Assembly: GCA_020852175.1 (NCBI GenBank)
Contig: JADZBH010000007.1
Location: forward strand, 1 to 64,000
Reading direction: 5' to 3'
DNA: 64,000 nt
Source: Bryobacterales bacterium
GTDB taxonomy: Bacteria; Acidobacteriota; Terriglobia; Bryobacterales; Bryobacteraceae
Numbering within the stretch: the first letter of the stretch is position 1; every line of letters starts with the position of its first letter. Below, piece after piece: positions 1 to 64,000 of this stretch. The notes under the pieces are model-generated. The model had not been told where the DNA came from, made no database searches, and saw only the letters and a list, made by a program, of their open reading frames with translations. A program made the position numbers and the translations under genes.

Positions 1-2
1 AT

Positions 3-79
<77 letters not shown>

Positions 80-110
80 ACAGTATGGTAGCAACCCGCT
101 TCCATCCGGG

Positions 111-2252
111 TCAACTCTTCGCGCCACTCTCCGAACCATTTCCGACTCTGGCGTTCGAGGGTGTCATGCGCGCTTCCGTCGCGTCGCCTTCGGGCGGGGC
201 CGCCGGAATCTCCACGACGAATCTGGCTCCCGCCGGCACGTTATCCAGAACGCGAATTTGCGCCCCGTGGTCGTCCAGAATGTGGTGCACAATCGCCAGC
301 CCAAGTCCCGTTCCGCGGTTCTTCGTCGAAAAGTAGGGCAGGAAGAGGCGCTCACGGTCACGCGCCGAAATTCCGTGGCCTGTGTCGGACACCACCAACT
401 CCACCGTGTCCTGCCCGGCCAGATGCGTCATCACCGTCAGACGGCGTACCTCGGCGTCCCGCATCGCCTCGGCGGCATTGTCGATCAGGTTTACCACCAC
501 GCGCTTGAACTGTTCACGGTCCAGCATCAGCCGGGGCAGGCCGTCCGCCAGCTCCTTGGTCACCTCAACGCCGGCCAGTTGTCCGGAAAATACCTGGAGC
601 GCTCCCTCCACCACCTCATTCAGATCGGACGGCGCCAGTTGGGCCGCCGGGAACCGTGCGAACTGGCTGAACTCGTCCACTAGAGTCTTCACGGACTGCA
701 CCTCACCCGAAATCGTTAGTGAGCACTCATGCAGAACGCGTACCACTTCCGGTGTCAGCCTCTCCGGATCCTTCCCCACACGGTCCAACTGCCGCCCGAT
801 CCTTTCCGCGCACAACGCAATGGGAGTCAACGGGTTTTTCATTTCGTGCGCGATACGCCGCGCCACTTCATGCCACGCCGCCGCCTTCTGCGCTCGCAGC
901 AGTTCGCTGGTGTCCTCCACGACAATCACGAAGCCTGGTTGCTGCCGCGAATCGATGACGGCGACTGTGATGCCCAGGTGCAGCGTCGCCGCTCCCGGAC
1001 GCTCCAGGTCCATTTGCGCCGCCGCCTGCCCGGTGCGCCATGCCCGGTTGGTCAGGTACAGGATTTCCCCCGCCTCCTGGGCTGGAAACAGGTCCTCCAA
1101 GGTTGCCGCCCCGGTTACGCGTTCAGCGCCCAGAATCGCGCCCAGAGCCGAATTCACGCGCCGGATGCGCCGCTCGGCCGAAAGCGAAATCACTCCGGTG
1201 GGAATGCTTTCCAGAATCGCTTCGATAAACTGGCGGCGACGCTCGATCTCCGCCTTGTTGGTCTCCAACTCCCGCGCCATGTCGTTGAAACCGCGAATCA
1301 GCGTTCCCAACTCGTCCTGCCCCTGCGCGGAAATCCGGTATCCCAGGTTCCCCTTGCGCAGTTCACCCGCCGCCGTCAGCAGGGCCTGAATCGGGCCGCT
1401 GATCTGTTTGGACAAAAACAGCGCGATCCACGTCGCCACGAACAGGATGAACAGGCTGATCAGGACCAGCAGCAGAATATAGCTCCAGCGGATCTCCTTG
1501 CGCGCCGTGAGCAGCTTGTCGAACTCGCGGTTTTCCCGCTCGATGATGCTCTGAGTGAAAGCCAGGTCCACCGGTGTCCGCGCCCGCACCACCACGTCGC
1601 CCCCACCGCCGGACAGTCCCGCCGCCGCCGTGTGCAGCCGTTCTCCCTGCCGCCGCGCCGCCGTGGCCGCGCACACCGCCAGCCGCGCGCTGCCATCCAC
1701 CCGCAGGAACGCCTCTTCGATGCCATTGGCGCGGCAAAACGCTTCCGTGAACAGGGCTGGCTTATGCCCGCTCCGCTGATACTCCCTCATCTCCGGCATC
1801 CCCGCCAGCCAGCGCGCCTGTGACTCACTGCGCCGCCGCGTCTCGCTGTCGAACGAGTTGGACACCTCCACCAGGTTGCTGAGAATGGTCGTCGCCGGAC
1901 GGCTGAACCACTTGTCCAGGTTCCGGTTCAACACATAGATCGAAAAAACCACCAGGAAGAACACCGGCATGATACTCAACGCCAGCGCGCCCACCACCAG
2001 CTTCGTCCGGATGCGAGACCCTTCGCGCCCGGCCCTCCGCTCGACATACAACTTCACCCCCGTCCGCACCAGCATGAAGCCGAGCGTCACCATCAGAATG
2101 AAGATCAGCGTCGAAACCGACCACAGCAGGTAGGTCTGTCCGCTTGTCGAGGGACCGTAGGCGCCGAAGTCGAACGAACCCTGCCACACCACCAGCGCCA
2201 CCAGAACGGCGAGGGAAAAAACGGCCGTGCCATACAGGAAGCGCTTCTTCAT
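111..2252 (-). CDS. NtrY-like membrane sensor histidine kinase
   Basis: A 713-residue sensor kinase. Two N-terminal membrane segments (about 5-25 and 40-65), a third near 85-105 and a fourth near 255-280 bracket a roughly 140-residue extracytoplasmic sensor region. HAMP (about 275-330), PAS (about 340-450) and HisKA follow, with phospho-acceptor His469 in the motif AHEMKNP, then an HATPase_c domain with DTGHGIS and GTGLGLA boxes. The order and the H-box match the NtrY family, which usually pairs with an NtrX-type regulator. No such gene is beside it; the downstream neighbour is the initiator tRNA. The ATG at 2252 is preferred over a TTG 24 nt upstream because the hydrophobic helix follows it directly. 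A TATAAT-like -10 lies 42-47 nt upstream inside an inverted repeat. The stimulus is unknown. Confidence 0.9.
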   Translation of the reverse strand: MKKRFLYGTAVFSLAVLVALVVWQGSFDFGAYGPSTSGQTYLLWSVSTLIFILMVTLGFMLVRTGVKLYVERRAGREGSRIRTKLVVGALALSIMPVFFLVVFSIYVLNRNLDKWFSRPATTILSNLVEVSNSFDSETRRRSESQARWLAGMPEMREYQRSGHKPALFTEAFCRANGIEEAFLRVDGSARLAVCAATAARRQGERLHTAAAGLSGGGGDVVVRARTPVDLAFTQSIIERENREFDKLLTARKEIRWSYILLLVLISLFILFVATWIALFLSKQISGPIQALLTAAGELRKGNLGYRISAQGQDELGTLIRGFNDMARELETNKAEIERRRQFIEAILESIPTGVISLSAERRIRRVNSALGAILGAERVTGAATLEDLFPAQEAGEILYLTNRAWRTGQAAAQMDLERPGAATLHLGITVAVIDSRQQPGFVIVVEDTSELLRAQKAAAWHEVARRIAHEMKNPLTPIALCAERIGRQLDRVGKDPERLTPEVVRVLHECSLTISGEVQSVKTLVDEFSQFARFPAAQLAPSDLNEVVEGALQVFSGQLAGVEVTKELADGLPRLMLDREQFKRVVVNLIDNAAEAMRDAEVRRLTVMTHLAGQDTVELVVSDTGHGISARDRERLFLPYFSTKNRGTGLGLAIVHHILDDHGAQIRVLDNVPAGARFVVEIPAAPPEGDATEARMTPSNARVGNGSESGAKS

Positions 2253-2274
2253 AGCACCGTGCGGGAGGGCCCCC

Positions 2275-2308
2275 AACAGGCCCCAGCAGCTTGATTATAG
2301 GGCCTGTT
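2275..2308 (-). promoter_or_regulatory. Promoter within a 9-bp inverted repeat (candidate operator)
   Basis: A perfect inverted repeat, AACAGGCCC (2275-2283) and GGGCCTGTT (2300-2308), flanks a 16-nt spacer that carries TATAAT on the minus strand (2294-2299). The -10 drives the sensor kinase. The arm centres are about 25 bp apart, so the arms could be operator half-sites around the promoter. Confidence 0.5.
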
Positions 2309-2425
2309 CCTACCCATCCACCGCACCCGGCGTATTTACTTGCCGGTCCGGCCCGCTTATTCTCGGATTGAGGCCGCTCCCAATGGGTGCGCACACCGGC
2401 GGCCCATCATCCCCAGGAGGTGTTC

Positions 2426-2980
2426 GTGCTTCGCCCGTTCCGTTTGGTTTTCCCGGTCTTTTTGCTTGGCGCATTGGCCGCCGCAGCCGCTGAGACCACC
2501 ATCCCTAAGGACATACAGGTTGCCGTCAGGACACTCGATGCCATCCATTCAAAGGACAGCGCGGTGGGGCAGAACTACCCCTGCACGCTGGAAGCTCCTA
2601 TTCAGGTGAACGGCAAAGCGATCGCCCCCAAGGGGGCCGATTGCATTTTGCGCATCGCGGAGATGAAGCAAGCTGGCAAGCTCACGGGCAATAATGAGTT
2701 GCAACTCATTCTGGCTGAGATTCGCGTGGACGGCGAACTGGTTCCGGTGAACTCCTCCCGGGCCGAGATAAAGGGCAAGGGGAAAGGCAAGGGCACGGGA
2801 TGGCGCGCCGGTTTGGGCGCCGCCGCGTGCGCGGGACTCGGCGCTGCCATCGGCGGGGCGCGGGGCGCCGCCATTGGAGCCGGTGCGGGCGCAGGAGCCG
2901 GAGCGGCTTCGTCGGCGCTCACCAGCGGCCCGGAGATCAGAGTGGCGCCGGAAACCGTGCTCACGTTTCAAATCCAATAG
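2426..2980 (+). CDS. Secreted glycine-zipper protein, unknown function
   Basis: 184 residues starting at a GTG that follows a perfect AGGAGG (2415-2420) at 5-nt spacing; an upstream in-frame ATG lacks such support. A typical signal peptide spans about residues 1-22 (hydrophobic core, then AAAAAE). The middle resembles small beta domains, followed by a Lys/Gly run (KGKGKGKG) and a Gly/Ala-rich stretch of about 40 residues with GxxxG spacing, a glycine zipper of the kind that packs in or against membranes. It is probably an envelope protein. It is divergent from the sensor kinase and convergent with the PilZ gene. No specific function can be assigned. Confidence 0.75.
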   Translation: MLRPFRLVFPVFLLGALAAAAAETTIPKDIQVAVRTLDAIHSKDSAVGQNYPCTLEAPIQVNGKAIAPKGADCILRIAEMKQAGKLTGNNELQLILAEIRVDGELVPVNSSRAEIKGKGKGKGTGWRAGLGAAACAGLGAAIGGARGAAIGAGAGAGAGAASSALTSGPEIRVAPETVLTFQIQ

Positions 2981-3000
2981 CAGGCCGCACACGCAACAAA

Positions 3001-3020
3001 GCCCCCCGTTGCCGGGAGGC
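3001..3020. terminator. Bidirectional stem-loop terminator
   Basis: An 8-bp stem (GCCCCCCG / CGGGAGGC, one G-U wobble) with a 4-nt loop lies between two convergent genes. Read on the minus strand the loop is GCAA and the stem is followed by TTTGTT, so it can terminate the PilZ transcript. It may also serve the plus-strand gene. Confidence 0.65.
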
Positions 3021-3064
3021 CTGTTGCAGCAAGTCACTCAGTTTGAGGGGAACAGTCGCTGGGC

Positions 3065-3415
3065 TTAGTTCGGATTCGCCATTAAAGGCTTCTGCCCCTG
3101 CGTCCGAAACTCGTAGTGGTTGATTTCAATCGCCGCCCGACCGGTTTCGAACCGCACAATCCGGCCTCGCGCCACCAGCTTCAGCGGGCAGGCGTCGTTC
3201 AACTGCGCAGGCCAGCTCACCGACAGCTCAATGGTGCGGCCCGGCATCAGCACATGCTCTGTCGTGAACAGAATCCCGGAACTCGAAATGTTCAGAGTGC
3301 GCCCACCGCCCTGCTCCTGGCTGCCCTTCTTGTTCAGAACGCGATACCGGACCTCGCGCTCGATTGGAAACCGGCTGGAAACCCGCCGGTCACTGGATGT
3401 GGTTGTAAACTGCAA
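3065..3415 (-). CDS. PilZ domain protein
   Basis: A 116-residue single-domain protein. Residues 9-22 hold the c-di-GMP-binding RR..SRFPIER pattern, and about 25 residues later comes NISSSGILF, matching the (D/N)xSxxG signature of PilZ. It probably binds cyclic di-GMP and acts as a cytoplasmic adaptor; its partner is unknown. The start is a TTG with GGGAGG five bases upstream. No motility or polysaccharide genes are adjacent. Ends are well defined by a stem-loop downstream and a divergent gene upstream. Confidence 0.85.
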   Translation of the reverse strand: MQFTTTSSDRRVSSRFPIEREVRYRVLNKKGSQEQGGGRTLNISSSGILFTTEHVLMPGRTIELSVSWPAQLNDACPLKLVARGRIVRFETGRAAIEINHYEFRTQGQKPLMANPN

Positions 3416-3629
3416 TGGCTCCTCCCATTTTGCTGCCTAGGAACTGCGTCTGGCTGAACCTGGCCGGGACCGCTTCGTAACGCGCTCTCCGCCTCTGACA
3501 TTGCCATTCTGCGATCAGCCGAAGGCGCAAACAATGGTAAGAAGATTGGATTTAGCAGTAGTACCAAAAGGCCCGCAATCGGAACCAAAGTACCACCCAA
3601 AGTACTAGAGGCGCGGTAAGATACCTGAT
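3416..3629. promoter_or_regulatory. Divergent promoter region; leaderless-type -10 for the RidA-like gene
   Basis: A 214-nt gap between divergent genes. On the plus strand TAAGAT at 3617-3622 is followed by 7 nt and then the ATG at 3630, with no Shine-Dalgarno in between, which suggests a leaderless mRNA. The repeated AGTACC/AAAGTAC words around 3560-3605 could be binding sites, but nothing firmer can be said. Confidence 0.45.
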
Positions 3630-4064
3630 ATGCGAAACGCGATCCTCACAGCGCTCCTGGTGGCCTCGGTCTGCCTCCCCTCCCTGCGTGCAGAGAAGAA
3701 AGCCATTCATCCTAAAGAGTTTGCCAAGGGTGGTCCGTTCACGCCCGGCATCCTTGCCGGCGGCACACTCCACGTCTCCGGCCAGGTTGGGCGGGACCTC
3801 AAGACGGGCCAGTATCCGGCCGCTTTCGAGGACGAGGTGAAGACCTGTCTGCAGAACATCGGCATCATTCTGAAAGAGGCCGGCATGGGCTTTCAGGACG
3901 CCGTTGCCGTTCAGGTCTATCTCACTGATATGGAACTCTTTCCCCGGATGAACTCGGTGTACACCACGTTCTTCCCGGAGCCTCGCCCGGCGCGCACCAC
4001 CGTCGGCGTCGCCAAGCTCGTGGGAACCGCCCGCATCGAGATCACGGTCACGGCTCGGAAGTAG
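3630..4064 (+). CDS. Secreted RidA/YjgF-family protein
   Basis: 144 residues. A cleavable signal peptide (about 1-21, ending LRAEK) precedes a RidA fold of about 120 residues. Family features include the early GG.L.VSGQVG strand, NIG.IL.EAG, and the C-terminal PARTTVGVAKL, which carries the Arg that binds carboxylates in enamine/imine deaminases. Family members hydrolyse reactive enamines made by PLP enzymes. An exported copy cannot act on cytosolic intermediates, so its substrate is unclear. Its last 17 nt overlap the end of the convergent rarA. Confidence 0.85.
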   Translation: MRNAILTALLVASVCLPSLRAEKKAIHPKEFAKGGPFTPGILAGGTLHVSGQVGRDLKTGQYPAAFEDEVKTCLQNIGIILKEAGMGFQDAVAVQVYLTDMELFPRMNSVYTTFFPEPRPARTTVGVAKLVGTARIEITVTARK

Positions 4065-5400
4065 GGCTTTCCCCCGAGGGATTCTCCTGTACTTGAGAGC
4101 GTTTGGCGCGCAACTGCTCCAGACGCTCGGCAATCCTGATTTCCAGCCCTCTCTGTACCGGGTTGTAGAAGCGTGTCCCCGCCAGTGAGGGGGGCAGGCA
4201 CTCCATGCTCACGAGGGCGTCGGCAAACTGATGGGCATGTTGGTAACCGCCGCCGTAGCCCCACTCCTTCATCGCTCGTGTGGGCGCGTTCCGAAGATTC
4301 ATCGGCACCGGCTCGGCGGGCAAGGAACGCACCGCCTCCCGCGCGGCGCCCAACGCCCGGTAGCCCGCATCCGACTTCGGCGCGACGGCCAGGTAAATCG
4401 CCACCTGGGCCAGCGCCAGGTCGCCTTCCGGTTCACCCAGGAAATGGAAGCACTCCTTGGCGGCCATGGCCTGTTCCAACGCCCGTGGATCGGCCAGCCC
4501 AATGTCCTCGATTGCCATCCGGATGAGCCTGCGCGCGATGTACATCCGGTCCTCGCCCGCCTCCAGCATCCGCGCCAGCCAGTAGAGCGCCGCATCGGGG
4601 TCCGAACTGCGCACGGATTTGTGCAGGGCCGAGATGATGTTGAAATGCTCCTCGCCGGACTTGTCGTAGAGCAGCATCTTGCGTTGCAGCGCATCTTCCA
4701 CGGTCTGCCGCGTCACCACGCCGGTGGGCGTTCCCGCCGCCACGATCTCCAGCAGGTTCAGCGCGCTCCGGGCGTCGCCGTTGGCGTGCGCGGCGATCAG
4801 GGCCAGCAACTCGTCCTCGATGGTGAGTTCCAATTCGCCCAGCCCCCGCTCCCGGTCTGTCGCGGCGCGCCGCAGCAGGATGGCGGTATCCTCAACGCTC
4901 AGTGCCCGCAACGCGTACACCCGTGTTCGCGACAGCAGCGCCGAGTTCACCTCGAAGCTGGGATTCTCCGTCGTCGCGCCGATCAGAATGACGTCGCCGC
5001 GTTCGACGAAGGGCAGAAAAGCATCCTGCTGCGCCTTGTTGAAGCGATGGATCTCATCGACGAAGATCAGCGTCCGGCGTCCCAGACGGCGCGCCCGCCC
5101 GGCCTCCTCCATCACGGCACGCACTTCCTTGATGCCGCTCATCACCGCTGAAAACGGTACGAAATCCGCCTCTGAGTGCCGTGACAGAATGCGCGCCAGT
5201 GTCGTTTTGCCCACGCCGGGCGGCCCCCACAGAATGATCGACGTCAGATCGCCACGCTCCAACTGACGCCGCAACGGTTTCCCCTCGCCCAGAATGTGCT
5301 CCTGGCCCAGGTAGTCCGTCAGCGTCTCCGGGCGCATTCGTTCGGCCAGGGGGCGAGGAGGCCCGGTCACATTCTCCGGCGCCGCATCAAATAAGCTCAC
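4048..5400 (-). CDS. rarA: Replication-associated recombination ATPase RarA (MgsA)
   Basis: 450 residues. An AAA+ ATPase with Walker A GPPGVGKT at about residues 59-66, Walker B LIFVDEIHRFN, sensor 1 (GATTENPSF) and the C-terminal RarA tetramerisation domain (about 260-440) ending in the MECLPPSL..RFY region. RarA acts at stalled replication forks and interacts with SSB. The start is GTG at 5400, with AGGGA 8 nt upstream; it overlaps the 3' end of the upstream methyltransferase gene by 14 nt, so the two are likely co-translated. The length is normal for the family. Confidence 0.93.
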   Translation of the reverse strand: MSLFDAAPENVTGPPRPLAERMRPETLTDYLGQEHILGEGKPLRRQLERGDLTSIILWGPPGVGKTTLARILSRHSEADFVPFSAVMSGIKEVRAVMEEAGRARRLGRRTLIFVDEIHRFNKAQQDAFLPFVERGDVILIGATTENPSFEVNSALLSRTRVYALRALSVEDTAILLRRAATDRERGLGELELTIEDELLALIAAHANGDARSALNLLEIVAAGTPTGVVTRQTVEDALQRKMLLYDKSGEEHFNIISALHKSVRSSDPDAALYWLARMLEAGEDRMYIARRLIRMAIEDIGLADPRALEQAMAAKECFHFLGEPEGDLALAQVAIYLAVAPKSDAGYRALGAAREAVRSLPAEPVPMNLRNAPTRAMKEWGYGGGYQHAHQFADALVSMECLPPSLAGTRFYNPVQRGLEIRIAERLEQLRAKRSQVQENPSGESPTSEP

Positions 5401-6163
5401 GCGTACGATCCCTGGCGGCCAGCATCCGTTGCCGTGCCGCTTCATACAGGATGACACCGGCGGCAACGGCGGCGTTCAGCGACTCCACGCCGGCAGTTGG
5501 TATCCGCACATCCACGGCGCACCCGCGCATGGCCGCGCTTACGCCGTGCGCTTCGCTGCCCACCAGCAGGGCCGACTTGCGCGTGAAGTCGGCTTGTTCC
5601 AGCGGCATCGCGCCTCGCGGTTCCGCCGCATACACGTCCACACGCCTCTGCCGCAGCGCCGCGCGCGCCACATCCGCGTCCAGCGCCGCCAGAAAGGGCA
5701 GCCGGAACAGGGACCCGGCCGAAGCCCGCAGGGTCTTCGCATTGAACGGGCTCACCGACCCCTTCAGAAACATCACCCCTGTCGCGCCGAACGCCTCCGC
5801 CGTGCGAATCACCGTTCCCGCGTTGCCGGGGTCCTGCACTCCGTCCAGCACCACGACAAGAGACCGCCCGCGGAACAACTGCTCCACCGTCCACGCCGGC
5901 GGCTCCACCAGCGCGATGACGCCCTGTGCCGACTCGGTGGAGACCACTGCCTGGAACAACTCATCGGGCACCACATGCACGGCGGTTCCCCGCAGCCCTT
6001 TCACATGTGGTTCCACGGCCGCGCCGACGCTTTCGGCCGCCAGGATCGCCCGCACGGGCCGGCCCGAACGGATGGCTTCTTCCAGCAGATGAAAGGTCTC
6101 CGCCACGCAGCAGCCGTCGCCGGTCAACTCGCCCCGGGACAAGGCACGGCGCACCTCCCGCAA
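5387..6163 (-). CDS. TrmH/SpoU-family RNA 2'-O-methyltransferase
   Basis: 258 residues from a TTG start. It shows the SPOUT motifs: DPGNAGTVIRTAEAFG (motif 1), a motif 2 region LLVGSEAHG, and the C-terminal knot ESLNAAVAAGVILYE. The N-terminal substrate-binding domain spans about 1-100. Family members methylate ribose in rRNA or tRNA; the target nucleotide cannot be assigned here. The conserved family N-terminus (ITSAKNP) continues upstream of the TTG in the same frame to about 6190, where only CTG (6188-6190) or a more distant ATT is available, so the true start may be non-standard. It is the first gene of a pair with rarA. Confidence 0.88.
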   Translation of the reverse strand: MREVRRALSRGELTGDGCCVAETFHLLEEAIRSGRPVRAILAAESVGAAVEPHVKGLRGTAVHVVPDELFQAVVSTESAQGVIALVEPPAWTVEQLFRGRSLVVVLDGVQDPGNAGTVIRTAEAFGATGVMFLKGSVSPFNAKTLRASAGSLFRLPFLAALDADVARAALRQRRVDVYAAEPRGAMPLEQADFTRKSALLVGSEAHGVSAAMRGCAVDVRIPTAGVESLNAAVAAGVILYEAARQRMLAARDRTRELI

Positions 6164-6249
6164 GATCGGATTCTTGGCGCTGGTGATCAGCCGGGAACTT
6201 GTCGTGCGGGGCGTCGTATGCTGAATTCTAACGCAGAAGGCTAATACGC

Positions 6250-6852
6250 TTGCGATTCTCCCGAATTCATCCTGCGCTCCTGCTCACGGGAGCGGCGCTT
6301 CTGGCCGTGCTCACGGCCGGATTCGTACGCGTCACCGCGGCCATCGCACGCCAATCCAGCGTGGATGAAGCCCGCGCGGCCGATGTGATCGTCGTCATGG
6401 GAGCCGCCGAATACAGTGGCCGTCCTTCGCCGGTACTCCGCGCCCGTCTCGACCACGCCCTCGACCTGTGGCGCCGCGATCTCGCCCCGCGTATTCTCAC
6501 CACGGGCGGCGCGGGCGGCGATCCGGTGTTCACCGAGGGCGAGGTGGGCCGCACTTATCTTACGCAGAAGGGCGTACCGCCCGAAGCAGTCATTGTCGAG
6601 CCGGAAGGCGAGTCCACGGCTCACTCCGCGCTGGCCGTGGGCGAACTCCTGCGCCGCATGGGACTCCGCTCCTGCATCGTGGTCAGCGACGGCTACCACA
6701 TCTATCGCGCCAAGCGCCTGTTGGAAAGCCGGGGCTTGAAGGTATACGGTTCTCCCCGTCCCGAACCGGTTCAGGAGGGCTGGCGGCGGTGGCGGCTTTA
6801 CGCCCGCCAGGCGGCCGGCTATATCCTGTGGTCCGTCGGCGTCGTGATCTGA
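6250..6852 (+). CDS. YdcF/SanA-like DUF218 protein, membrane-anchored
   Basis: 200 residues from a TTG start. One N-terminal membrane helix (about 9-32) is followed by a DUF218 domain with the typical ADVIVVMGA, ILTTGG, EGESTAHSA and SCIVVSDGYHIYRAKRL blocks. The family includes SanA, ElyC and YdcF, implicated in envelope integrity and cell-wall precursor metabolism, with the domain outside the membrane. The start is not certain, since no Shine-Dalgarno is visible. It is divergent from the methyltransferase and precedes a 255-nt gap. Confidence 0.85.
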   Translation: MRFSRIHPALLLTGAALLAVLTAGFVRVTAAIARQSSVDEARAADVIVVMGAAEYSGRPSPVLRARLDHALDLWRRDLAPRILTTGGAGGDPVFTEGEVGRTYLTQKGVPPEAVIVEPEGESTAHSALAVGELLRRMGLRSCIVVSDGYHIYRAKRLLESRGLKVYGSPRPEPVQEGWRRWRLYARQAAGYILWSVGVVI

Positions 6853-7035
6853 CCGCGCCTCCATTGGCGAACTCACGATGCGTAGTGTCGCGCACCAGCT
6901 CCAGCGGGCACGTTGAAGGCCGCCCCCGCGCCTCGCACGGCCGGGCAACACGATGTCCTTCATCGATGGGTTGCGGCCACTGAAAGCGGAACAGGCGCCT
7001 TTCCGCCCGCAAACCACACCACCGTCCTGAGATCT

Positions 7036-7107
7036 GTTTCACGACTTATTGCATTTATTTAAATTAACATATAACTCTACGATAATTCGTATTAATTATG
7101 TTTCGGC
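7036..7107 (+). promoter_or_regulatory. AT-rich promoter region of the Cys-rich peptide operon
   Basis: About 60 nt of strongly AT-rich sequence (7040-7100) stands out in this GC-rich chromosome, directly before the ATG at 7108. TTGCAT at about 7048 and TATAAC/TAACTC about 15-17 nt later could be -35 and -10 elements. The rest of the gap (6853-7035) holds nothing recognisable. Confidence 0.4.
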
Positions 7108-7365
7108 ATGGAGTACAATCTTTCCTTGCGAAGCATACTCTTCGCTCTCCTCGCGCTCTTACTCGCGCATGGCACGCACAGCCCGGCCAGCGCTGGATGT
7201 TCCGGTTACGCCTCGGGCTGCTGCGACACGGAAGAGTGCGATTACACTTTCGTCTCGGTAACCTGTGACGACGCACCTAGCTGGGCCTGCCTATATTGGG
7301 AGTGCACATACGAAGATGGCGGGAGTTTCTGGACCAATTCCGGACAGTCCTGCTCCAATACGTAA
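7108..7365 (+). CDS. Small secreted cysteine-rich protein
   Basis: 85 residues. The signal peptide (about 1-29) ends PASAG. The mature part of about 56 residues contains eight cysteines (single, CC pair, then five more) plus several Trp and Tyr and many acidic residues, so up to four disulfides are possible. No family is recognised. The cysteine density and export suggest a disulfide-stabilised extracellular mini-protein, such as a binding, inhibitor or toxin-like peptide, but the function is unknown. The next gene starts 17 nt after its stop on the same strand, so the two are probably co-expressed. The upstream region is unusually AT-rich. Confidence 0.7.
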   Translation: MEYNLSLRSILFALLALLLAHGTHSPASAGCSGYASGCCDTEECDYTFVSVTCDDAPSWACLYWECTYEDGGSFWTNSGQSCSNT

Positions 7366-7382
7366 ATGAGCCAGGCAACCTT

Positions 7383-8270
7383 ATGCGCACCACCTTCTTG
7401 AAGCTAGCCAATCTCGCCATTCTTATCCCGGCTGCATCGCTGTTTGTCTATGGACAAACAGCAGCTCCGTCCCGCGGTGCCGTCAAGATTCCAACTCAAG
7501 TTGTCGAAATACAAGACCATCGTCTGACTATCAATATGCAAGGGCTGCGAGACGGCGTGGACTGGGTGCTGGGCGTGGTTCCGGCGCCAAAGCAGGTTTC
7601 AAATGCGCTGGTTGCGGCCGTGCGGGGCGACTCGCTGCGTGCGGACAAACCACCAGCCATTCGGGTTCCGGCCGAGCAATGGATCAGCTCCACTCCAGGG
7701 GAAGCGCAAGTGCGGCTGCCGGAGAGCGAGATGGGGCGGGAGGGCCCTCTCTTCGTGCGCGTAAATGCGCCTCCCGGCACTGAGTTCCTCGTCCAGGCGC
7801 GCGGCAAGCTTGCGGCCGCGCTTACCCTGGCGTCCAGTGAAATCGTTCTCCACAACGGCAGGCTCGCCGATGGACGCGCCACGACCTTTTCCCGCATGGC
7901 ACGAGCCGCGGCGAGTCCGCTGGACCGCGGGCCGCAGCTCTTGCCAGACGGAACCACGCGAGTGGAAATGGATCAACTAAAGCGTCACATCAAGTCGGTG
8001 AGCCGCCCGGCGGCCTCAGCCATTCCGGCGAACTGCTGCCAGGGCAAGGCTGACCAGGCCGTTGTCCTCCGGCTGTCGATTGGTGCGGACGGAAGGGTCA
8101 CTCATACCCGGCGCCTGTTTGGCGATCGGTCTTTGGCGGAGGCCTGCGCGGCCGCCGCCATGCAGTGGGAGTTCATACCCATCCATGTGGATGGGACATA
8201 CCCGGCGGTTGCCGCGGACGTGATGTTCTTGGCCAGCCCGAGTGGCTTCAAGGTCTCGCTGCTGGACTGA
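7383..8270 (+). CDS. Secreted TonB C-terminal-domain protein
   Basis: 295 residues. A signal peptide (about 1-25, ending VYGQ) leads to a roughly 180-residue region of unknown type, then a TonB-C-like domain (about 220-285): VVLRLSIGADGRVTHTR, AAAAMQWEFIP and a final strand. In TonB this fold contacts the TonB box of outer-membrane receptors. Here there is no proline-rich spacer and no retained inner-membrane anchor, so it is not a standard energy transducer. It has a CC pair just before the domain. It shares a likely transcript with the upstream Cys-rich protein. Confidence 0.7.
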   Translation: MRTTFLKLANLAILIPAASLFVYGQTAAPSRGAVKIPTQVVEIQDHRLTINMQGLRDGVDWVLGVVPAPKQVSNALVAAVRGDSLRADKPPAIRVPAEQWISSTPGEAQVRLPESEMGREGPLFVRVNAPPGTEFLVQARGKLAAALTLASSEIVLHNGRLADGRATTFSRMARAAASPLDRGPQLLPDGTTRVEMDQLKRHIKSVSRPAASAIPANCCQGKADQAVVLRLSIGADGRVTHTRRLFGDRSLAEACAAAAMQWEFIPIHVDGTYPAVAADVMFLASPSGFKVSLLD

Positions 8271-8387
8271 CGCAGCGCAAGTCCATATCGGTTGTTGGCT
8301 GCTGCCAGTCTCTGGCGTCAACGGCGTACGCTGGTGCGCCATCGCGTGCGCAGCGCGGATTCGAAGCAGGCCGGTTCGCGCCGGTTC

Positions 8388-9176
8388 CTACAGTTTCAAC
8401 AGCGCCCGCAGCCGCTTGGTCTGAACGCGGCTCACCGGAATCTCCGTGGCCTTCTTATCGTCCATCCGCAACTGGAAGCTCGATTTGAACCACGGAATCA
8501 CTTCGCGAATCCGGTTGATGTTCACCAGGTAGCTCCGGTGCACGCGCCAGAAGGTCTCCGGATCGAGGTTCGATTGCAACTCCTCGATCGTGCGGTAGTT
8601 CGAGATCCCCTCGAACTGCGCGCTCACCACCGTGATCAGCCCATCGTCGATCGTGGCATACACAATGTCCTGCGCATCGACAATCAGATTCCGCCCGCTG
8701 GACTTCACCAGCACCTTGGTCCGTTGCAGCGCCGGTTTGGACGCGGGGGGCTCCGGCGCGGGGGCCGCCGCCTCGGCCTTCTGCCGCTCCAGGATAATCC
8801 GTTGCGCGCGCTCGACGGTCTGTTTCAGCCGTTCGCTGTCGATCGGCTTCAGAATGTAGTCCAGGGCCTCGAACTGGAAGGCATGCACGGCATATTCGTC
8901 GAATGCCGTCGCGAGCACGAAGTAGGGGACGTGCGCGCCCTGCTCGTGCAGGCTCCGGATGACTCCAAGACCGTCCAGGCCTGGCATCTGTACATCCAGG
9001 AAGACCAGGTCCGGTTCCAGGTCGAGAACCTTTTCCACCGCCTCACGTCCATTGGAGGCCGTACCGATGATCTCGATTTCCGGAAATTCCTTGAGCAGGA
9101 AACTCAGTTCGTCCGTGGCCAGCGGTTCATCGTCGGCCAGAAGCGTGGAGATTGTAGCCACCGCGCGAGCCTGCAT
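8388..9176 (-). CDS. LytTR-family response regulator
   Basis: 262 residues. The receiver domain (about 10-125) has the acidic pair DDE at 15-17, phospho-acceptor Asp61 in LDVQMPG, Thr90 and Lys110 (LKP). An Ala/Pro-rich linker (about 135-155) leads to a LytTR DNA-binding domain (about 155-260) with the usual FWRVHRSYLVN motif. Such regulators are usually phosphorylated by a LytS/AgrC-type membrane kinase; none is adjacent, so the partner is elsewhere. A TATACT -10-like element lies 8 nt upstream of the ATG. The gene is divergent from ino1. Confidence 0.92.
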   Translation of the reverse strand: MQARAVATISTLLADDEPLATDELSFLLKEFPEIEIIGTASNGREAVEKVLDLEPDLVFLDVQMPGLDGLGVIRSLHEQGAHVPYFVLATAFDEYAVHAFQFEALDYILKPIDSERLKQTVERAQRIILERQKAEAAAPAPEPPASKPALQRTKVLVKSSGRNLIVDAQDIVYATIDDGLITVVSAQFEGISNYRTIEELQSNLDPETFWRVHRSYLVNINRIREVIPWFKSSFQLRMDDKKATEIPVSRVQTKRLRALLKL

Positions 9177-9184
9177 TCAGTGTT

Positions 9185-9190
9185 AGTATA
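9185..9190 (-). promoter_or_regulatory. -10-like TATACT, 8 nt from the response-regulator ATG
   Basis: On the minus strand TATACT is followed by only 8 nt before the start codon at 9176, too short for a Shine-Dalgarno. It suggests a leaderless or near-leaderless transcript. Confidence 0.45.
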
Positions 9191-9247
9191 ACAACGTTGG
9201 TTTAGCAGCCACGCACCCTGCCATTGTGCCCCCAAGGAGTTGATTTC

Positions 9248-10564
<1,317 letters not shown>

Positions 10565-10567
10565 AGG

Positions 10568-11560
10568 ATGCGAATTCTAGTCGTCGGTGGCACGCAGTTC
10601 ATAGGTCGCCACCTGGTTGACGCGCTTCTGGCCGCCGGGCACCGTGTGACTCTGCTTCACCGGAAAACCCGGCGGCTTTTTGCCGGGCGCATCGATGATC
10701 TGCTGGCCGACCGCGCCGATGAAACCGCCGTCCGGCGCGCGCTCAAAGGCCGCCGCTTCGACGCGGTCTTCGACAACGCCTACGACTGGGCTCATGGCAC
10801 CACCGCCGCCCAGGTGGGCTTCCTGGCCGATGCCTGCACGCATCCCGGCCTGAAGCGCTACATATTCACCTCCACCGTGGCCGTTTATGGCGACGGCAAG
10901 CAAGGCTGCCGTGAAACCGCGCCCCTCGTCAAAGCTCCCAACGCCAGCCCCTACGCACTCAATAAGGCGGAAAGCGAGCGCCTTCTCTTCCGCCTTTACA
11001 AGCGCTCCGGCTTCCCCGCCGTCACGCTCCGGCCGCCTTTCGTCTATGGTCCCTACAACAACTTTTACCGCGAGCAGTTCTTCTGGGACCGTCTCCGCCT
11101 GAACCGTCCCATCCTGATTCCCGGCAATGGCCGCGCCGCCATGCAGTTCGTCTATGTGAAAGATTTCGCCCGCCTCGCCTTGCTGGCGCTCACCCACGAC
11201 GGCGCACCTGGCCATGCGTTCAACGTCGCGCACGACGCCCCGCTTTCGCAAAACGACGCCGTCCGGCTCATGGCTGCCACGGCCGGAGCGACACCCACGC
11301 TGGTCCACGTCCCGCGCAAACGCATTGCCGCCTCAGGGGCTTCCGCCTTCGCCGAGCCGTTCTACTTCGCCCAGTACTTCGACCTGCCGGCCATCACGGA
11401 GGACACCTCCAAGGCTCGGCGCCGTCTTGGCTTCACTCCCACCTCCATGGAGCAGGGCTTCGCCGAAACCTACCGGTGGTATCTTCGTCATCACAAGCCG
11501 CGCACGTCCGGCTTCGAAATCGAGGATCAGCTTATGTTTCCAGGAGCTTCCCGCTCATGA
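10568..11560 (+). CDS. NAD-dependent epimerase/dehydratase (extended SDR)
   Basis: 330 residues. The N-terminal Rossmann motif GGTQFIG, the active-site YALNK (YxxxK) and the TLRPPFVYGP substrate-binding block define an extended short-chain dehydrogenase of the nucleotide-sugar epimerase type. The exact substrate is not recognisable; some relatives act on UDP-sugars, others are RNA-binding homologues. It starts 3 nt after ino1 and ends in an ATGA overlap with the ThDP gene, so it is part of that operon and may act on an inositol- or sugar-phosphate-derived compound (inference). Confidence 0.88.
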   Translation: MRILVVGGTQFIGRHLVDALLAAGHRVTLLHRKTRRLFAGRIDDLLADRADETAVRRALKGRRFDAVFDNAYDWAHGTTAAQVGFLADACTHPGLKRYIFTSTVAVYGDGKQGCRETAPLVKAPNASPYALNKAESERLLFRLYKRSGFPAVTLRPPFVYGPYNNFYREQFFWDRLRLNRPILIPGNGRAAMQFVYVKDFARLALLALTHDGAPGHAFNVAHDAPLSQNDAVRLMAATAGATPTLVHVPRKRIAASGASAFAEPFYFAQYFDLPAITEDTSKARRRLGFTPTSMEQGFAETYRWYLRHHKPRTSGFEIEDQLMFPGASRS

Positions 11561-13218
11561 CCGGCGCTTCACTCTTCATCGACGCCCTCGCCTCGCTGGG
11601 CATCCGCGAGATTTATACCCTGGTTGGCGACCACTTGAACGAGGTGCTTTCCGAAGCGGGAAAGCGCGGGTTCGACATCGTCGATTTCCGCCATGAATCC
11701 GGTGTGGTCCATGCCGCCGACGCCGTGGGCCGTCTCCGCCGCAAACCCATTGTCACGCTCGTCACCGGGGGCCCGGGGCACACCAACTCGCTCACCGGTC
11801 TGGCCACGGCTTTTCAGGCGTGCAGCCCCGTCATCACCGTCAGCGGCGCGCCATCGACGGCCCTCGCCGGGCGTCAGGTGTTCCAGGTGATCGACCAGGT
11901 CCCCATGGCGGCCCCGGTTTGCAAATGGGCAGCCTCGCCCGCCGCGGCGGCGCAGATTCCCTACTATCTCGGCCGCGCCTGGCAGGAGGCCACTACGGGA
12001 CGTATGGGCCCGGTTCATCTCACCATTCCCGTCAATCTCTTGGAAGCCCAGGTGAATGGTCCGGTGCTGCCGCTACAGCCGCCCGCCGCTCCACCCGAAA
12101 CCGCCCCGTCCGCCACTGAAATCGAACGCGCTCTCGCCCTGCTCCGCTCCGCCCGTAACCCTATCGTCATCGCCGGCAGCGGCCTGTGGTGGTCGGATGC
12201 GGGCGCCGAACTGAAGGAATTCCTCCGCCGCACCTCGCTTCCTCTGTACACCGTCACGATGGCGCGCGGCGTGGTACCCGATAGCCACCGTCTCTGCTTC
12301 GGTTATGCCGACGGCGCACTCAACAAAGCCGTACACCGCGCCTTTCCGCAAGCCGACGCCGTACTGCTGCTGGGTAAACGCCTCGACTACCGGCTGGCTC
12401 TCGGCGGCCGCCGCCTTTTTGCACCGGACGTCAAATTCATTCAGATCGACATCCACGCCCCCGAGTTGGGCAACGCGCGGCCCATCGAGGCCGGCATCTG
12501 CGCCAACCTGAAGCCCGCGCTCCGCATGATGAACGCGGCGATCGGCAAGCAGGCCTGGCCCGCCAATGCAGCCTGGCTGCGTACGCTTCGCAAGTACCGG
12601 GCTGAGTGGAACGCCGAAGTCGCCGCCATCGCGGGCGACCGTTCCGCCCCCATCCATCCCGCCGCGTTCTTCGCCGAGTTGAAGGCCGCGCTGCCCGCGA
12701 ACGTCCTGTATGCCTGGGACGGCGGCGACTTCATCCACTGGGGCCGCGCCACGCTGCCCGCCGAACGCGCCGGCGCATGGCTGCGCCTGGGTCCGCTCGG
12801 TACCATCGGCTCCGCCCTGCCGAACTCCATCGCGCTCCAGCGCGAGTTTCCCGATGAGCCCGTGGTCATGATCACCGGCGACGGCTCGCTTGGCTTTTAC
12901 CTGGCCGAACTCGACACGCTGGTCCGCCACGGCCTTCCGGTTGTTGTTATCGTTGGTAACGATGCCGGCTGGGGGCTCGAGCGCGAACTCCAGGGAGAGC
13001 TTTGCGGCACCACGGTGGCTTGCGAACTCAGCCCGGCGCGATACGATCTCATCATGCGGGGATTTGGCGGCAAGGGTGAGAATATAGAGACTTTGGCCCA
13101 GGTGGGTCCGGCCGTGAGGCGCGCCTTTGCATCCCGCCGGCCCTATCTGTTAAATGTGAATGTGCGCGGGGCCCGGTCGCCTTTCACCCAATGGCAGATC
13201 GGCGGAAAGAAAACGTGA
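11557..13218 (+). CDS. Thiamine-diphosphate enzyme, acetolactate synthase-like
   Basis: 553 residues with the three-domain layout of acetolactate synthase/benzoylformate decarboxylase. The N-terminal Pyr domain has the catalytic Glu in FRHESGVVHAAD, the central domain spans about 190-330, and the C-terminal PP domain has the ThDP/Mg motif starting GDGSLGF and ending at VGND. The ATG overlaps the epimerase stop (ATGA), and its TGA overlaps the GTG of the sigma factor gene. No small regulatory subunit or ilvC is adjacent, so branched-chain amino acid synthesis is not indicated; a decarboxylase or lyase role is possible. Confidence 0.85.
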   Translation: MTGASLFIDALASLGIREIYTLVGDHLNEVLSEAGKRGFDIVDFRHESGVVHAADAVGRLRRKPIVTLVTGGPGHTNSLTGLATAFQACSPVITVSGAPSTALAGRQVFQVIDQVPMAAPVCKWAASPAAAAQIPYYLGRAWQEATTGRMGPVHLTIPVNLLEAQVNGPVLPLQPPAAPPETAPSATEIERALALLRSARNPIVIAGSGLWWSDAGAELKEFLRRTSLPLYTVTMARGVVPDSHRLCFGYADGALNKAVHRAFPQADAVLLLGKRLDYRLALGGRRLFAPDVKFIQIDIHAPELGNARPIEAGICANLKPALRMMNAAIGKQAWPANAAWLRTLRKYRAEWNAEVAAIAGDRSAPIHPAAFFAELKAALPANVLYAWDGGDFIHWGRATLPAERAGAWLRLGPLGTIGSALPNSIALQREFPDEPVVMITGDGSLGFYLAELDTLVRHGLPVVVIVGNDAGWGLERELQGELCGTTVACELSPARYDLIMRGFGGKGENIETLAQVGPAVRRAFASRRPYLLNVNVRGARSPFTQWQIGGKKT

Positions 13219-13838
13219 GCGAAAATCCGTCCGGAACGCCGCCTTCCGAATCCACCGAGCAGGTCACCCGCCTGCTGCTGGAGTTGAATGCGGGAAACCA
13301 TGCGGCCATCGAGTCCCTCATGCCGCTGGTGTATGACGAGCTGCGCCGCATCGCCGCCAGGCACCTGAATCGCGAGCGCCTGGATCACACGCTTCAGCCC
13401 ACGGCCCTGGTCCACGAGGCCTATCTACGGCTGGTTGACCAGCGCGCTCCCCACTGGCAGAACCGTCTTCACTTTATGAGCGTCGCCGCCACGATGATGC
13501 GCCGCGTGCTCATCGACCATGCCAAGGCGCGCCACCGCGTCCGCCGGGGCGGGGCGAATCAGCAGCGCGTCCTGCTGGAAGACAACATCGCCGGCACAGA
13601 CAACCGCGTGCTGGAGGTTCTCGCCATCGACGAAGCGCTCGATAAGCTCACCGCCCTCGACCCGCAACAGGCGCGCGTCGTGGAGTTGCGCTTCTTTGGC
13701 GGGCTGAGCGTCGAGGAGACCGCGCAGGTGATGGGAGTTTCCACGCCCACCGTCAAACGCTACGCCAACTCCGCCCGGGCTTTTCTTCACCGCGAAATGC
13801 ATCGCGACGGCCCGGCTCCGGAAGCAACGGCGCCCTGA
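13215..13838 (+). CDS. ECF-family RNA polymerase sigma factor (Acidobacteria-type)
   Basis: 207 residues from GTG at 13215, which overlaps the previous stop codon as GTGA. Sigma region 2 (about 45-115, LRRIAARHL..ERLDHTLQPTALVHEAYLRL) and region 4 (about 135-190, LSVEETAQVMGVSTPTVKR) match the group common in Acidobacteria and Planctomycetes that sits beside Ser/Thr kinase genes. No anti-sigma gene is present. The kinase starting 23 nt downstream is the probable partner. An ATG at 13191 is possible but lies inside the upstream gene without a ribosome site. Confidence 0.9.
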   Translation: MSENPSGTPPSESTEQVTRLLLELNAGNHAAIESLMPLVYDELRRIAARHLNRERLDHTLQPTALVHEAYLRLVDQRAPHWQNRLHFMSVAATMMRRVLIDHAKARHRVRRGGANQQRVLLEDNIAGTDNRVLEVLAIDEALDKLTALDPQQARVVELRFFGGLSVEETAQVMGVSTPTVKRYANSARAFLHREMHRDGPAPEATAP

Positions 13839-13861
13839 TTTCCCTCTTAGGTGGACCATTC

Positions 13862-16597
13862 ATGAACCCGGAACGCTGGAAACAGGTTCGCGACATTTTC
13901 GACGAAGTCGTCGAAATGGATGCGGTTGAGCGCAACCGCCACCTGCTGGTTTCCACGGATGGTGACCCCGGCCTCCGCCTCGAGGTCGAGGAACTGCTCC
14001 ACAGCTACGACGAATCCGACGACATCATGGACCGGCCGGCCGCGGACGGGCTGGGCGACCTGCTTTCCTCCGGCCCAACGCCGCGAGCGGCTGGAACCAG
14101 TCCCTTTTCCGGAAGCTTTCCCGGTGGCCAAACCGCCTCCGGCGCGCCACTGCGCGGCACGCCCAGCGACTACACCTTCACCGGACATCACGTGGGCAGC
14201 TTCCGGCTGGTGCGCAAAATCGGCGCCGGGGGGATGGGCAGCGTCTATGAGGCGCTGCGCGACGACCATGCGTTCCAGCAGCGGGTGGCCATCAAGTTCG
14301 TCAAGCCCGGCATGGGCGCCAGCGGCATTCTGCAACGCTTCCTCACCGAACGCCAGGTGCTGGCCGGGTTGAACCACCCCAACATCGCCCGCCTGCTGGA
14401 TGGCGGCACCACGCCCGACGGACTTCCTTACTTCGTCATGGAGTACGTCGATGGCACGCCCATCGACCGCTACTGCGACGAAAAGCGCCTGAACATCGCC
14501 CAGCGTCTCGCCCTGTTCCGCACCGTCTGCGAGGCCGTCCAGTATGCCCATCAAAACCTGATCGTCCACCGGGACCTGAAACCGGCCAACATTCTGGTCA
14601 CTCCCGCCGGCACGGTCAAACTGCTCGACTTCGGCATAGCCAAACTCCTCGGTCCTGCCGTCGGCGAGGAAACCATCGCCCACACCACCGACGGTTCGCC
14701 CATGACGCCGGAGTTCGCCAGCCCCGAACAGGTGCAGGGCGACAACGTCACCACCGCCAGCGACATCTACGCCCTGGGCGTTCTGCTCTATCAACTCCTC
14801 ACCGGGCGTTCTCCTTACCGGCTGGACTCCTGGACCGCTCCCAAGCTTTTCATCGCCATTGCCGAACAGCAGCCCGAGCGGCCCAGCGAACGGGTTCTCG
14901 CCGATGAGGAATCCATGGCCGGCAGCGGAGAAAAGCGAGTTGTCCAGGCTTCGCTCGCCGCGTTGGTTCGCGAGGGCACGCCCGACCGGCTCCACCGCCG
15001 CCTTTCAGGCGATCTCGACATCATCGTCCTCACGGCGCTGCGCAAGGAGCCGGCCCGCCGCTACGCGAGCATCGAGCGTTTCTCCGACGATCTGCGCCGC
15101 TTCCTCGAAGGCCACCCCGTTTCGGCCCGGCCCGACACGCTTTCCTACCGTGCCGCCAAGTTCACGCAGCGCCACCGCGCCGGAGTCGCCGCAGTCGCCC
15201 TCGCCCTGCTGGCCCTGCTTGGCGCCACCGTCGTCAGCCTTTACTATGCCCGCGCCGCCCGTCAGGAACAGCTCATCGCCGACCGCCGGTTCCAGGATGT
15301 CCGCCAGCTCGCCCGGTTTGTCATGTTCGAATTCGACGATGCCATCCGCGCGGGAGAAACCCCGGCCCGCATCATGCTCGTCAAGCGAGCCTTCGAGTAC
15401 CTGAACGGGCTCTCCAAGGAGGCCGTGGGCGACATCTCCCTGGAACGCGAGGTCGCGCAGGCTTACCTCAAGCTCGGCGACATTCAGGGCAATCTCTACA
15501 CCTCCCACGTTGGCGACCGCGAAGGCGCGCTGGAAAGCCACCGCCGCGCGCTCGACATGGCCAACCTCCTGGCGGGCCGCCCCAACCCCGAACCCGCCGA
15601 TCTCATTCTCGCTGTCCGTGCCAAAACGGGGCTCGGCGACCTCCAGTCCCTCGGCGGAGACCGGCGCGACGCCCTCCGTCTCTACCAGGAGGCGCGCTTC
15701 GTCGCCGAATCCCTCGACCGCCGCGGCCGCACACCGGAGACCATCCAGCAGCTTGCCGAAGTCGTCGCCAAGGAAGGCTTCGTGCAAAGCCAGCTTGGCA
15801 ACCTGAATTCCGCACGTGAAGACTTCCAGCGCGCGCTGCGCCTTGCCTCTGAATGGCAGCGTCTCGATTCGAACAGCCCGCTGGCCCAACGCTGTAGCGC
15901 CATGGCCACCAGCCGCCTGGGCGAACTGCTGGTGCGCTCCGGCAACTCCGCCGAGGGGCTCGTCTCGCTCCGCCGGGGCGTCGCTCTTTATGAAGACCTT
16001 GTCCGCGCACAACCCGGCGTAACCAGCCACACCCGCGACCTCGCCGCCACTTCCATCCTGTACGGCGACGCCCAGCTCAGCGCCTCACACGCCGGCGAGG
16101 CCGTCTCGGCCTATCGCCGCGCCCTTCATATCGCCGAGGGGCTTTCCGCCGGCGACCCAAAGAACCAGCAGTATCAACGCGACCTGCACCTCGCACTCGG
16201 CCGCCTCGCCGATGCCCTTTCCAGCGCCGGGAACCCTCAGGAAGCCCGCCTGATGACCTCCCGCGCGCTCCACGTACTCAAGCCCCTGGTCGATCTCCCC
16301 TCGCCTTCCTCCTATGACATCCAGCAATACGTCTGGCTGCTGGTCACAACCCCCTACCAGGAACTGCGCGACCCGGCCCGGGCGCTCCCCTACGCGCAAG
16401 CCGCCGCGCGCATGACGAACTCCTCCGACCCCGCCGTGCTGGACGCCCTGGCGCGCGCCTACTTTGGAGCGGGCAACAAGGCCATGGCCGTGGAAATCGA
16501 ACGCCGTGCGCTCGCGTTGCTTCCCGCCCCCGGCGCGGGCAGCGTCAGCGCCCTCCGCAAGGAACTGGAAGCTAATCTGGAGAGGTTTCAGAAGTAG
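13862..16597 (+). CDS. Membrane Ser/Thr protein kinase with C-terminal TPR repeats
   Basis: 911 residues. The N-terminal leader (1-105) begins with the RWKQVRDIFDEV motif common in these kinases. The catalytic domain (about 110-415) has glycine loop GAGGMGSVY, Lys145, HRDLKPAN with catalytic Asp238 and DFG 256-258. One membrane helix spans about 441-462. The rest, probably extracytoplasmic, is helical with TPR-like repeats (about 500-900) and likely senses or recruits proteins. All catalytic residues are present. It is the last gene of the ino1 run and is probably functionally tied to the adjacent ECF sigma factor; the substrate is unknown. Confidence 0.92.
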   Translation: MNPERWKQVRDIFDEVVEMDAVERNRHLLVSTDGDPGLRLEVEELLHSYDESDDIMDRPAADGLGDLLSSGPTPRAAGTSPFSGSFPGGQTASGAPLRGTPSDYTFTGHHVGSFRLVRKIGAGGMGSVYEALRDDHAFQQRVAIKFVKPGMGASGILQRFLTERQVLAGLNHPNIARLLDGGTTPDGLPYFVMEYVDGTPIDRYCDEKRLNIAQRLALFRTVCEAVQYAHQNLIVHRDLKPANILVTPAGTVKLLDFGIAKLLGPAVGEETIAHTTDGSPMTPEFASPEQVQGDNVTTASDIYALGVLLYQLLTGRSPYRLDSWTAPKLFIAIAEQQPERPSERVLADEESMAGSGEKRVVQASLAALVREGTPDRLHRRLSGDLDIIVLTALRKEPARRYASIERFSDDLRRFLEGHPVSARPDTLSYRAAKFTQRHRAGVAAVALALLALLGATVVSLYYARAARQEQLIADRRFQDVRQLARFVMFEFDDAIRAGETPARIMLVKRAFEYLNGLSKEAVGDISLEREVAQAYLKLGDIQGNLYTSHVGDREGALESHRRALDMANLLAGRPNPEPADLILAVRAKTGLGDLQSLGGDRRDALRLYQEARFVAESLDRRGRTPETIQQLAEVVAKEGFVQSQLGNLNSAREDFQRALRLASEWQRLDSNSPLAQRCSAMATSRLGELLVRSGNSAEGLVSLRRGVALYEDLVRAQPGVTSHTRDLAATSILYGDAQLSASHAGEAVSAYRRALHIAEGLSAGDPKNQQYQRDLHLALGRLADALSSAGNPQEARLMTSRALHVLKPLVDLPSPSSYDIQQYVWLLVTTPYQELRDPARALPYAQAAARMTNSSDPAVLDALARAYFGAGNKAMAVEIERRALALLPAPGAGSVSALRKELEANLERFQK

Positions 16598-16601
16598 GCG
16601 G

Positions 16602-17303
16602 CTACCGGCGCCGCCAGGCTACCAGAAGCAGGCCCGCACCCATCAGCGCCAGCGTGCCTGGTTCCGGCACCTCCGGCGTCTGGCTGAAGGGAGCGCGCGC
16701 ATGCAAATCGAAGTTGGCATTCCCATAGACGCGAATCCGGTGCAGTACCTCCACCCAGTTCGTCGCTTCCTCGAATGTCACGCCATCGAACGTCTGATTT
16801 GCGTTCAACAGCAAGGGCCCGTAGAACGAGCCGAAGCACTCGCCGCGCGCGAAACTCCCGCCTACGCATAGATCCGTGTACACCTCGATGCCCGGCACGG
16901 CGGTCGCCTGAAGACGTTCGAACGAGCCGAAATCCATCTCCATCTCGAAGCCGAGAATCACGGGAGGCGGCGGATCGATCGTGTACTGGATCAGGTATTC
17001 GGCATACTCGGATTCGGTCTCCGCCGGAAATGCGAACGGCCCGGAAAAGCTCAGTCCGATACTCCCCTCGCCGTAGCTCACGCTTACGCCGACGCCGTCG
17101 GCCGTGGTGGCATCCTCACCGGCAGGTGCGCTGAAGGTAACTTTGAAGATGGAAAACGGCGCGGCTCCGCAGCCGCCGCCCGCCATCAACCCGCTCAGCG
17201 TCGTGATCGTGCTGCACGGACCAAGGCTGGAGGGATCCGGACCAATACCGCCTCCGAATGCGGCCATGGAAAAGAGCAGGGAAAACAACCCCAACTTGCA
17301 CAT
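16602..17303 (-). CDS. PEP-CTERM-anchored exported protein
   Basis: 233 residues. A signal peptide (1-17) leads the protein. The C-terminal 22 residues are a textbook PEP-CTERM sorting signal: VPEPGTLALMGAG, a hydrophobic helix, then WRRR. Such proteins are processed by exosortase and usually sit on the surface or in an exopolysaccharide matrix. The body is a low-complexity, acidic beta-rich domain with few cysteines. The ATG at 17303 has AGGA 4 nt upstream. No exosortase or polysaccharide gene is in the window. The upstream 250 nt contain an unusual series of hairpins. Confidence 0.9.
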   Translation of the reverse strand: MCKLGLFSLLFSMAAFGGGIGPDPSSLGPCSTITTLSGLMAGGGCGAAPFSIFKVTFSAPAGEDATTADGVGVSVSYGEGSIGLSFSGPFAFPAETESEYAEYLIQYTIDPPPPVILGFEMEMDFGSFERLQATAVPGIEVYTDLCVGGSFARGECFGSFYGPLLLNANQTFDGVTFEEATNWVEVLHRIRVYGNANFDLHARAPFSQTPEVPEPGTLALMGAGLLLVAWRRR

Positions 17304-17631
17304 GATGTCCTCATTATCCGGACGTGGGGTGAAAGAAAAGCAAGAGAGGGAAGTACCAGTCAGTACTGGTGCGCAGCCACCGTCTCCGAGAACGGTGGCT
17401 GCACCGTCGCGGGCGCTCGCTCCTCCGTCAAGCGCTCGCGGCAAAGGGAGGTCTCCGACACCCCCCAGCCGGCTTTTGAACCGGAAAGGATCCGGGCTCC
17501 TCCAAACGAACCCGGCTCGAACGGCATCGCCGTTCCATCCGAATCAGAAAGCTTGATGTACGGTAACGCGACACAGACCCCATTCAGGGATCACGGAAGT
17601 AAACTTTTGAGCGCTTTTTCTGCTATGTGGT
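17304..17631 (-). other. 328-nt noncoding region packed with stem-loops
   Basis: No convincing gene lies here. Between 17355 and 17535 seven inverted repeats follow one another: 17519-17535 (7 bp, 3-nt loop), 17492-17515 (8 bp, one wobble), 17469-17484 (6 bp, one wobble), 17446-17466 (7 bp, one wobble), 17413-17435 (5 bp, weak), 17373-17402 (11 bp perfect) and 17355-17370 (6 bp, 4-nt loop). On the minus strand the loops of the fourth and sixth share TCGGAG. The region would form the 5' leader of the PEP-CTERM mRNA or a separate structured RNA. None resembles a riboswitch I can name. Confidence 0.45.
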
Positions 17632-18810
17632 TTATGACAACGGCGGACACGGCCGCCCGAGCAACAATTCGACATCTCTTCGCAGCGGTTCCACGGCGTG
17701 GGCGAACATTTGTTTGTAGGCGCTACAAAAGTAGTCCAAATCGCTAAAATCGCCGCGCCGCCCCACACGGAACTTGGGGCAACCACCGTGGCAGAGTGAC
17801 CGCCACTGGCATTGCTCGCACGCCGGGTGCGGAACGGCCTTCTTCGAGGCAAACTCCATCCGCTGTGCCCGCCGCGCCACCTCGGGCCACGAATCTGTAA
17901 TCAGGTTCCCCAGCCGCCAGCCGCCTTCCACGAAGAAGTCGCACGGATAGATGTCGCCGTTGTATTCCACGACAACGTAGCTGTCGCAACTCTTGTGCAT
18001 GGTGCAGGCGCCCGGTTTCATCCCCGCCACGCCCTCGGCCAGGTTGTCGAAGCAGCGTATGCGCACGGTCCGCCGCTCGGGCCACCAGAGATCGAAGGTC
18101 TCCACCAGAAACCGCCCATATTGCGAAGGGGTGATGGTTTCCGGCAGCGGACGCCCTTCGGCGTCGAACTCCGACAGCGGGATGTACTGAATGTTGTCGA
18201 TGCCGAGCCCGCGGAAGAACCGGTAAATTTCCCGCGGCTGCTCCACGTTCGACTGGCTTAACACGCACAGAATGTTGAACTCCGCCTTCCCGCGTTGCAG
18301 CGTTTCCAGCCCCCGCATGACCTGCCGCCACGACCCCGTTCCGCCTTTGTTGACGCGAAACCGGTCGTGTACCTCTTCGGGGCCATCCATCGAGAGGCCG
18401 ATCAACCAGTTGTATTCGTGAAAGAACTCCGCCCAACGATCGTCCAACAAAACGCCATTTGTCTGGAGAGCGTTCGAGACATTCTGGCCGCCGCGGCCAT
18501 AGCGCTGCTGAAACTCCACCAGTTTCTCGAAAAACGGAAGGCCCGCCAGCGTGGGCTCTCCGCCTTGAAACGCGAAGGTCGAGTTCGGGTAGCTGTAGTA
18601 CATCCAGGAGTCCACCAGCCGGCGCAGGGTCTCCTCGGGCATCCTTCTGTGCTCGATCTCTTTGTAGGGGTCGGCCTTGCGGTCCAGGTAGAAGCAGTAG
18701 GTGCAATCCAGGTTGCACAGGGCCGAAGCCGGTTTGATCAGCAACGATTGAATCCTCGGAGCCGCCACGGGCGTCCGGACCGGCGCTTCCAACTGAACCA
18801 GTGGACCCAT
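17632..18810 (-). CDS. Radical SAM protein, anaerobic sulfatase-maturase-like (SPASM)
   Basis: 392 residues. The radical SAM motif CNLDCTYC (CX3CX2C) lies near residue 32, with the GGEPTL motif about 60 residues later. The C-terminal SPASM domain carries further cysteines (GACTMHKSC, IYPCDFF, CEQCQWRSLCHGGCP, YFC) for auxiliary 4Fe-4S clusters. This layout matches anSME enzymes, which convert a Ser or Cys of sulfatases to formylglycine. No sulfatase is in the window, so related SPASM peptide-modifying functions remain possible. The ATG at 18810 is only 6 nt from a TACAAT element, suggesting a leaderless mRNA. Confidence 0.88.
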   Translation of the reverse strand: MGPLVQLEAPVRTPVAAPRIQSLLIKPASALCNLDCTYCFYLDRKADPYKEIEHRRMPEETLRRLVDSWMYYSYPNSTFAFQGGEPTLAGLPFFEKLVEFQQRYGRGGQNVSNALQTNGVLLDDRWAEFFHEYNWLIGLSMDGPEEVHDRFRVNKGGTGSWRQVMRGLETLQRGKAEFNILCVLSQSNVEQPREIYRFFRGLGIDNIQYIPLSEFDAEGRPLPETITPSQYGRFLVETFDLWWPERRTVRIRCFDNLAEGVAGMKPGACTMHKSCDSYVVVEYNGDIYPCDFFVEGGWRLGNLITDSWPEVARRAQRMEFASKKAVPHPACEQCQWRSLCHGGCPKFRVGRRGDFSDLDYFCSAYKQMFAHAVEPLRRDVELLLGRPCPPLS

Positions 18811-18816
18811 GCCCGA

Positions 18817-18822
18817 ATTGTA
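18817..18822 (-). promoter_or_regulatory. -10 TACAAT, 6 nt from the radical SAM ATG
   Basis: On the minus strand TACAAT is followed by TCGGGC and ATG. TTGGCT lies 18 nt upstream of it as a fair -35. No Shine-Dalgarno fits, so transcription probably begins at or next to the start codon. Confidence 0.6.
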
Positions 18823-18834
18823 CGCTGGTGGGGG

Positions 18835-19458
18835 ATGGCCAGCCAAACCGACCCCTTGCTCCTGCACATCCGCCAGCGCCTGCAAACGGCCGCCAACGAG
18901 ACAGACCGGGCCGCCATCCGCCGGTTCTTCCGGGAGACCGTGACGCCGTGCGGCGTCAAAGCGACGCTCGTCCACGAACTCACCCGCTACGCGCTGCCCA
19001 TCCTGCGCGAGCGTACGCCCGCCGCGCGCAACCGCTTTTTCGAGGCGTTGTGGAAGTCCGGCCTGTATGAAGAGGGGATGCTGGCCGTCTACCTGGCCCG
19101 CCGCTTCACGCGCGATTGCGGACCGTGTGAATTCAAACTGTGGGAGCGGTGGATCGACCGCTACGCCACCAATTGGGCCCACTGCGACGGCATCTCGATG
19201 CACCTGATTGGCTCCGCCATCGCCCAAAATCCGGAACTCGCCGTGCAACTGGAAGCCTGGACCGCCTCACCGAACCCGTGGAAGCGCCGCTCGGCCGCCG
19301 CCTCGCTTGTGCGCGAAGCCCGCCAGGGCCGTCACGCCGGCTTGACCGGCCGCATTCTCGAACGCCTCGAAGGCGACCCCGCCAGTCTCATCCGGAAGGC
19401 CGTCGTCTGGTTGCGGCGCGAGCGCGGCAAGGCCCCGTTAACGCGCGCCCGGCGCTAG
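18835..19458 (+). CDS. AlkD-like HEAT-repeat DNA alkylation repair protein
   Basis: 207 residues, essentially all alpha helical with HEAT-like repeats, for example YALPILRERTPAARNRFFEALWKSG and NPWKRRSAAASLV. The pattern fits the DNA alkylation repair (AlkC/AlkD, DUF4097-free) superfamily, whose members excise or bind alkylated bases. The conserved W..S....R.A motif (SPNPWKRRSAA) is present; catalytic Trp/Asp positions cannot be assigned safely. The ATG at 18835 is 24 nt from the divergent radical SAM gene. Its last 21 nt overlap the convergent deacetylase gene. Confidence 0.75.
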   Translation: MASQTDPLLLHIRQRLQTAANETDRAAIRRFFRETVTPCGVKATLVHELTRYALPILRERTPAARNRFFEALWKSGLYEEGMLAVYLARRFTRDCGPCEFKLWERWIDRYATNWAHCDGISMHLIGSAIAQNPELAVQLEAWTASPNPWKRRSAAASLVREARQGRHAGLTGRILERLEGDPASLIRKAVVWLRRERGKAPLTRARR

Positions 19459-20355
19459 CGCCCGCGCCGCCTCCTCGACGGTGGCGCAGTGAATCGCCAC
19501 CGTGTCGGCGGTATCCTCCGCGTAGCCCCCGGCGAGGGTCACCACGAAGGGCGCCGCCGCGCGGCGCGCCCACTCCATCACCAAACGGTCCCGCGCCCGC
19601 AGGCCTTCCTGGGTCACGTTCAACCCGCCCAACTGGTCCCGTTCATACGGATCGGCCCCGGCCACATACTGCACCAACTCGGGCCGCGACATCTCCACCG
19701 AACGCGCCAGCCCCAGTTCGAGCGCCCGCAGGTACTCCTCGTCGCCCACGCCATCTTCCAGGTTGACGTCCAGGTGCGAAGGCGGTTTCTCATAGGGATA
19801 GTTATCCCGCTGGTGAATGGAGAAGGTGAACACCTCAGGGTCGCCCGTGAAAATCGCCGCCGTCCCATTGCCCTGGTGCACGTCGCAATCCACGATCAGC
19901 ACGCGGCGCACATACCCGTCGCGTTGCAGCGCGCGCACGGCCACGGCCACGTCGTGAATCGCGCAGAACCCTTCGCCATGCGCCGGAAAGGCATGGTGAA
20001 AACCGCCTCCGATGTTCACTCCGGCTCCGTGCGCCAGTGCCAGTTGCGATGCCAGCAGCGTTCCGCCCGCCGCCAGCCAGAACGCCTCCACCATCTGCCG
20101 CGAATAGGGCAATTCCAGCTTCAGAATCTCTTCGTAGCTCAGCGTGCCGGAGCGCAGGCGGTTCACCCAACCGGCCTCGTGCACCAGCAGGATCTCGTCG
20201 TCTCTCGCCGGGCAGGGCGCCAGGAAGTCCGTCTCTTCGGCCCCATGGGCCGCCAGTAGCCGTTCTCTGATCCGGCGGTACTTCTCCGAGGGAAAGACGT
20301 GCGAGCCCAGGTTCAGATCGTAGCGGTCGTGATAGATCAGCTTGAACGGCAGCAT
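19438..20355 (-). CDS. Histone deacetylase-superfamily (AcuC/class II HDAC-like) enzyme
   Basis: 305 residues, a complete zinc deacetylase domain. Catalytic residues are present: the His pair H120-H121 (GGGFHHAF), zinc ligands D158 and H160 (VDCDVHQGNG) and D235 (AGADPYERD), and Tyr278 in GGY. Bacterial members remove acetyl groups from lysines of enzymes (AcuC acts on acetyl-CoA synthetase) or from polyamines and other small acetylamides. It lies 12 nt downstream of pta on the same strand, so both are likely one operon, linking acetyl-phosphate level with deacetylation (inference). Confidence 0.92.
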   Translation of the reverse strand: MLPFKLIYHDRYDLNLGSHVFPSEKYRRIRERLLAAHGAEETDFLAPCPARDDEILLVHEAGWVNRLRSGTLSYEEILKLELPYSRQMVEAFWLAAGGTLLASQLALAHGAGVNIGGGFHHAFPAHGEGFCAIHDVAVAVRALQRDGYVRRVLIVDCDVHQGNGTAAIFTGDPEVFTFSIHQRDNYPYEKPPSHLDVNLEDGVGDEEYLRALELGLARSVEMSRPELVQYVAGADPYERDQLGGLNVTQEGLRARDRLVMEWARRAAAPFVVTLAGGYAEDTADTVAIHCATVEEAARALAPGAR

Positions 20356-20367
20356 GAAGCGGCTGGC

Positions 20368-21339
20368 TCAGCCCAGGCGGCGCCGTTCGACATCCTCGGC
20401 CTGAAGCGCCGTCACCAAAGCCACGGCATAGATGTCCTCGGCCGAGCACCCGCGCGACAGATCGTTGGCCGGCTTGGAAAGTCCTTGAAGAAAAGGTCCG
20501 AACGCCGCGGCGCCGCCCAGACGTTCCACCAGCTTATAGCCGATGTTGGCGGCGTTCAGGTCAGGGAAGATCAACGTATTCGCCCGGCCGGCCACGGTGG
20601 AGCCCGGCGCTTTGGATGCCCCCACGGCCGGCTCCAAGGCCGCGTCGGCTTGCAACTCGGCATCCACATGCAGTTCCGGAGCGCGCGCCTGCACGATCTT
20701 GTACGCCTCCACGATCCGTGCCGATTCCTCGTGTTTACCGCTGCCTTTCGTCGAGAACGACAGCATCGCCACCACCGGCTCGGTCCCCAGCATCGTCCGG
20801 GCGTTTTCCGCCGTGGCGATCGTGATTTCGGCCAGTTGCACAGCCGTTGGCCGGACGACCATCGCCGGATCGGCGATGACCAGCAAGCCGCCCGTGCCGT
20901 ACTGCTCTTCTCGTACGCACAACACCATGAACGTCGAAACCGTCCGCACCTTGGGCGGCGTCCCGATGCAGTGCAGGGCCGCGCGTACCGTGTCGGCCGT
21001 CGAATTCGACGCGCCCCCGACGAAGCCATCCGCCTCGCCCAGAGCCACCATCAACGACGCCATGTACAACGGTTTGGCCGCCAGCGCCCGGGCTTCGCCC
21101 TGCGTCATGCCCTTGGCCCTGCGGCGCTCGTGCAAATAGGATGCGTATTTTTCCACCGGAAGGTTCTGCCCGTCGATCAGAACCGGTTCCACCAGACCTT
21201 CGGCGCGCAGGCGTCCGGCAGCCGCGATCACCCGAGAATCTTTTCCTTCGGGAAACACAATCCTTTTGCGTTTGGATATCCGGCGCACCTTTTCGGCCTG
21301 TGCCGAAAGGAAGCGTTGGGCCGAGAACGGCAATGTCAT
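20368..21339 (-). CDS. pta: Phosphate acetyltransferase
   Basis: 323 residues, a single PTA_PTB domain without the long N-terminal extension of E. coli Pta. Characteristic blocks are KRIVFPEGKDSRVI, EADGFVGGA..STADTVRAAL, MLSFSTKGSG and the C-terminal NTLIFPDLNAANIGYKL followed by GPFLQGL. It interconverts acetyl-CoA and acetyl phosphate. No ackA is next to it. The ATG at 21339 has TACAAT 10 nt upstream; that -10 overlaps the start region of the divergent porin gene. It is the first gene of a pair with the deacetylase. Confidence 0.93.
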   Translation of the reverse strand: MTLPFSAQRFLSAQAEKVRRISKRKRIVFPEGKDSRVIAAAGRLRAEGLVEPVLIDGQNLPVEKYASYLHERRRAKGMTQGEARALAAKPLYMASLMVALGEADGFVGGASNSTADTVRAALHCIGTPPKVRTVSTFMVLCVREEQYGTGGLLVIADPAMVVRPTAVQLAEITIATAENARTMLGTEPVVAMLSFSTKGSGKHEESARIVEAYKIVQARAPELHVDAELQADAALEPAVGASKAPGSTVAGRANTLIFPDLNAANIGYKLVERLGGAAAFGPFLQGLSKPANDLSRGCSAEDIYAVALVTALQAEDVERRRLG

Positions 21340-21355
21340 AGAATGTTTAATTGTA
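21339..21355. promoter_or_regulatory. Interlocked divergent promoters of pta and the porin gene
   Basis: On the plus strand TAGAAT (21339-21344) is 6 nt before the TTG start at 21351. On the minus strand TACAAT (21350-21355) is 10 nt before the pta ATG. The two start regions interlock within 17 bp, so the genes probably compete for RNA polymerase. Confidence 0.55.
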
Positions 21356-22625
21356 TCGCCTGAATTCCATCCTGCTGTGCCTTGTCGCACTTCCGGCTGC
21401 CGGCGAAGAGGCAAAACCGCTCTTCCCTTCCTGGTTCAAGGCCGGCGTCGAATTCCGCGGACGTTTCGAGGGTGTCAACTCCCAGAACTTCTCGAGCGGC
21501 TCCGGTGACCACTACTATCTGCACCGTACCCGTCTCGACCTCCAGTTCCGCCCCGTCAATGGCGTCAGCTTCGTCTTTCAGCCTCAGTTCACCAAGGCTC
21601 CCGGCTTCCGCCCTCCCGTCGCCCCAGGCGCCGAGGATCACTTCGACTTCCACCAGGCCTATGCCGAATTCGTCCGCGGCGCCAAGGACGCCCCGCAATA
21701 CGGCGTCCGTTTCGGCCGCCAGGAACTCAACTTTGGCGCACAGCGCCTGATCGGTTCGTCGAACTGGGGCAACACCTCCCGCACCACCGATGCCATCCGG
21801 CTGTTCCGCGAGGACGCCAACACCCGGATCGACCTGTTCGCCTCGGCCGTCGTGCAAACCCAGCAGTACAAGCTCGACCGGTTCAAGGGCGACATTCAGT
21901 TGCAGGGGCTCCATGTCGCCTGGAAGAAGCTCCTGCCCGGCGGCCTGCTGGAAACCTATGTCTTCCGCAAGATCGCCAACCGGGAAACCGGCGAGGGGCG
22001 AGCCGGGCGCACCGACCACTACACGCCCGGTCTCCGCGCCATCGGTAAACTGCCCCGCCGTTTCGACTACAACCTGGAGATGGCCGCCCAGGCGGGCACG
22101 CGCGGCGGCTCCAGCCACCGCGCCTGGGCCGGTTACTGGGAACTTGGCTACCGTGTCGCCGAAAGCGCCCGCGCGCCGCGCCTGCTCGCCGGATACTCCC
22201 ACGGCTCGGGCGACTCCAACCCCAACGACGGCCGCAGCGATACCTTCGACCAGCTCTACCCCACCAACCACGCTTTCTACGGCTGGGCCGACCGCATGGC
22301 ATGGCAGAACCTCAACGAACTTCTGCTGGGCGTCGACATCCGCCCGCTGCCGCGCATGGTGATGAACCTTCAATACCACTCCTTCTGGCTCGCCACACGC
22401 CAGGATGCATACTATAACTTTGCCGGCCGCCCCGCCGTCCGCAATCCGGATGCAACCAGTTCGCACATCCAACAGGAGTTCGATATCAACACCACCTGGG
22501 AGATCCAAAAACATCTACAGGTGATCGTGGGACTCAACAATGTGTTTCCGGCGGGCTTTCTCAAGCAATCCACCGCAGGCGTCCACACCTTCGTGCCCTA
22601 TCTCCAGTGGCGCGCCGTATTCTGA
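21351..22625 (+). CDS. Alginate-export-family outer-membrane porin
   Basis: 424 residues from TTG. A signal peptide (about 1-18, ending PAAGEE) is followed by alternating amphipathic strands rich in Tyr, Phe, Arg and Gly, ending in the aromatic C-terminal strand typical of outer-membrane barrels (LQWRAVF). Blocks such as DFHQAYAEF, GRQELNFGAQRLIGSSNWGNTSRTTDA-type segments and GYSHGSGDSNPNDG match the alginate export domain (AlgE-like) family. The transported solute is unknown, since no polysaccharide genes are nearby. It is divergent from pta with interlocked promoters. Confidence 0.85.
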   Translation: MYRLNSILLCLVALPAAGEEAKPLFPSWFKAGVEFRGRFEGVNSQNFSSGSGDHYYLHRTRLDLQFRPVNGVSFVFQPQFTKAPGFRPPVAPGAEDHFDFHQAYAEFVRGAKDAPQYGVRFGRQELNFGAQRLIGSSNWGNTSRTTDAIRLFREDANTRIDLFASAVVQTQQYKLDRFKGDIQLQGLHVAWKKLLPGGLLETYVFRKIANRETGEGRAGRTDHYTPGLRAIGKLPRRFDYNLEMAAQAGTRGGSSHRAWAGYWELGYRVAESARAPRLLAGYSHGSGDSNPNDGRSDTFDQLYPTNHAFYGWADRMAWQNLNELLLGVDIRPLPRMVMNLQYHSFWLATRQDAYYNFAGRPAVRNPDATSSHIQQEFDINTTWEIQKHLQVIVGLNNVFPAGFLKQSTAGVHTFVPYLQWRAVF

Positions 22626-22702
22626 AACATTTGTCGGATATTGTTGGTACAGTTTTTCCCAACTTGGTGTAAACTCAGGCGATCCCACTCTTGGAGGCAT
22701 AC

Positions 22703-23449
22703 ATGTTCTGTACCAGTTGCGGCGCCCAGTTACCCGATGGAACCAAATTCTGCACCGTGTGCGGCGCCGATCTTGGCGGATCCCAATCCGCAGGCGATAC
22801 GCCGCCGTCCTACGCCCCTCCGCCTCCGCCCAGTTGGTCGTCGGGTGCGAGCGGCGGTTCCCAGGCGCCGTTTACCCCGCCCACTTCGGTGCGCGTCGAC
22901 ACCATGGGTTGGATCACGGCTGGCTGGAATCTGGTGCAGCCCGACCTGGTGGCCTGGATCGTCGGCGCCCTGCTGATGCTTGTGCTTTCCAGCGTCGTTC
23001 CGGTGGTGCTGCAAGGCGCCATGATCATCGGCCTGCACATCATGGCCATCAAGAAAATCCAGGGAAAGACGCCCGAGTTCGCCGACGTCTTCAAGGGCTT
23101 TAACTACTTCGTGCCCGCCCTGGTGGCGTCGCTGCTCATCAGCGTCGGCGTCTTCTTCGGCATGATCCTGTGCATCGTCCCGGGGCTGGTTGTCGGCGCC
23201 GCCACCATGTTCAGCTACCTCTTCATCCTGGACCGCGGCATGGACTTCATGCCGGCGCTCCAGGCCAGTCATGACGTGGTGAAGAACGATTACGTCGGCT
23301 TCACGCTGTTCTTCCTGGCGCTGGCCGTGCTCCAGATCATCGGGGCGCTGCTCTGCTTCGTGGGCTTGCTGGTGACGCTGCCCATCATGTATTGCGCCAT
23401 CACGGTGGCATACAAAGAGACCGTCGGCATTGCCAGCAACCAGCAGTAA
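22703..23449 (+). CDS. Zinc-ribbon multi-pass membrane protein
   Basis: 248 residues starting at ATG 22703, with GGAGG at 5-nt spacing. An N-terminal zinc ribbon (CTSCG...CTVCG, residues 2-21) is followed by a Pro/Ser-rich linker (about 35-60) and a membrane part with four to five helices (about 80-240), including a GMILCIVPGLVVGAATMFS segment and the MDFMPALQASHDVVKNDY loop seen in DUF975/glycerophosphodiester-type membrane proteins. The function is unknown. The downstream DUF2752 gene overlaps its end by 20 nt, implying a joint role. Confidence 0.8.
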   Translation: MFCTSCGAQLPDGTKFCTVCGADLGGSQSAGDTPPSYAPPPPPSWSSGASGGSQAPFTPPTSVRVDTMGWITAGWNLVQPDLVAWIVGALLMLVLSSVVPVVLQGAMIIGLHIMAIKKIQGKTPEFADVFKGFNYFVPALVASLLISVGVFFGMILCIVPGLVVGAATMFSYLFILDRGMDFMPALQASHDVVKNDYVGFTLFFLALAVLQIIGALLCFVGLLVTLPIMYCAITVAYKETVGIASNQQ

Positions 23450-23777
23450 GCGAGACTGGCTGCCTGGCTCCGGCCTTGCCGCCGTCACCCTTGCGTGGCT
23501 CTTCGTGCTCGGGGCGGACGCGACCGCGTTTCTCGTCTGCCCCTTCCGATGGGCGACTTCCCTGCCCTGTCCTCTCTGCGGCATGACCCATGGCGTGGCC
23601 GCTCTCCTGCACGGCCACATCGCGGAGGGTGTCGCCTTGCACCCCTTTTCTCCCCTGGCTCTGGCCGGCCTTGCCGCCACCGCCGCCGGCCGTACGCTTC
23701 CTCCTCCTCTGTGGTCCCGCCTGTTCCTGGGATTGGCTGTTTTCGGTGCGTTCCGCATGTTGCTGGTCGCGCTATAA
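23430..23777 (+). CDS. DUF2752 membrane protein
   Basis: 115 residues from a TTG inside the end of the previous gene. Two to three membrane helices surround the diagnostic CPLCGMTHG motif of DUF2752 (usual form CPxCGxT), at about residues 47-55. These small proteins are often encoded next to zinc-ribbon or TM2 membrane proteins, as here. The function is unknown. Translational coupling to the preceding gene is likely from the overlap. The mdh promoter -10 lies at the very end of this gene. Confidence 0.82.
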   Translation: MPATSSKRDWLPGSGLAAVTLAWLFVLGADATAFLVCPFRWATSLPCPLCGMTHGVAALLHGHIAEGVALHPFSPLALAGLAATAAGRTLPPPLWSRLFLGLAVFGAFRMLLVAL

Positions 23778-23778
23778 T
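23773..23778 (+). promoter_or_regulatory. -10 TATAAT of mdh
   Basis: A consensus TATAAT lies 32 nt before the mdh ATG. The usual -35 distance holds only TTCCGC, a weak match. The spacing to the start leaves a normal leader with GAGG before the ATG. Confidence 0.6.
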
Positions 23779-23810
23779 TGCACTTCAAACTCCGTCATAC
23801 CGAGGCATTC

Positions 23811-24743
23811 ATGCGAAAGAAAGTTACTGTTGTAGGCGCCGGCAACGTCGGCGCCAATTGCGCGTTGCGCATCGCCGACCAGGAACTCGCCGACGTGGTT
23901 CTCGTCGATGTGGTCGATGGCGTTCCCCAGGGGAAGGGACTCGATATTCTCGAATCCGGCCCCATCCAGGGTTACGATGTCCGCATTACCGGCTCCAACG
24001 GCTACGAGGAGACCGCCAATTCCGACATCGTCATCATTACCGCCGGTTTCCCCCGCAAGCCCGGCATGAGCCGGGACGACCTTCTGCTGGCGAACTACGA
24101 GATTGTCAAGAACGCCACCGAACAGGCGGCCAGGTACTCGCCCAACGCCATCCTGATTCTGGTGACCAACCCTCTGGACGCCATGTGCTGGGCCGCCTGG
24201 AAGGTATCCGGCTTCTCGAGGAACCGCGTGATCGGCATGGCCGGCGTGCTCGACACGGCACGCTACCGCACCTTCATCGCCGAGGCGTTGAACGTGAGCG
24301 TGGAAAACATAACGGCCATGGTCCTGGGCGGCCACGGCGACACGATGGTGCCGCTGGTCCGTTACACCAACGTGAGCGGCATCCCCCTCACCGAACTCCT
24401 CCCCGCCGGGCAGATTGAAGCCCTCGTCACGCGCACGCGCAACGGCGGCGCCGAAATCGTGAAGTACCTCAAGACCGGCAGCGCCTACTACGCGCCGTCC
24501 GCGGCCGCCGTCGAGATGGCCGCCTCCATCCTGAAGGACAAGAAGAAGGTGCTCCCCTGCGCCGCCTTGTTGCAAGGCGAGTATGGCGTGCAGGACCTGT
24601 TTGTCGGTGTTCCCGTGAAGCTGGGCGCCAACGGCATCGAAAAGGTATATGAAGTCGGTTTGACGGACTCCGAGAAGGCCGAACTCGCCAAAAGCGTCGC
24701 CGCCGTCGACGAACTCGTCACGGTAATCAAATCGAAGATGTAA
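23811..24743 (+). CDS. mdh: Malate dehydrogenase (LDH-like type)
   Basis: 310 residues. Rossmann motif [12 protein letters not shown], substrate-loop block [14 protein letters not shown] with the Arg that selects malate/oxaloacetate over lactate, [10 protein letters not shown], and the catalytic His in [10 protein letters not shown]. It interconverts malate and oxaloacetate with NAD(H) in the TCA cycle. GAGG precedes the ATG at 23811; an upstream in-frame ATG overlaps the promoter and is unlikely. It is transcribed from its own TATAAT promoter and followed by a strong hairpin. Confidence 0.95.
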
Positions 24744-24755
24744 CATAGCTCGAAC

Positions 24756-24788
24756 GGGAGGCGGGGCGTTCCCTACGCCCGGCCTCCC
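24756..24788 (+). terminator. Strong GC hairpin after mdh
   Basis: A 7-bp stem (GGGAGGC/GCCTCCC), one G-G mismatch and a 5-bp stem (GGGCG/CGCCC) close a 7-nt loop 12 nt after the mdh stop. No T-run follows, so it may be an attenuator or a 3'-end protecting structure rather than a classical intrinsic terminator. Confidence 0.5.
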
Positions 24789-24811
24789 GCGCATCCCATC
24801 GGGAGGATCTT

Positions 24812-24925
24812 GTGACCCAGGAAACCGTTCAGCTCATCGCCGCCATCTTGGCCGTTCTCTGCGTGGTGGCCATCATCGTCCGGCGTAAGAACAAGAAAAA
24901 GACCACAGCGCAGGACGATTTTTAA
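24812..24925 (+). CDS. 37-residue single-pass membrane protein
   Basis: The reading frame starts at GTG 24812, with GGGAGG (24801-24806) at 5-nt spacing, and ends at TAA 24923-24925. It encodes 37 residues: a short polar start (MTQETVQ), one hydrophobic helix of about 17 residues, then a strongly basic tail (RRKNKKK) and an acidic end (AQDDF). The tail predicts an N-out/C-in single-pass protein of the inner membrane. It is not a family I recognise. The good ribosome site, the hydrophobic pattern and the position between mdh and the SET gene (8 nt before it) support a real gene. Confidence 0.65.
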   Translation: MTQETVQLIAAILAVLCVVAIIVRRKNKKKTTAQDDF

Positions 24926-24933
24926 TCGCCCAC

Positions 24934-25413
24934 ATGGTCTCTTCAGAACTCACCCAGGCCGAACCTCTTCCCAAGATCGACGAACGGTACGCCTGCTATC
25001 CGCTGCGCGTCTTCCGTTCCAAGATTCATCGTTGGGGCATCAAGGCGCTCGCCGATATTCCCAGGAACCGCAAGGTCATCGAGTATACGGGCGAGAGAAT
25101 CAACCGCAAGGAGACAAAGCGGCGGGCGGATTCGACTGCGCTCCACTATCTGTTCACGCTGGACAACTATTGGACCATCGACGGCACGGTAGGGGGCAGC
25201 GGCGCGCAGTACATCAACCACTCCTGCGAACCTAACGTCCGCGCCGTCATTTTCAAGGGCCACATCCTCTACTACAGCGCGCGCGATATCGGCAAGGGCG
25301 AGGAGTTGCTGATCGACTACCACTTCGATCCCGACGTGGAAAAGGTCATCTGCAAATGCGGCGCCAAGGCCTGCCGCGGCACCATCAACCTGAAGAGGGA
25401 AAAGAAGGGTTAA
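24934..25413 (+). CDS. SET-domain protein lysine methyltransferase-like
   Basis: 159 residues, a compact SET domain with post-SET. Seen in order: RWGIKALADI (SET-N), VIEYTGE, INHSCEPN (residues 94-101, SAM pseudoknot), GEELLIDY with Tyr129 and the post-SET cysteines CKCGAKACRG (C140, C142, C147), which with C98 could bind zinc. SET proteins transfer methyl from SAM to protein lysines; bacterial targets are mostly unknown. It shares its 3' stop region with the convergent enolase gene (TTAA at 25410-25413). The 37-residue membrane protein lies 8 nt upstream on the same strand. Confidence 0.92.
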   Translation: MVSSELTQAEPLPKIDERYACYPLRVFRSKIHRWGIKALADIPRNRKVIEYTGERINRKETKRRADSTALHYLFTLDNYWTIDGTVGGSGAQYINHSCEPNVRAVIFKGHILYYSARDIGKGEELLIDYHFDPDVEKVICKCGAKACRGTINLKREKKG

Positions 25414-26678
25414 GTAAACCGCAACCGGGCATACCCGATGCCGCCCTTGGCCTCGAGTTCCAGCAGACGGTTCCATTTGGCCAGCCGCTCGGACCGCGTC
25501 ACCGAGCCCACTTTAATCTGTCCCGCCCCGCTCGCCACGGCGAGATCCGACAGGAAGCTGTCCTCGGTTTCGCCCGAGCGCGCCGAAATCACAGCATGCC
25601 AGCCCGCCTCCAGCGCCCGGCCGCTCACGGCCAGCGTCTCGGTCAGCGTACCGATCTGGTTCATCTTCACCAGAACGGCGTTGGCCGAGCCTTCCCGGAT
25701 GCCCCGCTCCACGCGCGCCGGGTTTGTCGTGAACAGGTCGTCGCCAATCAACTGCGCCTGTCCGCCCAGCCGCCGCGTTAACTCCGGCCAGTGGCGCCAA
25801 TCGTCTTCGGCCAGTCCATCCTCGATCGACACCACAGGGTAGCGCGCGCACCATCCGGCCAGTTGGTCGATCATGCCGCCTGCATCCAGCCGCCGTCCCT
25901 CGCTACGCAAGTGATAGATGCCGTCGCCGTAAAAATGGGTGGACGCCACATCCAGGGCGATGGCCACCTCTTCGCCCGGCCGGTATCCCGCGCGCTCGAT
26001 GGCCCGTGTCAGCAGGGCGAGCGCCTCCTCGTTCGATCGGAGGCGGGGCCCCCATCCGCCTTCGTCGGCGACGCCGGTGAGCACATAGCCGGCTTCCACA
26101 CAGAGCGAATAAGCAGCCGCATGCACGGCGGCCGCCGCCCGCAGCGCCTCGGCGAAGCTGGGCAGTCCCAGGGGCAGCGCCAGGAAGTCCTGGAACTCGA
26201 TATTGTGCGCGGCGTGGTGGCCGCCGGAGAAGATGTTCACCATCGGCACCGGCAGCGCCGCCGGCCGGCCCGCCGCGGGCAGGCTGCGATAGAGTTCGAC
26301 ACCTCTGGACACCGCCGCCGCCCGCGCCACGGCGCACGACACCCCCAGGATGGCGTTCGCTCCCAGGCGCCCCTTGTTCGCCGTGCCGTCCAGTTCGATC
26401 ATCCGCCGGTCCAACCCGGCCTGATCCCCGGCGTCGAGGCCCGCCACGGCCGCCGCGATCTCGCCCTTCACATGCGACACCGCGCGCAGAACGCCCTTGC
26501 CGCCATATCGCGCCGGGTCGCCGTCGCGCAACTCCACCGCTTCGTGCTTTCCCGTCGAGGCGCCCGAAGGCACCTGCGCCTGCCCTGCCGCGCCATCCGA
26601 CAGCCGGGCTTCCACGGCCACCGTCGGCCTTCCGCGCGAATCCAGGATCTCCCAGGCGTTTAACGATTCGATCCTCAT
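25410..26678 (-). CDS. eno: Enolase
   Basis: 422 residues. It catalyses 2-phosphoglycerate to phosphoenolpyruvate in glycolysis. Blocks seen: LDSRGRPTVAVE, VPSGASTGKHEA, ANAILGVSCA, the metal ligands in ALDVAS, SIEDGLAEDDW and IGDDLFTTN, the catalytic Lys in VLVKMNQIGTL, and ISARSGETEDSFLSDLAVA. The ATG at 26678 overlaps the upstream kinase stop as ATGA, so the two are co-translated. Compared with common enolases the catalytic loop reads ISARSGETED rather than VSHRSGETED. Confidence 0.95.
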   Translation of the reverse strand: MRIESLNAWEILDSRGRPTVAVEARLSDGAAGQAQVPSGASTGKHEAVELRDGDPARYGGKGVLRAVSHVKGEIAAAVAGLDAGDQAGLDRRMIELDGTANKGRLGANAILGVSCAVARAAAVSRGVELYRSLPAAGRPAALPVPMVNIFSGGHHAAHNIEFQDFLALPLGLPSFAEALRAAAAVHAAAYSLCVEAGYVLTGVADEGGWGPRLRSNEEALALLTRAIERAGYRPGEEVAIALDVASTHFYGDGIYHLRSEGRRLDAGGMIDQLAGWCARYPVVSIEDGLAEDDWRHWPELTRRLGGQAQLIGDDLFTTNPARVERGIREGSANAVLVKMNQIGTLTETLAVSGRALEAGWHAVISARSGETEDSFLSDLAVASGAGQIKVGSVTRSERLAKWNRLLELEAKGGIGYARLRFT

Positions 26679-27658
26679 GTACCCAACCTGTCCCATACAT
26701 CGCCCACCGAACGCGCGGGCCACAGAATCAATTCTCGCGCCAAGTCACGCACACGGTCGCGGGCGCCGGCCTCCAGATACTCAGCGGGCGACTTCCCGTC
26801 CACGCGTGCAAGGTGCAGGCAGCCCAGGTGTCTCATGGTGGTGTCGAGAAACCAGTCACGAAACTCCTCCGGCACACCCTGCCGCGCCTGGCTCCAGAAG
26901 GCTTCCGCGCATTCGCGGTATCCCGCCGCCCATCCACGCTCATGGTGCGACTTCAGCAGCAGATGATTCAGCAGGAACCCCGCGTCGAACCCGGGATCTC
27001 CGAAGTGAATCACCTCACAATCGATCAACATGACCTCCGGGCCGTGCACCAGCAGGTTCTTGGGTGAAAAGTCGCCATGCACCAGCGAGCGCGCCTCGCG
27101 GCGGCAGGAATGGATGCGTCCGGCGAACGCCTCGGCCAGGTCCGGATGCCGGGCCGCCGTGAAGCGGTAGTAAGGGTCCAAACGCAACTGGTCGAAGCAG
27201 GTCTGGTCGCCGAAGGCGTTGAACCAGTCCGGCGCATGCCAGGTGGTTTCGATCATCCGCCGCAGCAATAGGCCCACGCGCTCCGCCACGGCGGGGTCCA
27301 TCCTGCCCGAAAGCAGGCGGGTCTTCCAATCCACGGCCGCCTCGGGGCCTGCCTCCATGGCGAATATGTAGCCGTCGCGGTCCTCGAACACCACCGCTGG
27401 AACCGCGCCCGCGGGCATCGCCGGCGAAAGCCGCCGCAGGGCTTCACACTCACGCCAGATACGGCCGCGGTCGGCCAGCCACTCCTCCTCCACGCGCAAC
27501 TGCCCCAATGCCTGTTTCAGCACCCAACGCCGCGCGCCGTCTTCGGCCAGCACCACGGTGTTCGACACACCGCCCCCCAACAAGCGAGCGCGCCATGGGC
27601 CGGGCATCCCGCGCCCTGCCAGGTACCCCCCCGCATTTTCAGCCGTCAGTTCGAACAA
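26675..27658 (-). CDS. Aminoglycoside/choline kinase-like phosphotransferase
   Basis: 327 residues of the APH superfamily. The Brenner motif LVHGDFSPKN supplies the catalytic Asp and Asn, and LIDCEVIHFGDPGFD provides the metal-binding Asp and the usual following DxxxD pattern. The N-terminal lobe has VSNTVVLAEDGARRWVLKQAL with the ATP-binding Lys. The substrate is unknown: sugar or small-metabolite kinases such as methylthioribose or homoserine kinases are related. The start is TTG at 27658, 6 nt after a TAAGAT -10. It is translationally coupled to eno by an ATGA overlap. Confidence 0.85.
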   Translation of the reverse strand: MFELTAENAGGYLAGRGMPGPWRARLLGGGVSNTVVLAEDGARRWVLKQALGQLRVEEEWLADRGRIWRECEALRRLSPAMPAGAVPAVVFEDRDGYIFAMEAGPEAAVDWKTRLLSGRMDPAVAERVGLLLRRMIETTWHAPDWFNAFGDQTCFDQLRLDPYYRFTAARHPDLAEAFAGRIHSCRREARSLVHGDFSPKNLLVHGPEVMLIDCEVIHFGDPGFDAGFLLNHLLLKSHHERGWAAGYRECAEAFWSQARQGVPEEFRDWFLDTTMRHLGCLHLARVDGKSPAEYLEAGARDRVRDLARELILWPARSVGDVWDRLGT

Positions 27659-27664
27659 GGGGCC

Positions 27665-27682
27665 ATCTTACCGCGCGACAAT
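27665..27682. promoter_or_regulatory. Back-to-back leaderless-type -10 elements
   Basis: The gap of only 30 nt between the divergent TTG (27658) and ATG (27689) holds TAAGAT on the minus strand (27665-27670, 6 nt before TTG) and GACAAT on the plus strand (27677-27682, 6 nt before ATG). Neither gene has room for a Shine-Dalgarno. Confidence 0.5.
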
Positions 27683-27688
27683 ACGTTC

Positions 27689-28072
<384 letters not shown>

Positions 28073-28098
28073 GCCCACTCCCGCGCCACGGCCGGCGC

Positions 28099-29007
28099 TC
28101 AGTCTTCACGCAGCAGTTCTTCCCGGGCCTCGGCCAGTTTTGCCTGCTCCGGCTTGGACAACCGTGGAGCGCGCGGCTTGAGCGACTGAATCTTCGCCGA
28201 AAGGATGCTGGCCACCAGCGCCCGCATCATCCACTTGTTATCGGCTGGAATGATGTACCAGGGAGCCGCTTTGGTGCTGGTGGCCGTCAACGCCTCCTCG
28301 AACGCCCTGCCGTACTGGTCCCACAGCCGCCGTTCGCCCAGGTCCGCCGGGTTGAACTTCCAGTTCTTCTCCGGGGTCTCGATGCGTTCGAGCAGCCGCC
28401 GTTTCTGCTCCTCTTTCGAGATGTGCAGGAAGAACTTCAGAATCACGGTGCCGTTGCGCGTCAAATGGCGCTCATAGGCGTTGATGTCCTCGTAGCGCCC
28501 GCGCCAGAAACGTTCGTCGAATTTCTTCGCGGGCAACTGTTGAGGTACGAGGTATTCCGGATGCACGCGCACGACGAGCACCTCCTCGTAGTAGCTGCGG
28601 TTGAAGATGCCGATCATGCCGCGTTCGGGCAGATGTTCCGTGTAGCGCCACAAGAAGGTATGGGCCAACTCCTGGATCGAGGGCGCCTTGAAGCTCGCCA
28701 CGCGCACGCCTTGCGGGTTCAGGCCGGTCATGACGTGCTTGATCGTGCCATCCTTGCCGGCGGCGTCCAGCGCCTGAAAGATCACCAACAGGGCACGGGA
28801 ACGATCGGCATAGAAGAGTTCCTGCAGCCGGGCCAGTTCGGTCAGGTCGCCGTCCATTTCGGCGGCGGCCCCCTCGCGGGCGGTCTTCCGGGGAATCTCG
28901 CTCCCCCCCGCCCAAGCCGGGTCGTGCCGGTTCAGTTTCACCTTCGATCCGGGCTTCACTTCGAAGCGGCGGTGCAACTTGTCGAGACGGTCGCTCTGTT
29001 GGGCCAC
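28099..29007 (-). CDS. Polyphosphate kinase 2 family protein
   Basis: 302 residues, a PPK2-family P-loop kinase. Walker A lies in FQALDAAGKDGTIKH, followed by MTGLNPQGV; downstream are FNRSYYEEVL, RHLTRNGTVILKFFLHISKEEQ (lid module) and the R-rich WKFNPADL region. Such enzymes phosphorylate AMP, ADP or GDP using polyphosphate (or the reverse). The class (I, II or III) cannot be fixed by eye. The start is GTG at 29007 with GGAGG 6 nt upstream, 2 nt after the moaA stop, so nadA-moaA-ppk2 form an operon. Confidence 0.9.
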   Translation of the reverse strand: MAQQSDRLDKLHRRFEVKPGSKVKLNRHDPAWAGGSEIPRKTAREGAAAEMDGDLTELARLQELFYADRSRALLVIFQALDAAGKDGTIKHVMTGLNPQGVRVASFKAPSIQELAHTFLWRYTEHLPERGMIGIFNRSYYEEVLVVRVHPEYLVPQQLPAKKFDERFWRGRYEDINAYERHLTRNGTVILKFFLHISKEEQKRRLLERIETPEKNWKFNPADLGERRLWDQYGRAFEEALTATSTKAAPWYIIPADNKWMMRALVASILSAKIQSLKPRAPRLSKPEQAKLAEAREELLRED

Positions 29008-29009
29008 GG

Positions 29010-30032
29010 TCAACCTCCGATGGCGTACATGGGCCGAGGGGGTGGAACGAACTGCGTGGAATTGATCTCGTGGCCGATCCACTTGGCCCGCACGTTGGCG
29101 CGAATCCGCTCCGCCAGCGCCTCCTCCCGCTCCTCCCCGCCGAGCGTCGCGTCGCGCAGCACGCCCTTCACGTCCATCTCATCGTGCGCGAACAGGCAGT
29201 AGCGGAGATGCCCGTCGGCGGTGAGACGGATGCGGTTGCAGTTCAGGCAGAACGGCCGCGTCACGCTGGCGATGAAGCCCACCGTGCCGCCTCCATCGCG
29301 AAAGCGGTATTCGAGCGCCGGGGCGCGGGGGTCGGCTACGGGCAGGGGATCGAGCGGACCGATGCCTTCGGCCAGCAGGGCCAGGATGTCGTCGGCGCGC
29401 AGGACTTTGTCCGGCAGCCAGAGGCCCTGCGAATCCAGCGGCATGAACTCGATGTAGCGGATCTCGATGCCCCGTTCGCGGCCGAAGCGGGCCAGGGGAA
29501 CAATGTCGGGCTCCACCAATCCCTTCACCGCGACGGAGTTGATCTTCACCGGCAGTCCCGCCGCCTGCGCGGCGTCGATGCCGGACAGCACGCTGTGCAA
29601 CTCGTCGCGCCGGGTGATGTGTTCAAAACGGGCGCGGTCGAGCGTGTCCAGGTGGACGTTCAACCGCTTCAGCCCCGCCTGGGCGAGCGGGCCGGCCAGA
29701 CGTCCCAGCAGCACTCCGTTGGTGGTGAGTCCCATGTCCTCGACGCCCGGAATGACGGCCAGCTTTTCCACCAGTTCCGGCAGGTCGCGGCGCACCAGCG
29801 GTTCGCCGCCCGTGATGCGCAACTTGCGCACGCCCAACCGCGCCGCCACGCGAACCACCTGTTCAATCTCCTCGTAGCGCAGAATCTCGCTGTGCGGAAC
29901 AAACGGCGCGCCCGTCTCAGGCATGCAGTAGAAGCAGCGGATATTGCAGCGGTCGGTGACCGAGATGCGCAGATTGTCATGCAGGCGGCCGAAGCCGTCC
30001 ACCAGGGGCGCGGATTGCGTTTCGGGAGTCAC
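29010..30032 (-). CDS. moaA: GTP 3',8-cyclase (molybdenum cofactor synthesis)
   Basis: 340 residues. The N-terminal radical SAM cluster motif CNIRCFYC (residues about 29-36) and the C-terminal 4Fe-4S cysteines (FCLNCNRIR...LRYC) are present, and the protein ends in the conserved GG tail required by MoaA. It makes (8S)-3',8-cyclo-7,8-dihydroguanosine 5'-triphosphate, the first step of molybdopterin synthesis. The GTG start at 30032 overlaps the nadA stop (GTGA). A much longer upstream reading is possible but is inside nadA. No other moa gene is present. Confidence 0.95.
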   Translation of the reverse strand: MTPETQSAPLVDGFGRLHDNLRISVTDRCNIRCFYCMPETGAPFVPHSEILRYEEIEQVVRVAARLGVRKLRITGGEPLVRRDLPELVEKLAVIPGVEDMGLTTNGVLLGRLAGPLAQAGLKRLNVHLDTLDRARFEHITRRDELHSVLSGIDAAQAAGLPVKINSVAVKGLVEPDIVPLARFGRERGIEIRYIEFMPLDSQGLWLPDKVLRADDILALLAEGIGPLDPLPVADPRAPALEYRFRDGGGTVGFIASVTRPFCLNCNRIRLTADGHLRYCLFAHDEMDVKGVLRDATLGGEEREEALAERIRANVRAKWIGHEINSTQFVPPPRPMYAIGG

Positions 30033-30958
30033 TGCAGCGCCAACATGCGCTCGATGGGCAACAGGGCGCGCCGCATGAGCTCGTCCGGGAGTTCCACCCG
30101 CGGCTCCAGCGTGTCCAGGCAATCGCGCAGTTTCTCCAGCGTGTTCCTCTTCATGTAGGGACATTCGCTGCAATTGCAGTTTTCGTTGGGCACGAAGACA
30201 AACCGTTTGCCTGGCGCCAGGCGTTCCAGCGAATGGCGCACGCCGCTTTCGGTCATCACGATAATCTCATCGCACGGCGCGTTGACGGCCCAATCGATGA
30301 TCGCCGAGGTGGAACCGATGAAATCCGCCAGCGCCAGCACCTCGGGCGGACACTCGGGATGGGCGGCCACGAGCGCGTCCGGGTGCTCATGCTTTAGATG
30401 CACCAGGCGGCGCGCCGGGAAGGTGGCGTGCACGATGCAGGCGCCCTGCCAGATGCGCATGTTCTGGCGGCCTGTCTGGCGCTGCACCCAGTTGCCCAGG
30501 TTCACATCGGGCAGAAACAGTAGGGGCTGGCTGGCGGGAAACGACTCCACCACCTTCACGGCGTTGCGCGACGTGCAAATGATGTCGCTTTCGGCCTTCA
30601 CCTCGGCCGAGGTGTTGATGTAGCTCACCACGGCATGGTCCGGGTAGCGGCGTTTGAAAGCGCGCGTCTGCTCGGCCGTGCAGGAATCCACGAGACTGCA
30701 CCCGGCTTCGGCGTCGGGCACCACGACGGTTTTCGCGGGATTGAGGATTTTCGCCGTTTCGGCCATGAACCAGACGCCGCAGAAGGCGATGACGTCGCCG
30801 TCGAAGCCGCGCGCTTTACGCGCCAGTTCAAGGCTGTCGCCGGTGTAGTCGGCCAGATCCTGAATCTCGCTGTCCTGGTAGTGATGAGCCAGGATCACAG
30901 CCTTCCGCTCGCGCTTGAGAGCGAGAATTTCGCTGGTAATGGTCGTGACTGCGGACAT
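30029..30958 (-). CDS. nadA: Quinolinate synthase
   Basis: 309 residues. It condenses iminoaspartate with dihydroxyacetone phosphate to quinolinate in NAD synthesis, using a 4Fe-4S cluster. Blocks seen: AVILAHHYQDSEIQDLADYTGDSLELA, the Cys regions FCGVWFM, ACIVHATF and NCNCSECPYMKRN, and LVDSC. The ATG at 30958 has GGGGGAG 6 nt upstream; TAAAAT at 30984-30989 is a likely -10. It is the first gene of an operon with moaA and ppk2. NadB and NadC are not in the window. Confidence 0.95.
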   Translation of the reverse strand: MSAVTTITSEILALKRERKAVILAHHYQDSEIQDLADYTGDSLELARKARGFDGDVIAFCGVWFMAETAKILNPAKTVVVPDAEAGCSLVDSCTAEQTRAFKRRYPDHAVVSYINTSAEVKAESDIICTSRNAVKVVESFPASQPLLFLPDVNLGNWVQRQTGRQNMRIWQGACIVHATFPARRLVHLKHEHPDALVAAHPECPPEVLALADFIGSTSAIIDWAVNAPCDEIIVMTESGVRHSLERLAPGKRFVFVPNENCNCSECPYMKRNTLEKLRDCLDTLEPRVELPDELMRRALLPIERMLALQ

Positions 30959-30983
30959 GATCGCTCCCCCGTGATCCTCCTCT

Positions 30984-30989
30984 ATTTTA
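30984..30989 (-). promoter_or_regulatory. -10 TAAAAT of the nadA operon
   Basis: TAAAAT on the minus strand lies 25 nt upstream of the nadA start. A normal leader with GGAGG and GGGGGAG follows, unlike the leaderless genes around it. Confidence 0.5.
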
Positions 30990-31020
30990 GAACGGCCCGG
31001 GCCGGCGGGGCCGGATGCCG

Positions 31021-33759
31021 TCACTCGACGACATCAGTAGCCCACAGATTGCCCGTCACCTCACCCATGGCGAAAACCAGGCGTCCGGCGCTGACGGTTA
31101 GATTCACGCGCGACGGGCCGTCGACGTTCATCATGTTCCGCACCGCCGTGTGGGCGTGAAAGACAGGAAACGGCGCGCCGGTGGTACGGCCGAGTTCGAG
31201 ATCGAGATGCTGCGCCCAGACACAGCGGAAGGAATCGCGCTCGGAGAGGAAGTAGAGCAGCTTGCCGTCGGGCGACCACACGGGGTTCCGGTCCATGGAA
31301 ACGCCATCGCTGACGCGGATCCAGCGCTCCACGGGAATCGCGCCCTCGGCGGAGTAGGGCGCGATGTAGAGCACGCGCGCGGTGGGGCGTTCCACCAACT
31401 GGAACGCCACCCACTTGCCATCCGGCGAACGGCGCGGGCCATAGACGGGGTGCTTCGGGTGCGAGATCAACGGACGAAGCCGGCGTGTGGCCACATCCAT
31501 CTCCTCGACGTGCTGCGGCGGCCCCACTTGCAGCAGCAGTTTGTCCATGCCCGGCGTGGCGTCGCGCATCAGGCCGCAATCGTCGCACAACTTCTCGGGC
31601 GCAAGGCCGCCTTCGCGCCATAGGTAAATTTCACGTTTGTCGTTGGAGATGGCCCCATAAGCGATCGAGGCGCCGTCGGCGGACAGATGCGGGTTCATCT
31701 CGCGGGCGGGCGTGGCGGTAAGTTGCGTCTGGCGCATCGTGGCGGTGTCCAGAAGCCAGATGTCGCCGGCGGCGCCGCCACGCTGGCTGACAAAGACGAT
31801 TCGTTTGCCATCGGCGGAGATGTGCGGGTATTGGTCGTCCAGCGGGTTGTGCGTGAGTTGTTGCGCCTCGCCGGCCACTTTACCCGTGTTGGTTTGCACG
31901 GGCACCTGCCAGACATCGGCGTTCGACCTCATATTCGCGAACACCAGCCGGCCAGCGTCGGAGATGGCGGGTTTCATCTCTTCGGCAGGGCCGGAGGTGA
32001 GCTGTCGCGGCGAGCCCACCAGTTTCCAGGCGCTGCCAAAGCGGGCCATCCAGAGGTTGGTTGTATCGCCGCGGCCGCTGGAGAAAATGAAACGCTCGCC
32101 CCAAACCGCGAACGGATACGGGCCGATGGTGAATTTCAATTCGCGCAGCTTCGCCAGCGCGCCCGTGTTGATAGGCTCGCCGCCATCGACGGGCGCGAGC
32201 CACCAGTCGTAGTCGGGCGGTCCCAACTGCTTGGTGCCCAAAAACACAATGTACTTCCCGTCCGCGGTGAACGCTGGATGATGAGCCACGGCGAAGGCCG
32301 GAGCAAACCGCCTTGCCGGCCCGCCGTCCACCGGGATGACAAACAGACTGCTGGCGCCAAAGGCAAACGTGGCGCCCACGCCGGGCGATCCCACGGCGTA
32401 GGCCAGAAGTTTGCCGTCGGGCGAAAACGCCGGGCTGCGTCCTCCGGAGGCCACCAGACGGGGTTCGCCTCCGCCGGACACGGGCACGATATAAATGCCG
32501 CCGCCCTCGCGGTCGCTGCGGAACGCAATGCGATTCGCGCCTGGCGAAAAGGCCGGCTCGTACTCGTCCACCTCGTGTTTGGTCAGGCGCATGGCTTCTC
32601 CGCTGGGGAGCTGCTGCACCCAGATGTCGAGGTCGCGCCCGGTGGCGCGGTCGGTGGCGTAAGCGAGCCACTTGCCGTCGGTGGAAATCGCGGGGAATCC
32701 GGTGAGGCCGGGATCGGAGGTGAGCCGCGTCAACTCGCGGGGGGCGGGCGCGCGGGGCGCCAGCAGTTTCCACCAGGCGAAGCCGATGCCGGCCAGCATG
32801 CCGATGGAGAGCAGGGCCAGCATCCAACTGAAGCCGGGACGGTGCGGCGCGCCGGCCGGAGTCACGGGCGGCAGGGAGGCAGAGTCGTGCTCCTCGCGCA
32901 GTTCCTCCAGCGCCACGCGCAAATCGGCGGCGCCTTGAAAGCGCCGGGACGGATCCTTGCGCAGGCAGCGCGTGACGACACGTTCCAGATCCTGCGGCGT
33001 GCCGGGCGCGAGCGTGCGTACGGCCTGCGGTTCGTCGTTCACCAGCGAGGCCATGGTGTTCACCGCCGAATCGCCGGGGAAGGCGCGCTGGCCGGTGATC
33101 ATCTCATACAGGACGGCGCCAAAGGAAAAAATATCGGAGCGCACATCGAGCGGTTTGCCGCTGGCCTGTTCGGGCGACATGTAGGCGGCCGTGCCCAGCA
33201 CCATGCCCTGCGCGGTCATCAGCGGCGAGCCGGGTTCGTTCTGCGTATCGTCGCCGGCGATGACGGTTTGGACGAGACTGGCGCCGGGCTCGGTGAGCTT
33301 GGCCAGTCCAAAGTCGAGCACCTTCGCGATCCCGCTGGGCGAGACGATGATATTGGCGGGCTTCAGGTCGCGGTGGATGATCCCGGCGGCGTGGGCAGCC
33401 TCCAGCGCGGAGGCCACCTGCGCGGCCAGTTTCAATACCTGGCCAGGGCTGAGACCGCGGCGGCCGATGAGTTCGTCGAGCGGGCTGCCCTGCACGCGCT
33501 CCATGGCGATGAAATCGACTCCTTCCGCGGAATCGATCTCATAGATGATGACGATGTTCGGGTGGTTCAGCGCGGAAGCGGCGCGAGCCTCCTGGGCAAA
33601 GCGCTTGCGGCGGTCGTTGTCGTGGGGCGCCCCGGGACGCAACACTTTCAACGCGACGGTGCGGCCCAGGCGCGTGTCCCGCGCCAGCCACACCACGCCC
33701 ATACCGCCCTCGCCAATCTGTTCGAGGACCTCGTAATGGGATAGAGTGCGTCCAACCAC
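31021..33759 (-). CDS. Ser/Thr protein kinase with PD40 (TolB-like) propeller
   Basis: 912 residues from GTG 33759. The kinase domain (about 8-270) has glycine loop IGEGGMGVVW, Lys38, IIHRDLKPAN with Asp131 and DFG 149-151. One membrane helix (about 311-332) separates it from an outside beta-propeller (about 340-910) with repeated PD40 motifs of the form GKWLAYATD, GKLLAYAV, GKRIVFVSQ and DGKLLYFLS. This kinase-plus-propeller layout is frequent in Acidobacteria; the propeller probably senses a ligand. It is divergent from the SpoIIE-type phosphatase. A TACTAT -10 lies 12 nt upstream. Confidence 0.93.
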   Translation of the reverse strand: MVGRTLSHYEVLEQIGEGGMGVVWLARDTRLGRTVALKVLRPGAPHDNDRRKRFAQEARAASALNHPNIVIIYEIDSAEGVDFIAMERVQGSPLDELIGRRGLSPGQVLKLAAQVASALEAAHAAGIIHRDLKPANIIVSPSGIAKVLDFGLAKLTEPGASLVQTVIAGDDTQNEPGSPLMTAQGMVLGTAAYMSPEQASGKPLDVRSDIFSFGAVLYEMITGQRAFPGDSAVNTMASLVNDEPQAVRTLAPGTPQDLERVVTRCLRKDPSRRFQGAADLRVALEELREEHDSASLPPVTPAGAPHRPGFSWMLALLSIGMLAGIGFAWWKLLAPRAPAPRELTRLTSDPGLTGFPAISTDGKWLAYATDRATGRDLDIWVQQLPSGEAMRLTKHEVDEYEPAFSPGANRIAFRSDREGGGIYIVPVSGGGEPRLVASGGRSPAFSPDGKLLAYAVGSPGVGATFAFGASSLFVIPVDGGPARRFAPAFAVAHHPAFTADGKYIVFLGTKQLGPPDYDWWLAPVDGGEPINTGALAKLRELKFTIGPYPFAVWGERFIFSSGRGDTTNLWMARFGSAWKLVGSPRQLTSGPAEEMKPAISDAGRLVFANMRSNADVWQVPVQTNTGKVAGEAQQLTHNPLDDQYPHISADGKRIVFVSQRGGAAGDIWLLDTATMRQTQLTATPAREMNPHLSADGASIAYGAISNDKREIYLWREGGLAPEKLCDDCGLMRDATPGMDKLLLQVGPPQHVEEMDVATRRLRPLISHPKHPVYGPRRSPDGKWVAFQLVERPTARVLYIAPYSAEGAIPVERWIRVSDGVSMDRNPVWSPDGKLLYFLSERDSFRCVWAQHLDLELGRTTGAPFPVFHAHTAVRNMMNVDGPSRVNLTVSAGRLVFAMGEVTGNLWATDVVE

Positions 33760-33771
33760 GGGGAAACACTC

Positions 33772-33777
33772 ATAGTA
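33772..33777 (-). promoter_or_regulatory. -10-like TACTAT of the PD40 kinase
   Basis: On the minus strand TACTAT lies 12 nt before the GTG at 33759, which leaves a very short leader and no Shine-Dalgarno. A -35 match is not clear. Confidence 0.4.
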
Positions 33778-33878
33778 TCGCGCGCGGCGAGCCAACCCGC
33801 GCGGAAGCGCCGGCGGCGGATGGTGGCTGGCAGGCGCTCGATCCGTCACAATACGACAATTGAAGAGTTCAGGTTTCC

Positions 33879-36449
33879 ATGCCGCGCATCCCGACAAAGG
33901 CTCTCTACTATCTCATCGCGGGATTGATGTGCGCGACGCTGCTGTACGAGTCGCGAAGCACCTACGGCCTTGTCCGCAACTGGAGCGAAGAGCGGTTCAC
34001 GCTGCTGGAGCACGTGGAACTGCTGCCCGGGACGAACATCGTGTCGGGAACCTCGGAGAAATCGCGCGGCGCGGGCCTGCACGAAGGCGACCGCGTGCTG
34101 GCGGTGAACGGCAAGCCGTTGCGCGGCATGAAGGATCTGCCCTCGTCCGGAGAACCGGGCGAACCCGTGCGTCTCCGCATCAGCCACCGCACGGGCCGGC
34201 TGGAGGAGATCGTGATTCCTGCGGGTTCGCGCCCGGCGCCGGGTTCCTCGTTCGGGCGGACGCTGGTGAGCGTGGTCATGATGCTGGTCATGCCGTGGCT
34301 GTGCGTGGCGTTGGGCTTCTGGGCGGTTCTGGTACGGCCCCGCGACGCGCAGGCGTGGCTCCTGCTGCTGCTCATGTTGTCGTTCCCTCAACTGGTCAGC
34401 GGCACGTTCTGGCAATGGCCGGACGGCTGGCGCCAGTTCGCCATCATCTACCACGAAGTTTTCGCGGGCTTGATTCCAGCGGCTCTCGTGCTGTTCGGCA
34501 TCTACTTCGCCGAGAGGTTCGGGCCGGACCAGCGCCATCCGTGGGTCAAGTACGTTCTGCTGGCTCCCTCACTGGCCGCACTTGTTTTCAACACCATTCA
34601 CGCGGTGGGCGCGGCGGAGAATTTCACGTTCACCGAACCTCTACTGCAAGTGCGCAACCTGTCGCGCACCGTGGGGTTCACCTCCGTCTTCGGGGCGTTC
34701 GGCGCGTTCTTCTTCACGCTGGGCACGAAATGGGGGAAGACGAAATCGGCCGACGTGAGACGGCGGCTGCGGCTGCTGTTATGGGGCACGCAAATCGCCT
34801 GCGCGCCGTTGGGACTGCTGCTGGCCGCGTCCATCGCCACGGGCCGGCAGCTTCACGAAATCGCGCCTTGGAGCGTGCTGGCGCTCGCGCTCACCATGCT
34901 GTTCTTCTTCCCCGTGACCATCACCTATGTGATCGTCGTGCACCGTGCTCTGGACGTGCGTGTCGTGGTGCGCCAGGGCATCCAGTACGCGATGCTGAGC
35001 GGCGGCGCGCTGCTGTTCGGCGGCTTGCTGACGGCGGCGATCATGCTGGGCTCGATTCTGTACGCGCTGAACTCGGAACTCAACCGGCCGGGGAAGGTTC
35101 TGGCGATCATGGCCGGCCTTGGAGTGGCCATGCTTCTGCAACGGCTGCGAAGGCGGCTGGCGCTTTGGATCGACCGGCGCTTTTTCCGCGATGCCTACGA
35201 CGCCGAACGGGTATTGAGCGGCTTGAGCCAGGAGGTAAGGAGCATCGTCGAGCCCGAGTCCCTGCTTCGCACCGTTTCCGAACGCATCTCGGAAACGCTT
35301 TATGTGCCGCACATCGTCTTTTTTCTGCCGGCGGGCGGCCCGTTCCGTCCGGCTTTCGCGCTCGGTTATAAAGGCGAGCCCAAGGTGGAGTTCCCGCCCG
35401 AAAGCGGCACGGTGCTCCACATCGCGGAAGCAATGGCGCCCTCTCGCGTCTACCTGGACGACCACGATTCGTGGCTCTACCAGGACTCGCGCGTCACGCC
35501 ACAGGAGCGCGAATGGCTGATGCAACTCGACTCGCAACTCCTGTTGCCGCTGCCGTCGAAGGACAAGCTGCTGGGGTTTCTCAGCCTGGGACAAAAGCGG
35601 AGCGAGGAGCCCTATTCGGGAAGCGACATCCGGCTGCTGAACTCGGTGGCCGCGCAGACGGGGCTGGCGTTGGAGAATTCGCAACTGACGGCCGAAATCG
35701 CCGCCGAGGCGGCCCAGCGCGAGCGCCTGAACCGCGAGATCGAGATCGCGCGCGAGGTGCAGGAGAGGCTGTTTCCGCAGAAACCACCCGCCATCGCGGG
35801 GCTGGATTGCGCTGGCGCCTGCCGTCCGGCTCAGGGCGTGGGGGGCGACTACTACGACTTTCTGGCCCTGCCGGGCGGACGTCTGGGCGTGGTGATCGGC
35901 GACGTGTCCGGCAAAGGGATCGCCGCGGCGCTGCTGATGGCCAGCCTGCAGGCGTCGGTACGCGGGCAGAGCATGAGGGGAGAGCAGGATCTGGCGCAAT
36001 TGATCGCCACCGTGAACTCGCTTATTTACGAGGCTTCGGCTTCCAGCCGTTACGCCACGCTTTTTTATGCGCAACTCGACCCGGCGTCGCGCCGTCTCGA
36101 CTATGTGAACGCCGGCCACAACCCGCCGCTGCTGGTGAGGGGCGGCGAGGCGATCCGGCTGGAAACGGGCGGCACGGTGGTGGGCCTGCTGCCGTCCTAC
36201 GCCTACCGGCAGGGAACCATCGAGCTAAAGCGCGGCGACGTTCTGGTGGCCTTCACCGACGGTATCAGCGAGGCGATGAACATTGAGGATGAGGAGTGGG
36301 GCGAGGACCGTCTGCTGGCGGCGATCCGGGCGACGGACAATCTCACGGCGGGTGAGATGATTCCGGTACTGATGAGCGCGGCCGACGCTTTCGTCGCGGG
36401 AGCGCCGCAGCACGATGACATGACGCTGGTGATCGTGAAACTGCTGTAG
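33879..36449 (+). CDS. Membrane PDZ-GAF-PP2C (SpoIIE) phosphatase
   Basis: 856 residues. After a first helix (about 8-28) comes a PDZ-like segment (about 45-110, LHEGDRVLAVNGKPL). Seven or so helices span about 130-400. A GAF domain (about 440-590) follows the SLSQEVRSIVEPESLL-type linker, a coiled coil (about 595-625), then a SpoIIE PP2C domain (about 640-856) with GVGGDYYDF, GDVSGKGIAAALLMA, YVNAGHNPPLL and FTDGISEAM/QHDDMTLVIV metal-binding motifs. Such phosphatases act on anti-anti-sigma or STPK targets. It is divergent from a kinase, so they may act on the same protein (inference). Confidence 0.9.
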   Translation: MPRIPTKALYYLIAGLMCATLLYESRSTYGLVRNWSEERFTLLEHVELLPGTNIVSGTSEKSRGAGLHEGDRVLAVNGKPLRGMKDLPSSGEPGEPVRLRISHRTGRLEEIVIPAGSRPAPGSSFGRTLVSVVMMLVMPWLCVALGFWAVLVRPRDAQAWLLLLLMLSFPQLVSGTFWQWPDGWRQFAIIYHEVFAGLIPAALVLFGIYFAERFGPDQRHPWVKYVLLAPSLAALVFNTIHAVGAAENFTFTEPLLQVRNLSRTVGFTSVFGAFGAFFFTLGTKWGKTKSADVRRRLRLLLWGTQIACAPLGLLLAASIATGRQLHEIAPWSVLALALTMLFFFPVTITYVIVVHRALDVRVVVRQGIQYAMLSGGALLFGGLLTAAIMLGSILYALNSELNRPGKVLAIMAGLGVAMLLQRLRRRLALWIDRRFFRDAYDAERVLSGLSQEVRSIVEPESLLRTVSERISETLYVPHIVFFLPAGGPFRPAFALGYKGEPKVEFPPESGTVLHIAEAMAPSRVYLDDHDSWLYQDSRVTPQEREWLMQLDSQLLLPLPSKDKLLGFLSLGQKRSEEPYSGSDIRLLNSVAAQTGLALENSQLTAEIAAEAAQRERLNREIEIAREVQERLFPQKPPAIAGLDCAGACRPAQGVGGDYYDFLALPGGRLGVVIGDVSGKGIAAALLMASLQASVRGQSMRGEQDLAQLIATVNSLIYEASASSRYATLFYAQLDPASRRLDYVNAGHNPPLLVRGGEAIRLETGGTVVGLLPSYAYRQGTIELKRGDVLVAFTDGISEAMNIEDEEWGEDRLLAAIRATDNLTAGEMIPVLMSAADAFVAGAPQHDDMTLVIVKLL

Positions 36450-36494
36450 GCGCTAAGGGCAAGGTGTCGGGCTGGTTTGAGAAGGAGAGTTGCA

Positions 36495-37076
36495 ATGAGG
36501 CGGATGACGGCCGGGCTGCTGTGCGCGTTCGTAGCCATGGCGGCTGACTTCACGATTACGCCAGTTCCGGGGACGCGGTTCCAACTGGAAGTGAACAAGA
36601 CCGGCCTCATGTCGGGCAAGGTTCATGTTTTCACTTTCGATCGCTACTCGGGCGAGTTGCATTACGACGAAGCGGCGCCTGAGCGCTCGACCGTGAGCTT
36701 CACGGTGGAGAACCGGTCGCTGGCGTGTCACGACACATGGGTGGACGAGAAGGACAGGCAAAAAATCGTACGGGTGGCTCACGAGGCGATGGATACGGAG
36801 CATCATCCCCGGATGACGTTCCGCTCAGAAAAGGTTGTCAAGCGGGACGATGGCGGTTTCGATGCCACCGGGCCTCTCACGATCAAGGGAATCGCCAGGC
36901 TGGCGGTCATCCGCGTGACCGTGGAGCGCAGCGGCGGGGTTCTGCGGTTGAAAGGCAGCGCGGTGCTGCGCCGGAAGGACTATGGCGTGAACCCTCCTTC
37001 GCCTGTGCCATTCGGGCTGATCGGCAACAAGGATGAGATGCCCGTACAGTTCGATCTACGCGCCGCGCCCAAGTGA
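36495..37076 (+). CDS. YceI-family periplasmic protein
   Basis: 193 residues. A signal peptide (about 1-20, ending AMAADF) precedes a YceI lipocalin-like domain that binds polyprenoids in known members. Features seen: TRFQLEVNKTGLMSGKVHVF, VAHEAMDTEHHPRMTFRSEKV and the C-terminal LKGSAVLRRKDYGV..P. AAGGAG 7 nt upstream supports the ATG at 36495. The downstream gene starts 34 nt after its stop with its own TACAAT element. Confidence 0.88.
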   Translation: MRRMTAGLLCAFVAMAADFTITPVPGTRFQLEVNKTGLMSGKVHVFTFDRYSGELHYDEAAPERSTVSFTVENRSLACHDTWVDEKDRQKIVRVAHEAMDTEHHPRMTFRSEKVVKRDDGGFDATGPLTIKGIARLAVIRVTVERSGGVLRLKGSAVLRRKDYGVNPPSPVPFGLIGNKDEMPVQFDLRAAPK

Positions 37077-37099
37077 GCCGCGCCCGCGCGGCCTGCGGC

Positions 37100-37105
37100 T
37101 ACAAT
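37100..37105 (+). promoter_or_regulatory. -10 TACAAT, 5 nt from a TTG start
   Basis: TACAAT then GGGGC and TTG. The same TACAAT-GGG arrangement occurs at 48121 before another gene. Suggests a leaderless transcript and supports the TTG at 37111 as the start. Confidence 0.5.
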
Positions 37106-37110
37106 GGGGC

Positions 37111-38031
37111 TTGAGCCTATCGGACTGGATTGCTTCCCGCTTTCGCTACCGGCGTTTCGCGCGCGGAGGACATAACCTGGCCCGCCGCTACGCGGCGCTC
37201 ACGCCCTACTGGGAACCGCACCTTGAAGCCACTCGCACGGCACAGCGCGGGTGGGACGTCTCGGGCAAGCGGCTGCTGGTTTTGGGAGCCGGGCGGTTGC
37301 TCGACTTCTCGATTGAACTGGCCAGTCGTTTTCAGGAGGTGATGCTGCTGGACGCCGATCCGGCGTGCGGCGGCAAATGGCGCGAATTGGGGTCGAAGCT
37401 GAAAGGGCGCGTGGCCGTGGACTACGACCTGCGCGAATTGACGGTGAAATACGACCCCTGGCAGATGCATCTGGCCGACCGTCTGAGCCGCGCCGCGCCG
37501 CGCGTCCGCTGGCAGGCGGCCTTGGGAACCCTTGCGCACATGATCGAAGTTCCATCGCCGCACCTGCCGCACGCCGATGCCGTGCTGTCGTTGAACGTTC
37601 TAAGCCAGTTGCCTATCGGGTGGCAGGAGATTGTCGAGGAGTTGCTGACCGAGTCGTTCGGCAAGAAGTTCGTGAAGGAGCATGAGCAGGAGTGGATGGA
37701 GGCTCTGCTGCCTTCCGGCCGGACGATTGTCGAGGACCATTTCACGGCCATCGCTTCCACGCGCTGCCGCCATGCGCTGGTGATCACCGATACGGATTAC
37801 ACGGAGTATCGCGGCGTGCCGGCCTATTCGCGCGCCAGTTACGCGCCGCCGCCCGCCCAAGGCGAGCACACCACCTGGTCCGCGCTGTGCAATGTCGAGT
37901 TGGAAGCCATGCTTCCGGGATGGAGACGGCGCAAGGTGAGCGAGTGGACCTGGCACATCGCGCCCATGGGTTTGGAGAGCGAACCCTACGGCACGTTTCA
38001 CAACGTGGCCGCGTACCGGTTCGACATCTAA
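37111..38031 (+). CDS. SAM-dependent methyltransferase-like protein, unknown
   Basis: 306 residues. The central KRLLVLGAGRLLDFSIELASRF...LLDADP block fits the motif I/II pattern of class I methyltransferases, with a following HADAVLSLNVLSQLP that resembles motif IV/V. The C-terminal part is not a family I know. An active methyltransferase is only an inference; the substrate is unknown. The TTG start at 37111 is chosen because of the TACAAT 5 nt before it and because no longer start has a ribosome site. It lies after the YceI gene on the same strand. Confidence 0.6.
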   Translation: MSLSDWIASRFRYRRFARGGHNLARRYAALTPYWEPHLEATRTAQRGWDVSGKRLLVLGAGRLLDFSIELASRFQEVMLLDADPACGGKWRELGSKLKGRVAVDYDLRELTVKYDPWQMHLADRLSRAAPRVRWQAALGTLAHMIEVPSPHLPHADAVLSLNVLSQLPIGWQEIVEELLTESFGKKFVKEHEQEWMEALLPSGRTIVEDHFTAIASTRCRHALVITDTDYTEYRGVPAYSRASYAPPPAQGEHTTWSALCNVELEAMLPGWRRRKVSEWTWHIAPMGLESEPYGTFHNVAAYRFDI

Positions 38032-38061
38032 CCGGAGGGCCCGCGATGCCTGCCTCTGGCG

Positions 38062-38859
38062 TCAGGCGAGAGCGTGCAGAACAACCGATCTGGAGCCGAA
38101 AGCGGCGGCGAGCCACCTGCCGTCAGGCGAAAGGGCGAGCGAATTTACGCGGGAAGGCGCGTCGAAGGTGCGTTCGGGCTTGCCGGAGGCGAAGTCCCAC
38201 AGCAGGATCTTCACGGGGTGAGAGACGGTAAGTACGCTAAAACCGCCCGTGGCGAGCCGCCGCCCGTCGGAGGAAAACGCAAGCGCGGAGATCATCTCGG
38301 GTTGTCCTGACAGTTTGCGGGCCAGGCGCCACGTGGTTGCATCCCAGACATAGACGATGCGGTCCGCGCCGGCGGCCGCCAGCCAGCGGCCATCGGGCGA
38401 GAAGTCCATGGCGAACATGGAAATGGGAAGTTCCTCGACATGCCGGAGCAACTCGCCGTTGGCCGTATTCCAGACGCGCAGAGAGGTATCGTACGAGCCG
38501 GCGGCGAGCGCCTGGCCGCCGGGAGAGAAGGCCATGACCGAGACGCCGCCAAGACCTGCCGGGAGGCGGAACTTATCAGCCCCCGAGCGATCGCGTACGC
38601 GGACGGTATTCTCGTTCCACTGCTTGTTGGCGATGAGCGCCTCCGAGGTGAGCGCTCCGCCAGCGGAGGTCACGAGCGGGCTCGCAAGAGCGGCGATGGA
38701 CGGAGGCAGCGAGGCCCGCTCCAGGGTCTCGCGCAGACGGCCGGTGGCAGTGTCCCAGACGCGCGCCTTCCGATCGGAGCACCAACCGGCGAGCGCGGCT
38801 CCGCCATCGAGAAAGGCCACTGCTCTGACGTTGGCCTCGGAGTCGAGCGTACGGGGCAT
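38062..38859 (-). CDS. WD40 repeat protein (short propeller)
   Basis: 265 residues made of WD40-type repeats: VRVWDTATG, LRVWNTANG, VYVWDATTW and ILLWDF ends with FSPDGRWLAAAG starts. No signal peptide. About six repeats are visible, somewhat short for a closed seven-blade propeller. It begins 1 nt after the stop of the dioxygenase gene, so it is translationally linked to that enzyme and may be its scaffold or partner (inference). WD40 proteins mediate protein contacts and have no catalytic role by themselves. Confidence 0.85.
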   Translation of the reverse strand: MPRTLDSEANVRAVAFLDGGAALAGWCSDRKARVWDTATGRLRETLERASLPPSIAALASPLVTSAGGALTSEALIANKQWNENTVRVRDRSGADKFRLPAGLGGVSVMAFSPGGQALAAGSYDTSLRVWNTANGELLRHVEELPISMFAMDFSPDGRWLAAAGADRIVYVWDATTWRLARKLSGQPEMISALAFSSDGRRLATGGFSVLTVSHPVKILLWDFASGKPERTFDAPSRVNSLALSPDGRWLAAAFGSRSVVLHALA

Positions 38860-38860
38860 T

Positions 38861-39496
38861 TCAGGCCTTCTCCAGAATAATGTCGAAGGTGATCTCGGCG
38901 TGAGGCGCGCCCTGCTCGAAGAGCTTCACCGGACGGACCAATTCACGGCTTCTCACGATATTGTTCTTCGCGTAATTCTTGCCGGGGTTGCCATCGAAGA
39001 AGGGATCGGTGGCGAAGTAGGCCTGCGTGATGAGCGTTTTGTGGCCGGGCGCGCTGATGAGGTAGTGAATGTGCTGGGCCGGGCGGTCGGCGTAATGGCC
39101 GGGCAAGATGGTTTCCAGCGTGTACCCCGATGCTTCGCCGATGGCGAGTTGAGCGCGATAGCGGTAGCCCTGAAGGTCATACAAGCCTGCGTGGTCGGCT
39201 TGCCAGACATCGACGCGCGCGCCGGGAACCTTTTCGCCGCGCGTGTTCGTGACCTTGCCCACGACGCGCAACGGGAAGCCGGGGTCGCCGGGTTTGCGCA
39301 GCAGGGAGACATCCGGTGCGCCTTTTTTGTAGAAAGGGCCCAGCACCTCGGCCGGGGTTGGTTGTGCCGCCTGCGTTTCGGCCTGCTGCCAAAGCGCGAA
39401 CAGCCGCGTGGATGCCATGGGCGCCGCTGCCACCAGCAGGCCCTTGGCGATGCAGTCGCCCAGTATGTCGCGACGGCGAAGTTCCTTGTCGTTCAT
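38861..39496 (-). CDS. Intradiol ring-cleavage dioxygenase-like protein, Tat-type signal
   Basis: 211 residues. The first 30 residues resemble a twin-arginine signal (RRRDILGD then a hydrophobic Ala-rich stretch). The core matches intradiol dioxygenases: LGPFYKKGAP, DVWQADHAGLYDL, PGHYADRPAQHIHYLI with the Tyr/Tyr/His/His iron ligands visible as Y in GLYD, Y in PGHY and H-x-H. Family members cleave catechols to muconates; the substrate is not known. Exported, shortened members occur in Acidobacteria. The operon is tetR-dioxygenase-WD40. ATG at 39496 with AGAGG upstream. Confidence 0.83.
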   Translation of the reverse strand: MNDKELRRRDILGDCIAKGLLVAAAPMASTRLFALWQQAETQAAQPTPAEVLGPFYKKGAPDVSLLRKPGDPGFPLRVVGKVTNTRGEKVPGARVDVWQADHAGLYDLQGYRYRAQLAIGEASGYTLETILPGHYADRPAQHIHYLISAPGHKTLITQAYFATDPFFDGNPGKNYAKNNIVRSRELVRPVKLFEQGAPHAEITFDIILEKA

Positions 39497-39502
39497 TGCC
39501 AC

Positions 39503-39523
39503 CTCTCGATTGGCGAGAGTGTA
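39503..39523 (-). promoter_or_regulatory. -10 TACACT and 6-bp inverted repeat, candidate TetR operator
   Basis: On the minus strand TACACT (39518-39523) is directly followed by the inverted repeat CTCTCG-CCAAT-CGAGAG (39503-39519), whose right arm overlaps the ribosome site. It sits in the 46-nt gap between the tetR gene and the dioxygenase gene, a usual place for autoregulation. Confidence 0.45.
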
Positions 39524-39542
39524 GCACGATCGCGGAAGAACT

Positions 39543-40109
39543 TCAGGCGATGGGACGGACGGCCAGCCAGGCGCACTGGATGGCGCGATCGACGAATTCG
39601 GCGGGCAGGCGGCCTCCATAGGCGCCGAGGTGCTCGAACATGGCGATGCCGTGCAGGGAGGAGATTAGCAAAAGCGCGGCGCCGGAGGGATCGGGTGTGC
39701 GATTTTGCGCGAAGAAGCGGATGAGTTCACCGCGCAGCGCCACCAGGGCCGATTGCGGATGGCGCGAGGCGAACTCCTCGAAACGGAAATCCGGATGCGT
39801 GGAAAGTTGCGCCAGAATGGGCGCCGCGGAGCGGAAGTAGTCGAGCATCGCGCGGGCTGCGGCGCGGAACGACTCCTCGAAGCTGGCATCGCCGGAAGCG
39901 CGCAGTTGTTCGGCGAGTGAGATTCCGGGCGGCACCATGGCCGCGAAGAAAAGTTCGGCCTTGGTCCGGTAGCGCTGGAACAGCAGCCCTTCGGAGACCT
40001 TGGCCAAGCGGGCGATGTCGCGGGTGGGCGCGGCGAATCCTCTTTCAGCGAAGATGGAGCGGGCGGCGTTCAGCAGGTTGTCGTCGGCGATGGTTTTCTT
40101 GCGCGGCAC
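39543..40109 (-). CDS. TetR-family transcriptional regulator
   Basis: 188 residues from GTG. The N-terminal helix-turn-helix (about 8-55: LLNAARSIFAERGFAAPTRDIARLAKVSEGLLFQRYRTKAELF) is typical. The C-terminal ligand-binding helices (about 60-185) are not specific. It lies upstream of the dioxygenase gene with 46 nt between and likely represses it and possibly itself. The inducer may be an aromatic compound (inference from the target). Confidence 0.9.
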   Translation of the reverse strand: MPRKKTIADDNLLNAARSIFAERGFAAPTRDIARLAKVSEGLLFQRYRTKAELFFAAMVPPGISLAEQLRASGDASFEESFRAAARAMLDYFRSAAPILAQLSTHPDFRFEEFASRHPQSALVALRGELIRFFAQNRTPDPSGAALLLISSLHGIAMFEHLGAYGGRLPAEFVDRAIQCAWLAVRPIA

Positions 40110-40170
40110 GAAGCATACATTCTCCCCTCTCCGGGTGGGGAAAGTACAGTCAGATTCCCGCGCGGCGCGT

Positions 40171-40176
40171 TAGACT
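40171..40176 (+). promoter_or_regulatory. -10-like TAGACT, 7 nt from ATG
   Basis: TAGACT followed by GAGCAGA and ATG at 40184. No Shine-Dalgarno is present. The same TAGACT hexamer occurs at 44516-44521 on the other strand, 6 nt before an ATG. Confidence 0.4.
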
Positions 40177-40183
40177 GAGCAGA

Positions 40184-40822
40184 ATGAGCCGAATCTTTCT
40201 CCTCTTGTCCCTGCTGGCGATGGCGGCGGTGTCCGTCATCGGAGCCGAATTCGATGGCGCCTGGATCATCAGCACCCACGACGGCGATGGCCGTCCGGTG
40301 AAAGCGGATCTGACGTTCCGCACGGAGGCGGGCGCGCTGAAGGCAACGCTGAAGGCCGGCTCCATGCGGCACGAAATCGGAAACGTGGCGCGCGAAAACG
40401 GCCAGGTCCGGTTTGAGATTCCGTGGGAGGACCGCACGGTGCGGATCCAGCTCGCGCTGGCGGGAGAAGAGCTGAAGGGCGAGTGGAAGACGGGCGACGA
40501 CGTAGGGACGATGACCGGCGCACGGGCGGCAGCGGGAATGGCGGGCGTGTGGAAGCTGACGGCGACGCGGCCGAGCGGCGAACCGGCCGCGGTGGAGATG
40601 GAGTTGAAAAACGACGGCGGCACATGGCGGGGCACGATGCGTTCCGGCGAAACCGGACCGCTGGCGCTGCAAGACCTGAAGGCGGGCGAGGATGCCGTGC
40701 AGTTCACCGCGGACACCAGCCATGGGCCGGTACAGATCCGGATGAAATTGCAGGACGGCTTACTGAAAGGCACCTGGTCGCTGGGCAACGACTCGTCGGG
40801 CGCGATCGAGGGCCGGCGCTAG
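40184..40822 (+). CDS. Secreted beta-rich protein, unknown function
   Basis: 212 residues. A signal peptide (about 1-20, ending VIGAEF) leads two similar halves: WIISTHDGDGRPVKADLTFRTEAGALKATLKAG and WKLTATRPSGEPAAVEMELKNDGGTWRGTMRSG. Both have the pattern W...T....G.P....L....G...G.L, so the mature part is a tandem duplication of about 95 residues each. No known family. Likely periplasmic or surface. The last 4 nt overlap the convergent Nramp-like gene (CTAG). Confidence 0.7.
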   Translation: MSRIFLLLSLLAMAAVSVIGAEFDGAWIISTHDGDGRPVKADLTFRTEAGALKATLKAGSMRHEIGNVARENGQVRFEIPWEDRTVRIQLALAGEELKGEWKTGDDVGTMTGARAAAGMAGVWKLTATRPSGEPAAVEMELKNDGGTWRGTMRSGETGPLALQDLKAGEDAVQFTADTSHGPVQIRMKLQDGLLKGTWSLGNDSSGAIEGRR

Positions 40823-42279
40823 CCCGGCGCGCCCAGCCAGGCGGCCAGCTTCGGCCACTGCTGGGCAAAGGCAAGGCCGGAGATGCCGAAGAAGAAGACG
40901 GCGCAGGCAACCAGGCCGAGTTGAGTGAGCCAGCCGGGCCTGAGTGCGCCGGACAGAAGGCGGCGCAGCACGGCGAGCGTGTGGAGCGCCGTGAAACCGA
41001 GTGCGAAGTTCCACATGACGCCGGTGGCGATGGCGAGCACCAGCGGATTCGGCGTGATGCGCAGCGCCAGCAAGCCCCAGAAAAAATAAACCACGAGGAT
41101 CGTGTAGTAAACGATCTTCACCTTGTTCGGTTCCATGGCGTGCGTGCGGCGGGCGCCGATCCAGATGATGTCGGTCCAGCGGCGGGCGATGGTATCGAGC
41201 TGGCTTACCTGCGTGGGAGCCATGATGAGGAAGCCGCACAGCAACGTCAGGTACCAATAGATTGGGCCGTGGGCCTGGGCCAACGCGCCGGCCGTCATGG
41301 CGGCCACGGCATTGCCATCGACCTGCTTCACACCCTTCACGAACTCGAGGGAAAACATGGCCGGCAGCGCCATGCCCAACAAACAGCCGGGCGCCCAGAG
41401 CCATAACTGGTCGCGATGAATCACGGCGAGCCAGCGGCGCCAGCGGGGCAATGATTCCGCCGTCACATCGAAGACCTTGCCCGTGTGCGACAGCTTCACG
41501 GTACGGCCGCCGATCGCGGAAGGAATGGCGCCGGTTTTCGCGCCCATGCCCCAGCCCTTGTCGCGCGCGTAAGAAGAAAAGGCGGAGTTCGTCAGGCCTC
41601 CCGCTCCCGCCACGGCGCTGAAGGCTGCCAGCGTGGCCCAGTTGAATTCGCCCTGGGGCAGCGAGCCGAAGCGGAAAAAGCCGCTCGACACCTCCCACCA
41701 TGTGGCGGCGCTGACATGGAACAGGCAGACGAAACCGAGGAAGGAGAGGACGAGGACGAGTTTGGCGATCATCACCTTTTCCAGCGCATAGTAAACCTTG
41801 CCGCCGAAGATGAGGGGCACGAAGGCACAGCAGAAGATGGCATAGCCGAGCGCGCGAACCAGGCCGGCGTCGGCGGCTCCGGGCAGGCGTCCGAGAATGG
41901 CGCTGGCCAGCGGAACGGCGGCGTTGGAGCTGAGATACGGCCAGATGGCGCCGAATTCGAACATCAGATAAAAGCAGGTCCAAAAGGCGGGGCCGGGAGC
42001 GGTGCGGAAAAAGCCGACGAAAATGGATTCGCCGGTGTAGAGCGCATAGCGCATGACGGCGAGATTGTAGGCGGCCTGCACGAGAATGCTGACCGTGGCG
42101 AGCCAGAGCACATGGCCGCCATGTTGCGCCGTGACGAGCGGACCGAAGAGCCATTCGCCCCCGCCGATATTGGCGCCCACCATGAGCAGGCCGGGGCCGA
42201 TGAGCGAGGACCAGCGGCGGCGCCCGCCGCCAGGCACATCGGGCAAGGTGTCCTTCTCCCAGGCAGGGAACGATTGCAT
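40819..42279 (-). CDS. Nramp-related membrane transporter lacking the metal-site motif
   Basis: 486 residues with about 11 membrane helices in the LeuT/Nramp pattern. The helix 1 entry GPGLLMVGANIGGGEW matches the Nramp GPG start, but the canonical DPGN that binds metal is replaced by an ANIGGGE segment, and the usual MPH of helix 6 is not seen. Metal transport is therefore doubtful; related Nramp-like branches carry Mg2+, Al3+ or unknown solutes. The ATG at 42279 is 8 nt after a TAGCAT element. It is divergent from an enoyl-CoA hydratase gene. Confidence 0.75.
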   Translation of the reverse strand: MQSFPAWEKDTLPDVPGGGRRRWSSLIGPGLLMVGANIGGGEWLFGPLVTAQHGGHVLWLATVSILVQAAYNLAVMRYALYTGESIFVGFFRTAPGPAFWTCFYLMFEFGAIWPYLSSNAAVPLASAILGRLPGAADAGLVRALGYAIFCCAFVPLIFGGKVYYALEKVMIAKLVLVLSFLGFVCLFHVSAATWWEVSSGFFRFGSLPQGEFNWATLAAFSAVAGAGGLTNSAFSSYARDKGWGMGAKTGAIPSAIGGRTVKLSHTGKVFDVTAESLPRWRRWLAVIHRDQLWLWAPGCLLGMALPAMFSLEFVKGVKQVDGNAVAAMTAGALAQAHGPIYWYLTLLCGFLIMAPTQVSQLDTIARRWTDIIWIGARRTHAMEPNKVKIVYYTILVVYFFWGLLALRITPNPLVLAIATGVMWNFALGFTALHTLAVLRRLLSGALRPGWLTQLGLVACAVFFFGISGLAFAQQWPKLAAWLGAPG

Positions 42280-42313
42280 GGGCCGCTATGCTATCACCAG
42301 GAGGCGAACGGGC

Positions 42314-43084
42314 ATGAGCTTTGTGCGGATGGCGCGCGAGGAGGCGGTGGCGGTGGTGACTCTGGCGCGGCCGGAGAAGCGCAACGCGCTCTCGCTCGGG
42401 CTGATGCGGGAATTGATCGCGGCTCTGCGGCAGGCTGCGGGCGAGGCCCCGGTGCGCGCGGTGATCCTGGCTGCCGAAGGGAAAGTATTTTCGAGCGGCC
42501 ATGATTTGAGCGAGATGGCGGGCCGCGGCGTGGCTGAATACCGCGAACTGTTCGATGTGTGCACGGAATTGATGGCGCAGGTGGAGTCGATGCCGCAACC
42601 GGTGATCGCGCAGGTGCAGGGGCTGGCCACGGCGGCCGGATGCCAGTTGGTGGCCGCATGCGACCTGGCTGTGGCCGGCGAAGAGGCGGCCTTCGCGACG
42701 CCAGGCGTGAAAATCGGCCTGTTCTGCACGACGCCCATGGTGGCGTTGACACGCGCGGTGGGCCGGAAGCGGGCCATGGAGATGCTGCTGACAGGCCGCG
42801 CCGTGGACGCGCGGACGGCCTGCGAGTGGGGACTGGTGAATCGCGTGGTTCCGGCCGTCGACCTGGCCGGCGAGGCGCGGGCCCTGGCGGCGCAGGTGGC
42901 CGCGTCGAGTTCGTTCACCGTCTCGCTGGGCAAGCAGGCGTTCTATGCCCAGATCGACATGGAACAGCCGAAAGCCTACGCCTACGCGAAGGAGGTGATG
43001 TCGATGAACGCGATGGCCGCCGATGCCCAGGAAGGGATTAGCGCGTTCCTCGAAAAACGGTCAGCGTGCTGGAGCGGACGTTAA
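42314..43084 (+). CDS. Enoyl-CoA hydratase/isomerase, ECHDC3-like
   Basis: 256 residues of the crotonase fold. Oxyanion-hole segments SSGHDLSEM and GLATAAGCQLVAACDLA are clear, and ATPGVKIGLFCTTPMVALTRAVGRKRAMEMLLTG closely follows the ECHDC3 subgroup. In that subgroup catalytic glutamates of classical hydratases are often absent; the reaction is unproven. AGGAGG 9 nt upstream supports the ATG at 42314. The last 24 nt overlap the convergent membrane glycosyltransferase-like gene. Confidence 0.87.
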   Translation: MSFVRMAREEAVAVVTLARPEKRNALSLGLMRELIAALRQAAGEAPVRAVILAAEGKVFSSGHDLSEMAGRGVAEYRELFDVCTELMAQVESMPQPVIAQVQGLATAAGCQLVAACDLAVAGEEAAFATPGVKIGLFCTTPMVALTRAVGRKRAMEMLLTGRAVDARTACEWGLVNRVVPAVDLAGEARALAAQVAASSSFTVSLGKQAFYAQIDMEQPKAYAYAKEVMSMNAMAADAQEGISAFLEKRSACWSGR

Positions 43085-44458
43085 GCGGTAGATCACACTG
43101 CCGTCGGTGCTGAACCAGGGCCGGTAGGAGGCCGAAAGCCAGGCGGCGAGTTCGGGGTATTCGGTGATGGCCAACCGGGGGTTGTAGCGTCCCAGGCCAT
43201 CGATGACCAGCGTCGGGCGCAGGCGCGTGAGACTTTCCCGATTCGCGCGGGCGAGTTCTGGCGCGGTGGCGTGCGTGCTGGTGAGATGGCGGTCGGCCAG
43301 AACGCCGGTGAGCAGTTGGGAGTCGAGGAAGGGAGCGCCGAGCGGACGGTCGAGATAGACGAGGATATCGGGCCGGTAACCCCAGACGAAGACCGTTTCT
43401 TCCGTACCGGTCGCGGACGGGTGGTTCAGCGCCAGCCTGGCGAAGGCTTCGCGCACCCGGCGGCTGTCGCGGTTCATGGCCGTGTCGGACCACTGCGCGT
43501 CGCCGCCGCTGTACAGCGTGAAGAACCGGGGACCGAAGCGGACGGCGGGAATCAGCAGCAGAGCCAGCGAGGCAAGCCGCGCGGCGCGGGGAAGCAGTTG
43601 CAATCCGCGCGCGGCCAGCAGCACGGCGGCGGGAAGCAGCGCGAAATAATAGCGCGGGAAGAAGCGCAGTCCCATGACGGCGCTGGCGAAGGAGAGCGCC
43701 AGCCAGAGGCCCCAACGCCAGTCGCGCTCGCGCCACAAAGCCCATGCGGCGGGAATCGCCAGAGCTGCGTGAAAGCCGAGCCATCCGCCCGTGCGCAGCG
43801 CGCCTTCTCGCCAGGGCGCGGCGACGAAGGTATCGCTGGCGTAGAGACGGCCGAACTCCCACGCCTGCTCGCGGTAACCGGGAACCCAGAAGGGCAGCGC
43901 GCCGAGGACAACGGCGGCGGCCGGGATGGGCCAGGCGATGCCGCCGGCGAAGGCCATGCAGACGGGAATCAGCAGAACCGCCTTGGCGTTGGTGAGCAGG
44001 GCAATGCCGCAGAGCACCCCGGAGGCCAGACGCTGGCGGCGCCAGGCGAGCCAGACGGCGGCAACGTGCGGAACAAAGAACAGGAGGTCCGGCGCCAGGG
44101 CCATGACGGCGCTTGGCGTGTCGAAGGTGAGGAAGAAGGCGGTCAGCCAGGCAGCGGCGCGGGACTCGGCCTCACCCCAGCGTTCGCGAGCGAAGTCGGC
44201 CATGAGCCAGGCGCACCAGACCACGAACAACGCGCCGAGGATGCGTAACTCGACGCCTTGCGTGATGCCTGTGGCGCGGTATACCAGCGCGGACAGCGGC
44301 GGCTTGTCGTAGAAAAAGTCGCGGTAGAACAGCAGTCCATGCTTCATTTGCAGGGCGGCGGCGGCGGGATAGGCCTCCTCCACCCAGAGGATGCCGGAAT
44401 GTGCCAGGCGCGTGGCGCCAGCACACAGAGCGAGCAGACACCAGTGCCACAGGCGCAT
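43061..44458 (-). CDS. GT-C-type membrane glycosyltransferase-like protein
   Basis: 465 residues with about 10-11 membrane helices. The first loop has WVEEAYPAAAALQMKHGLLFYRDFFYDKPPL, the usual place of the acidic catalytic motif and the Y.D.....PP pattern of ArnT/PMT-like enzymes using lipid-linked sugars. A soluble C-terminal part (about 340-465) follows. It may add sugar to lipids or proteins in the envelope; donor and acceptor are unknown. In-frame, 6 nt upstream, a stop ends a 15-codon reading frame. Confidence 0.72.
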   Translation of the reverse strand: MRLWHWCLLALCAGATRLAHSGILWVEEAYPAAAALQMKHGLLFYRDFFYDKPPLSALVYRATGITQGVELRILGALFVVWCAWLMADFARERWGEAESRAAAWLTAFFLTFDTPSAVMALAPDLLFFVPHVAAVWLAWRRQRLASGVLCGIALLTNAKAVLLIPVCMAFAGGIAWPIPAAAVVLGALPFWVPGYREQAWEFGRLYASDTFVAAPWREGALRTGGWLGFHAALAIPAAWALWRERDWRWGLWLALSFASAVMGLRFFPRYYFALLPAAVLLAARGLQLLPRAARLASLALLLIPAVRFGPRFFTLYSGGDAQWSDTAMNRDSRRVREAFARLALNHPSATGTEETVFVWGYRPDILVYLDRPLGAPFLDSQLLTGVLADRHLTSTHATAPELARANRESLTRLRPTLVIDGLGRYNPRLAITEYPELAAWLSASYRPWFSTDGSVIYRLTSAPAR

Positions 44459-44461
44459 CGG

Positions 44462-44509
44462 TCAGGCCCTGGCGGCGGCGGACGGCGGAGCGGAGACGAG
44501 GCGGGCCAT
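44462..44509 (-). CDS. 15-codon leader reading frame before the GT-C gene
   Basis: ATG 44509 begins 15 codons (MARLVSAPPSAAARA) and a TGA, in the same frame as the glycosyltransferase-like gene whose ATG follows 3 nt later (TGACCGATG). TAGACT (44516-44521) is 6 nt before this ATG, which looks like a leaderless start. It may be a leader peptide with reinitiation, or an N-terminus lost by a nonsense change. Weakly supported. Confidence 0.3.
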   Translation of the reverse strand: MARLVSAPPSAAARA

Positions 44510-44648
44510 GAGTGCAGTCTATTGCAGTTTCGCGCGGATTGTGATGAAGTAGCGCGTACTCGCACGGGAAGGACTGGGCACTCACTGGCGGCAGGGCCCG
44601 GTGGAACGATTCGCGAAGAGACCCGTGACGAGCCAGGAGACCCACTTT

Positions 44649-45848
44649 ATGGCATCCAACCGTGGCGTTGCGTATATGGGACCCGGCAAGGTCGAGGTCC
44701 TTTCCATTGATTTTCCGAAGCTGGCCTTGGGCGACAGGAAATGTGAGCATGGCGTGATCCTGCGGATCGTGGCCACCAACATTTGCGGCAGCGACCAGCA
44801 TATGGTGCGCGGCCGCACCACGGCCCCGGCGGGCCTCGTGCTGGGACATGAGATCACCGGCGAAGTGATTGAAGCCGGCCGCGACGTGGAGTTCGTCAAG
44901 GTGGGCGACATCTGCTCGGTGCCGTTCAACATCGCCTGCGGACGCTGCCGGAACTGCAAGGAAGGCAAGACGGGCATCTGCCTGAACGTGAATCCCGCCC
45001 GGCCGGGCGCGGCGTACGGTTATGTGGACATGGGCGGCTGGGTTGGCGGGCAGGCCGACTATGTGATGGTGCCTTACGCCGACTGGAATCTGCTGAAGTT
45101 TCCCGACCGGGACAAGGCGCTGGCCAAGATCAAGGACCTGACGCTGCTGAGCGACATTTTTCCGACGGGCTACCACGGCGCGGTGACGGCGGGCGTGAAG
45201 CCGGGCGCCACCGTGTATGTGGCCGGCGCGGGGCCGGTGGGGTTGGCGTGCGCGGCGTCGTGCCAGTTGCTGGGCGCCGCGGTGGTGATTGTCGGCGACA
45301 TGATTCCGGAGCGGCTGGCGCAGGCCAAGAGCTTCGGCTGCGAAACCATCGACGTGGGCAGGCACGGCAACGTGGCCGCGCAGATTGAACAGATTCTCGG
45401 CGTGCCCGAAGTGGATTGCGGCGTGGATTGCGTGGGCTTCGAGGCGCGCGGCCATGGAGCGGATGCGGGCGTGGAACGTCCGGCGACGGTGCTGAACTCG
45501 CTGATGGATCTGACGCGAGCGGGCGGCGGCCTGGGCATTCCGGGACTGTATGTCACGGGCGATCCGGGCGGCGTGGACGACAACGCCAAGATCGGCATGT
45601 TGGGCATTCGCATCGGCCTGGGCTGGGCGAAGTCGCACCACTTCCACACGGGCCAGTGTCCGGTGATGCGTTACAACCGGAACCTCATGATGGCGATCTG
45701 GCACGACAAGATCCAGATCGCCAGGGCTGTGAACGTGTCGGTGATCGGGCTGGACGAAGCGCCCGCGGGCTACCAGGATTTCGACAAGGGCGCCGCGAAA
45801 AAGTTCGTGCTCGATCCGCACGGCATGGTGCGGAAGACGGCGGCCTAG
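44649..45848 (+). CDS. fdhA: Glutathione-independent formaldehyde dehydrogenase
   Basis: 399 residues, zinc-dependent alcohol dehydrogenase family. The sequence closely follows the Pseudomonas putida enzyme (NRGVAYMGPGKVEV, TNICGSDQHMVRGRT, GLVLGHEITGEV, NPARPGAAYGYVDMGGW, AGPVGLA, HFHTGQCPVMRYN). CGSDQH and H in GHE bind catalytic zinc; GRCRNCKEGKTGIC supplies structural zinc ligands. NAD stays tightly bound in this family, allowing formaldehyde dismutation or oxidation to formate. AGGAG 9 nt upstream. metF follows at 27 nt, suggesting C1 metabolism. Confidence 0.92.
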   Translation: MASNRGVAYMGPGKVEVLSIDFPKLALGDRKCEHGVILRIVATNICGSDQHMVRGRTTAPAGLVLGHEITGEVIEAGRDVEFVKVGDICSVPFNIACGRCRNCKEGKTGICLNVNPARPGAAYGYVDMGGWVGGQADYVMVPYADWNLLKFPDRDKALAKIKDLTLLSDIFPTGYHGAVTAGVKPGATVYVAGAGPVGLACAASCQLLGAAVVIVGDMIPERLAQAKSFGCETIDVGRHGNVAAQIEQILGVPEVDCGVDCVGFEARGHGADAGVERPATVLNSLMDLTRAGGGLGIPGLYVTGDPGGVDDNAKIGMLGIRIGLGWAKSHHFHTGQCPVMRYNRNLMMAIWHDKIQIARAVNVSVIGLDEAPAGYQDFDKGAAKKFVLDPHGMVRKTAA

Positions 45849-45875
45849 ACGCACGGCCACGCTACCATAGCCAAT

Positions 45876-46733
45876 GTGATGATTGGCGATCTCTACGGCC
45901 GCGGGACCCCCGTTTTCAGCTTCGAATTTTTCCCGCCGAAGACGGAAGCCGCGGCCGATGATCTGCTCGGCACCGCCGCCGAATTGAAGGAACTACACGA
46001 GCCGGACTTCATCTCGGTGACCTATGGCGCCGGCGGAGGCGCCCGGGCGCGCACGCTGGACCTTGTGGCGCGCATTCAAAGCTCGCTCAAGATCACCACC
46101 ATGGCGCACCTGGCCTGTCTGGGGCACACGCGCGACGAGATTCAGGAGATCGTGGCGGGGCTGGTGTCCAACGGCATCGTGAACATACTCGCTTTGCGCG
46201 GCGACGTGCCGAATGAGGGACTGCCGTCCGGCGGCGAGTTCCGTTATGCGACGGAGCTGATCGAATTCCTGAAGGCGCGTTTCGACGTGGAACTGGGCGC
46301 GGCGTGTTACCCGGAGACGCATCCACAGGCGGTGACGCCGGACGAGGACCTGCGCTGGGCGATGCACAAGACCAGGCTGGGCGCGAGGTTCCTGATCACG
46401 CAGCTCTTTTTCGACAATAACGACTACTTCGCCTATGTGGCGCGGGCGCGCGCGGCGGGCATCGCGGCGCCGATCGTTCCGGGCATCATGCCGATCACCA
46501 ACGTGGCGCAGATCGAACGGTTCACGCGGATGTGCGGCGCCTCGATCCCGAAGGCGCTCCATGCCCGCCTGGACCGGCACCGCGAGGATGGGGCGGCCGT
46601 GATGGCCATCGGCCTGGAACACGGCATCACGCAATGCCGCGAACTGCTGGCGCGCGGCGCTCCGGGACTGCATTTCTACACGCTGAATAAAAGCCTGTCG
46701 ACGCGGGTGATCCTGTCGGCGATCAAATCCTGA
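45876..46733 (+). CDS. metF: 5,10-Methylenetetrahydrofolate reductase
   Basis: 285 residues. MetF-type: FSFEFFPPKT, DFISVTYGAGG, LACLGHTRDEI, NILALRGDVP, ACYPETHPQA, FLITQLFFDN, PGIMPITN and the C-terminal HFYTLNKS. It reduces methylene-THF to methyl-THF, feeding methionine synthesis or C1 cycling. Start GTG 45876 or ATG 45879; TACCAT lies 7 nt before the GTG, suggesting either a leaderless start or its own promoter. It follows fdhA, and both handle C1 units. Confidence 0.92.
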   Translation: MMIGDLYGRGTPVFSFEFFPPKTEAAADDLLGTAAELKELHEPDFISVTYGAGGGARARTLDLVARIQSSLKITTMAHLACLGHTRDEIQEIVAGLVSNGIVNILALRGDVPNEGLPSGGEFRYATELIEFLKARFDVELGAACYPETHPQAVTPDEDLRWAMHKTRLGARFLITQLFFDNNDYFAYVARARAAGIAAPIVPGIMPITNVAQIERFTRMCGASIPKALHARLDRHREDGAAVMAIGLEHGITQCRELLARGAPGLHFYTLNKSLSTRVILSAIKS

Positions 46734-46752
46734 AACGGGGAGGGCTCTGGGA

Positions 46753-48105
46753 ATGGCCCGATTTCATGCCGGCGCGGCGGCGGCTAACATCACGCCGCTG
46801 CTGGGGTGTTCACAAGCCGGCTCGATGACCGATCACGCCGCCACGGAGATTCACGATGAGTTGCACGTGCGGGCGCTGGTGCTGGACAACGGCAACGCGC
46901 GCGTGGCGCTGGCCACCATCGATTCGTGCGCGGTGGCCAACGAGGCGATCGACCTGGCGAAGCAGGAGATCGCCGCCGAAACGAAGATTCCGCCCTCGCA
47001 CGTGCTGCTGTCGGCGACGCACACGCACTCGGCCCCGCCCGGAGCATTCCTGTTCCAAAGCAAGCCCGACGCCTTCTACCAGCGCTGGATGGGGATGCGG
47101 GTTGTGGATTGCGTGCGCATGGCGGCGCAGCGGCTGCAACCGGCCAGGATCGGGTGGGGAGTGGGCAGCGAACCGGGCCTGCTCTTCAACCGCCGCTACC
47201 TGATGAAGCCGGGCGCGATCCCGCCCGACCCGTTCGGGCGCACGACGGACCGGGCCATGATGAATCCTCCAGCGGCCAGCCCGGACATCATCGGACCGGC
47301 GGGGCCGATTGACCCGCAGGTGGGACTGCTGGCCGTTCATACGCTGGAAGGCCAGCCGCTGGCGCTGTACGGCAGCTATTCGTTGCATTATGTGGGCGGA
47401 GTGCCCCGGACGCACATCAGCGCCGACTACTTTCCGCTGTGGGGGCGGCATCTGCTGCGGCTGGGCGGCGTGACTGGCGCGTGCCTGACGGCGCTGGCCA
47501 ACGCCTGTTCGGGAAATCTGAACAACGTGAACGTAATGAATCCGCCGCCGAAACCCTATCCGCCGTACCGGCGCATGGACGAGGTCGCGGCGATTCTGGC
47601 CGCCGAAAGCTACCGCGTGTGGAAGGAGATCGAGTTTCAGGAGTGGGTGGAACTGGGCGCGGTGCTGGATTCGCTGGAATGCGGCGTCAGGCTGCCTTCG
47701 GGCGACGAGACAGCCGAGGCGCAGCGGGTGCTGGCACAGGCCGGGCCGGGACCCTACAAGGAACTGCGCCACATCTACGCGTTGGAGACGGTCCAGTTGC
47801 ACAACGGGTACGGACCCACGGCGCAGGCGCCCATGCAGGCGCTGCGGATCGGCAGGCTTGGCATCGCGACGTTCCCCGGAGAGGCGTTCACCGAACTGGG
47901 ACTGGAAGTGAAGAAGAAGAGCCCCTTCGAGACAACCTTCCTGGTGGAACTGGCGAATGGGTACCACGGCTACATTCCCACCGATGAGGCGTTCGAGGCA
48001 GGCGGCTATGAAACGTGGCGGGCGAAGTCGAGCCACCTGGCCCGCGACACGGCCGGGCGCATGACAGCCAGGGCGTTGCGGCATCTGGAATCGCTGGCGG
48101 GATAG
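46753..48105 (+). CDS. Neutral/alkaline ceramidase-like hydrolase
   Basis: 450 residues with the N-terminal domain type of neutral, non-lysosomal ceramidases. AGAAAANITP at the start, LSATHTHSAPPG (zinc-binding His pair) and LHYVGGV, LANACSGNLNN and ELANGYHGYIPT blocks fit. No signal peptide is evident, so it may be cytoplasmic. Substrate: in Acidobacteria these proteins are numerous and most are uncharacterised, so ceramide cleavage is only an inference. Next comes the metalloprotease 26 nt downstream with its own TACAAT. Confidence 0.8.
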   Translation: MARFHAGAAAANITPLLGCSQAGSMTDHAATEIHDELHVRALVLDNGNARVALATIDSCAVANEAIDLAKQEIAAETKIPPSHVLLSATHTHSAPPGAFLFQSKPDAFYQRWMGMRVVDCVRMAAQRLQPARIGWGVGSEPGLLFNRRYLMKPGAIPPDPFGRTTDRAMMNPPAASPDIIGPAGPIDPQVGLLAVHTLEGQPLALYGSYSLHYVGGVPRTHISADYFPLWGRHLLRLGGVTGACLTALANACSGNLNNVNVMNPPPKPYPPYRRMDEVAAILAAESYRVWKEIEFQEWVELGAVLDSLECGVRLPSGDETAEAQRVLAQAGPGPYKELRHIYALETVQLHNGYGPTAQAPMQALRIGRLGIATFPGEAFTELGLEVKKKSPFETTFLVELANGYHGYIPTDEAFEAGGYETWRAKSSHLARDTAGRMTARALRHLESLAG

Positions 48106-48120
48106 CCGGCGCGGAGCCCC

Positions 48121-48126
48121 TACAAT
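48121..48126 (+). promoter_or_regulatory. -10 TACAAT, 5 nt from the metalloprotease ATG
   Basis: TACAAT, GGGTC, ATG. No Shine-Dalgarno fits in 5 nt, so the mRNA is probably leaderless. It resembles the element at 37100. Confidence 0.55.
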
Positions 48127-48131
48127 GGGTC

Positions 48132-50528
48132 ATGCTCCGTTTCGCGTGTGTGCTCGTGTTATCGGCGGTTGCCGCCGCGGCTGCCGGGATCGCCGATAAG
48201 ACGGCCGGAATGAGCAGGTCCGACGGCCTCTTTCCCTATTATTGGGACGAGAAAGCAGGCAAGCTGTGGCTGGAGATTCCGAGGTTCAACGAGGAGTTCC
48301 TCTACTATGTTTCCCTGCCCGCCGGACTCGGGTCGAACGACGTGGGGTTGGATCGCGGCAAGCTGAGCGACGAGCGCGTGGTGCGCTGGGAGCGGGTGGG
48401 TCCGCGCGTGCTGCTGGTGCAGTCGAACTACGGCTACCGCGCGGTGACTGACAGCGAGGCCGAGCGCGTGGCCGTGGAGCAGTCCTTCGCGCGCAGCGTG
48501 CTGTGGGGCGGCAGGGTGGAGGCCGAAGAGGGCGGGCGCGTGCTGGTGGACGCCACCGGCCTGTTTCTGCGAGACGCCTTCGACGCCGTGGGTGCGTTGC
48601 GTCGTTCGCGGCAGGGCTCCTACCGGTTCGATGCCGAACGGTCTACCTTCTATCTGCCGCGAACGAAGAATTTTCCGCGGAATTCGGAAGTGGAAGTCAC
48701 GGTGACCCTGGCGGGCGAACCGGCGGGGAGCTTCGTGCGCGCGGTGACGCCTGAACCGGGCGCCGTGACGTTGCGCGAGCATCACAGTTTCGTGGCGCTG
48801 CCCGGCGGCGGATTCGAGCCTCGTGAAGCCGATCCGCGCTCGGGTTTCGCCACCATGGGGTACATGGATTTTGGCACGCCCATCACGGAACCGATTCGCA
48901 AGCGGTGGATCGCGCGGCACCGGCTGACGCGCGACAAGCCCATCGTGTACTACCTGGACCGGGGAACGCCGGAACCCGTGCGGACGGCGCTTCTGACGGG
49001 GGCGCGGTGGTGGGCGCATGCGTTCGAGGCGGCGGGGTTCCCCGGAGGTTACCGCGTGGAGATGATGCCCGAAGGCGCCGATCCGATGGACGTGCGCTAC
49101 AACATCATTCAGTGGGTGCACCGCTCGTCGCGCGGCTGGAGCTATGGCAACTCAGTGGTCGATCCGCGCACGGGCGAAATCCTGAAGGGACATGTCTCGC
49201 TGGGCTCATTGCGCGTGAGGCAGGATTATCTGATCGCCGAAGGGCTGCTCGCGCCGTATGAGATGGGCAAACCGGCGGATCCGCGCATGGAGCAAATGGC
49301 GCTTGCCCGGCTGCGGCAGTTGTCGGCGCACGAGGTGGGCCACACGTTGGGCTTGCAGCACAACTATGTCTCCTCGGCGGCGAACCGGGCCAGCGTGATG
49401 GACTACCCGCATCCGCTGGTGGCGTTGAACGCCGCGGGCGAGGTGACACTGGACGAAGCCTACGCCGAGGGCATTGGCGCCTGGGACAAGATGGCCATCC
49501 GATGGGGCTACGGCGAGAACACGGCGAAGCAGCGGACGGAGATTATCGCCGGGGCCATTCGGGACGGCCTGCTGTTCCTGAGCGATGGGGACGCCCGCCC
49601 GCCGGGCAGCGCGCATCCGAGGAATCACCTGTGGGACAACGGCGCCAACGCGGTGGACGAATTGAACCGGATGCTGTCCGTGCGAGCCAGGGTGCTCGAA
49701 CGGTTCGGCGAGCGCGTGGTGCGCCAGGGGCAGCCCCTGGCCACGATCGAGGATGTGCTGGTTCCCGCGTTTCTGCTGCATCGCTACCAGGCCGAGGCGG
49801 CGGCAAAGGTGCTGGGCGGGCTTGACTACGTCTACGCGCTGCGCGGCGACGGGCAGACCGCACTGAAGCCCGTGCCGGCGGCGGAACAGCGGCGGGCCCT
49901 GGCGTCTCTGTTGCGGTCCGTCTCGGCGAACGCGCTGACACTGCCGGAAGAGCTGTTGCGGCAGATTCCGCCGAGGCCCCCCGGCTATGGCCGCACGCGT
50001 GAAAATTTCGCTGGCCGGACAGGGCTGACCTTCGACGCTCTCAGCCCGGCCGAGGCGGCGTCCAATCTGGTGATGTCGCTCCTGTTCAACGGTCAGCGGG
50101 CGGCGCGGCTGGTGGAGCACCATGCCCGGCAGCCGGAGCAGCCCGGACTGCGGGAGATGATCGACGCCGTGACGATGGCCACCTGGGATGCGCCGCGCCA
50201 GCCCGGCCTGAAAGGACAGGTGCAGATCGTGACCGGTTATTCGGCGCTGCACCACCTGATGAGCCTGGCCGCCGATGAAGCCACCACGGCGCAGACGCGG
50301 GCCATCGCTCGTCTGGCGCTGAGCGATCTGGCGGTGCGATGGAAGGCCGCGGCCGCGAAGGATGCGTCGCGGAGGGCCGAGTATGCCTACGGCATTGAAC
50401 TGATCGCGAAATTTAGAGAAAATCCCAAGGAGTTTTCCCCACGGCCGGCGCTGGAGCCGCCGCCGGGCCAGCCAATAGGAGAAACCGCATGCGACTGGGA
50501 CACACCGCCCGCCTTTTCTGTACACTAG
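48132..50528 (+). CDS. Secreted zinc metalloprotease (DUF5117/DUF4953 type)
   Basis: 798 residues. A signal peptide (about 1-19) precedes a DUF5117-like domain (LYYVSLPAGLGSNDVGLDRG) and a gluzincin-like catalytic region with the zinc site AHEVGHTLGLQHNY (HExxHxxGxxH) at about residues 397-410. The C-terminal DUF4953-like part (about 500-780) is helical. Such proteins are common in Acidobacteria and Bacteroidetes with unknown substrates. Its last 40 nt overlap the next gene, whose ribosome site lies within it. Confidence 0.88.
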   Translation: MLRFACVLVLSAVAAAAAGIADKTAGMSRSDGLFPYYWDEKAGKLWLEIPRFNEEFLYYVSLPAGLGSNDVGLDRGKLSDERVVRWERVGPRVLLVQSNYGYRAVTDSEAERVAVEQSFARSVLWGGRVEAEEGGRVLVDATGLFLRDAFDAVGALRRSRQGSYRFDAERSTFYLPRTKNFPRNSEVEVTVTLAGEPAGSFVRAVTPEPGAVTLREHHSFVALPGGGFEPREADPRSGFATMGYMDFGTPITEPIRKRWIARHRLTRDKPIVYYLDRGTPEPVRTALLTGARWWAHAFEAAGFPGGYRVEMMPEGADPMDVRYNIIQWVHRSSRGWSYGNSVVDPRTGEILKGHVSLGSLRVRQDYLIAEGLLAPYEMGKPADPRMEQMALARLRQLSAHEVGHTLGLQHNYVSSAANRASVMDYPHPLVALNAAGEVTLDEAYAEGIGAWDKMAIRWGYGENTAKQRTEIIAGAIRDGLLFLSDGDARPPGSAHPRNHLWDNGANAVDELNRMLSVRARVLERFGERVVRQGQPLATIEDVLVPAFLLHRYQAEAAAKVLGGLDYVYALRGDGQTALKPVPAAEQRRALASLLRSVSANALTLPEELLRQIPPRPPGYGRTRENFAGRTGLTFDALSPAEAASNLVMSLLFNGQRAARLVEHHARQPEQPGLREMIDAVTMATWDAPRQPGLKGQVQIVTGYSALHHLMSLAADEATTAQTRAIARLALSDLAVRWKAAAAKDASRRAEYAYGIELIAKFRENPKEFSPRPALEPPPGQPIGETACDWDTPPAFSVH

Positions 50529-52699
50529 CCTGCGCCCTTGCCGCGCATGGTGAAAAACTGCCCACCGTGGCCAACGTGGAGTGGCAGCCCTTGGCGGCGC
50601 AAGCCGAACGAGTGGCGGCGGCCCTGGAACTGCTGGGAGACCCGTTGCCCGCCGCCGACCACGCCGCGCTGAAAGCGGCGAAAAGCGTCGAAGCCATTCA
50701 GGACATCCTCGACAAGCACTGCCTTGTGGGCGTGAACATCAACCCGGAATCGCGCGTGAAGGTGCAGCAGGGCGAGGCCAGGGCGGAGTTGATGGAGCAG
50801 GGCTGGCGGACGTTCCTGGTCAAGGTCCACAACGAGGCGGGCATCACCGCCGTGCTGGCCGCGGAGTCTCCCAACGCCGGCCCGTTGGCCAACGCGAGCG
50901 CGGGTGTGGTGGGGCGGAAATGGATGGACATGCAGATGTTCAACCGCCAGCCGCTGAAAGGCCACCTGTCGGGGCTGGAGGTGGAGTACCGGATTCTTCA
51001 AATCTATGCGAAGGATGCCGGCAAACGCGAGGGGAAGCTCTTGTTCGATGTCGGCCAGGGCACGCAGGACCTGGGTTTTCGCAGCGAGGCCGACATCCTG
51101 TTCACGTCGAAAGCGGCCGCCAAGGTGACGTTTCGCGTGCTGGACTGGGATAACCGGCCGGCGACGGCGGGATTCGAGATCCGCGACGAAAAGGCGCGCG
51201 TGTACCCGTCGCAGGCCAAACGGCTGGGCGGCGACTTCTTCTTTCATCCGCAGGTGTACCGGGCGAGCGGCGAATCGGTGAACCTGCCTCCGGGACGCTA
51301 CACGGTGAAGTATTCCCGCGGGCCCGAATATCGCGGCGGGACGCAACAACTGGTGGTAAGCGAGAAGCCGATGGAGGCCACATTCCGCCTGGAGCGTTGG
51401 ATCGATCCGGCGAAACTGGGCTGGTATTCGGGCGACCATCACATTCACGCCGCCGGATGCGCGCATTATGAACGGCCCACCGAGGGCGTCTATCCGCAGG
51501 ACATGATGCGGCACGTGATGGGCGAAGACCTGAAAATCGGCAGCGTACTGACGTGGGGTCCGGGCTGGTACTTCCAGAAGACCTTTTTCGAGGGCAAGGA
51601 CAACGCGGTTTCCACGAAGGATTACAAGATTCGCTATGACGTGGAGGTAAGCGGGCATCCGTCGAGCCACACCGGCCACCTGGTGCTGCTGGGCTTGAAG
51701 GAACAGGATTTTCCAGGCACGCACCGCATTGAAGACTGGCCGTCCTGGGGCGTTCCGATTCTGAAATGGGCCAAGGGCCAGAACGCCGTGACCGGCTACG
51801 CCCACTCGGGCTGGGGCCTGGTGATTCCCGAGCCTCCGGGCGAGGTGAAGCGGCTGAGTTACGCGCCGATGCCCTTCGACGGCATTGGAGCCAACGAATA
51901 CATCGTGAGCGTGGCGCATGGCGCGGCGGATTTCATCTCCACCGTCGATACGCCGTGGCCCTACGAGTTGACCATCTGGTATCACACGTTGAACTCAGGC
52001 TACCGGACGCGCATCAGCGGCGAAACGGACTTCCCCTGCATATACGGCGAGCGCGTGGGGCTGGGGCGCAGCTATGTGAAGCAGAAGGCGCTGGACTATG
52101 CCGATTGGGTGCAGGGCATCAAGGAAGGCCGCAACTACGTCAGCGACGGCCGCAGCCACATTCTCGATTTTCAAGCGGGCAGCGTCGCGATGGGCATGAA
52201 CGGCAGCGAAATCGTCATGGCCAAACCGGGCGGCGTGCGCGTGAAGGCGAAGGTGGCGGCGCTGCTGGACGGGTCGCCCGACACCGCCATTCGCGGGCTG
52301 CGCGTGGACGAAAAGCCATTCTGGCACATCGAGCGGGCGCGGCTGGGGGCCTCGCGCAAGGTGCCCGTGGAGTTGATCGTGAACGGCGAACCGATGGCGC
52401 GGCGCGAGATCGAAGCCGATGGATCGATTCAGGAGGTCGTCTTCGACGCCCAGATCGACCGGAGTTCGTGGATCGCGCTGCGCATTCTACCCAGTTCGCA
52501 CACGAACCCGGTGTGGGTGACGGTGGGAGGCAAGCCGGTGCGCGAGCGGCGCAGCATCGAATGGGCGCTGGACGCGGTGGACCGCTGTTACCGCCAGAAA
52601 ATCGGGCGCATCCGGTTGCCGGAGCAGGGCGCGATGACGAACGCGTATGAGTTCGCCAAGGAGCAGTACAAGGCGCGGCTGCAAGAGGCGCGGCAATAG
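50489..52699 (+). CDS. Secreted CehA/McbA-family metal-dependent hydrolase
   Basis: 736 residues. A signal peptide (1-21) is followed by an N-terminal helical region, a beta domain (about 200-300) and a PHP-like metal-binding core with GDHHIHAAG near residue 314, and further His/Asp residues at TGYAHSGWG and ETDFPC. Family members hydrolyse carbamates and other esters. The ATG has TAGGAG at good spacing and overlaps the previous gene by 40 nt. The two are probably co-translated. Substrate unknown. Confidence 0.85.
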   Translation: MRLGHTARLFCTLACALAAHGEKLPTVANVEWQPLAAQAERVAAALELLGDPLPAADHAALKAAKSVEAIQDILDKHCLVGVNINPESRVKVQQGEARAELMEQGWRTFLVKVHNEAGITAVLAAESPNAGPLANASAGVVGRKWMDMQMFNRQPLKGHLSGLEVEYRILQIYAKDAGKREGKLLFDVGQGTQDLGFRSEADILFTSKAAAKVTFRVLDWDNRPATAGFEIRDEKARVYPSQAKRLGGDFFFHPQVYRASGESVNLPPGRYTVKYSRGPEYRGGTQQLVVSEKPMEATFRLERWIDPAKLGWYSGDHHIHAAGCAHYERPTEGVYPQDMMRHVMGEDLKIGSVLTWGPGWYFQKTFFEGKDNAVSTKDYKIRYDVEVSGHPSSHTGHLVLLGLKEQDFPGTHRIEDWPSWGVPILKWAKGQNAVTGYAHSGWGLVIPEPPGEVKRLSYAPMPFDGIGANEYIVSVAHGAADFISTVDTPWPYELTIWYHTLNSGYRTRISGETDFPCIYGERVGLGRSYVKQKALDYADWVQGIKEGRNYVSDGRSHILDFQAGSVAMGMNGSEIVMAKPGGVRVKAKVAALLDGSPDTAIRGLRVDEKPFWHIERARLGASRKVPVELIVNGEPMARREIEADGSIQEVVFDAQIDRSSWIALRILPSSHTNPVWVTVGGKPVRERRSIEWALDAVDRCYRQKIGRIRLPEQGAMTNAYEFAKEQYKARLQEARQ

Positions 52700-52714
52700 C
52701 GCATGCGCGAAAGG

Positions 52715-52739
52715 AACGGGGCCCCAGTGGAGCCCCGTT
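52715..52739. terminator. Hairpin between convergent genes
   Basis: AACGGGGC (52715-52722) and GCCCCGTT (52732-52739) form an 8-bp perfect stem with a 9-nt loop, between the CehA-like gene and the aldehyde dehydrogenase. On the minus strand CCTTTC follows; the T-run is weak. A second weaker CCCC/GGGG pair lies at about 52785-52800. The remaining gap (to 52830) shows nothing else clear. Confidence 0.5.
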
Positions 52740-52830
52740 GCCGTGTCACTCAGGTTTGAACCTGTGTTTGGTACTTCTTGGTCCCCTTCTGATCGGGGTC
52801 AGTTAACAGCGTAGCAGATGCCGGGAGCCG

Positions 52831-54399
52831 TCAGCCGGGCAGGCGCTCGGCGATGGCCTTGGCCTGCATGTATTGGAGCAGGTAATCGGGGCCTCCAGCC
52901 TTGGAATCGGTGCCGGACATGTTGAACCCGCCAAAGGGGTGGCAGCCAACCATGGCGCCGGTGCACTTGCGGTTGAGATAGAGATTACCGGCGAAGAACT
53001 CATCCTCGGCGCGGCGGAGGAGCGCGGGATCGGAGGAATAGACGGCGCCCGTGAGGCCATACTCGGTGTCGTTGGCGAGCGCGAGGGCGTGGTCGAAGCC
53101 GCGAGCCCGCGTCACGGCCAGAACTGGTCCGAAAATCTCCTCGCGGAAGATAACCGCGGAGGGTTCGACACCGGCGATGACCGTGGGCTGAATGAAGTGC
53201 CCGTCCAGACCCGGCACGGCGGAGCCGCCGCTGATCAACCGCCCCTCCTTCTTCCCTTGTTCGATGTAGCCGAGGATAGTTTGTTTGGCCCGCGCGTTGA
53301 TGACGGGGCCCACGGCGAAGCCAGGGTCCTCGGCGGGCCCTACCGTGAGCCGCGCGGCTCCGGCCTCGATGCGCCCGATGAGAGCGTCGTAAACCCGGTC
53401 ATCGACGATGGCTCGCGAGCAGGCCGAGCACTTCTGCCCCTGATAGCCGAAGGCTGAGGCGAGGATGCCCGAGGCGGCGGCATCCAGATCGGCGTCCGCC
53501 GCGACGATAATGGCATTCTTCCCGCCCATCTCGGCGATGACCCGTTTCATCCAGATCTGGCCGGGAACGGGTTGCGCGGCGAGTTCATTGACGTGCAGGC
53601 CAACGGCCTTGGAGCCGGTGAAACTGATGAATCGCGTCTTGGGGTGAGAAACCAGCGTGTCGCCCACCGCCGCGCCGGGGCCCGGCAGAAACTGGTAGGC
53701 TCCGCCAGGGAAGCCCGCCTCGGCGAGCGCCTCGACGAACATCGCGGCGACGGTGGGGGTGTCCGAACTGGGCTTGATCACCACCGTGTTGCCGGCCACG
53801 AGCGCGGCCGCGGTCATCCCGGCCAGAATGGCCAAGGGAAAATTCCAGGGCGGTATGATGATGCCCACGCCGAGAGGAATGTAGCGCAGGTGGCCGCGTT
53901 CGCCGGGCATTTGCAATAACGGTTCCGGCGAGGCATGGCGCAGCATGAGACGGGCGTAATAGCCGCAAAAATCGATCGCCTCGCTCGTGTCGGCTTCGGC
54001 TTCCGCCCAACTCTTTCCCGCTTCGAAGACAAGCCACGCGTTGAATTCGAGTTTGCGGCGCTTCAGGATGCCGGCACAGCGCAGCAACAGCCGGACACGC
54101 TCTTCGGCAGGCGTACGGGACCACGACGGGAAAGCGGCAGAGGCGGCTTCGATGGCGTTCCTGGCGTCGTCGGGCGCACCCTTCCCGTGCTGTCCGATGA
54201 GTTCGGAGGGGCGGGAAGGGTTGAACGAAGCGAAGGCGCCGCCCGTATCGCGGAAGCTGCCGCCGATCCAGGGCCGGTATGTCCGGCCGAGACGCCCGCG
54301 CACGCCCGCCAGCGCGTCCTGCATGGCCTCCCTCGCCGCGGACTGCGAGAAGTCCGTGTAAGGTTCATTGCGGAACGGCGGCAGGCCGGCGGGTGTCAC
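52831..54399 (-). CDS. 1-Pyrroline-5-carboxylate dehydrogenase-like aldehyde dehydrogenase
   Basis: 522 residues from GTG. Blocks match the RocA/PutA branch: FRNEPYTDF at the N-terminus, GVGIIIPPWNFPLAI, FTGSKAVGL, EMGGKNAIIV (general base Glu), GYQGQKCSACSR with catalytic Cys, and FGGFNMSGTDSKAGGPDYLLQYMQAK at the C-terminus. It oxidises glutamate semialdehyde to glutamate, the second step of proline catabolism. No proline dehydrogenase gene is nearby. It starts 10 nt after the YtxH gene on the same strand, so they share a transcript. Confidence 0.88.
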   Translation of the reverse strand: MTPAGLPPFRNEPYTDFSQSAAREAMQDALAGVRGRLGRTYRPWIGGSFRDTGGAFASFNPSRPSELIGQHGKGAPDDARNAIEAASAAFPSWSRTPAEERVRLLLRCAGILKRRKLEFNAWLVFEAGKSWAEAEADTSEAIDFCGYYARLMLRHASPEPLLQMPGERGHLRYIPLGVGIIIPPWNFPLAILAGMTAAALVAGNTVVIKPSSDTPTVAAMFVEALAEAGFPGGAYQFLPGPGAAVGDTLVSHPKTRFISFTGSKAVGLHVNELAAQPVPGQIWMKRVIAEMGGKNAIIVAADADLDAAASGILASAFGYQGQKCSACSRAIVDDRVYDALIGRIEAGAARLTVGPAEDPGFAVGPVINARAKQTILGYIEQGKKEGRLISGGSAVPGLDGHFIQPTVIAGVEPSAVIFREEIFGPVLAVTRARGFDHALALANDTEYGLTGAVYSSDPALLRRAEDEFFAGNLYLNRKCTGAMVGCHPFGGFNMSGTDSKAGGPDYLLQYMQAKAIAERLPG

Positions 54400-54409
54400 G
54401 GCGGTGTGG

Positions 54410-54670
54410 TTAGCCCTCCACCATGCGGCGGCCGCGATCGAACAGGTCGGCGGCCTCGTCGGCGATCTGGCGGCCCTTGTCGTACAGGTGGCGGCCCTGA
54501 TCCATCAGGTCGCGGCCCTTCCCGCTGAGCTTCTCGCGGCCTTCGTTCGCCTTGTCGCGAATCCTGCGGCGGGTTTCCTCGCCGGAGTTCGGAGCGAACA
54601 ACAGTGAGATGGTCGCGCCCAAGGCCACGCCCGCCGTGAACCAAATCAATTTCGAATTGTCCGAAGCCAT
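54410..54670 (-). CDS. YtxH-domain membrane protein
   Basis: 86 residues. An N-terminal hydrophobic segment (about 9-27, WFTAGVALGATISLLFAP) is followed by the YtxH signature APNSGEETRRRIRDKA and an amphipathic charged helix. Members are general-stress-linked in Bacillus, with unknown role. The ATG at 54670 has GAGGAG 10 nt upstream; an earlier in-frame ATG pair is also possible. A TACAAT element lies at 54746-54751 on the minus strand. Confidence 0.85.
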   Translation of the reverse strand: MASDNSKLIWFTAGVALGATISLLFAPNSGEETRRRIRDKANEGREKLSGKGRDLMDQGRHLYDKGRQIADEAADLFDRGRRMVEG

Positions 54671-54779
54671 AGAACCAGTTCTCCTCATCATCCGAATCAG
54701 CCCGCCGCACGGCCGGTTTCCCGGCCGGAGCCGGCGCCCAACTCAATTGTAGATCCGTGAATTGCGATACGGTGAAGAC

Positions 54780-55277
54780 ATGAACAACCAAGCTGAGTGG
54801 GTTGTGGTTTTCCGATCCATGGACTCGTCGGCGCGCCAGGACGCGCAGGATGCGTTGGATGTGCTGCGGGAAACCGGATTTGACGCGGAACTGTTGGACG
54901 ATTCCGGGGCCGACGCGCCTCCGGGCAGTTACTCCGTACGCGTGCCGGCGCGGGATGAGGCGGCGGCGCTGGCCGCGTTGAACGCCGCCGGAGAAGACGT
55001 GCCGCCCGCCGGACCGGGCGATCCTTCCGACAGCATGGACCTTGTGACGGTATTCGAGGGCCAGAGCACGACGGCCGAGTTGGAAGCGATGTCGATCGAG
55101 GCCGTATTGAAGGCCAACGGCGTGCCGTGTGTCGTGCAAAGCGCCTCCGAGATTCCTACGCTGCCGTTTGAAGTGTTGGTGCCCAAGCGGTATGTGGAGC
55201 TTGCGCTGGCGCTGCTGGCCGAGGCGCGTGCGGCGGGCCCGGAGGCCGCCGAACAGGCACAGGCCGACGCCGGCTAA
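54780..55277 (+). CDS. DUF2007-type putative signalling protein
   Basis: 165 residues, no signal or membrane helix. Two similar halves: WVVVFRSMDSSARQDAQDALDVL...FDAELLDD and MDLVTVFEGQSTTAELEAMSIEAVLKANGVPCVV, both of the DUF2007 ferredoxin-like type (annotated as a putative prokaryotic signal transducer). The C-terminal tail is Ala-rich. Function unknown. The last 4 nt overlap the convergent comEC (CTAA). Confidence 0.75.
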   Translation: MNNQAEWVVVFRSMDSSARQDAQDALDVLRETGFDAELLDDSGADAPPGSYSVRVPARDEAAALAALNAAGEDVPPAGPGDPSDSMDLVTVFEGQSTTAELEAMSIEAVLKANGVPCVVQSASEIPTLPFEVLVPKRYVELALALLAEARAAGPEAAEQAQADAG

Positions 55278-57802
55278 TACGCCAACTGCCGGCTGAACAA
55301 CGGCGGTTCGTGCACGGGCCGGCGCCGTGTTTCCACCGTCAGCCGCCGGCCATCGCTACGCACCGTGACAAGCCCGTCCCGGTCCGTGCGCAGTACGCGC
55401 ACGCCTCGTGCGGCCAAGCGCTCGACCGTCTCCGGATGCGGATGGCGAAACCGGTTGTCCTGGCCGGCGGAGATAACGGCGAACACCGGACGTACGGCCT
55501 CGACCATCCACGGCGTCGAGGAGGTGCGGCTGCCGTGGTGGCCCACCTTGAGCACGTCGGCGCGCAGTTGTCCCGGTTCCAGCGTGAGACGGTTCTCCAC
55601 CTGCCGCTCGGCGTCGCCGGTGAGCAAAAAGGCGTGCCGGCCAAAGCGGGCGCGCAACACCAGCGAGTCGTTGTTTTCCGCCTTGCCGCCCTGGCGCGTC
55701 TCCTCGGGCGAAAGCACGTCCAACATGGCTCCGGACCATTCCAGGCGGTCTCCAGCGCGCGGCGTGACGACCGCGACGCCAAGTTCAGCGGCCGTTCTCA
55801 GCAGGCGTTGGAAGCTCTCCAGTTCCGGCATCGCCGTGACCCATAACTGGCGCGGCGCGAAGTTCCGTAGAATCGCCTCGATGCCACCCATATGGTCCTG
55901 GTCGGCGTGCGTCACTGCCACGATGTCGAGACGTTGCAGACCGCGCGACCAGAGATAAGGCGAGACGACATCCTCTCCAATTTCCAGGCGGGACGCCATG
56001 CCATCGATCGCGGGCAGCCCGCCTCCGTCGATCAACATGGTGGCGCCCCCCGGGGCCGCCAGAAGCAGGCTCTCGCCCTGCCCCACGTCGACGGCGGTGA
56101 GTTCCAGCACTCCGCTCTCGATACGTGGAGCGAACGGATGGACCGTCATGATGGCGAGCAGCGCAACGGTGAGCGCCGCCGGCACGGACCAGAGCCGGCC
56201 ACGCCTGTGCAAGGCCCAGGACGTGCAGCTGAAAGCCGCCGCGGCGGCCAGCAGCAGCCACAGCGGAGCATCGGGAATGCGCGGCGCCGGGTCGCGCGAG
56301 GAGAGCCAACGGGCCAGCGTGTGCGCGAACGTGATCAGGAACTTGGTGGCGCGAACCAGTGGCGCGAAGCCGGTGAGCAGAGCGAGCCCCCCGGCGGGGA
56401 CCGACGCGGTCATCAGAGGAGTGACGATGAGGTTGGCCAGGAACCCCGAGACGGGAGCACGATGGAAGAAGAAGATCATCGGCGCCATGAGCGCGGCCTG
56501 CATGACGGAACTCACCAGAACCATCTCGCCCAGGAACGTGACGCCGCGCCCCAGGACGGAGACCGTGCGAAGCACGCGGGCGCGAGGGATGCCGTGGCGA
56601 AGATCGAGCAGACGGGCGGCCAGTTGCAGTTCGATGCCAAGCGAGGCGGCCTGCCGGGGCCATTGAAAATCGACGGCGTTGTGTGTGAGACGGGCGAAGA
56701 CCGCACGGTAGGGCCGGAGCGTGCGCGCCGCCAGCGGTCCGGCGGCCACGCCCAGAATTCCCACGGCAAGAAAGGAAAGCTGGAAGCTGGCTTCGAAAAG
56801 CTGGCTCGGATCGGCGCAGAGAAAGACGAAGCCGGTGAGCGCCAGCAGGTTGACCAGCGCCGCGCGGCGATGAAACAGCCCGCCCAACAGGAAGAACACC
56901 GTGCCTCCGGCGGCCCGCAGCACGGGTGCGCCCGCGCCACACAAAAGCGCGTAAAACCAGACCAAAATCGAAACGGCGGCAAGCCGGAACAGCGGGTGGC
57001 CCGGGAACAGGCGCAGCAGGAACAGCATCGCCGTGCTCAGGGCGGTGATGTGCAGACCGGAGATCACCAGCACGTGATAAGTGGCGGTGCGTCGGAACTC
57101 GTCGCTCCAAATGGGGTCCAGACGGGAACCGTCGCCCAACAGGGCGGCGCGCAGGACGCCGCTGATGCGCGGGTCGCTGCCAAAACGCTCGTCCACGGCG
57201 CGCAACGCGCGCGTGCGCACCCCGGAGATCCATGCCTGTGGACGTGAACCGCAGAAGCCGGGAAGTACCCGCACGCCGCTGGCGCCGGTGATGGAACCGA
57301 GCCAGAAGACCTCACGGCGGGCCAGGTAGCCCGCGTAGTCGAAGGAGCCGGGGTTTTCGAAGTTGCGGGGCGCTCGAAAGCGGGCGTCCACCTCCACTCG
57401 CTGGCCATACTCGAGCAGCGGCGGCGTTTCACCCTGGCGCAAATACAGGTTCATGCGCGCGCGTGCGTGCGGGGCGAGTTCGAGCAAAAACTGGGCTCGA
57501 CCGCCGGACCATGCCGGCGATTCGACGACGCAGCCTTCCGAAACCACGGTTTCATTCGGTTCGACGTCCATGACGGGCGGGGGCAGGTTCCGATTGTGGG
57601 TTTCCACGGAGGCGCCCAGCCAGAGGGCGGCCGACGCCGCGGCCAAGGGCAGAACGCGCCTGGCTCGAAAGCGCGCCAGAAGCGCCAGCATGAGGCTCAA
57701 AACCAACGCTGCGGCGCACTCGCGCGGAGCCGGCAGCAGTCCTCGGGAAAGGACAATTCCGGCGGCCAGGGAGAGAAACGGAATCAACACCGGCGCCTGC
57801 AC
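55274..57802 (-). CDS. comEC: ComEC/Rec2 DNA-uptake channel
   Basis: 842 residues. An N-terminal DUF4131 region, the Competence transmembrane domain with many helices (about 180-560), and a C-terminal beta-lactamase-like domain with AVTHADQDHMGG metal site and LLTGDAE. ComEC is the inner-membrane channel for single-stranded DNA uptake; its MBL domain may degrade one strand. GTG at 57802 is chosen since GAGGAG lies 8 nt upstream. No other competence gene is nearby. It overlaps the convergent DUF2007 gene by 4 nt. Confidence 0.92.
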   Translation of the reverse strand: MQAPVLIPFLSLAAGIVLSRGLLPAPRECAAALVLSLMLALLARFRARRVLPLAAASAALWLGASVETHNRNLPPPVMDVEPNETVVSEGCVVESPAWSGGRAQFLLELAPHARARMNLYLRQGETPPLLEYGQRVEVDARFRAPRNFENPGSFDYAGYLARREVFWLGSITGASGVRVLPGFCGSRPQAWISGVRTRALRAVDERFGSDPRISGVLRAALLGDGSRLDPIWSDEFRRTATYHVLVISGLHITALSTAMLFLLRLFPGHPLFRLAAVSILVWFYALLCGAGAPVLRAAGGTVFFLLGGLFHRRAALVNLLALTGFVFLCADPSQLFEASFQLSFLAVGILGVAAGPLAARTLRPYRAVFARLTHNAVDFQWPRQAASLGIELQLAARLLDLRHGIPRARVLRTVSVLGRGVTFLGEMVLVSSVMQAALMAPMIFFFHRAPVSGFLANLIVTPLMTASVPAGGLALLTGFAPLVRATKFLITFAHTLARWLSSRDPAPRIPDAPLWLLLAAAAAFSCTSWALHRRGRLWSVPAALTVALLAIMTVHPFAPRIESGVLELTAVDVGQGESLLLAAPGGATMLIDGGGLPAIDGMASRLEIGEDVVSPYLWSRGLQRLDIVAVTHADQDHMGGIEAILRNFAPRQLWVTAMPELESFQRLLRTAAELGVAVVTPRAGDRLEWSGAMLDVLSPEETRQGGKAENNDSLVLRARFGRHAFLLTGDAERQVENRLTLEPGQLRADVLKVGHHGSRTSSTPWMVEAVRPVFAVISAGQDNRFRHPHPETVERLAARGVRVLRTDRDGLVTVRSDGRRLTVETRRRPVHEPPLFSRQLAY

Positions 57803-57894
57803 GCGAAGGACTCCTCGCAACACTGTGGGCCGCCGCCCCGGAACCTCTCAGCCGCGTACAGGGCGCCGGGAAGCCGCGTGATAGCCTTGTGCAT

Positions 57895-58461
57895 ATGCAC
57901 TTGTTTCGACTCGCCGCCCTAGCTGTGCTCGCCATGGCCACGGCGCTGGCCGCGGGCAATCTCTCCAATCGCCGTGCTCCCGGTTTTTCGTTGATGGACA
58001 TCAACTACAACCAGCACGACCTGGCCGATTACCGGGGCAAAGTGGTGCTGGTCGAGTTCATCCGCACCGACTGTCCGGTGTGCCAGGGCTTCACGACGAT
58101 CGTGGACAAGATCAGGGCGCGGTTCGGCGAAAAGGTGGAGGTTCTCACCCTCGTCGCCACGCCGCCGGATTCGCAACAATCCGTGATGAACTTCATCAAC
58201 ACTTACAAGGTGCGGAATCCCGTGTTGTTCGATTGCGGCCAGGTGGCGGCCTCATATCTGCGCCTGAACCCCCAGAATCCGCGGGTGTCGCTGCCCCACT
58301 TCTTCGTCGTGGACCAGCGCGGCACCATCCGCGGCAACTATGAGTATGGAGACGCCACCGAGGCGTTTTTCACCGGTGACGCCACCCCGTTGATGAATGA
58401 GATCGAGGCATTGGTGAACGGGCCGCTGGCTCCTGCCGCCAAGCCCCAGGCCGAGCGCTAG
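57895..58461 (+). CDS. Exported thioredoxin-like (TlpA/AhpC-type) protein
   Basis: 188 residues. A signal peptide (about 1-20) precedes a thioredoxin-like fold with ADYRGKVVLVEFIRTDCPVCQGF; the CPVC pair is the redox centre. The following VLTLVATPPDSQQSVMNFINTY and LPHFFVVDQRGTIRGNYEYG fit TlpA/peroxiredoxin-like proteins. It may reduce periplasmic disulfides. A GTG 6 nt upstream is an alternative start. It is divergent from comEC. Confidence 0.85.
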   Translation: MHLFRLAALAVLAMATALAAGNLSNRRAPGFSLMDINYNQHDLADYRGKVVLVEFIRTDCPVCQGFTTIVDKIRARFGEKVEVLTLVATPPDSQQSVMNFINTYKVRNPVLFDCGQVAASYLRLNPQNPRVSLPHFFVVDQRGTIRGNYEYGDATEAFFTGDATPLMNEIEALVNGPLAPAAKPQAER

Positions 58462-58561
58462 CGCCGTGGCTGAACCCCGCCGGCGCGCTGCCCAACGAAC
58501 CGAACACGATAAGATGGATGCGGCCGCCGCACCCGGCCGGCCATGCCCCCGAGGAAGCTTC

Positions 58562-59851
58562 ATGCCCAGCGATACGCTCTCAATCACTGATAACCGAACA
58601 AACAAGGCGATCGAGATTCCGATCGACCGCGGAACAGTCCGTGCGACCGACTTACGCCAGTTAAAGACCGACGAATACGACTTTGGTCTCATCACCTACG
58701 ATCCGGGTTACATGAACACGGGATCGTGCCGCAGCCGCATCACATTTATTGACGGCGACCAGGGGATTCTGCGCTATCGCGGCTATCCCATCGAGCAATT
58801 GGCCGAGGATTCCACCCACCTGGAGTGCAGTTGGCTGCTGCTGAACGGCGAATTGCCCACCCGCTCCGCGCTGACCAACTGGGAGAACCAGATCGTGGGC
58901 AACATGGCCGTGAACGAGGCGTTCAAACCGTTCATGTCCAGCTTCTGGCACGACGCGCACCCCATGGGCATGTTACAGGCGGCCATCGCGTCGCTGGGCA
59001 CCTTTCATCCGGCGGCGAAAAAGGTGCACGATCGCGAGGAACGGCAAATCCACATTCGCAACCTGATTGCACAAGTGCCGACGCTGGCGGCCTATGCCTA
59101 CCGCCACAACGCCGGCTTGCCGTACGTGGGCCCGGACAGCATGCTGAGCTATACGGGCAACTTCCTGAACATGATGTTCAGCCGCGGCGAAACCCGCCAC
59201 CGCCCTCACCAGGTGCTCGAACGCGCGCTCGACGTCCTGTTCATCCTGCACGCCGACCACGAACAAAACTGCTCCACCTCCACCATGCGCATGGTGGGCA
59301 GCGCGATGACCGATCCGTATGCGGCCTTGTCGGCCGCCTCGGCGGCTCTCTACGGCCCTCTGCACGGCGGCGCCAACGAAGCCGTGCTCACCATGCTGCG
59401 CGAAATCGGCAACAAGGAAAACAGTCCCGAGTTCATCAAAGGCGTGAAAGCGGGCCAGGGCCGGTTGATGGGCTTCGGCCACCGCGTTTATAAGAACTAC
59501 GACCCGAGGGCGCGCATCGTGAAGAGGTGCGCCGATGAAGTGTTCGAGGTGACCGGCCGCAACCCGCTCATCGAAGTCGCCTCCGAACTGGAACGCATCG
59601 CGCTCGAAGACGAGTACTTCATTCGCCGTAAACTTTATCCCAACGTGGATTTCTATTCGGGCGTCATCTACGAGGCGATGGGCTTCCCGACCGAGATGTT
59701 CACGGTGCTGTTCGCCATCGCCCGCACCGTGGGCTGGCTGGCGCAGTGGGAGGAACTGCTCAGCGACAGCGATCAGAAGATCGCCCGTCCGCGCCAGATC
59801 TACGAAGGCGAGGAGATTCGCGACTATGTGCCGATGGACAAGCGTCACTAA
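58562..59851 (+). CDS. gltA: Citrate synthase
   Basis: 429 residues, type II-like length. Catalytic residues are in GPLHGGANEAV (His), GFGHRVYKNYDPRA (His) and YPNVDFYSG (Asp). Blocks such as ITFIDGDQGILRYRGYPIEQLA are typical. It condenses oxaloacetate and acetyl-CoA at the entry of the TCA cycle. AGGAA before the ATG at 58562 supports this start; longer in-frame starts lack support. Downstream lies a deacylase gene at 28 nt. Confidence 0.95.
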   Translation: MPSDTLSITDNRTNKAIEIPIDRGTVRATDLRQLKTDEYDFGLITYDPGYMNTGSCRSRITFIDGDQGILRYRGYPIEQLAEDSTHLECSWLLLNGELPTRSALTNWENQIVGNMAVNEAFKPFMSSFWHDAHPMGMLQAAIASLGTFHPAAKKVHDREERQIHIRNLIAQVPTLAAYAYRHNAGLPYVGPDSMLSYTGNFLNMMFSRGETRHRPHQVLERALDVLFILHADHEQNCSTSTMRMVGSAMTDPYAALSAASAALYGPLHGGANEAVLTMLREIGNKENSPEFIKGVKAGQGRLMGFGHRVYKNYDPRARIVKRCADEVFEVTGRNPLIEVASELERIALEDEYFIRRKLYPNVDFYSGVIYEAMGFPTEMFTVLFAIARTVGWLAQWEELLSDSDQKIARPRQIYEGEEIRDYVPMDKRH

Positions 59852-59879
59852 GAAGGCTCAACGGCCGGAACGAATCCGT

Positions 59880-61547
59880 ATGGGGAGGCTCGCCGCGGCG
59901 GGCCTCTTCGTTTTGCTGGCCACGAGTGGTGCGTCCGCGCAACAGACGCGCGACGGCGGGTTCGACCTGATTCTGCGGGGAGGCCGGATCGTGGACGGAA
60001 CCGGGAATCCCTGGTTCCGTGGCGACGTGGGCATCCGCGGAGGACGGATCGCGGCAATCGGCAGCCTCAAGGATCGACAGGCGTCGCGCGTGATCGAGGC
60101 CGGTGGTCTGGTGGTGGCGCCGGGCTTCATCGACATCCACAATCACTCCGACGACACCTTGCTGGCGGATGGCAACGCCGAAAGCATGGTGCGGCAGGGC
60201 GTTACCTCGATGATTTTCGGCGAAGGCGGCTCGGCTGCTCCCTCGCGGGAGTTCCCCCGGCTGCGCGACTACTTCGCCGCGCTTCTGAAAAAGGGCATTG
60301 CCGCCAACGTAGGCACCTATGTCGGTTCGTCGCAGGTGTGGATGCATGTGCGCGGCGCGAAACCTGCCCCGCCGGAGCCGGTCGAACTGGAACGTATTCG
60401 CGCCGTGGTCCGCGAAGCGATGACCGATGGCGCTCTGGGCGTGGCCAGTTCCCTGAGCGGCCCTCCGGGCGCCTGGATCGATACCAACACCCTGGTGGAG
60501 ATGTGCAAACAGGCCGCGCCCTACGGGGGCATCTACTCCACGCACATGCGCACCGAAGGCGATGGCGTCTTCGAGGCCGTGGCCGAATCCCTCGACATCG
60601 GCAAACGGGCCGGGGTGCCGGTGGATATCATTCACCTGAAGATCGCCGAACACAAGTTGTGGGGCAAAATGCCGGAACTGGTGGCCACGATCCAGAGAGC
60701 CCGCGAACAAGGACAACAGGTGACGGCCAACGTGTACCCCTACCGCGCCGGGCAGAATAACCTCTCCAGCATCGTGCCTCCGTGGGCGCATGAAGGCGGG
60801 CGCGATGCCCTGCTGCGGCGGTTGGCCGACGAGTCGCTCCGCGGCCGTCTGCAACAGGAGATCCGCGAAGGCATCCCGGGAAGCGGCTGGTACAACCACT
60901 ACACGGCCACCGGAAGCTGGGAGGGTATGTTGCTGGTGGTCTTCTCGAACCCGGCCTACAAGCAGTTCGAGGGAAAACGGATGAGCCAGGTGATCGCCGC
61001 CCTGTTGCCGGAGATGCGCCGGCGCGATCCGCGAGCCAGCGATATCGACGTGTTGTTCCACGTGCTGCGCGACAACCAGGGCTCCGTGCCTACCGTCTAT
61101 TTCCACCATTCCGAACAGGACATGCGCTATGCGCTCGCCCAGCCGCTCACCAGTATCGGCTCCGATGGTACGGCCGTGGCCATCACAGGACCCCTGGCGC
61201 GCGGAAACCCGCACCCGCGTTACTACGGCACCTTCCCGCGTGTCCTGGGCCGCTATGTGCGCCTGGAGAAGGTGCTGAGCCTGGAAGAGGCCATTCGCAA
61301 AACGACTTCGGCCAATGCCGCCAAGCTCGGCCTGTGGGATCGCGGCGTGCTTCGCACCGGCATGTCCGCCGACATCACCGTGTTCAACGCGGATACGATC
61401 ATCGACCGGGCCACCTTCGAAAAGCCTCACCAGTATGCAGAAGGGGTTGAATACCTGGTTGTGAACGGAAAGGTTGTGCTCGATCGCGGTCTCCATACTG
61501 GAGCGCGGCCGGGTGTGATTTTGTATGGCCAGGGCCACGTTCGTTAG
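59880..61547 (+). CDS. Exported N-acyl-D-amino-acid deacylase-like amidohydrolase
   Basis: 555 residues. A signal peptide (about 1-22, ending SAQQ) precedes an amidohydrolase core: DLILRGGRIVDGTG, GFIDIHNHSDD, GALGVASSLSGPPG, IYSTHMRTEGDG, DIIHLKIAEHK and a C-terminal ADITVFNADTIIDRATF...VNGKVV, as in D-aminoacylase. It may release D-amino acids from N-acyl forms, for instance in the periplasm during peptidoglycan turnover. The exact substrate is unknown. The last 23 nt overlap the ankyrin gene. Confidence 0.87.
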   Translation: MGRLAAAGLFVLLATSGASAQQTRDGGFDLILRGGRIVDGTGNPWFRGDVGIRGGRIAAIGSLKDRQASRVIEAGGLVVAPGFIDIHNHSDDTLLADGNAESMVRQGVTSMIFGEGGSAAPSREFPRLRDYFAALLKKGIAANVGTYVGSSQVWMHVRGAKPAPPEPVELERIRAVVREAMTDGALGVASSLSGPPGAWIDTNTLVEMCKQAAPYGGIYSTHMRTEGDGVFEAVAESLDIGKRAGVPVDIIHLKIAEHKLWGKMPELVATIQRAREQGQQVTANVYPYRAGQNNLSSIVPPWAHEGGRDALLRRLADESLRGRLQQEIREGIPGSGWYNHYTATGSWEGMLLVVFSNPAYKQFEGKRMSQVIAALLPEMRRRDPRASDIDVLFHVLRDNQGSVPTVYFHHSEQDMRYALAQPLTSIGSDGTAVAITGPLARGNPHPRYYGTFPRVLGRYVRLEKVLSLEEAIRKTTSANAAKLGLWDRGVLRTGMSADITVFNADTIIDRATFEKPHQYAEGVEYLVVNGKVVLDRGLHTGARPGVILYGQGHVR

Positions 61548-62763
61548 CCTCATCGCCGCCCTTTCGTTCACCGCGCAGGCACAACAGCCGGACGCGCCCG
61601 GTTTGGCCGCCGCTGTACGGTCCGGCGATGGGTCCGAGGTGCGCCGGCTGCTCGCCGGCGGTGCCGATCCAAACCAGCGCGATTCGCTGGGAGGAACAGC
61701 CCTGCACGATGCGGCATGGGCCGGCGACGTAGCCATGGCGCAATTGCTGCTGGATGCCAAGGCCGATCCGAACAGCCGTCACCGGGAAGGCGGCTCGGCT
61801 CCGCTGCACTACGCCGTCATCACCAATCATGAAGAGCTCGCCGCTTTGCTCTTGCGGCGTGGCGCGAACCCCAAACTTCCCTCCGCCGCCGGAGCGACAC
61901 CCCTGCACCTGGCGGCCAACCGCGGTTTCACGGGGATGGTGGCCCTGCTGCTGGATTCGGGAGTGCCCGTGGATCTGCCCGATATGGCAGGCGCCACGGC
62001 CATTAGCGAGGCCGCCTGGAAGGGGCAAACCGAAGTGGTCGATCTGCTGCTGAGCCGCGGCGCACGGCCCAACGTGCGTACCCCCAGGACACTCTCCACA
62101 CCCTTGCATGAGGCGGCGGCCAAAGGCCACGCCGGGACGGTGCGGCTGCTGCTCGCCCGCGGAGCCGACGCTTCCCTGCGCAACTCCGAGGGACAGACAC
62201 CCATGGAACTGGCCCTGCGCCAGCGGCAGGTGGAGGCAGCGCGCGCCCTTTTCGCGGCAGGCGTTAGGCCCGGTCCCGAAGTGCGCGGGATACTCTCCGA
62301 GGCCGTCATGCGCGGTCAAACGGACTTGGCCGCCGCGCTGCTCGATTTCGGCGCCGATGCGAACATGAGCACCGATTCCGGTTCCACCCTGCTGCACGAT
62401 GCCGCCCTGAAAGGTCACGTCGCGATCGCCAAGCTGTTGCTGGCCCGAGGCGCGAACGTGCGGAGCCGGAGCAAACAGGGGTCTACTCCACTTCACGATG
62501 CGGCACTAGGGGGAAATTTGGCGATGGTGGAACTCTTGCTGGCCTCGGGGGCGGATCTGGAATCGCCTGAGACCGATTCAGGAGCAACCCCACTTCATGT
62601 CGCGGCGGGATGGGGAAGGGTAGATGTTGTCCGCTTCCTGCTTGCACAGGGAGCTAACCCTAAGTCAAAGAATAAACAGGGGCTAACCCCGGAGCAGGTA
62701 GCTGCGGCCAGCCAGCAGCAAGATGTCGTGAAACTCCTGAGTACTACGGTTGAACAGGATTAA
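61525..62763 (+). CDS. Exported ankyrin-repeat protein
   Basis: 412 residues. A signal peptide (about 1-19) precedes roughly 11-12 ankyrin repeats of 33 residues with the TPLH.AA..GH...V.LLL..GA pattern, a solenoid for protein binding. No catalytic domain. The start lies inside the upstream deacylase gene, so coupling is likely. From about 62470 on the coding sequence is noticeably less GC-rich than the rest. Partner unknown. Confidence 0.9.
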   Translation: MARATFVSLIAALSFTAQAQQPDAPGLAAAVRSGDGSEVRRLLAGGADPNQRDSLGGTALHDAAWAGDVAMAQLLLDAKADPNSRHREGGSAPLHYAVITNHEELAALLLRRGANPKLPSAAGATPLHLAANRGFTGMVALLLDSGVPVDLPDMAGATAISEAAWKGQTEVVDLLLSRGARPNVRTPRTLSTPLHEAAAKGHAGTVRLLLARGADASLRNSEGQTPMELALRQRQVEAARALFAAGVRPGPEVRGILSEAVMRGQTDLAAALLDFGADANMSTDSGSTLLHDAALKGHVAIAKLLLARGANVRSRSKQGSTPLHDAALGGNLAMVELLLASGADLESPETDSGATPLHVAAGWGRVDVVRFLLAQGANPKSKNKQGLTPEQVAAASQQQDVVKLLSTTVEQD

Positions 62764-62837
62764 TCCGACGCTCTCAGTTCCCGATTCCCTGACACTTCCG
62801 CTAAAGACTCCCAGTCAGGCCCCCGATAGTAAGGTTA

Positions 62838-64000
62838 GTGCCTGGTAAGAAGGCTCCTCCGGTTCTCGCCGAAGCGGCGGGAACCCTAAGTGAGCAACTA
62901 TTAACCTTTCTCGAACGACTGGCCGTGCTCCTGCAGCCGGAAAGTGGACGCTTGGAAGTACGCTTCCTGAAGCGGCTGGAGGAGATGGGCTTCGAACCCC
63001 GTCAGCGGGGAGCGCTTGTGTACCTGACCGCCGGCGCCGCGGCGCGCGTGCTGGCCAGCGGTGGGGGCCCCTCCCATTTCCTGGAACAGGTGGAGTATCA
63101 CGGCCGCCGCTTGGCCAAACTGAACCTCTCGCCTGGCGACATCGTGCTGGCTTTGCGCGAGTACGACACGATTCTGACGCCACTGTTGAAACGGCGCAGC
63201 CCGGAGGAGTTTGAAAACTTCCATTGGGTGCGCGAGCAGTTGCAGTTCTATGTAATGCTCGCCTTGAACAACGCCTACTATCAGGTACGGGAAGAGGAAA
63301 CACAGGCATTTTACGAGATGTTCTGGGCGGAGTTGGAGGCGGACGGGCTCGACAGTCTGCTCGACCGGTTCCTGTCGATTCTGGCCCGCTTCAGCCGCGC
63401 CAACGCGGCTCACTGGTTTCTGGCCGATCCGAGAACAGGCGTTCTCGAACGGCAGGCGACACTCGATTGGGAATCGGCCGGTTGTAGCACTTTGTTTGGC
63501 CCGCCCCGGGATGCCATCAGTCTGGACGGAAGAGAAAAGTTGCTGCGTGAGCCTCTTTGTTTCGGCTTGCATCGCAGCGACCCCTCCGGACACCAGGCGG
63601 CGCTTCTGGATTCGTCCTGGGTGAACCGCTTCCGGAGTTGCTGGTCCATCCCATTGATCACGGGCGACCGGCTGGCTGGCATTATTCAATTCGGATTCTC
63701 CAAACCGTACGAGTGGTTGCCGCGTGAAATCGAACTGCTGACCGCCGCCGCCGAGCGTTGCCTGCGCGCTGTGGAAAAGGCGCAACTTGTCGTGGACTTG
63801 GCCGAACGGGAGCGCCAGATCCGGCTGCTGGCCGAGCGGATGATGCATGTGGAGGAGGTCGAGCGGCGCCGCATCAGCCGGGAGCTGCACGATCAGACCG
63901 GTCAGGATTTGCTCTGCATCCGCTTGCAGATGGAGATGATCGAGGGCGAATTGCCCGACTCGATGCGGGAATGCAAGGAAAAGTTGAGCGAGGCGCGCGA
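62838..64000 (+). CDS. NarL-type sensor histidine kinase, GAF domain (partial)
   Basis: The reading frame is open from GTG 62838 to the window end (387 complete codons). An alpha-helical N-terminal region (about 1-155, unknown type) is followed by a GAF-like domain (about 160-310), a coiled-coil (about 315-345) and a HisKA_3 H-box, ERRRISRELHDQTGQ, with phospho-acceptor His351. The ATP-binding domain is beyond the edge. No signal peptide or membrane helix is visible, so it is cytoplasmic. Such kinases pair with NarL/FixJ regulators. The start is uncertain; only a weak AAGG lies 3 nt upstream. Confidence 0.82.
   Translation, partial: MPGKKAPPVLAEAAGTLSEQLLTFLERLAVLLQPESGRLEVRFLKRLEEMGFEPRQRGALVYLTAGAAARVLASGGGPSHFLEQVEYHGRRLAKLNLSPGDIVLALREYDTILTPLLKRRSPEEFENFHWVREQLQFYVMLALNNAYYQVREEETQAFYEMFWAELEADGLDSLLDRFLSILARFSRANAAHWFLADPRTGVLERQATLDWESAGCSTLFGPPRDAISLDGREKLLREPLCFGLHRSDPSGHQAALLDSSWVNRFRSCWSIPLITGDRLAGIIQFGFSKPYEWLPREIELLTAAAERCLRAVEKAQLVVDLAERERQIRLLAERMMHVEEVERRRISRELHDQTGQDLLCIRLQMEMIEGELPDSMRECKEKLSEAR

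Follow-up and report, generated by a model that had tools for sequence, protein, structure and literature searches.

A conserved array of GGA-loop hairpins upstream of a PEP-CTERM gene, a candidate CsrA-binding RNA in Acidobacteriota

Introduction

CsrA is a global regulator that recognises GGA, and most of its known RNA antagonists come from Gammaproteobacteria. CsrA sites are marked by GGA in hairpin loops; SELEX gave the consensus RUACARGGAUGU with a preference for six-base loops, and no more than four contiguous pairs were present in most of the selected hairpins (PMC7652899). One CsrA dimer can bridge two sites that are 10–63 nt apart (PMC7652899). BarA-UvrY, the driver of CsrB/RsmZ-type sRNAs, and fliW are strongly anti-correlated, and species with FliW, Acidobacteria included, probably depend on FliW protein, while the existence of inhibitory sRNAs in these species was left open (PMC4682653).

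CsrA is also bound by the leaders of mRNAs. In Escherichia coli, the pgaA leader holds six CsrA sites (PMC7652899). The Campylobacter flaA leader, in a genome with fliW, is both a target and a sponge of CsrA, and the leader of the Salmonella fimAICDHF mRNA titrates CsrA but is not itself under CsrA control (PMC4894983). For flagellin mRNAs controlled by CsrA, an arrangement of a GGA hairpin together with a GGA at the ribosome site has been described (PMC4894983).

Here we analyse a row of hairpins in a 64,000-nt stretch of DNA from a Bryobacterales bacterium (hereafter the window), and compare it with these systems. A literature search that covered few subscription journals found no earlier description of CsrA RNAs in Acidobacteria, or of PEP-CTERM genes in connection with CsrA.

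Results

Hairpins between two minus-strand genes

Positions 17304–17631 of the window are flanked by an anaerobic-sulfatase-maturase-like gene and a PEP-CTERM gene. Because both are minus-strand genes, a leader or sRNA in this region is read on the minus strand (Table 1). The PEP-CTERM gene has profile matches to PF07589 (E 7e-8) and TIGR02595 (above cut-off), its ATG start codon is at 17303–17301, and a Shine-Dalgarno-like GAGGA is located at 17311–17307. The plus strand at 13191–16597, convergent with this gene, carries an ECF-type-sigma-factor-like ORF and, after it, a Ser/Thr kinase of 911 aa (NF033483 domain match).

Three genomes of the genus were compared: that of the window, Bryobacterales bacterium SJ244 and Acidobacteria bacterium UWPOB_ACIDO1. 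Gene order on either side of the hairpin region is the same in both relatives, which also carry the sigma-factor-like ORF and kinase pair, and the region can be aligned almost throughout. The PEP-CTERM protein has orthologs with 84% identity in SJ244 and 53% in UWPOB_ACIDO1. Orthologs of the sulfatase maturase-like gene, about 65–70% identical, occur in about half of the genomes of the family.

The original prediction, made from the sequence of the window, had described seven adjacent inverted repeats in this region. All seven were located (Table 1), and the perfect 11-bp stem within H5 and the 7-bp stem with 3-nt loop of H1 were exact. That the hairpins exceed chance was borne out by their fold energy, which is better than that of dinucleotide shuffles on both strands (z −3.15 with 1/100 shuffles as good on the plus strand; z −3.18 with 0/100 on the minus strand). 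The prediction had also noticed that TCGGAG is common to two loops on the minus strand; this is correct, and GGAG is actually common to four. As for position, the hairpins do lie upstream of the PEP-CTERM gene, but the wording that they sit just before its ribosome site is too loose, because about 50 nt lie between the last hairpin and the start codon. Comparison with the relatives supports five or six of the seven hairpins. The repeat at 17469–17484 is disrupted in both SJ244 and UWPOB_ACIDO1; it belongs to the variable sequence that links H2 to H3. The hairpin sequence is present once in the window's genome, which rules out a repeat element.

Table 1. Features of the hairpin locus and of the csrA locus in the same genome
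Feature	Position	Strand	Remarks
Anaerobic sulfatase maturase-like radical SAM/SPASM gene	17632..18810	-	Upstream of hairpin RNA; TIGR03942, 386.9 bits, above cut-off
Conserved block TCGCGTTACCGTACATCA	17554..17571	-	Upstream of hairpins; TACATC/TACAAC may be a promoter -10 region (unproven); aligned in three genomes
H1	17519..17535	-	Hairpin, 7 bp; 3-nt loop in window copy; loop without GGA
H2	17492..17515	-	Hairpin, 8 bp; loop GUUUGGAG at 17500-17507; GGA site 1
Seventh inverted repeat of the original prediction, CCGGUU-CAAA-AGCCGG	17469..17484	-	Only in window copy; not conserved
H3	17446..17466	-	Hairpin, 7 bp; loop GUCGGAG at 17453-17459; GGA site 2
H4	17408..17440	-	Hairpin, up to 12 bp; loop ACGGAGGAG at 17420-17428; GGA sites 3 and 3'
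H5	17371..17404	-	Hairpin, 13 bp; perfect 11-bp core 17373-17402; loop UCUCGGAG at 17384-17391; GGA site 4
H6	17355..17370	-	Hairpin, 6 bp; 4-nt loop; no GGA; no T-run directly after
Start region of PEP-CTERM gene, CCGGAUAAUGAGGACAUCAUG	17301..17321	-	Possible CsrA site over ribosome site; alignment of three genomes
PEP-CTERM sorting-signal protein gene	16602..17303	-	233 aa; downstream of hairpin RNA
fliW-csrA-flagellin-flagellin cluster	3852-9908 of locus L037		Contig C64 of the window's genome (G000), outside the window

Conservation and pairing

Summed over hairpins, H2–H5 of the window are 97% identical to SJ244 (109/112) and 92% identical to UWPOB_ACIDO1 (103/112). The corresponding values are 95% and 88% for the whole RNase P RNA, and 65% and 37–43% for the four-fold degenerate sites of the two flanking genes. 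Constraint on the hairpin element is of about the same strength as on RNase P RNA; the H2–H3 linker is unconstrained (14/25). According to the original prediction, lack of conservation in relatives would have counted against it; the element is present in both other genomes of the genus, at a level far above neutral expectation. The stem sequence of H5 is almost invariant, with 2 changes in 34 nt against UWPOB_ACIDO1, which exceeds what pairing alone demands.

Over the three genomes, 31/32 loop positions are invariant: the loops of H3, H4 and H5 do not change, and in H2, whose stem pairs in all three genomes, only the first loop base varies. For the 52 pairs considered in three genomes, 97.4% of cells are paired, versus 38–44% when the partner is slid. 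Four pairs are changed on both sides, two of them in H1 and two in H4 (G-C to A-U and A-U to G-C), and seven more are changed on one side with pairing kept. H3 and H5 each have two one-sided stem changes that keep pairing, and H4 has two further pairs altered on one side together with one A-C mismatch in the window copy. In H1 two pairs are broken, each in one genome, and H6 is weakened in UWPOB_ACIDO1 by loss of one pair (A-A mismatch). The observed number of two-sided pair changes is reached by 37/500 shuffles, and covariation is thin because the RNA is present in only three genomes of one genus. As to covariation, which the original prediction had named as a test, the four pairs changed on both sides back the proposed structure and, coming from three sequences, are supportive rather than conclusive.

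In the three-genome alignment, 1-nt indels at several places shift every reading frame, and the same hairpin bases fall in different frames in the window and in UWPOB_ACIDO1. The constraint is therefore on RNA (or DNA) and not on protein, and both a coding extension of the PEP-CTERM gene and an antisense ORF were ruled out by these broken frames.

GGA in four hairpin loops

The loops of H2–H5 all contain GGAG in all three genomes. This regularity, which points to CsrA, had gone unnoticed in the original prediction. GGA is found at an equivalent place in these loops, one base ahead of the 3' arm or repeated once more, and GGA sites 1–4 are spaced by 47, 30 and 39 nt. Four GGA hairpin loops were observed per genome against a shuffle mean of about 0.2, and 0/500 dinucleotide shuffles per genome reached four in each of the three genomes. 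A string search over 1.16 Mb of the genome, both strands included, found four GGA hairpins within 170 nt at this place only, and about 20 clusters of three. Because the criteria for GGA loops were chosen after the element had been seen, we give more weight to the rank of the cluster than to a probability. When GGA loops are simply counted by folding, such a number is not very rare, since four looser GGA loops, of different form, are reached at 2 of 27 unrelated loci (those with the sulfatase-maturase ortholog outside the genus, described below).

The loops do not closely match the consensus ACA-GGA-GU or CANGGANG in hexaloops: GGA is present, the flanks differ and the loops are 7–9 nt long. 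In the full-length fold, the unpaired probability of the H3 GGA is 0.06 in the window copy, where it is mostly paired, versus 0.81 and 0.76 in the relatives.

Known classes and occurrence in other genomes

No family among 4227 Rfam models matched the element. Two chance matches far below the gathering scores were all that Rfam gave, and a known riboswitch or other RNA class was thereby ruled out. Rfam models of CsrB/RsmZ-type sRNAs, which are built from Gammaproteobacteria, gave no match at E up to 5. The original reading as a structured RNA, an mRNA leader or a small RNA, of no class that could be named from the sequence appears well founded, given the conservation, the pairing and the lack of a Rfam match.

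A covariance model built on the three sequences found the element only in the genus's three genomes among 257 genomes of the order, and only in the window's own genome among a sample of 396 genomes of the phylum; diverged relatives could be missed because these scans scored only 7–12 candidates per genome. Of the weak extra matches, those that were inspected (L033, L034, L130–L132) fall within long open frames and are probably due to chance. When genome contigs were scanned with a DNA pattern, only SJ244 and UWPOB_ACIDO1 matched. In the three genomes of the genus the hairpin RNA follows the sulfatase maturase-like gene. It is absent from the orthologous loci examined outside the genus, 27 in number, none of which has a comparable hairpin array beside the ortholog.

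Transcript signals and start region

On the minus strand, conserved sequence at 17554–17571 and upstream (TGATCC, TCGCGT-A-CGTACA) may be a promoter or an activator site. A scan of the hairpin locus found no sigma-70-like promoter, and the -10-like hexamer of the conserved block shows no enrichment upstream of genes in the window's genome. No intrinsic terminator was found by scan at the locus, neither after H6 nor between the hairpins and the PEP-CTERM gene. Just upstream of the start codon, the GGA in GGAUAAU is kept in all three genomes; a GGA inside the Shine-Dalgarno sequence itself is present in the window (GAGGA) and SJ244 (as GGGGA) only. Accessibility of the start-region GGA varies among the three genomes (0.0, 0.41 and 0.74 unpaired).

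CsrA, FliW and flagellin in the same genome

The window's genome has one csrA (PF02599, 60.7–60.8 bits; a 79-aa CsrA). Both relatives also have one csrA, and in all three genomes it adjoins fliW. In the window's genome, fliW-csrA is directly upstream of two flagellin genes. The leader of the first flagellin gene contains a hairpin with GAGGAUU in the loop (GAGGAUC in UWPOB_ACIDO1), whose stem covaries among the three genomes with changes that keep pairing, and GAGGAG at the ribosome site. This anatomy is that of CsrA-controlled flagellin mRNAs (PMC4894983), so a plausible CsrA target of a similar kind is present alongside the hairpin RNA in one genome. Judged by its leader sequence, the first flagellin gene is likely a classic CsrA target in Acidobacteriota.

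Discussion

We propose that a structured regulatory RNA, about 200 nt long and with four GGA-loop hairpins, is encoded on the minus strand of this region; it most likely binds CsrA, and would act as a decoy, as a leader that responds to CsrA, or as both. We give this reading a probability of about 0.55. It is built on the conservation, the structure and the GGA loops, together with two features of the genome: it encodes csrA and fliW, and one of its flagellin leaders has the sequence layout of CsrA targets. Because the four main loops all show GGA, the RNA probably soaks up or responds to CsrA. Several features argue against CsrA binding: the stems of H2–H5 are long and GC-rich, their loops have 7–9 nt without ACA/GU flanks, and the GGA of H3 is mostly paired in the window copy. 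CsrA binding, transcription of the RNA, the position of its ends and its action in cis or in trans are inferred.

In its intergenic row of hairpins with GGA loops, in a genome with csrA, this RNA is like CsrB/CsrC and RsmX/Y/Z of Gammaproteobacteria, and the spacing of its sites suits bridging by CsrA dimers (PMC7652899). Unlike these sRNAs, it has longer stems and GGAG instead of CAGGAUG-type repeats, it stands directly before a gene, no terminator was seen, and its host is an acidobacterium with fliW. It has four GGA hairpins, compared with about 22 GGA in CsrB. It has no sequence or Rfam match to those sRNAs, and because the match to Rfam and the consensus flanks are both lacking, we do not file it as a CsrB/RsmZ member. 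Its noncoding leader position, its several GGA sites and the GGA near the ribosome site are shared with CsrA-bound leaders such as E. coli pgaA and Campylobacter flaA. The differences are that its gene encodes a PEP-CTERM surface protein, its CsrA sites are candidates located in long hairpins some 50–200 nt upstream of the start, and the hairpins are much better conserved than the coding gene. The fimAICDHF leader of Salmonella, likened here by description only, would suit an RNA joined to a surface-protein gene that evolves fast, but it belongs to another gene and phylum and has no fliW context.

The RNA may act in cis only, as the PEP-CTERM gene's 5' leader, with CsrA bound there and at the ribosome-site GGA repressing (or activating) that gene alone, as in E. 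coli pgaA. We consider this possible, at less than even odds. The lack of a terminator between the hairpins and the gene points to it, as do the GGA of GGAUAAU kept before the start in three genomes, the second GGA in the Shine-Dalgarno-like GAGGA of the window, synteny with the PEP-CTERM gene in 3/3 genomes, and the precedent of the pgaA leader (PMC7652899). However, the gene evolves fast, with 53% protein identity to UWPOB_ACIDO1 against 92% for the hairpins, and a purely cis-acting element need not be so rigid; moreover, about 50 nt and one more hairpin separate the GGA hairpins from the ribosome site. The conservation of the hairpins far beyond that of the downstream gene agrees better with action in trans only, in which an independent sRNA with its own promoter near 17555 sequesters CsrA and the PEP-CTERM gene is merely a neighbour. 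The close succession of GGA hairpins, which recalls RsmZ/CsrB, and the conserved block TCGCGT-A-CGTACA upstream of H1 are in line with such an sRNA. Nevertheless, this reading seems rather unlikely to us, as the block has neither a promoter match nor hexamer enrichment, H6 is followed by no intrinsic terminator, and every known copy is next to the PEP-CTERM gene.

A conserved structured RNA need not bind CsrA at all. It could instead serve another protein or ligand, as a leader or as an sRNA, and its GGAG loops could have another purpose, for example to pair with a pyrimidine-rich target. The departure of the loops from the best CsrA consensus, the very stable stems and the conservation of stem sequences beyond pairing all speak for this, and we hold it to be a minority view of some weight. 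It leaves aside that GGAG is common to four loops and that csrA and a flagellin leader with a GGA hairpin are present in the same genome, and no Rfam class was matched. The hairpins could also be functionless products of chance in GC-rich DNA, where short hairpins are common. This explanation is extremely improbable: fold energy has a z of about −3.2, the GGA-loop count is never reached in shuffles, and conservation equals that of RNase P RNA beside near-random four-fold sites. Conservation in the two relatives, together with the shuffles, ruled it out.

If the proposed CsrA-binding RNA is correct, two CsrA dimers would probably be bound, each bridging two hairpins. This is a reasonable guess because the spacing of 30–47 nt is within the bridging range of 10–63 nt. 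The RNA would then titrate CsrA away from other targets, for example the flagellin mRNA, as a decoy like CsrB/RsmZ; alternatively or in addition, it would be the 5' leader through which CsrA governs translation of the PEP-CTERM gene. More tentatively, it may be a genus-specific CsrA decoy that arose in evolution independently of gamma-proteobacterial CsrB/RsmZ, works alongside FliW, and couples a surface-protein locus to flagellar control. The hairpins represent a new RNA family with no Rfam entry, found only in this genus among the genomes scanned. As a conserved GGA-hairpin array in an Acidobacteriota genome with fliW and csrA, it offers a concrete candidate for the question whether inhibitory sRNAs exist in species with FliW.
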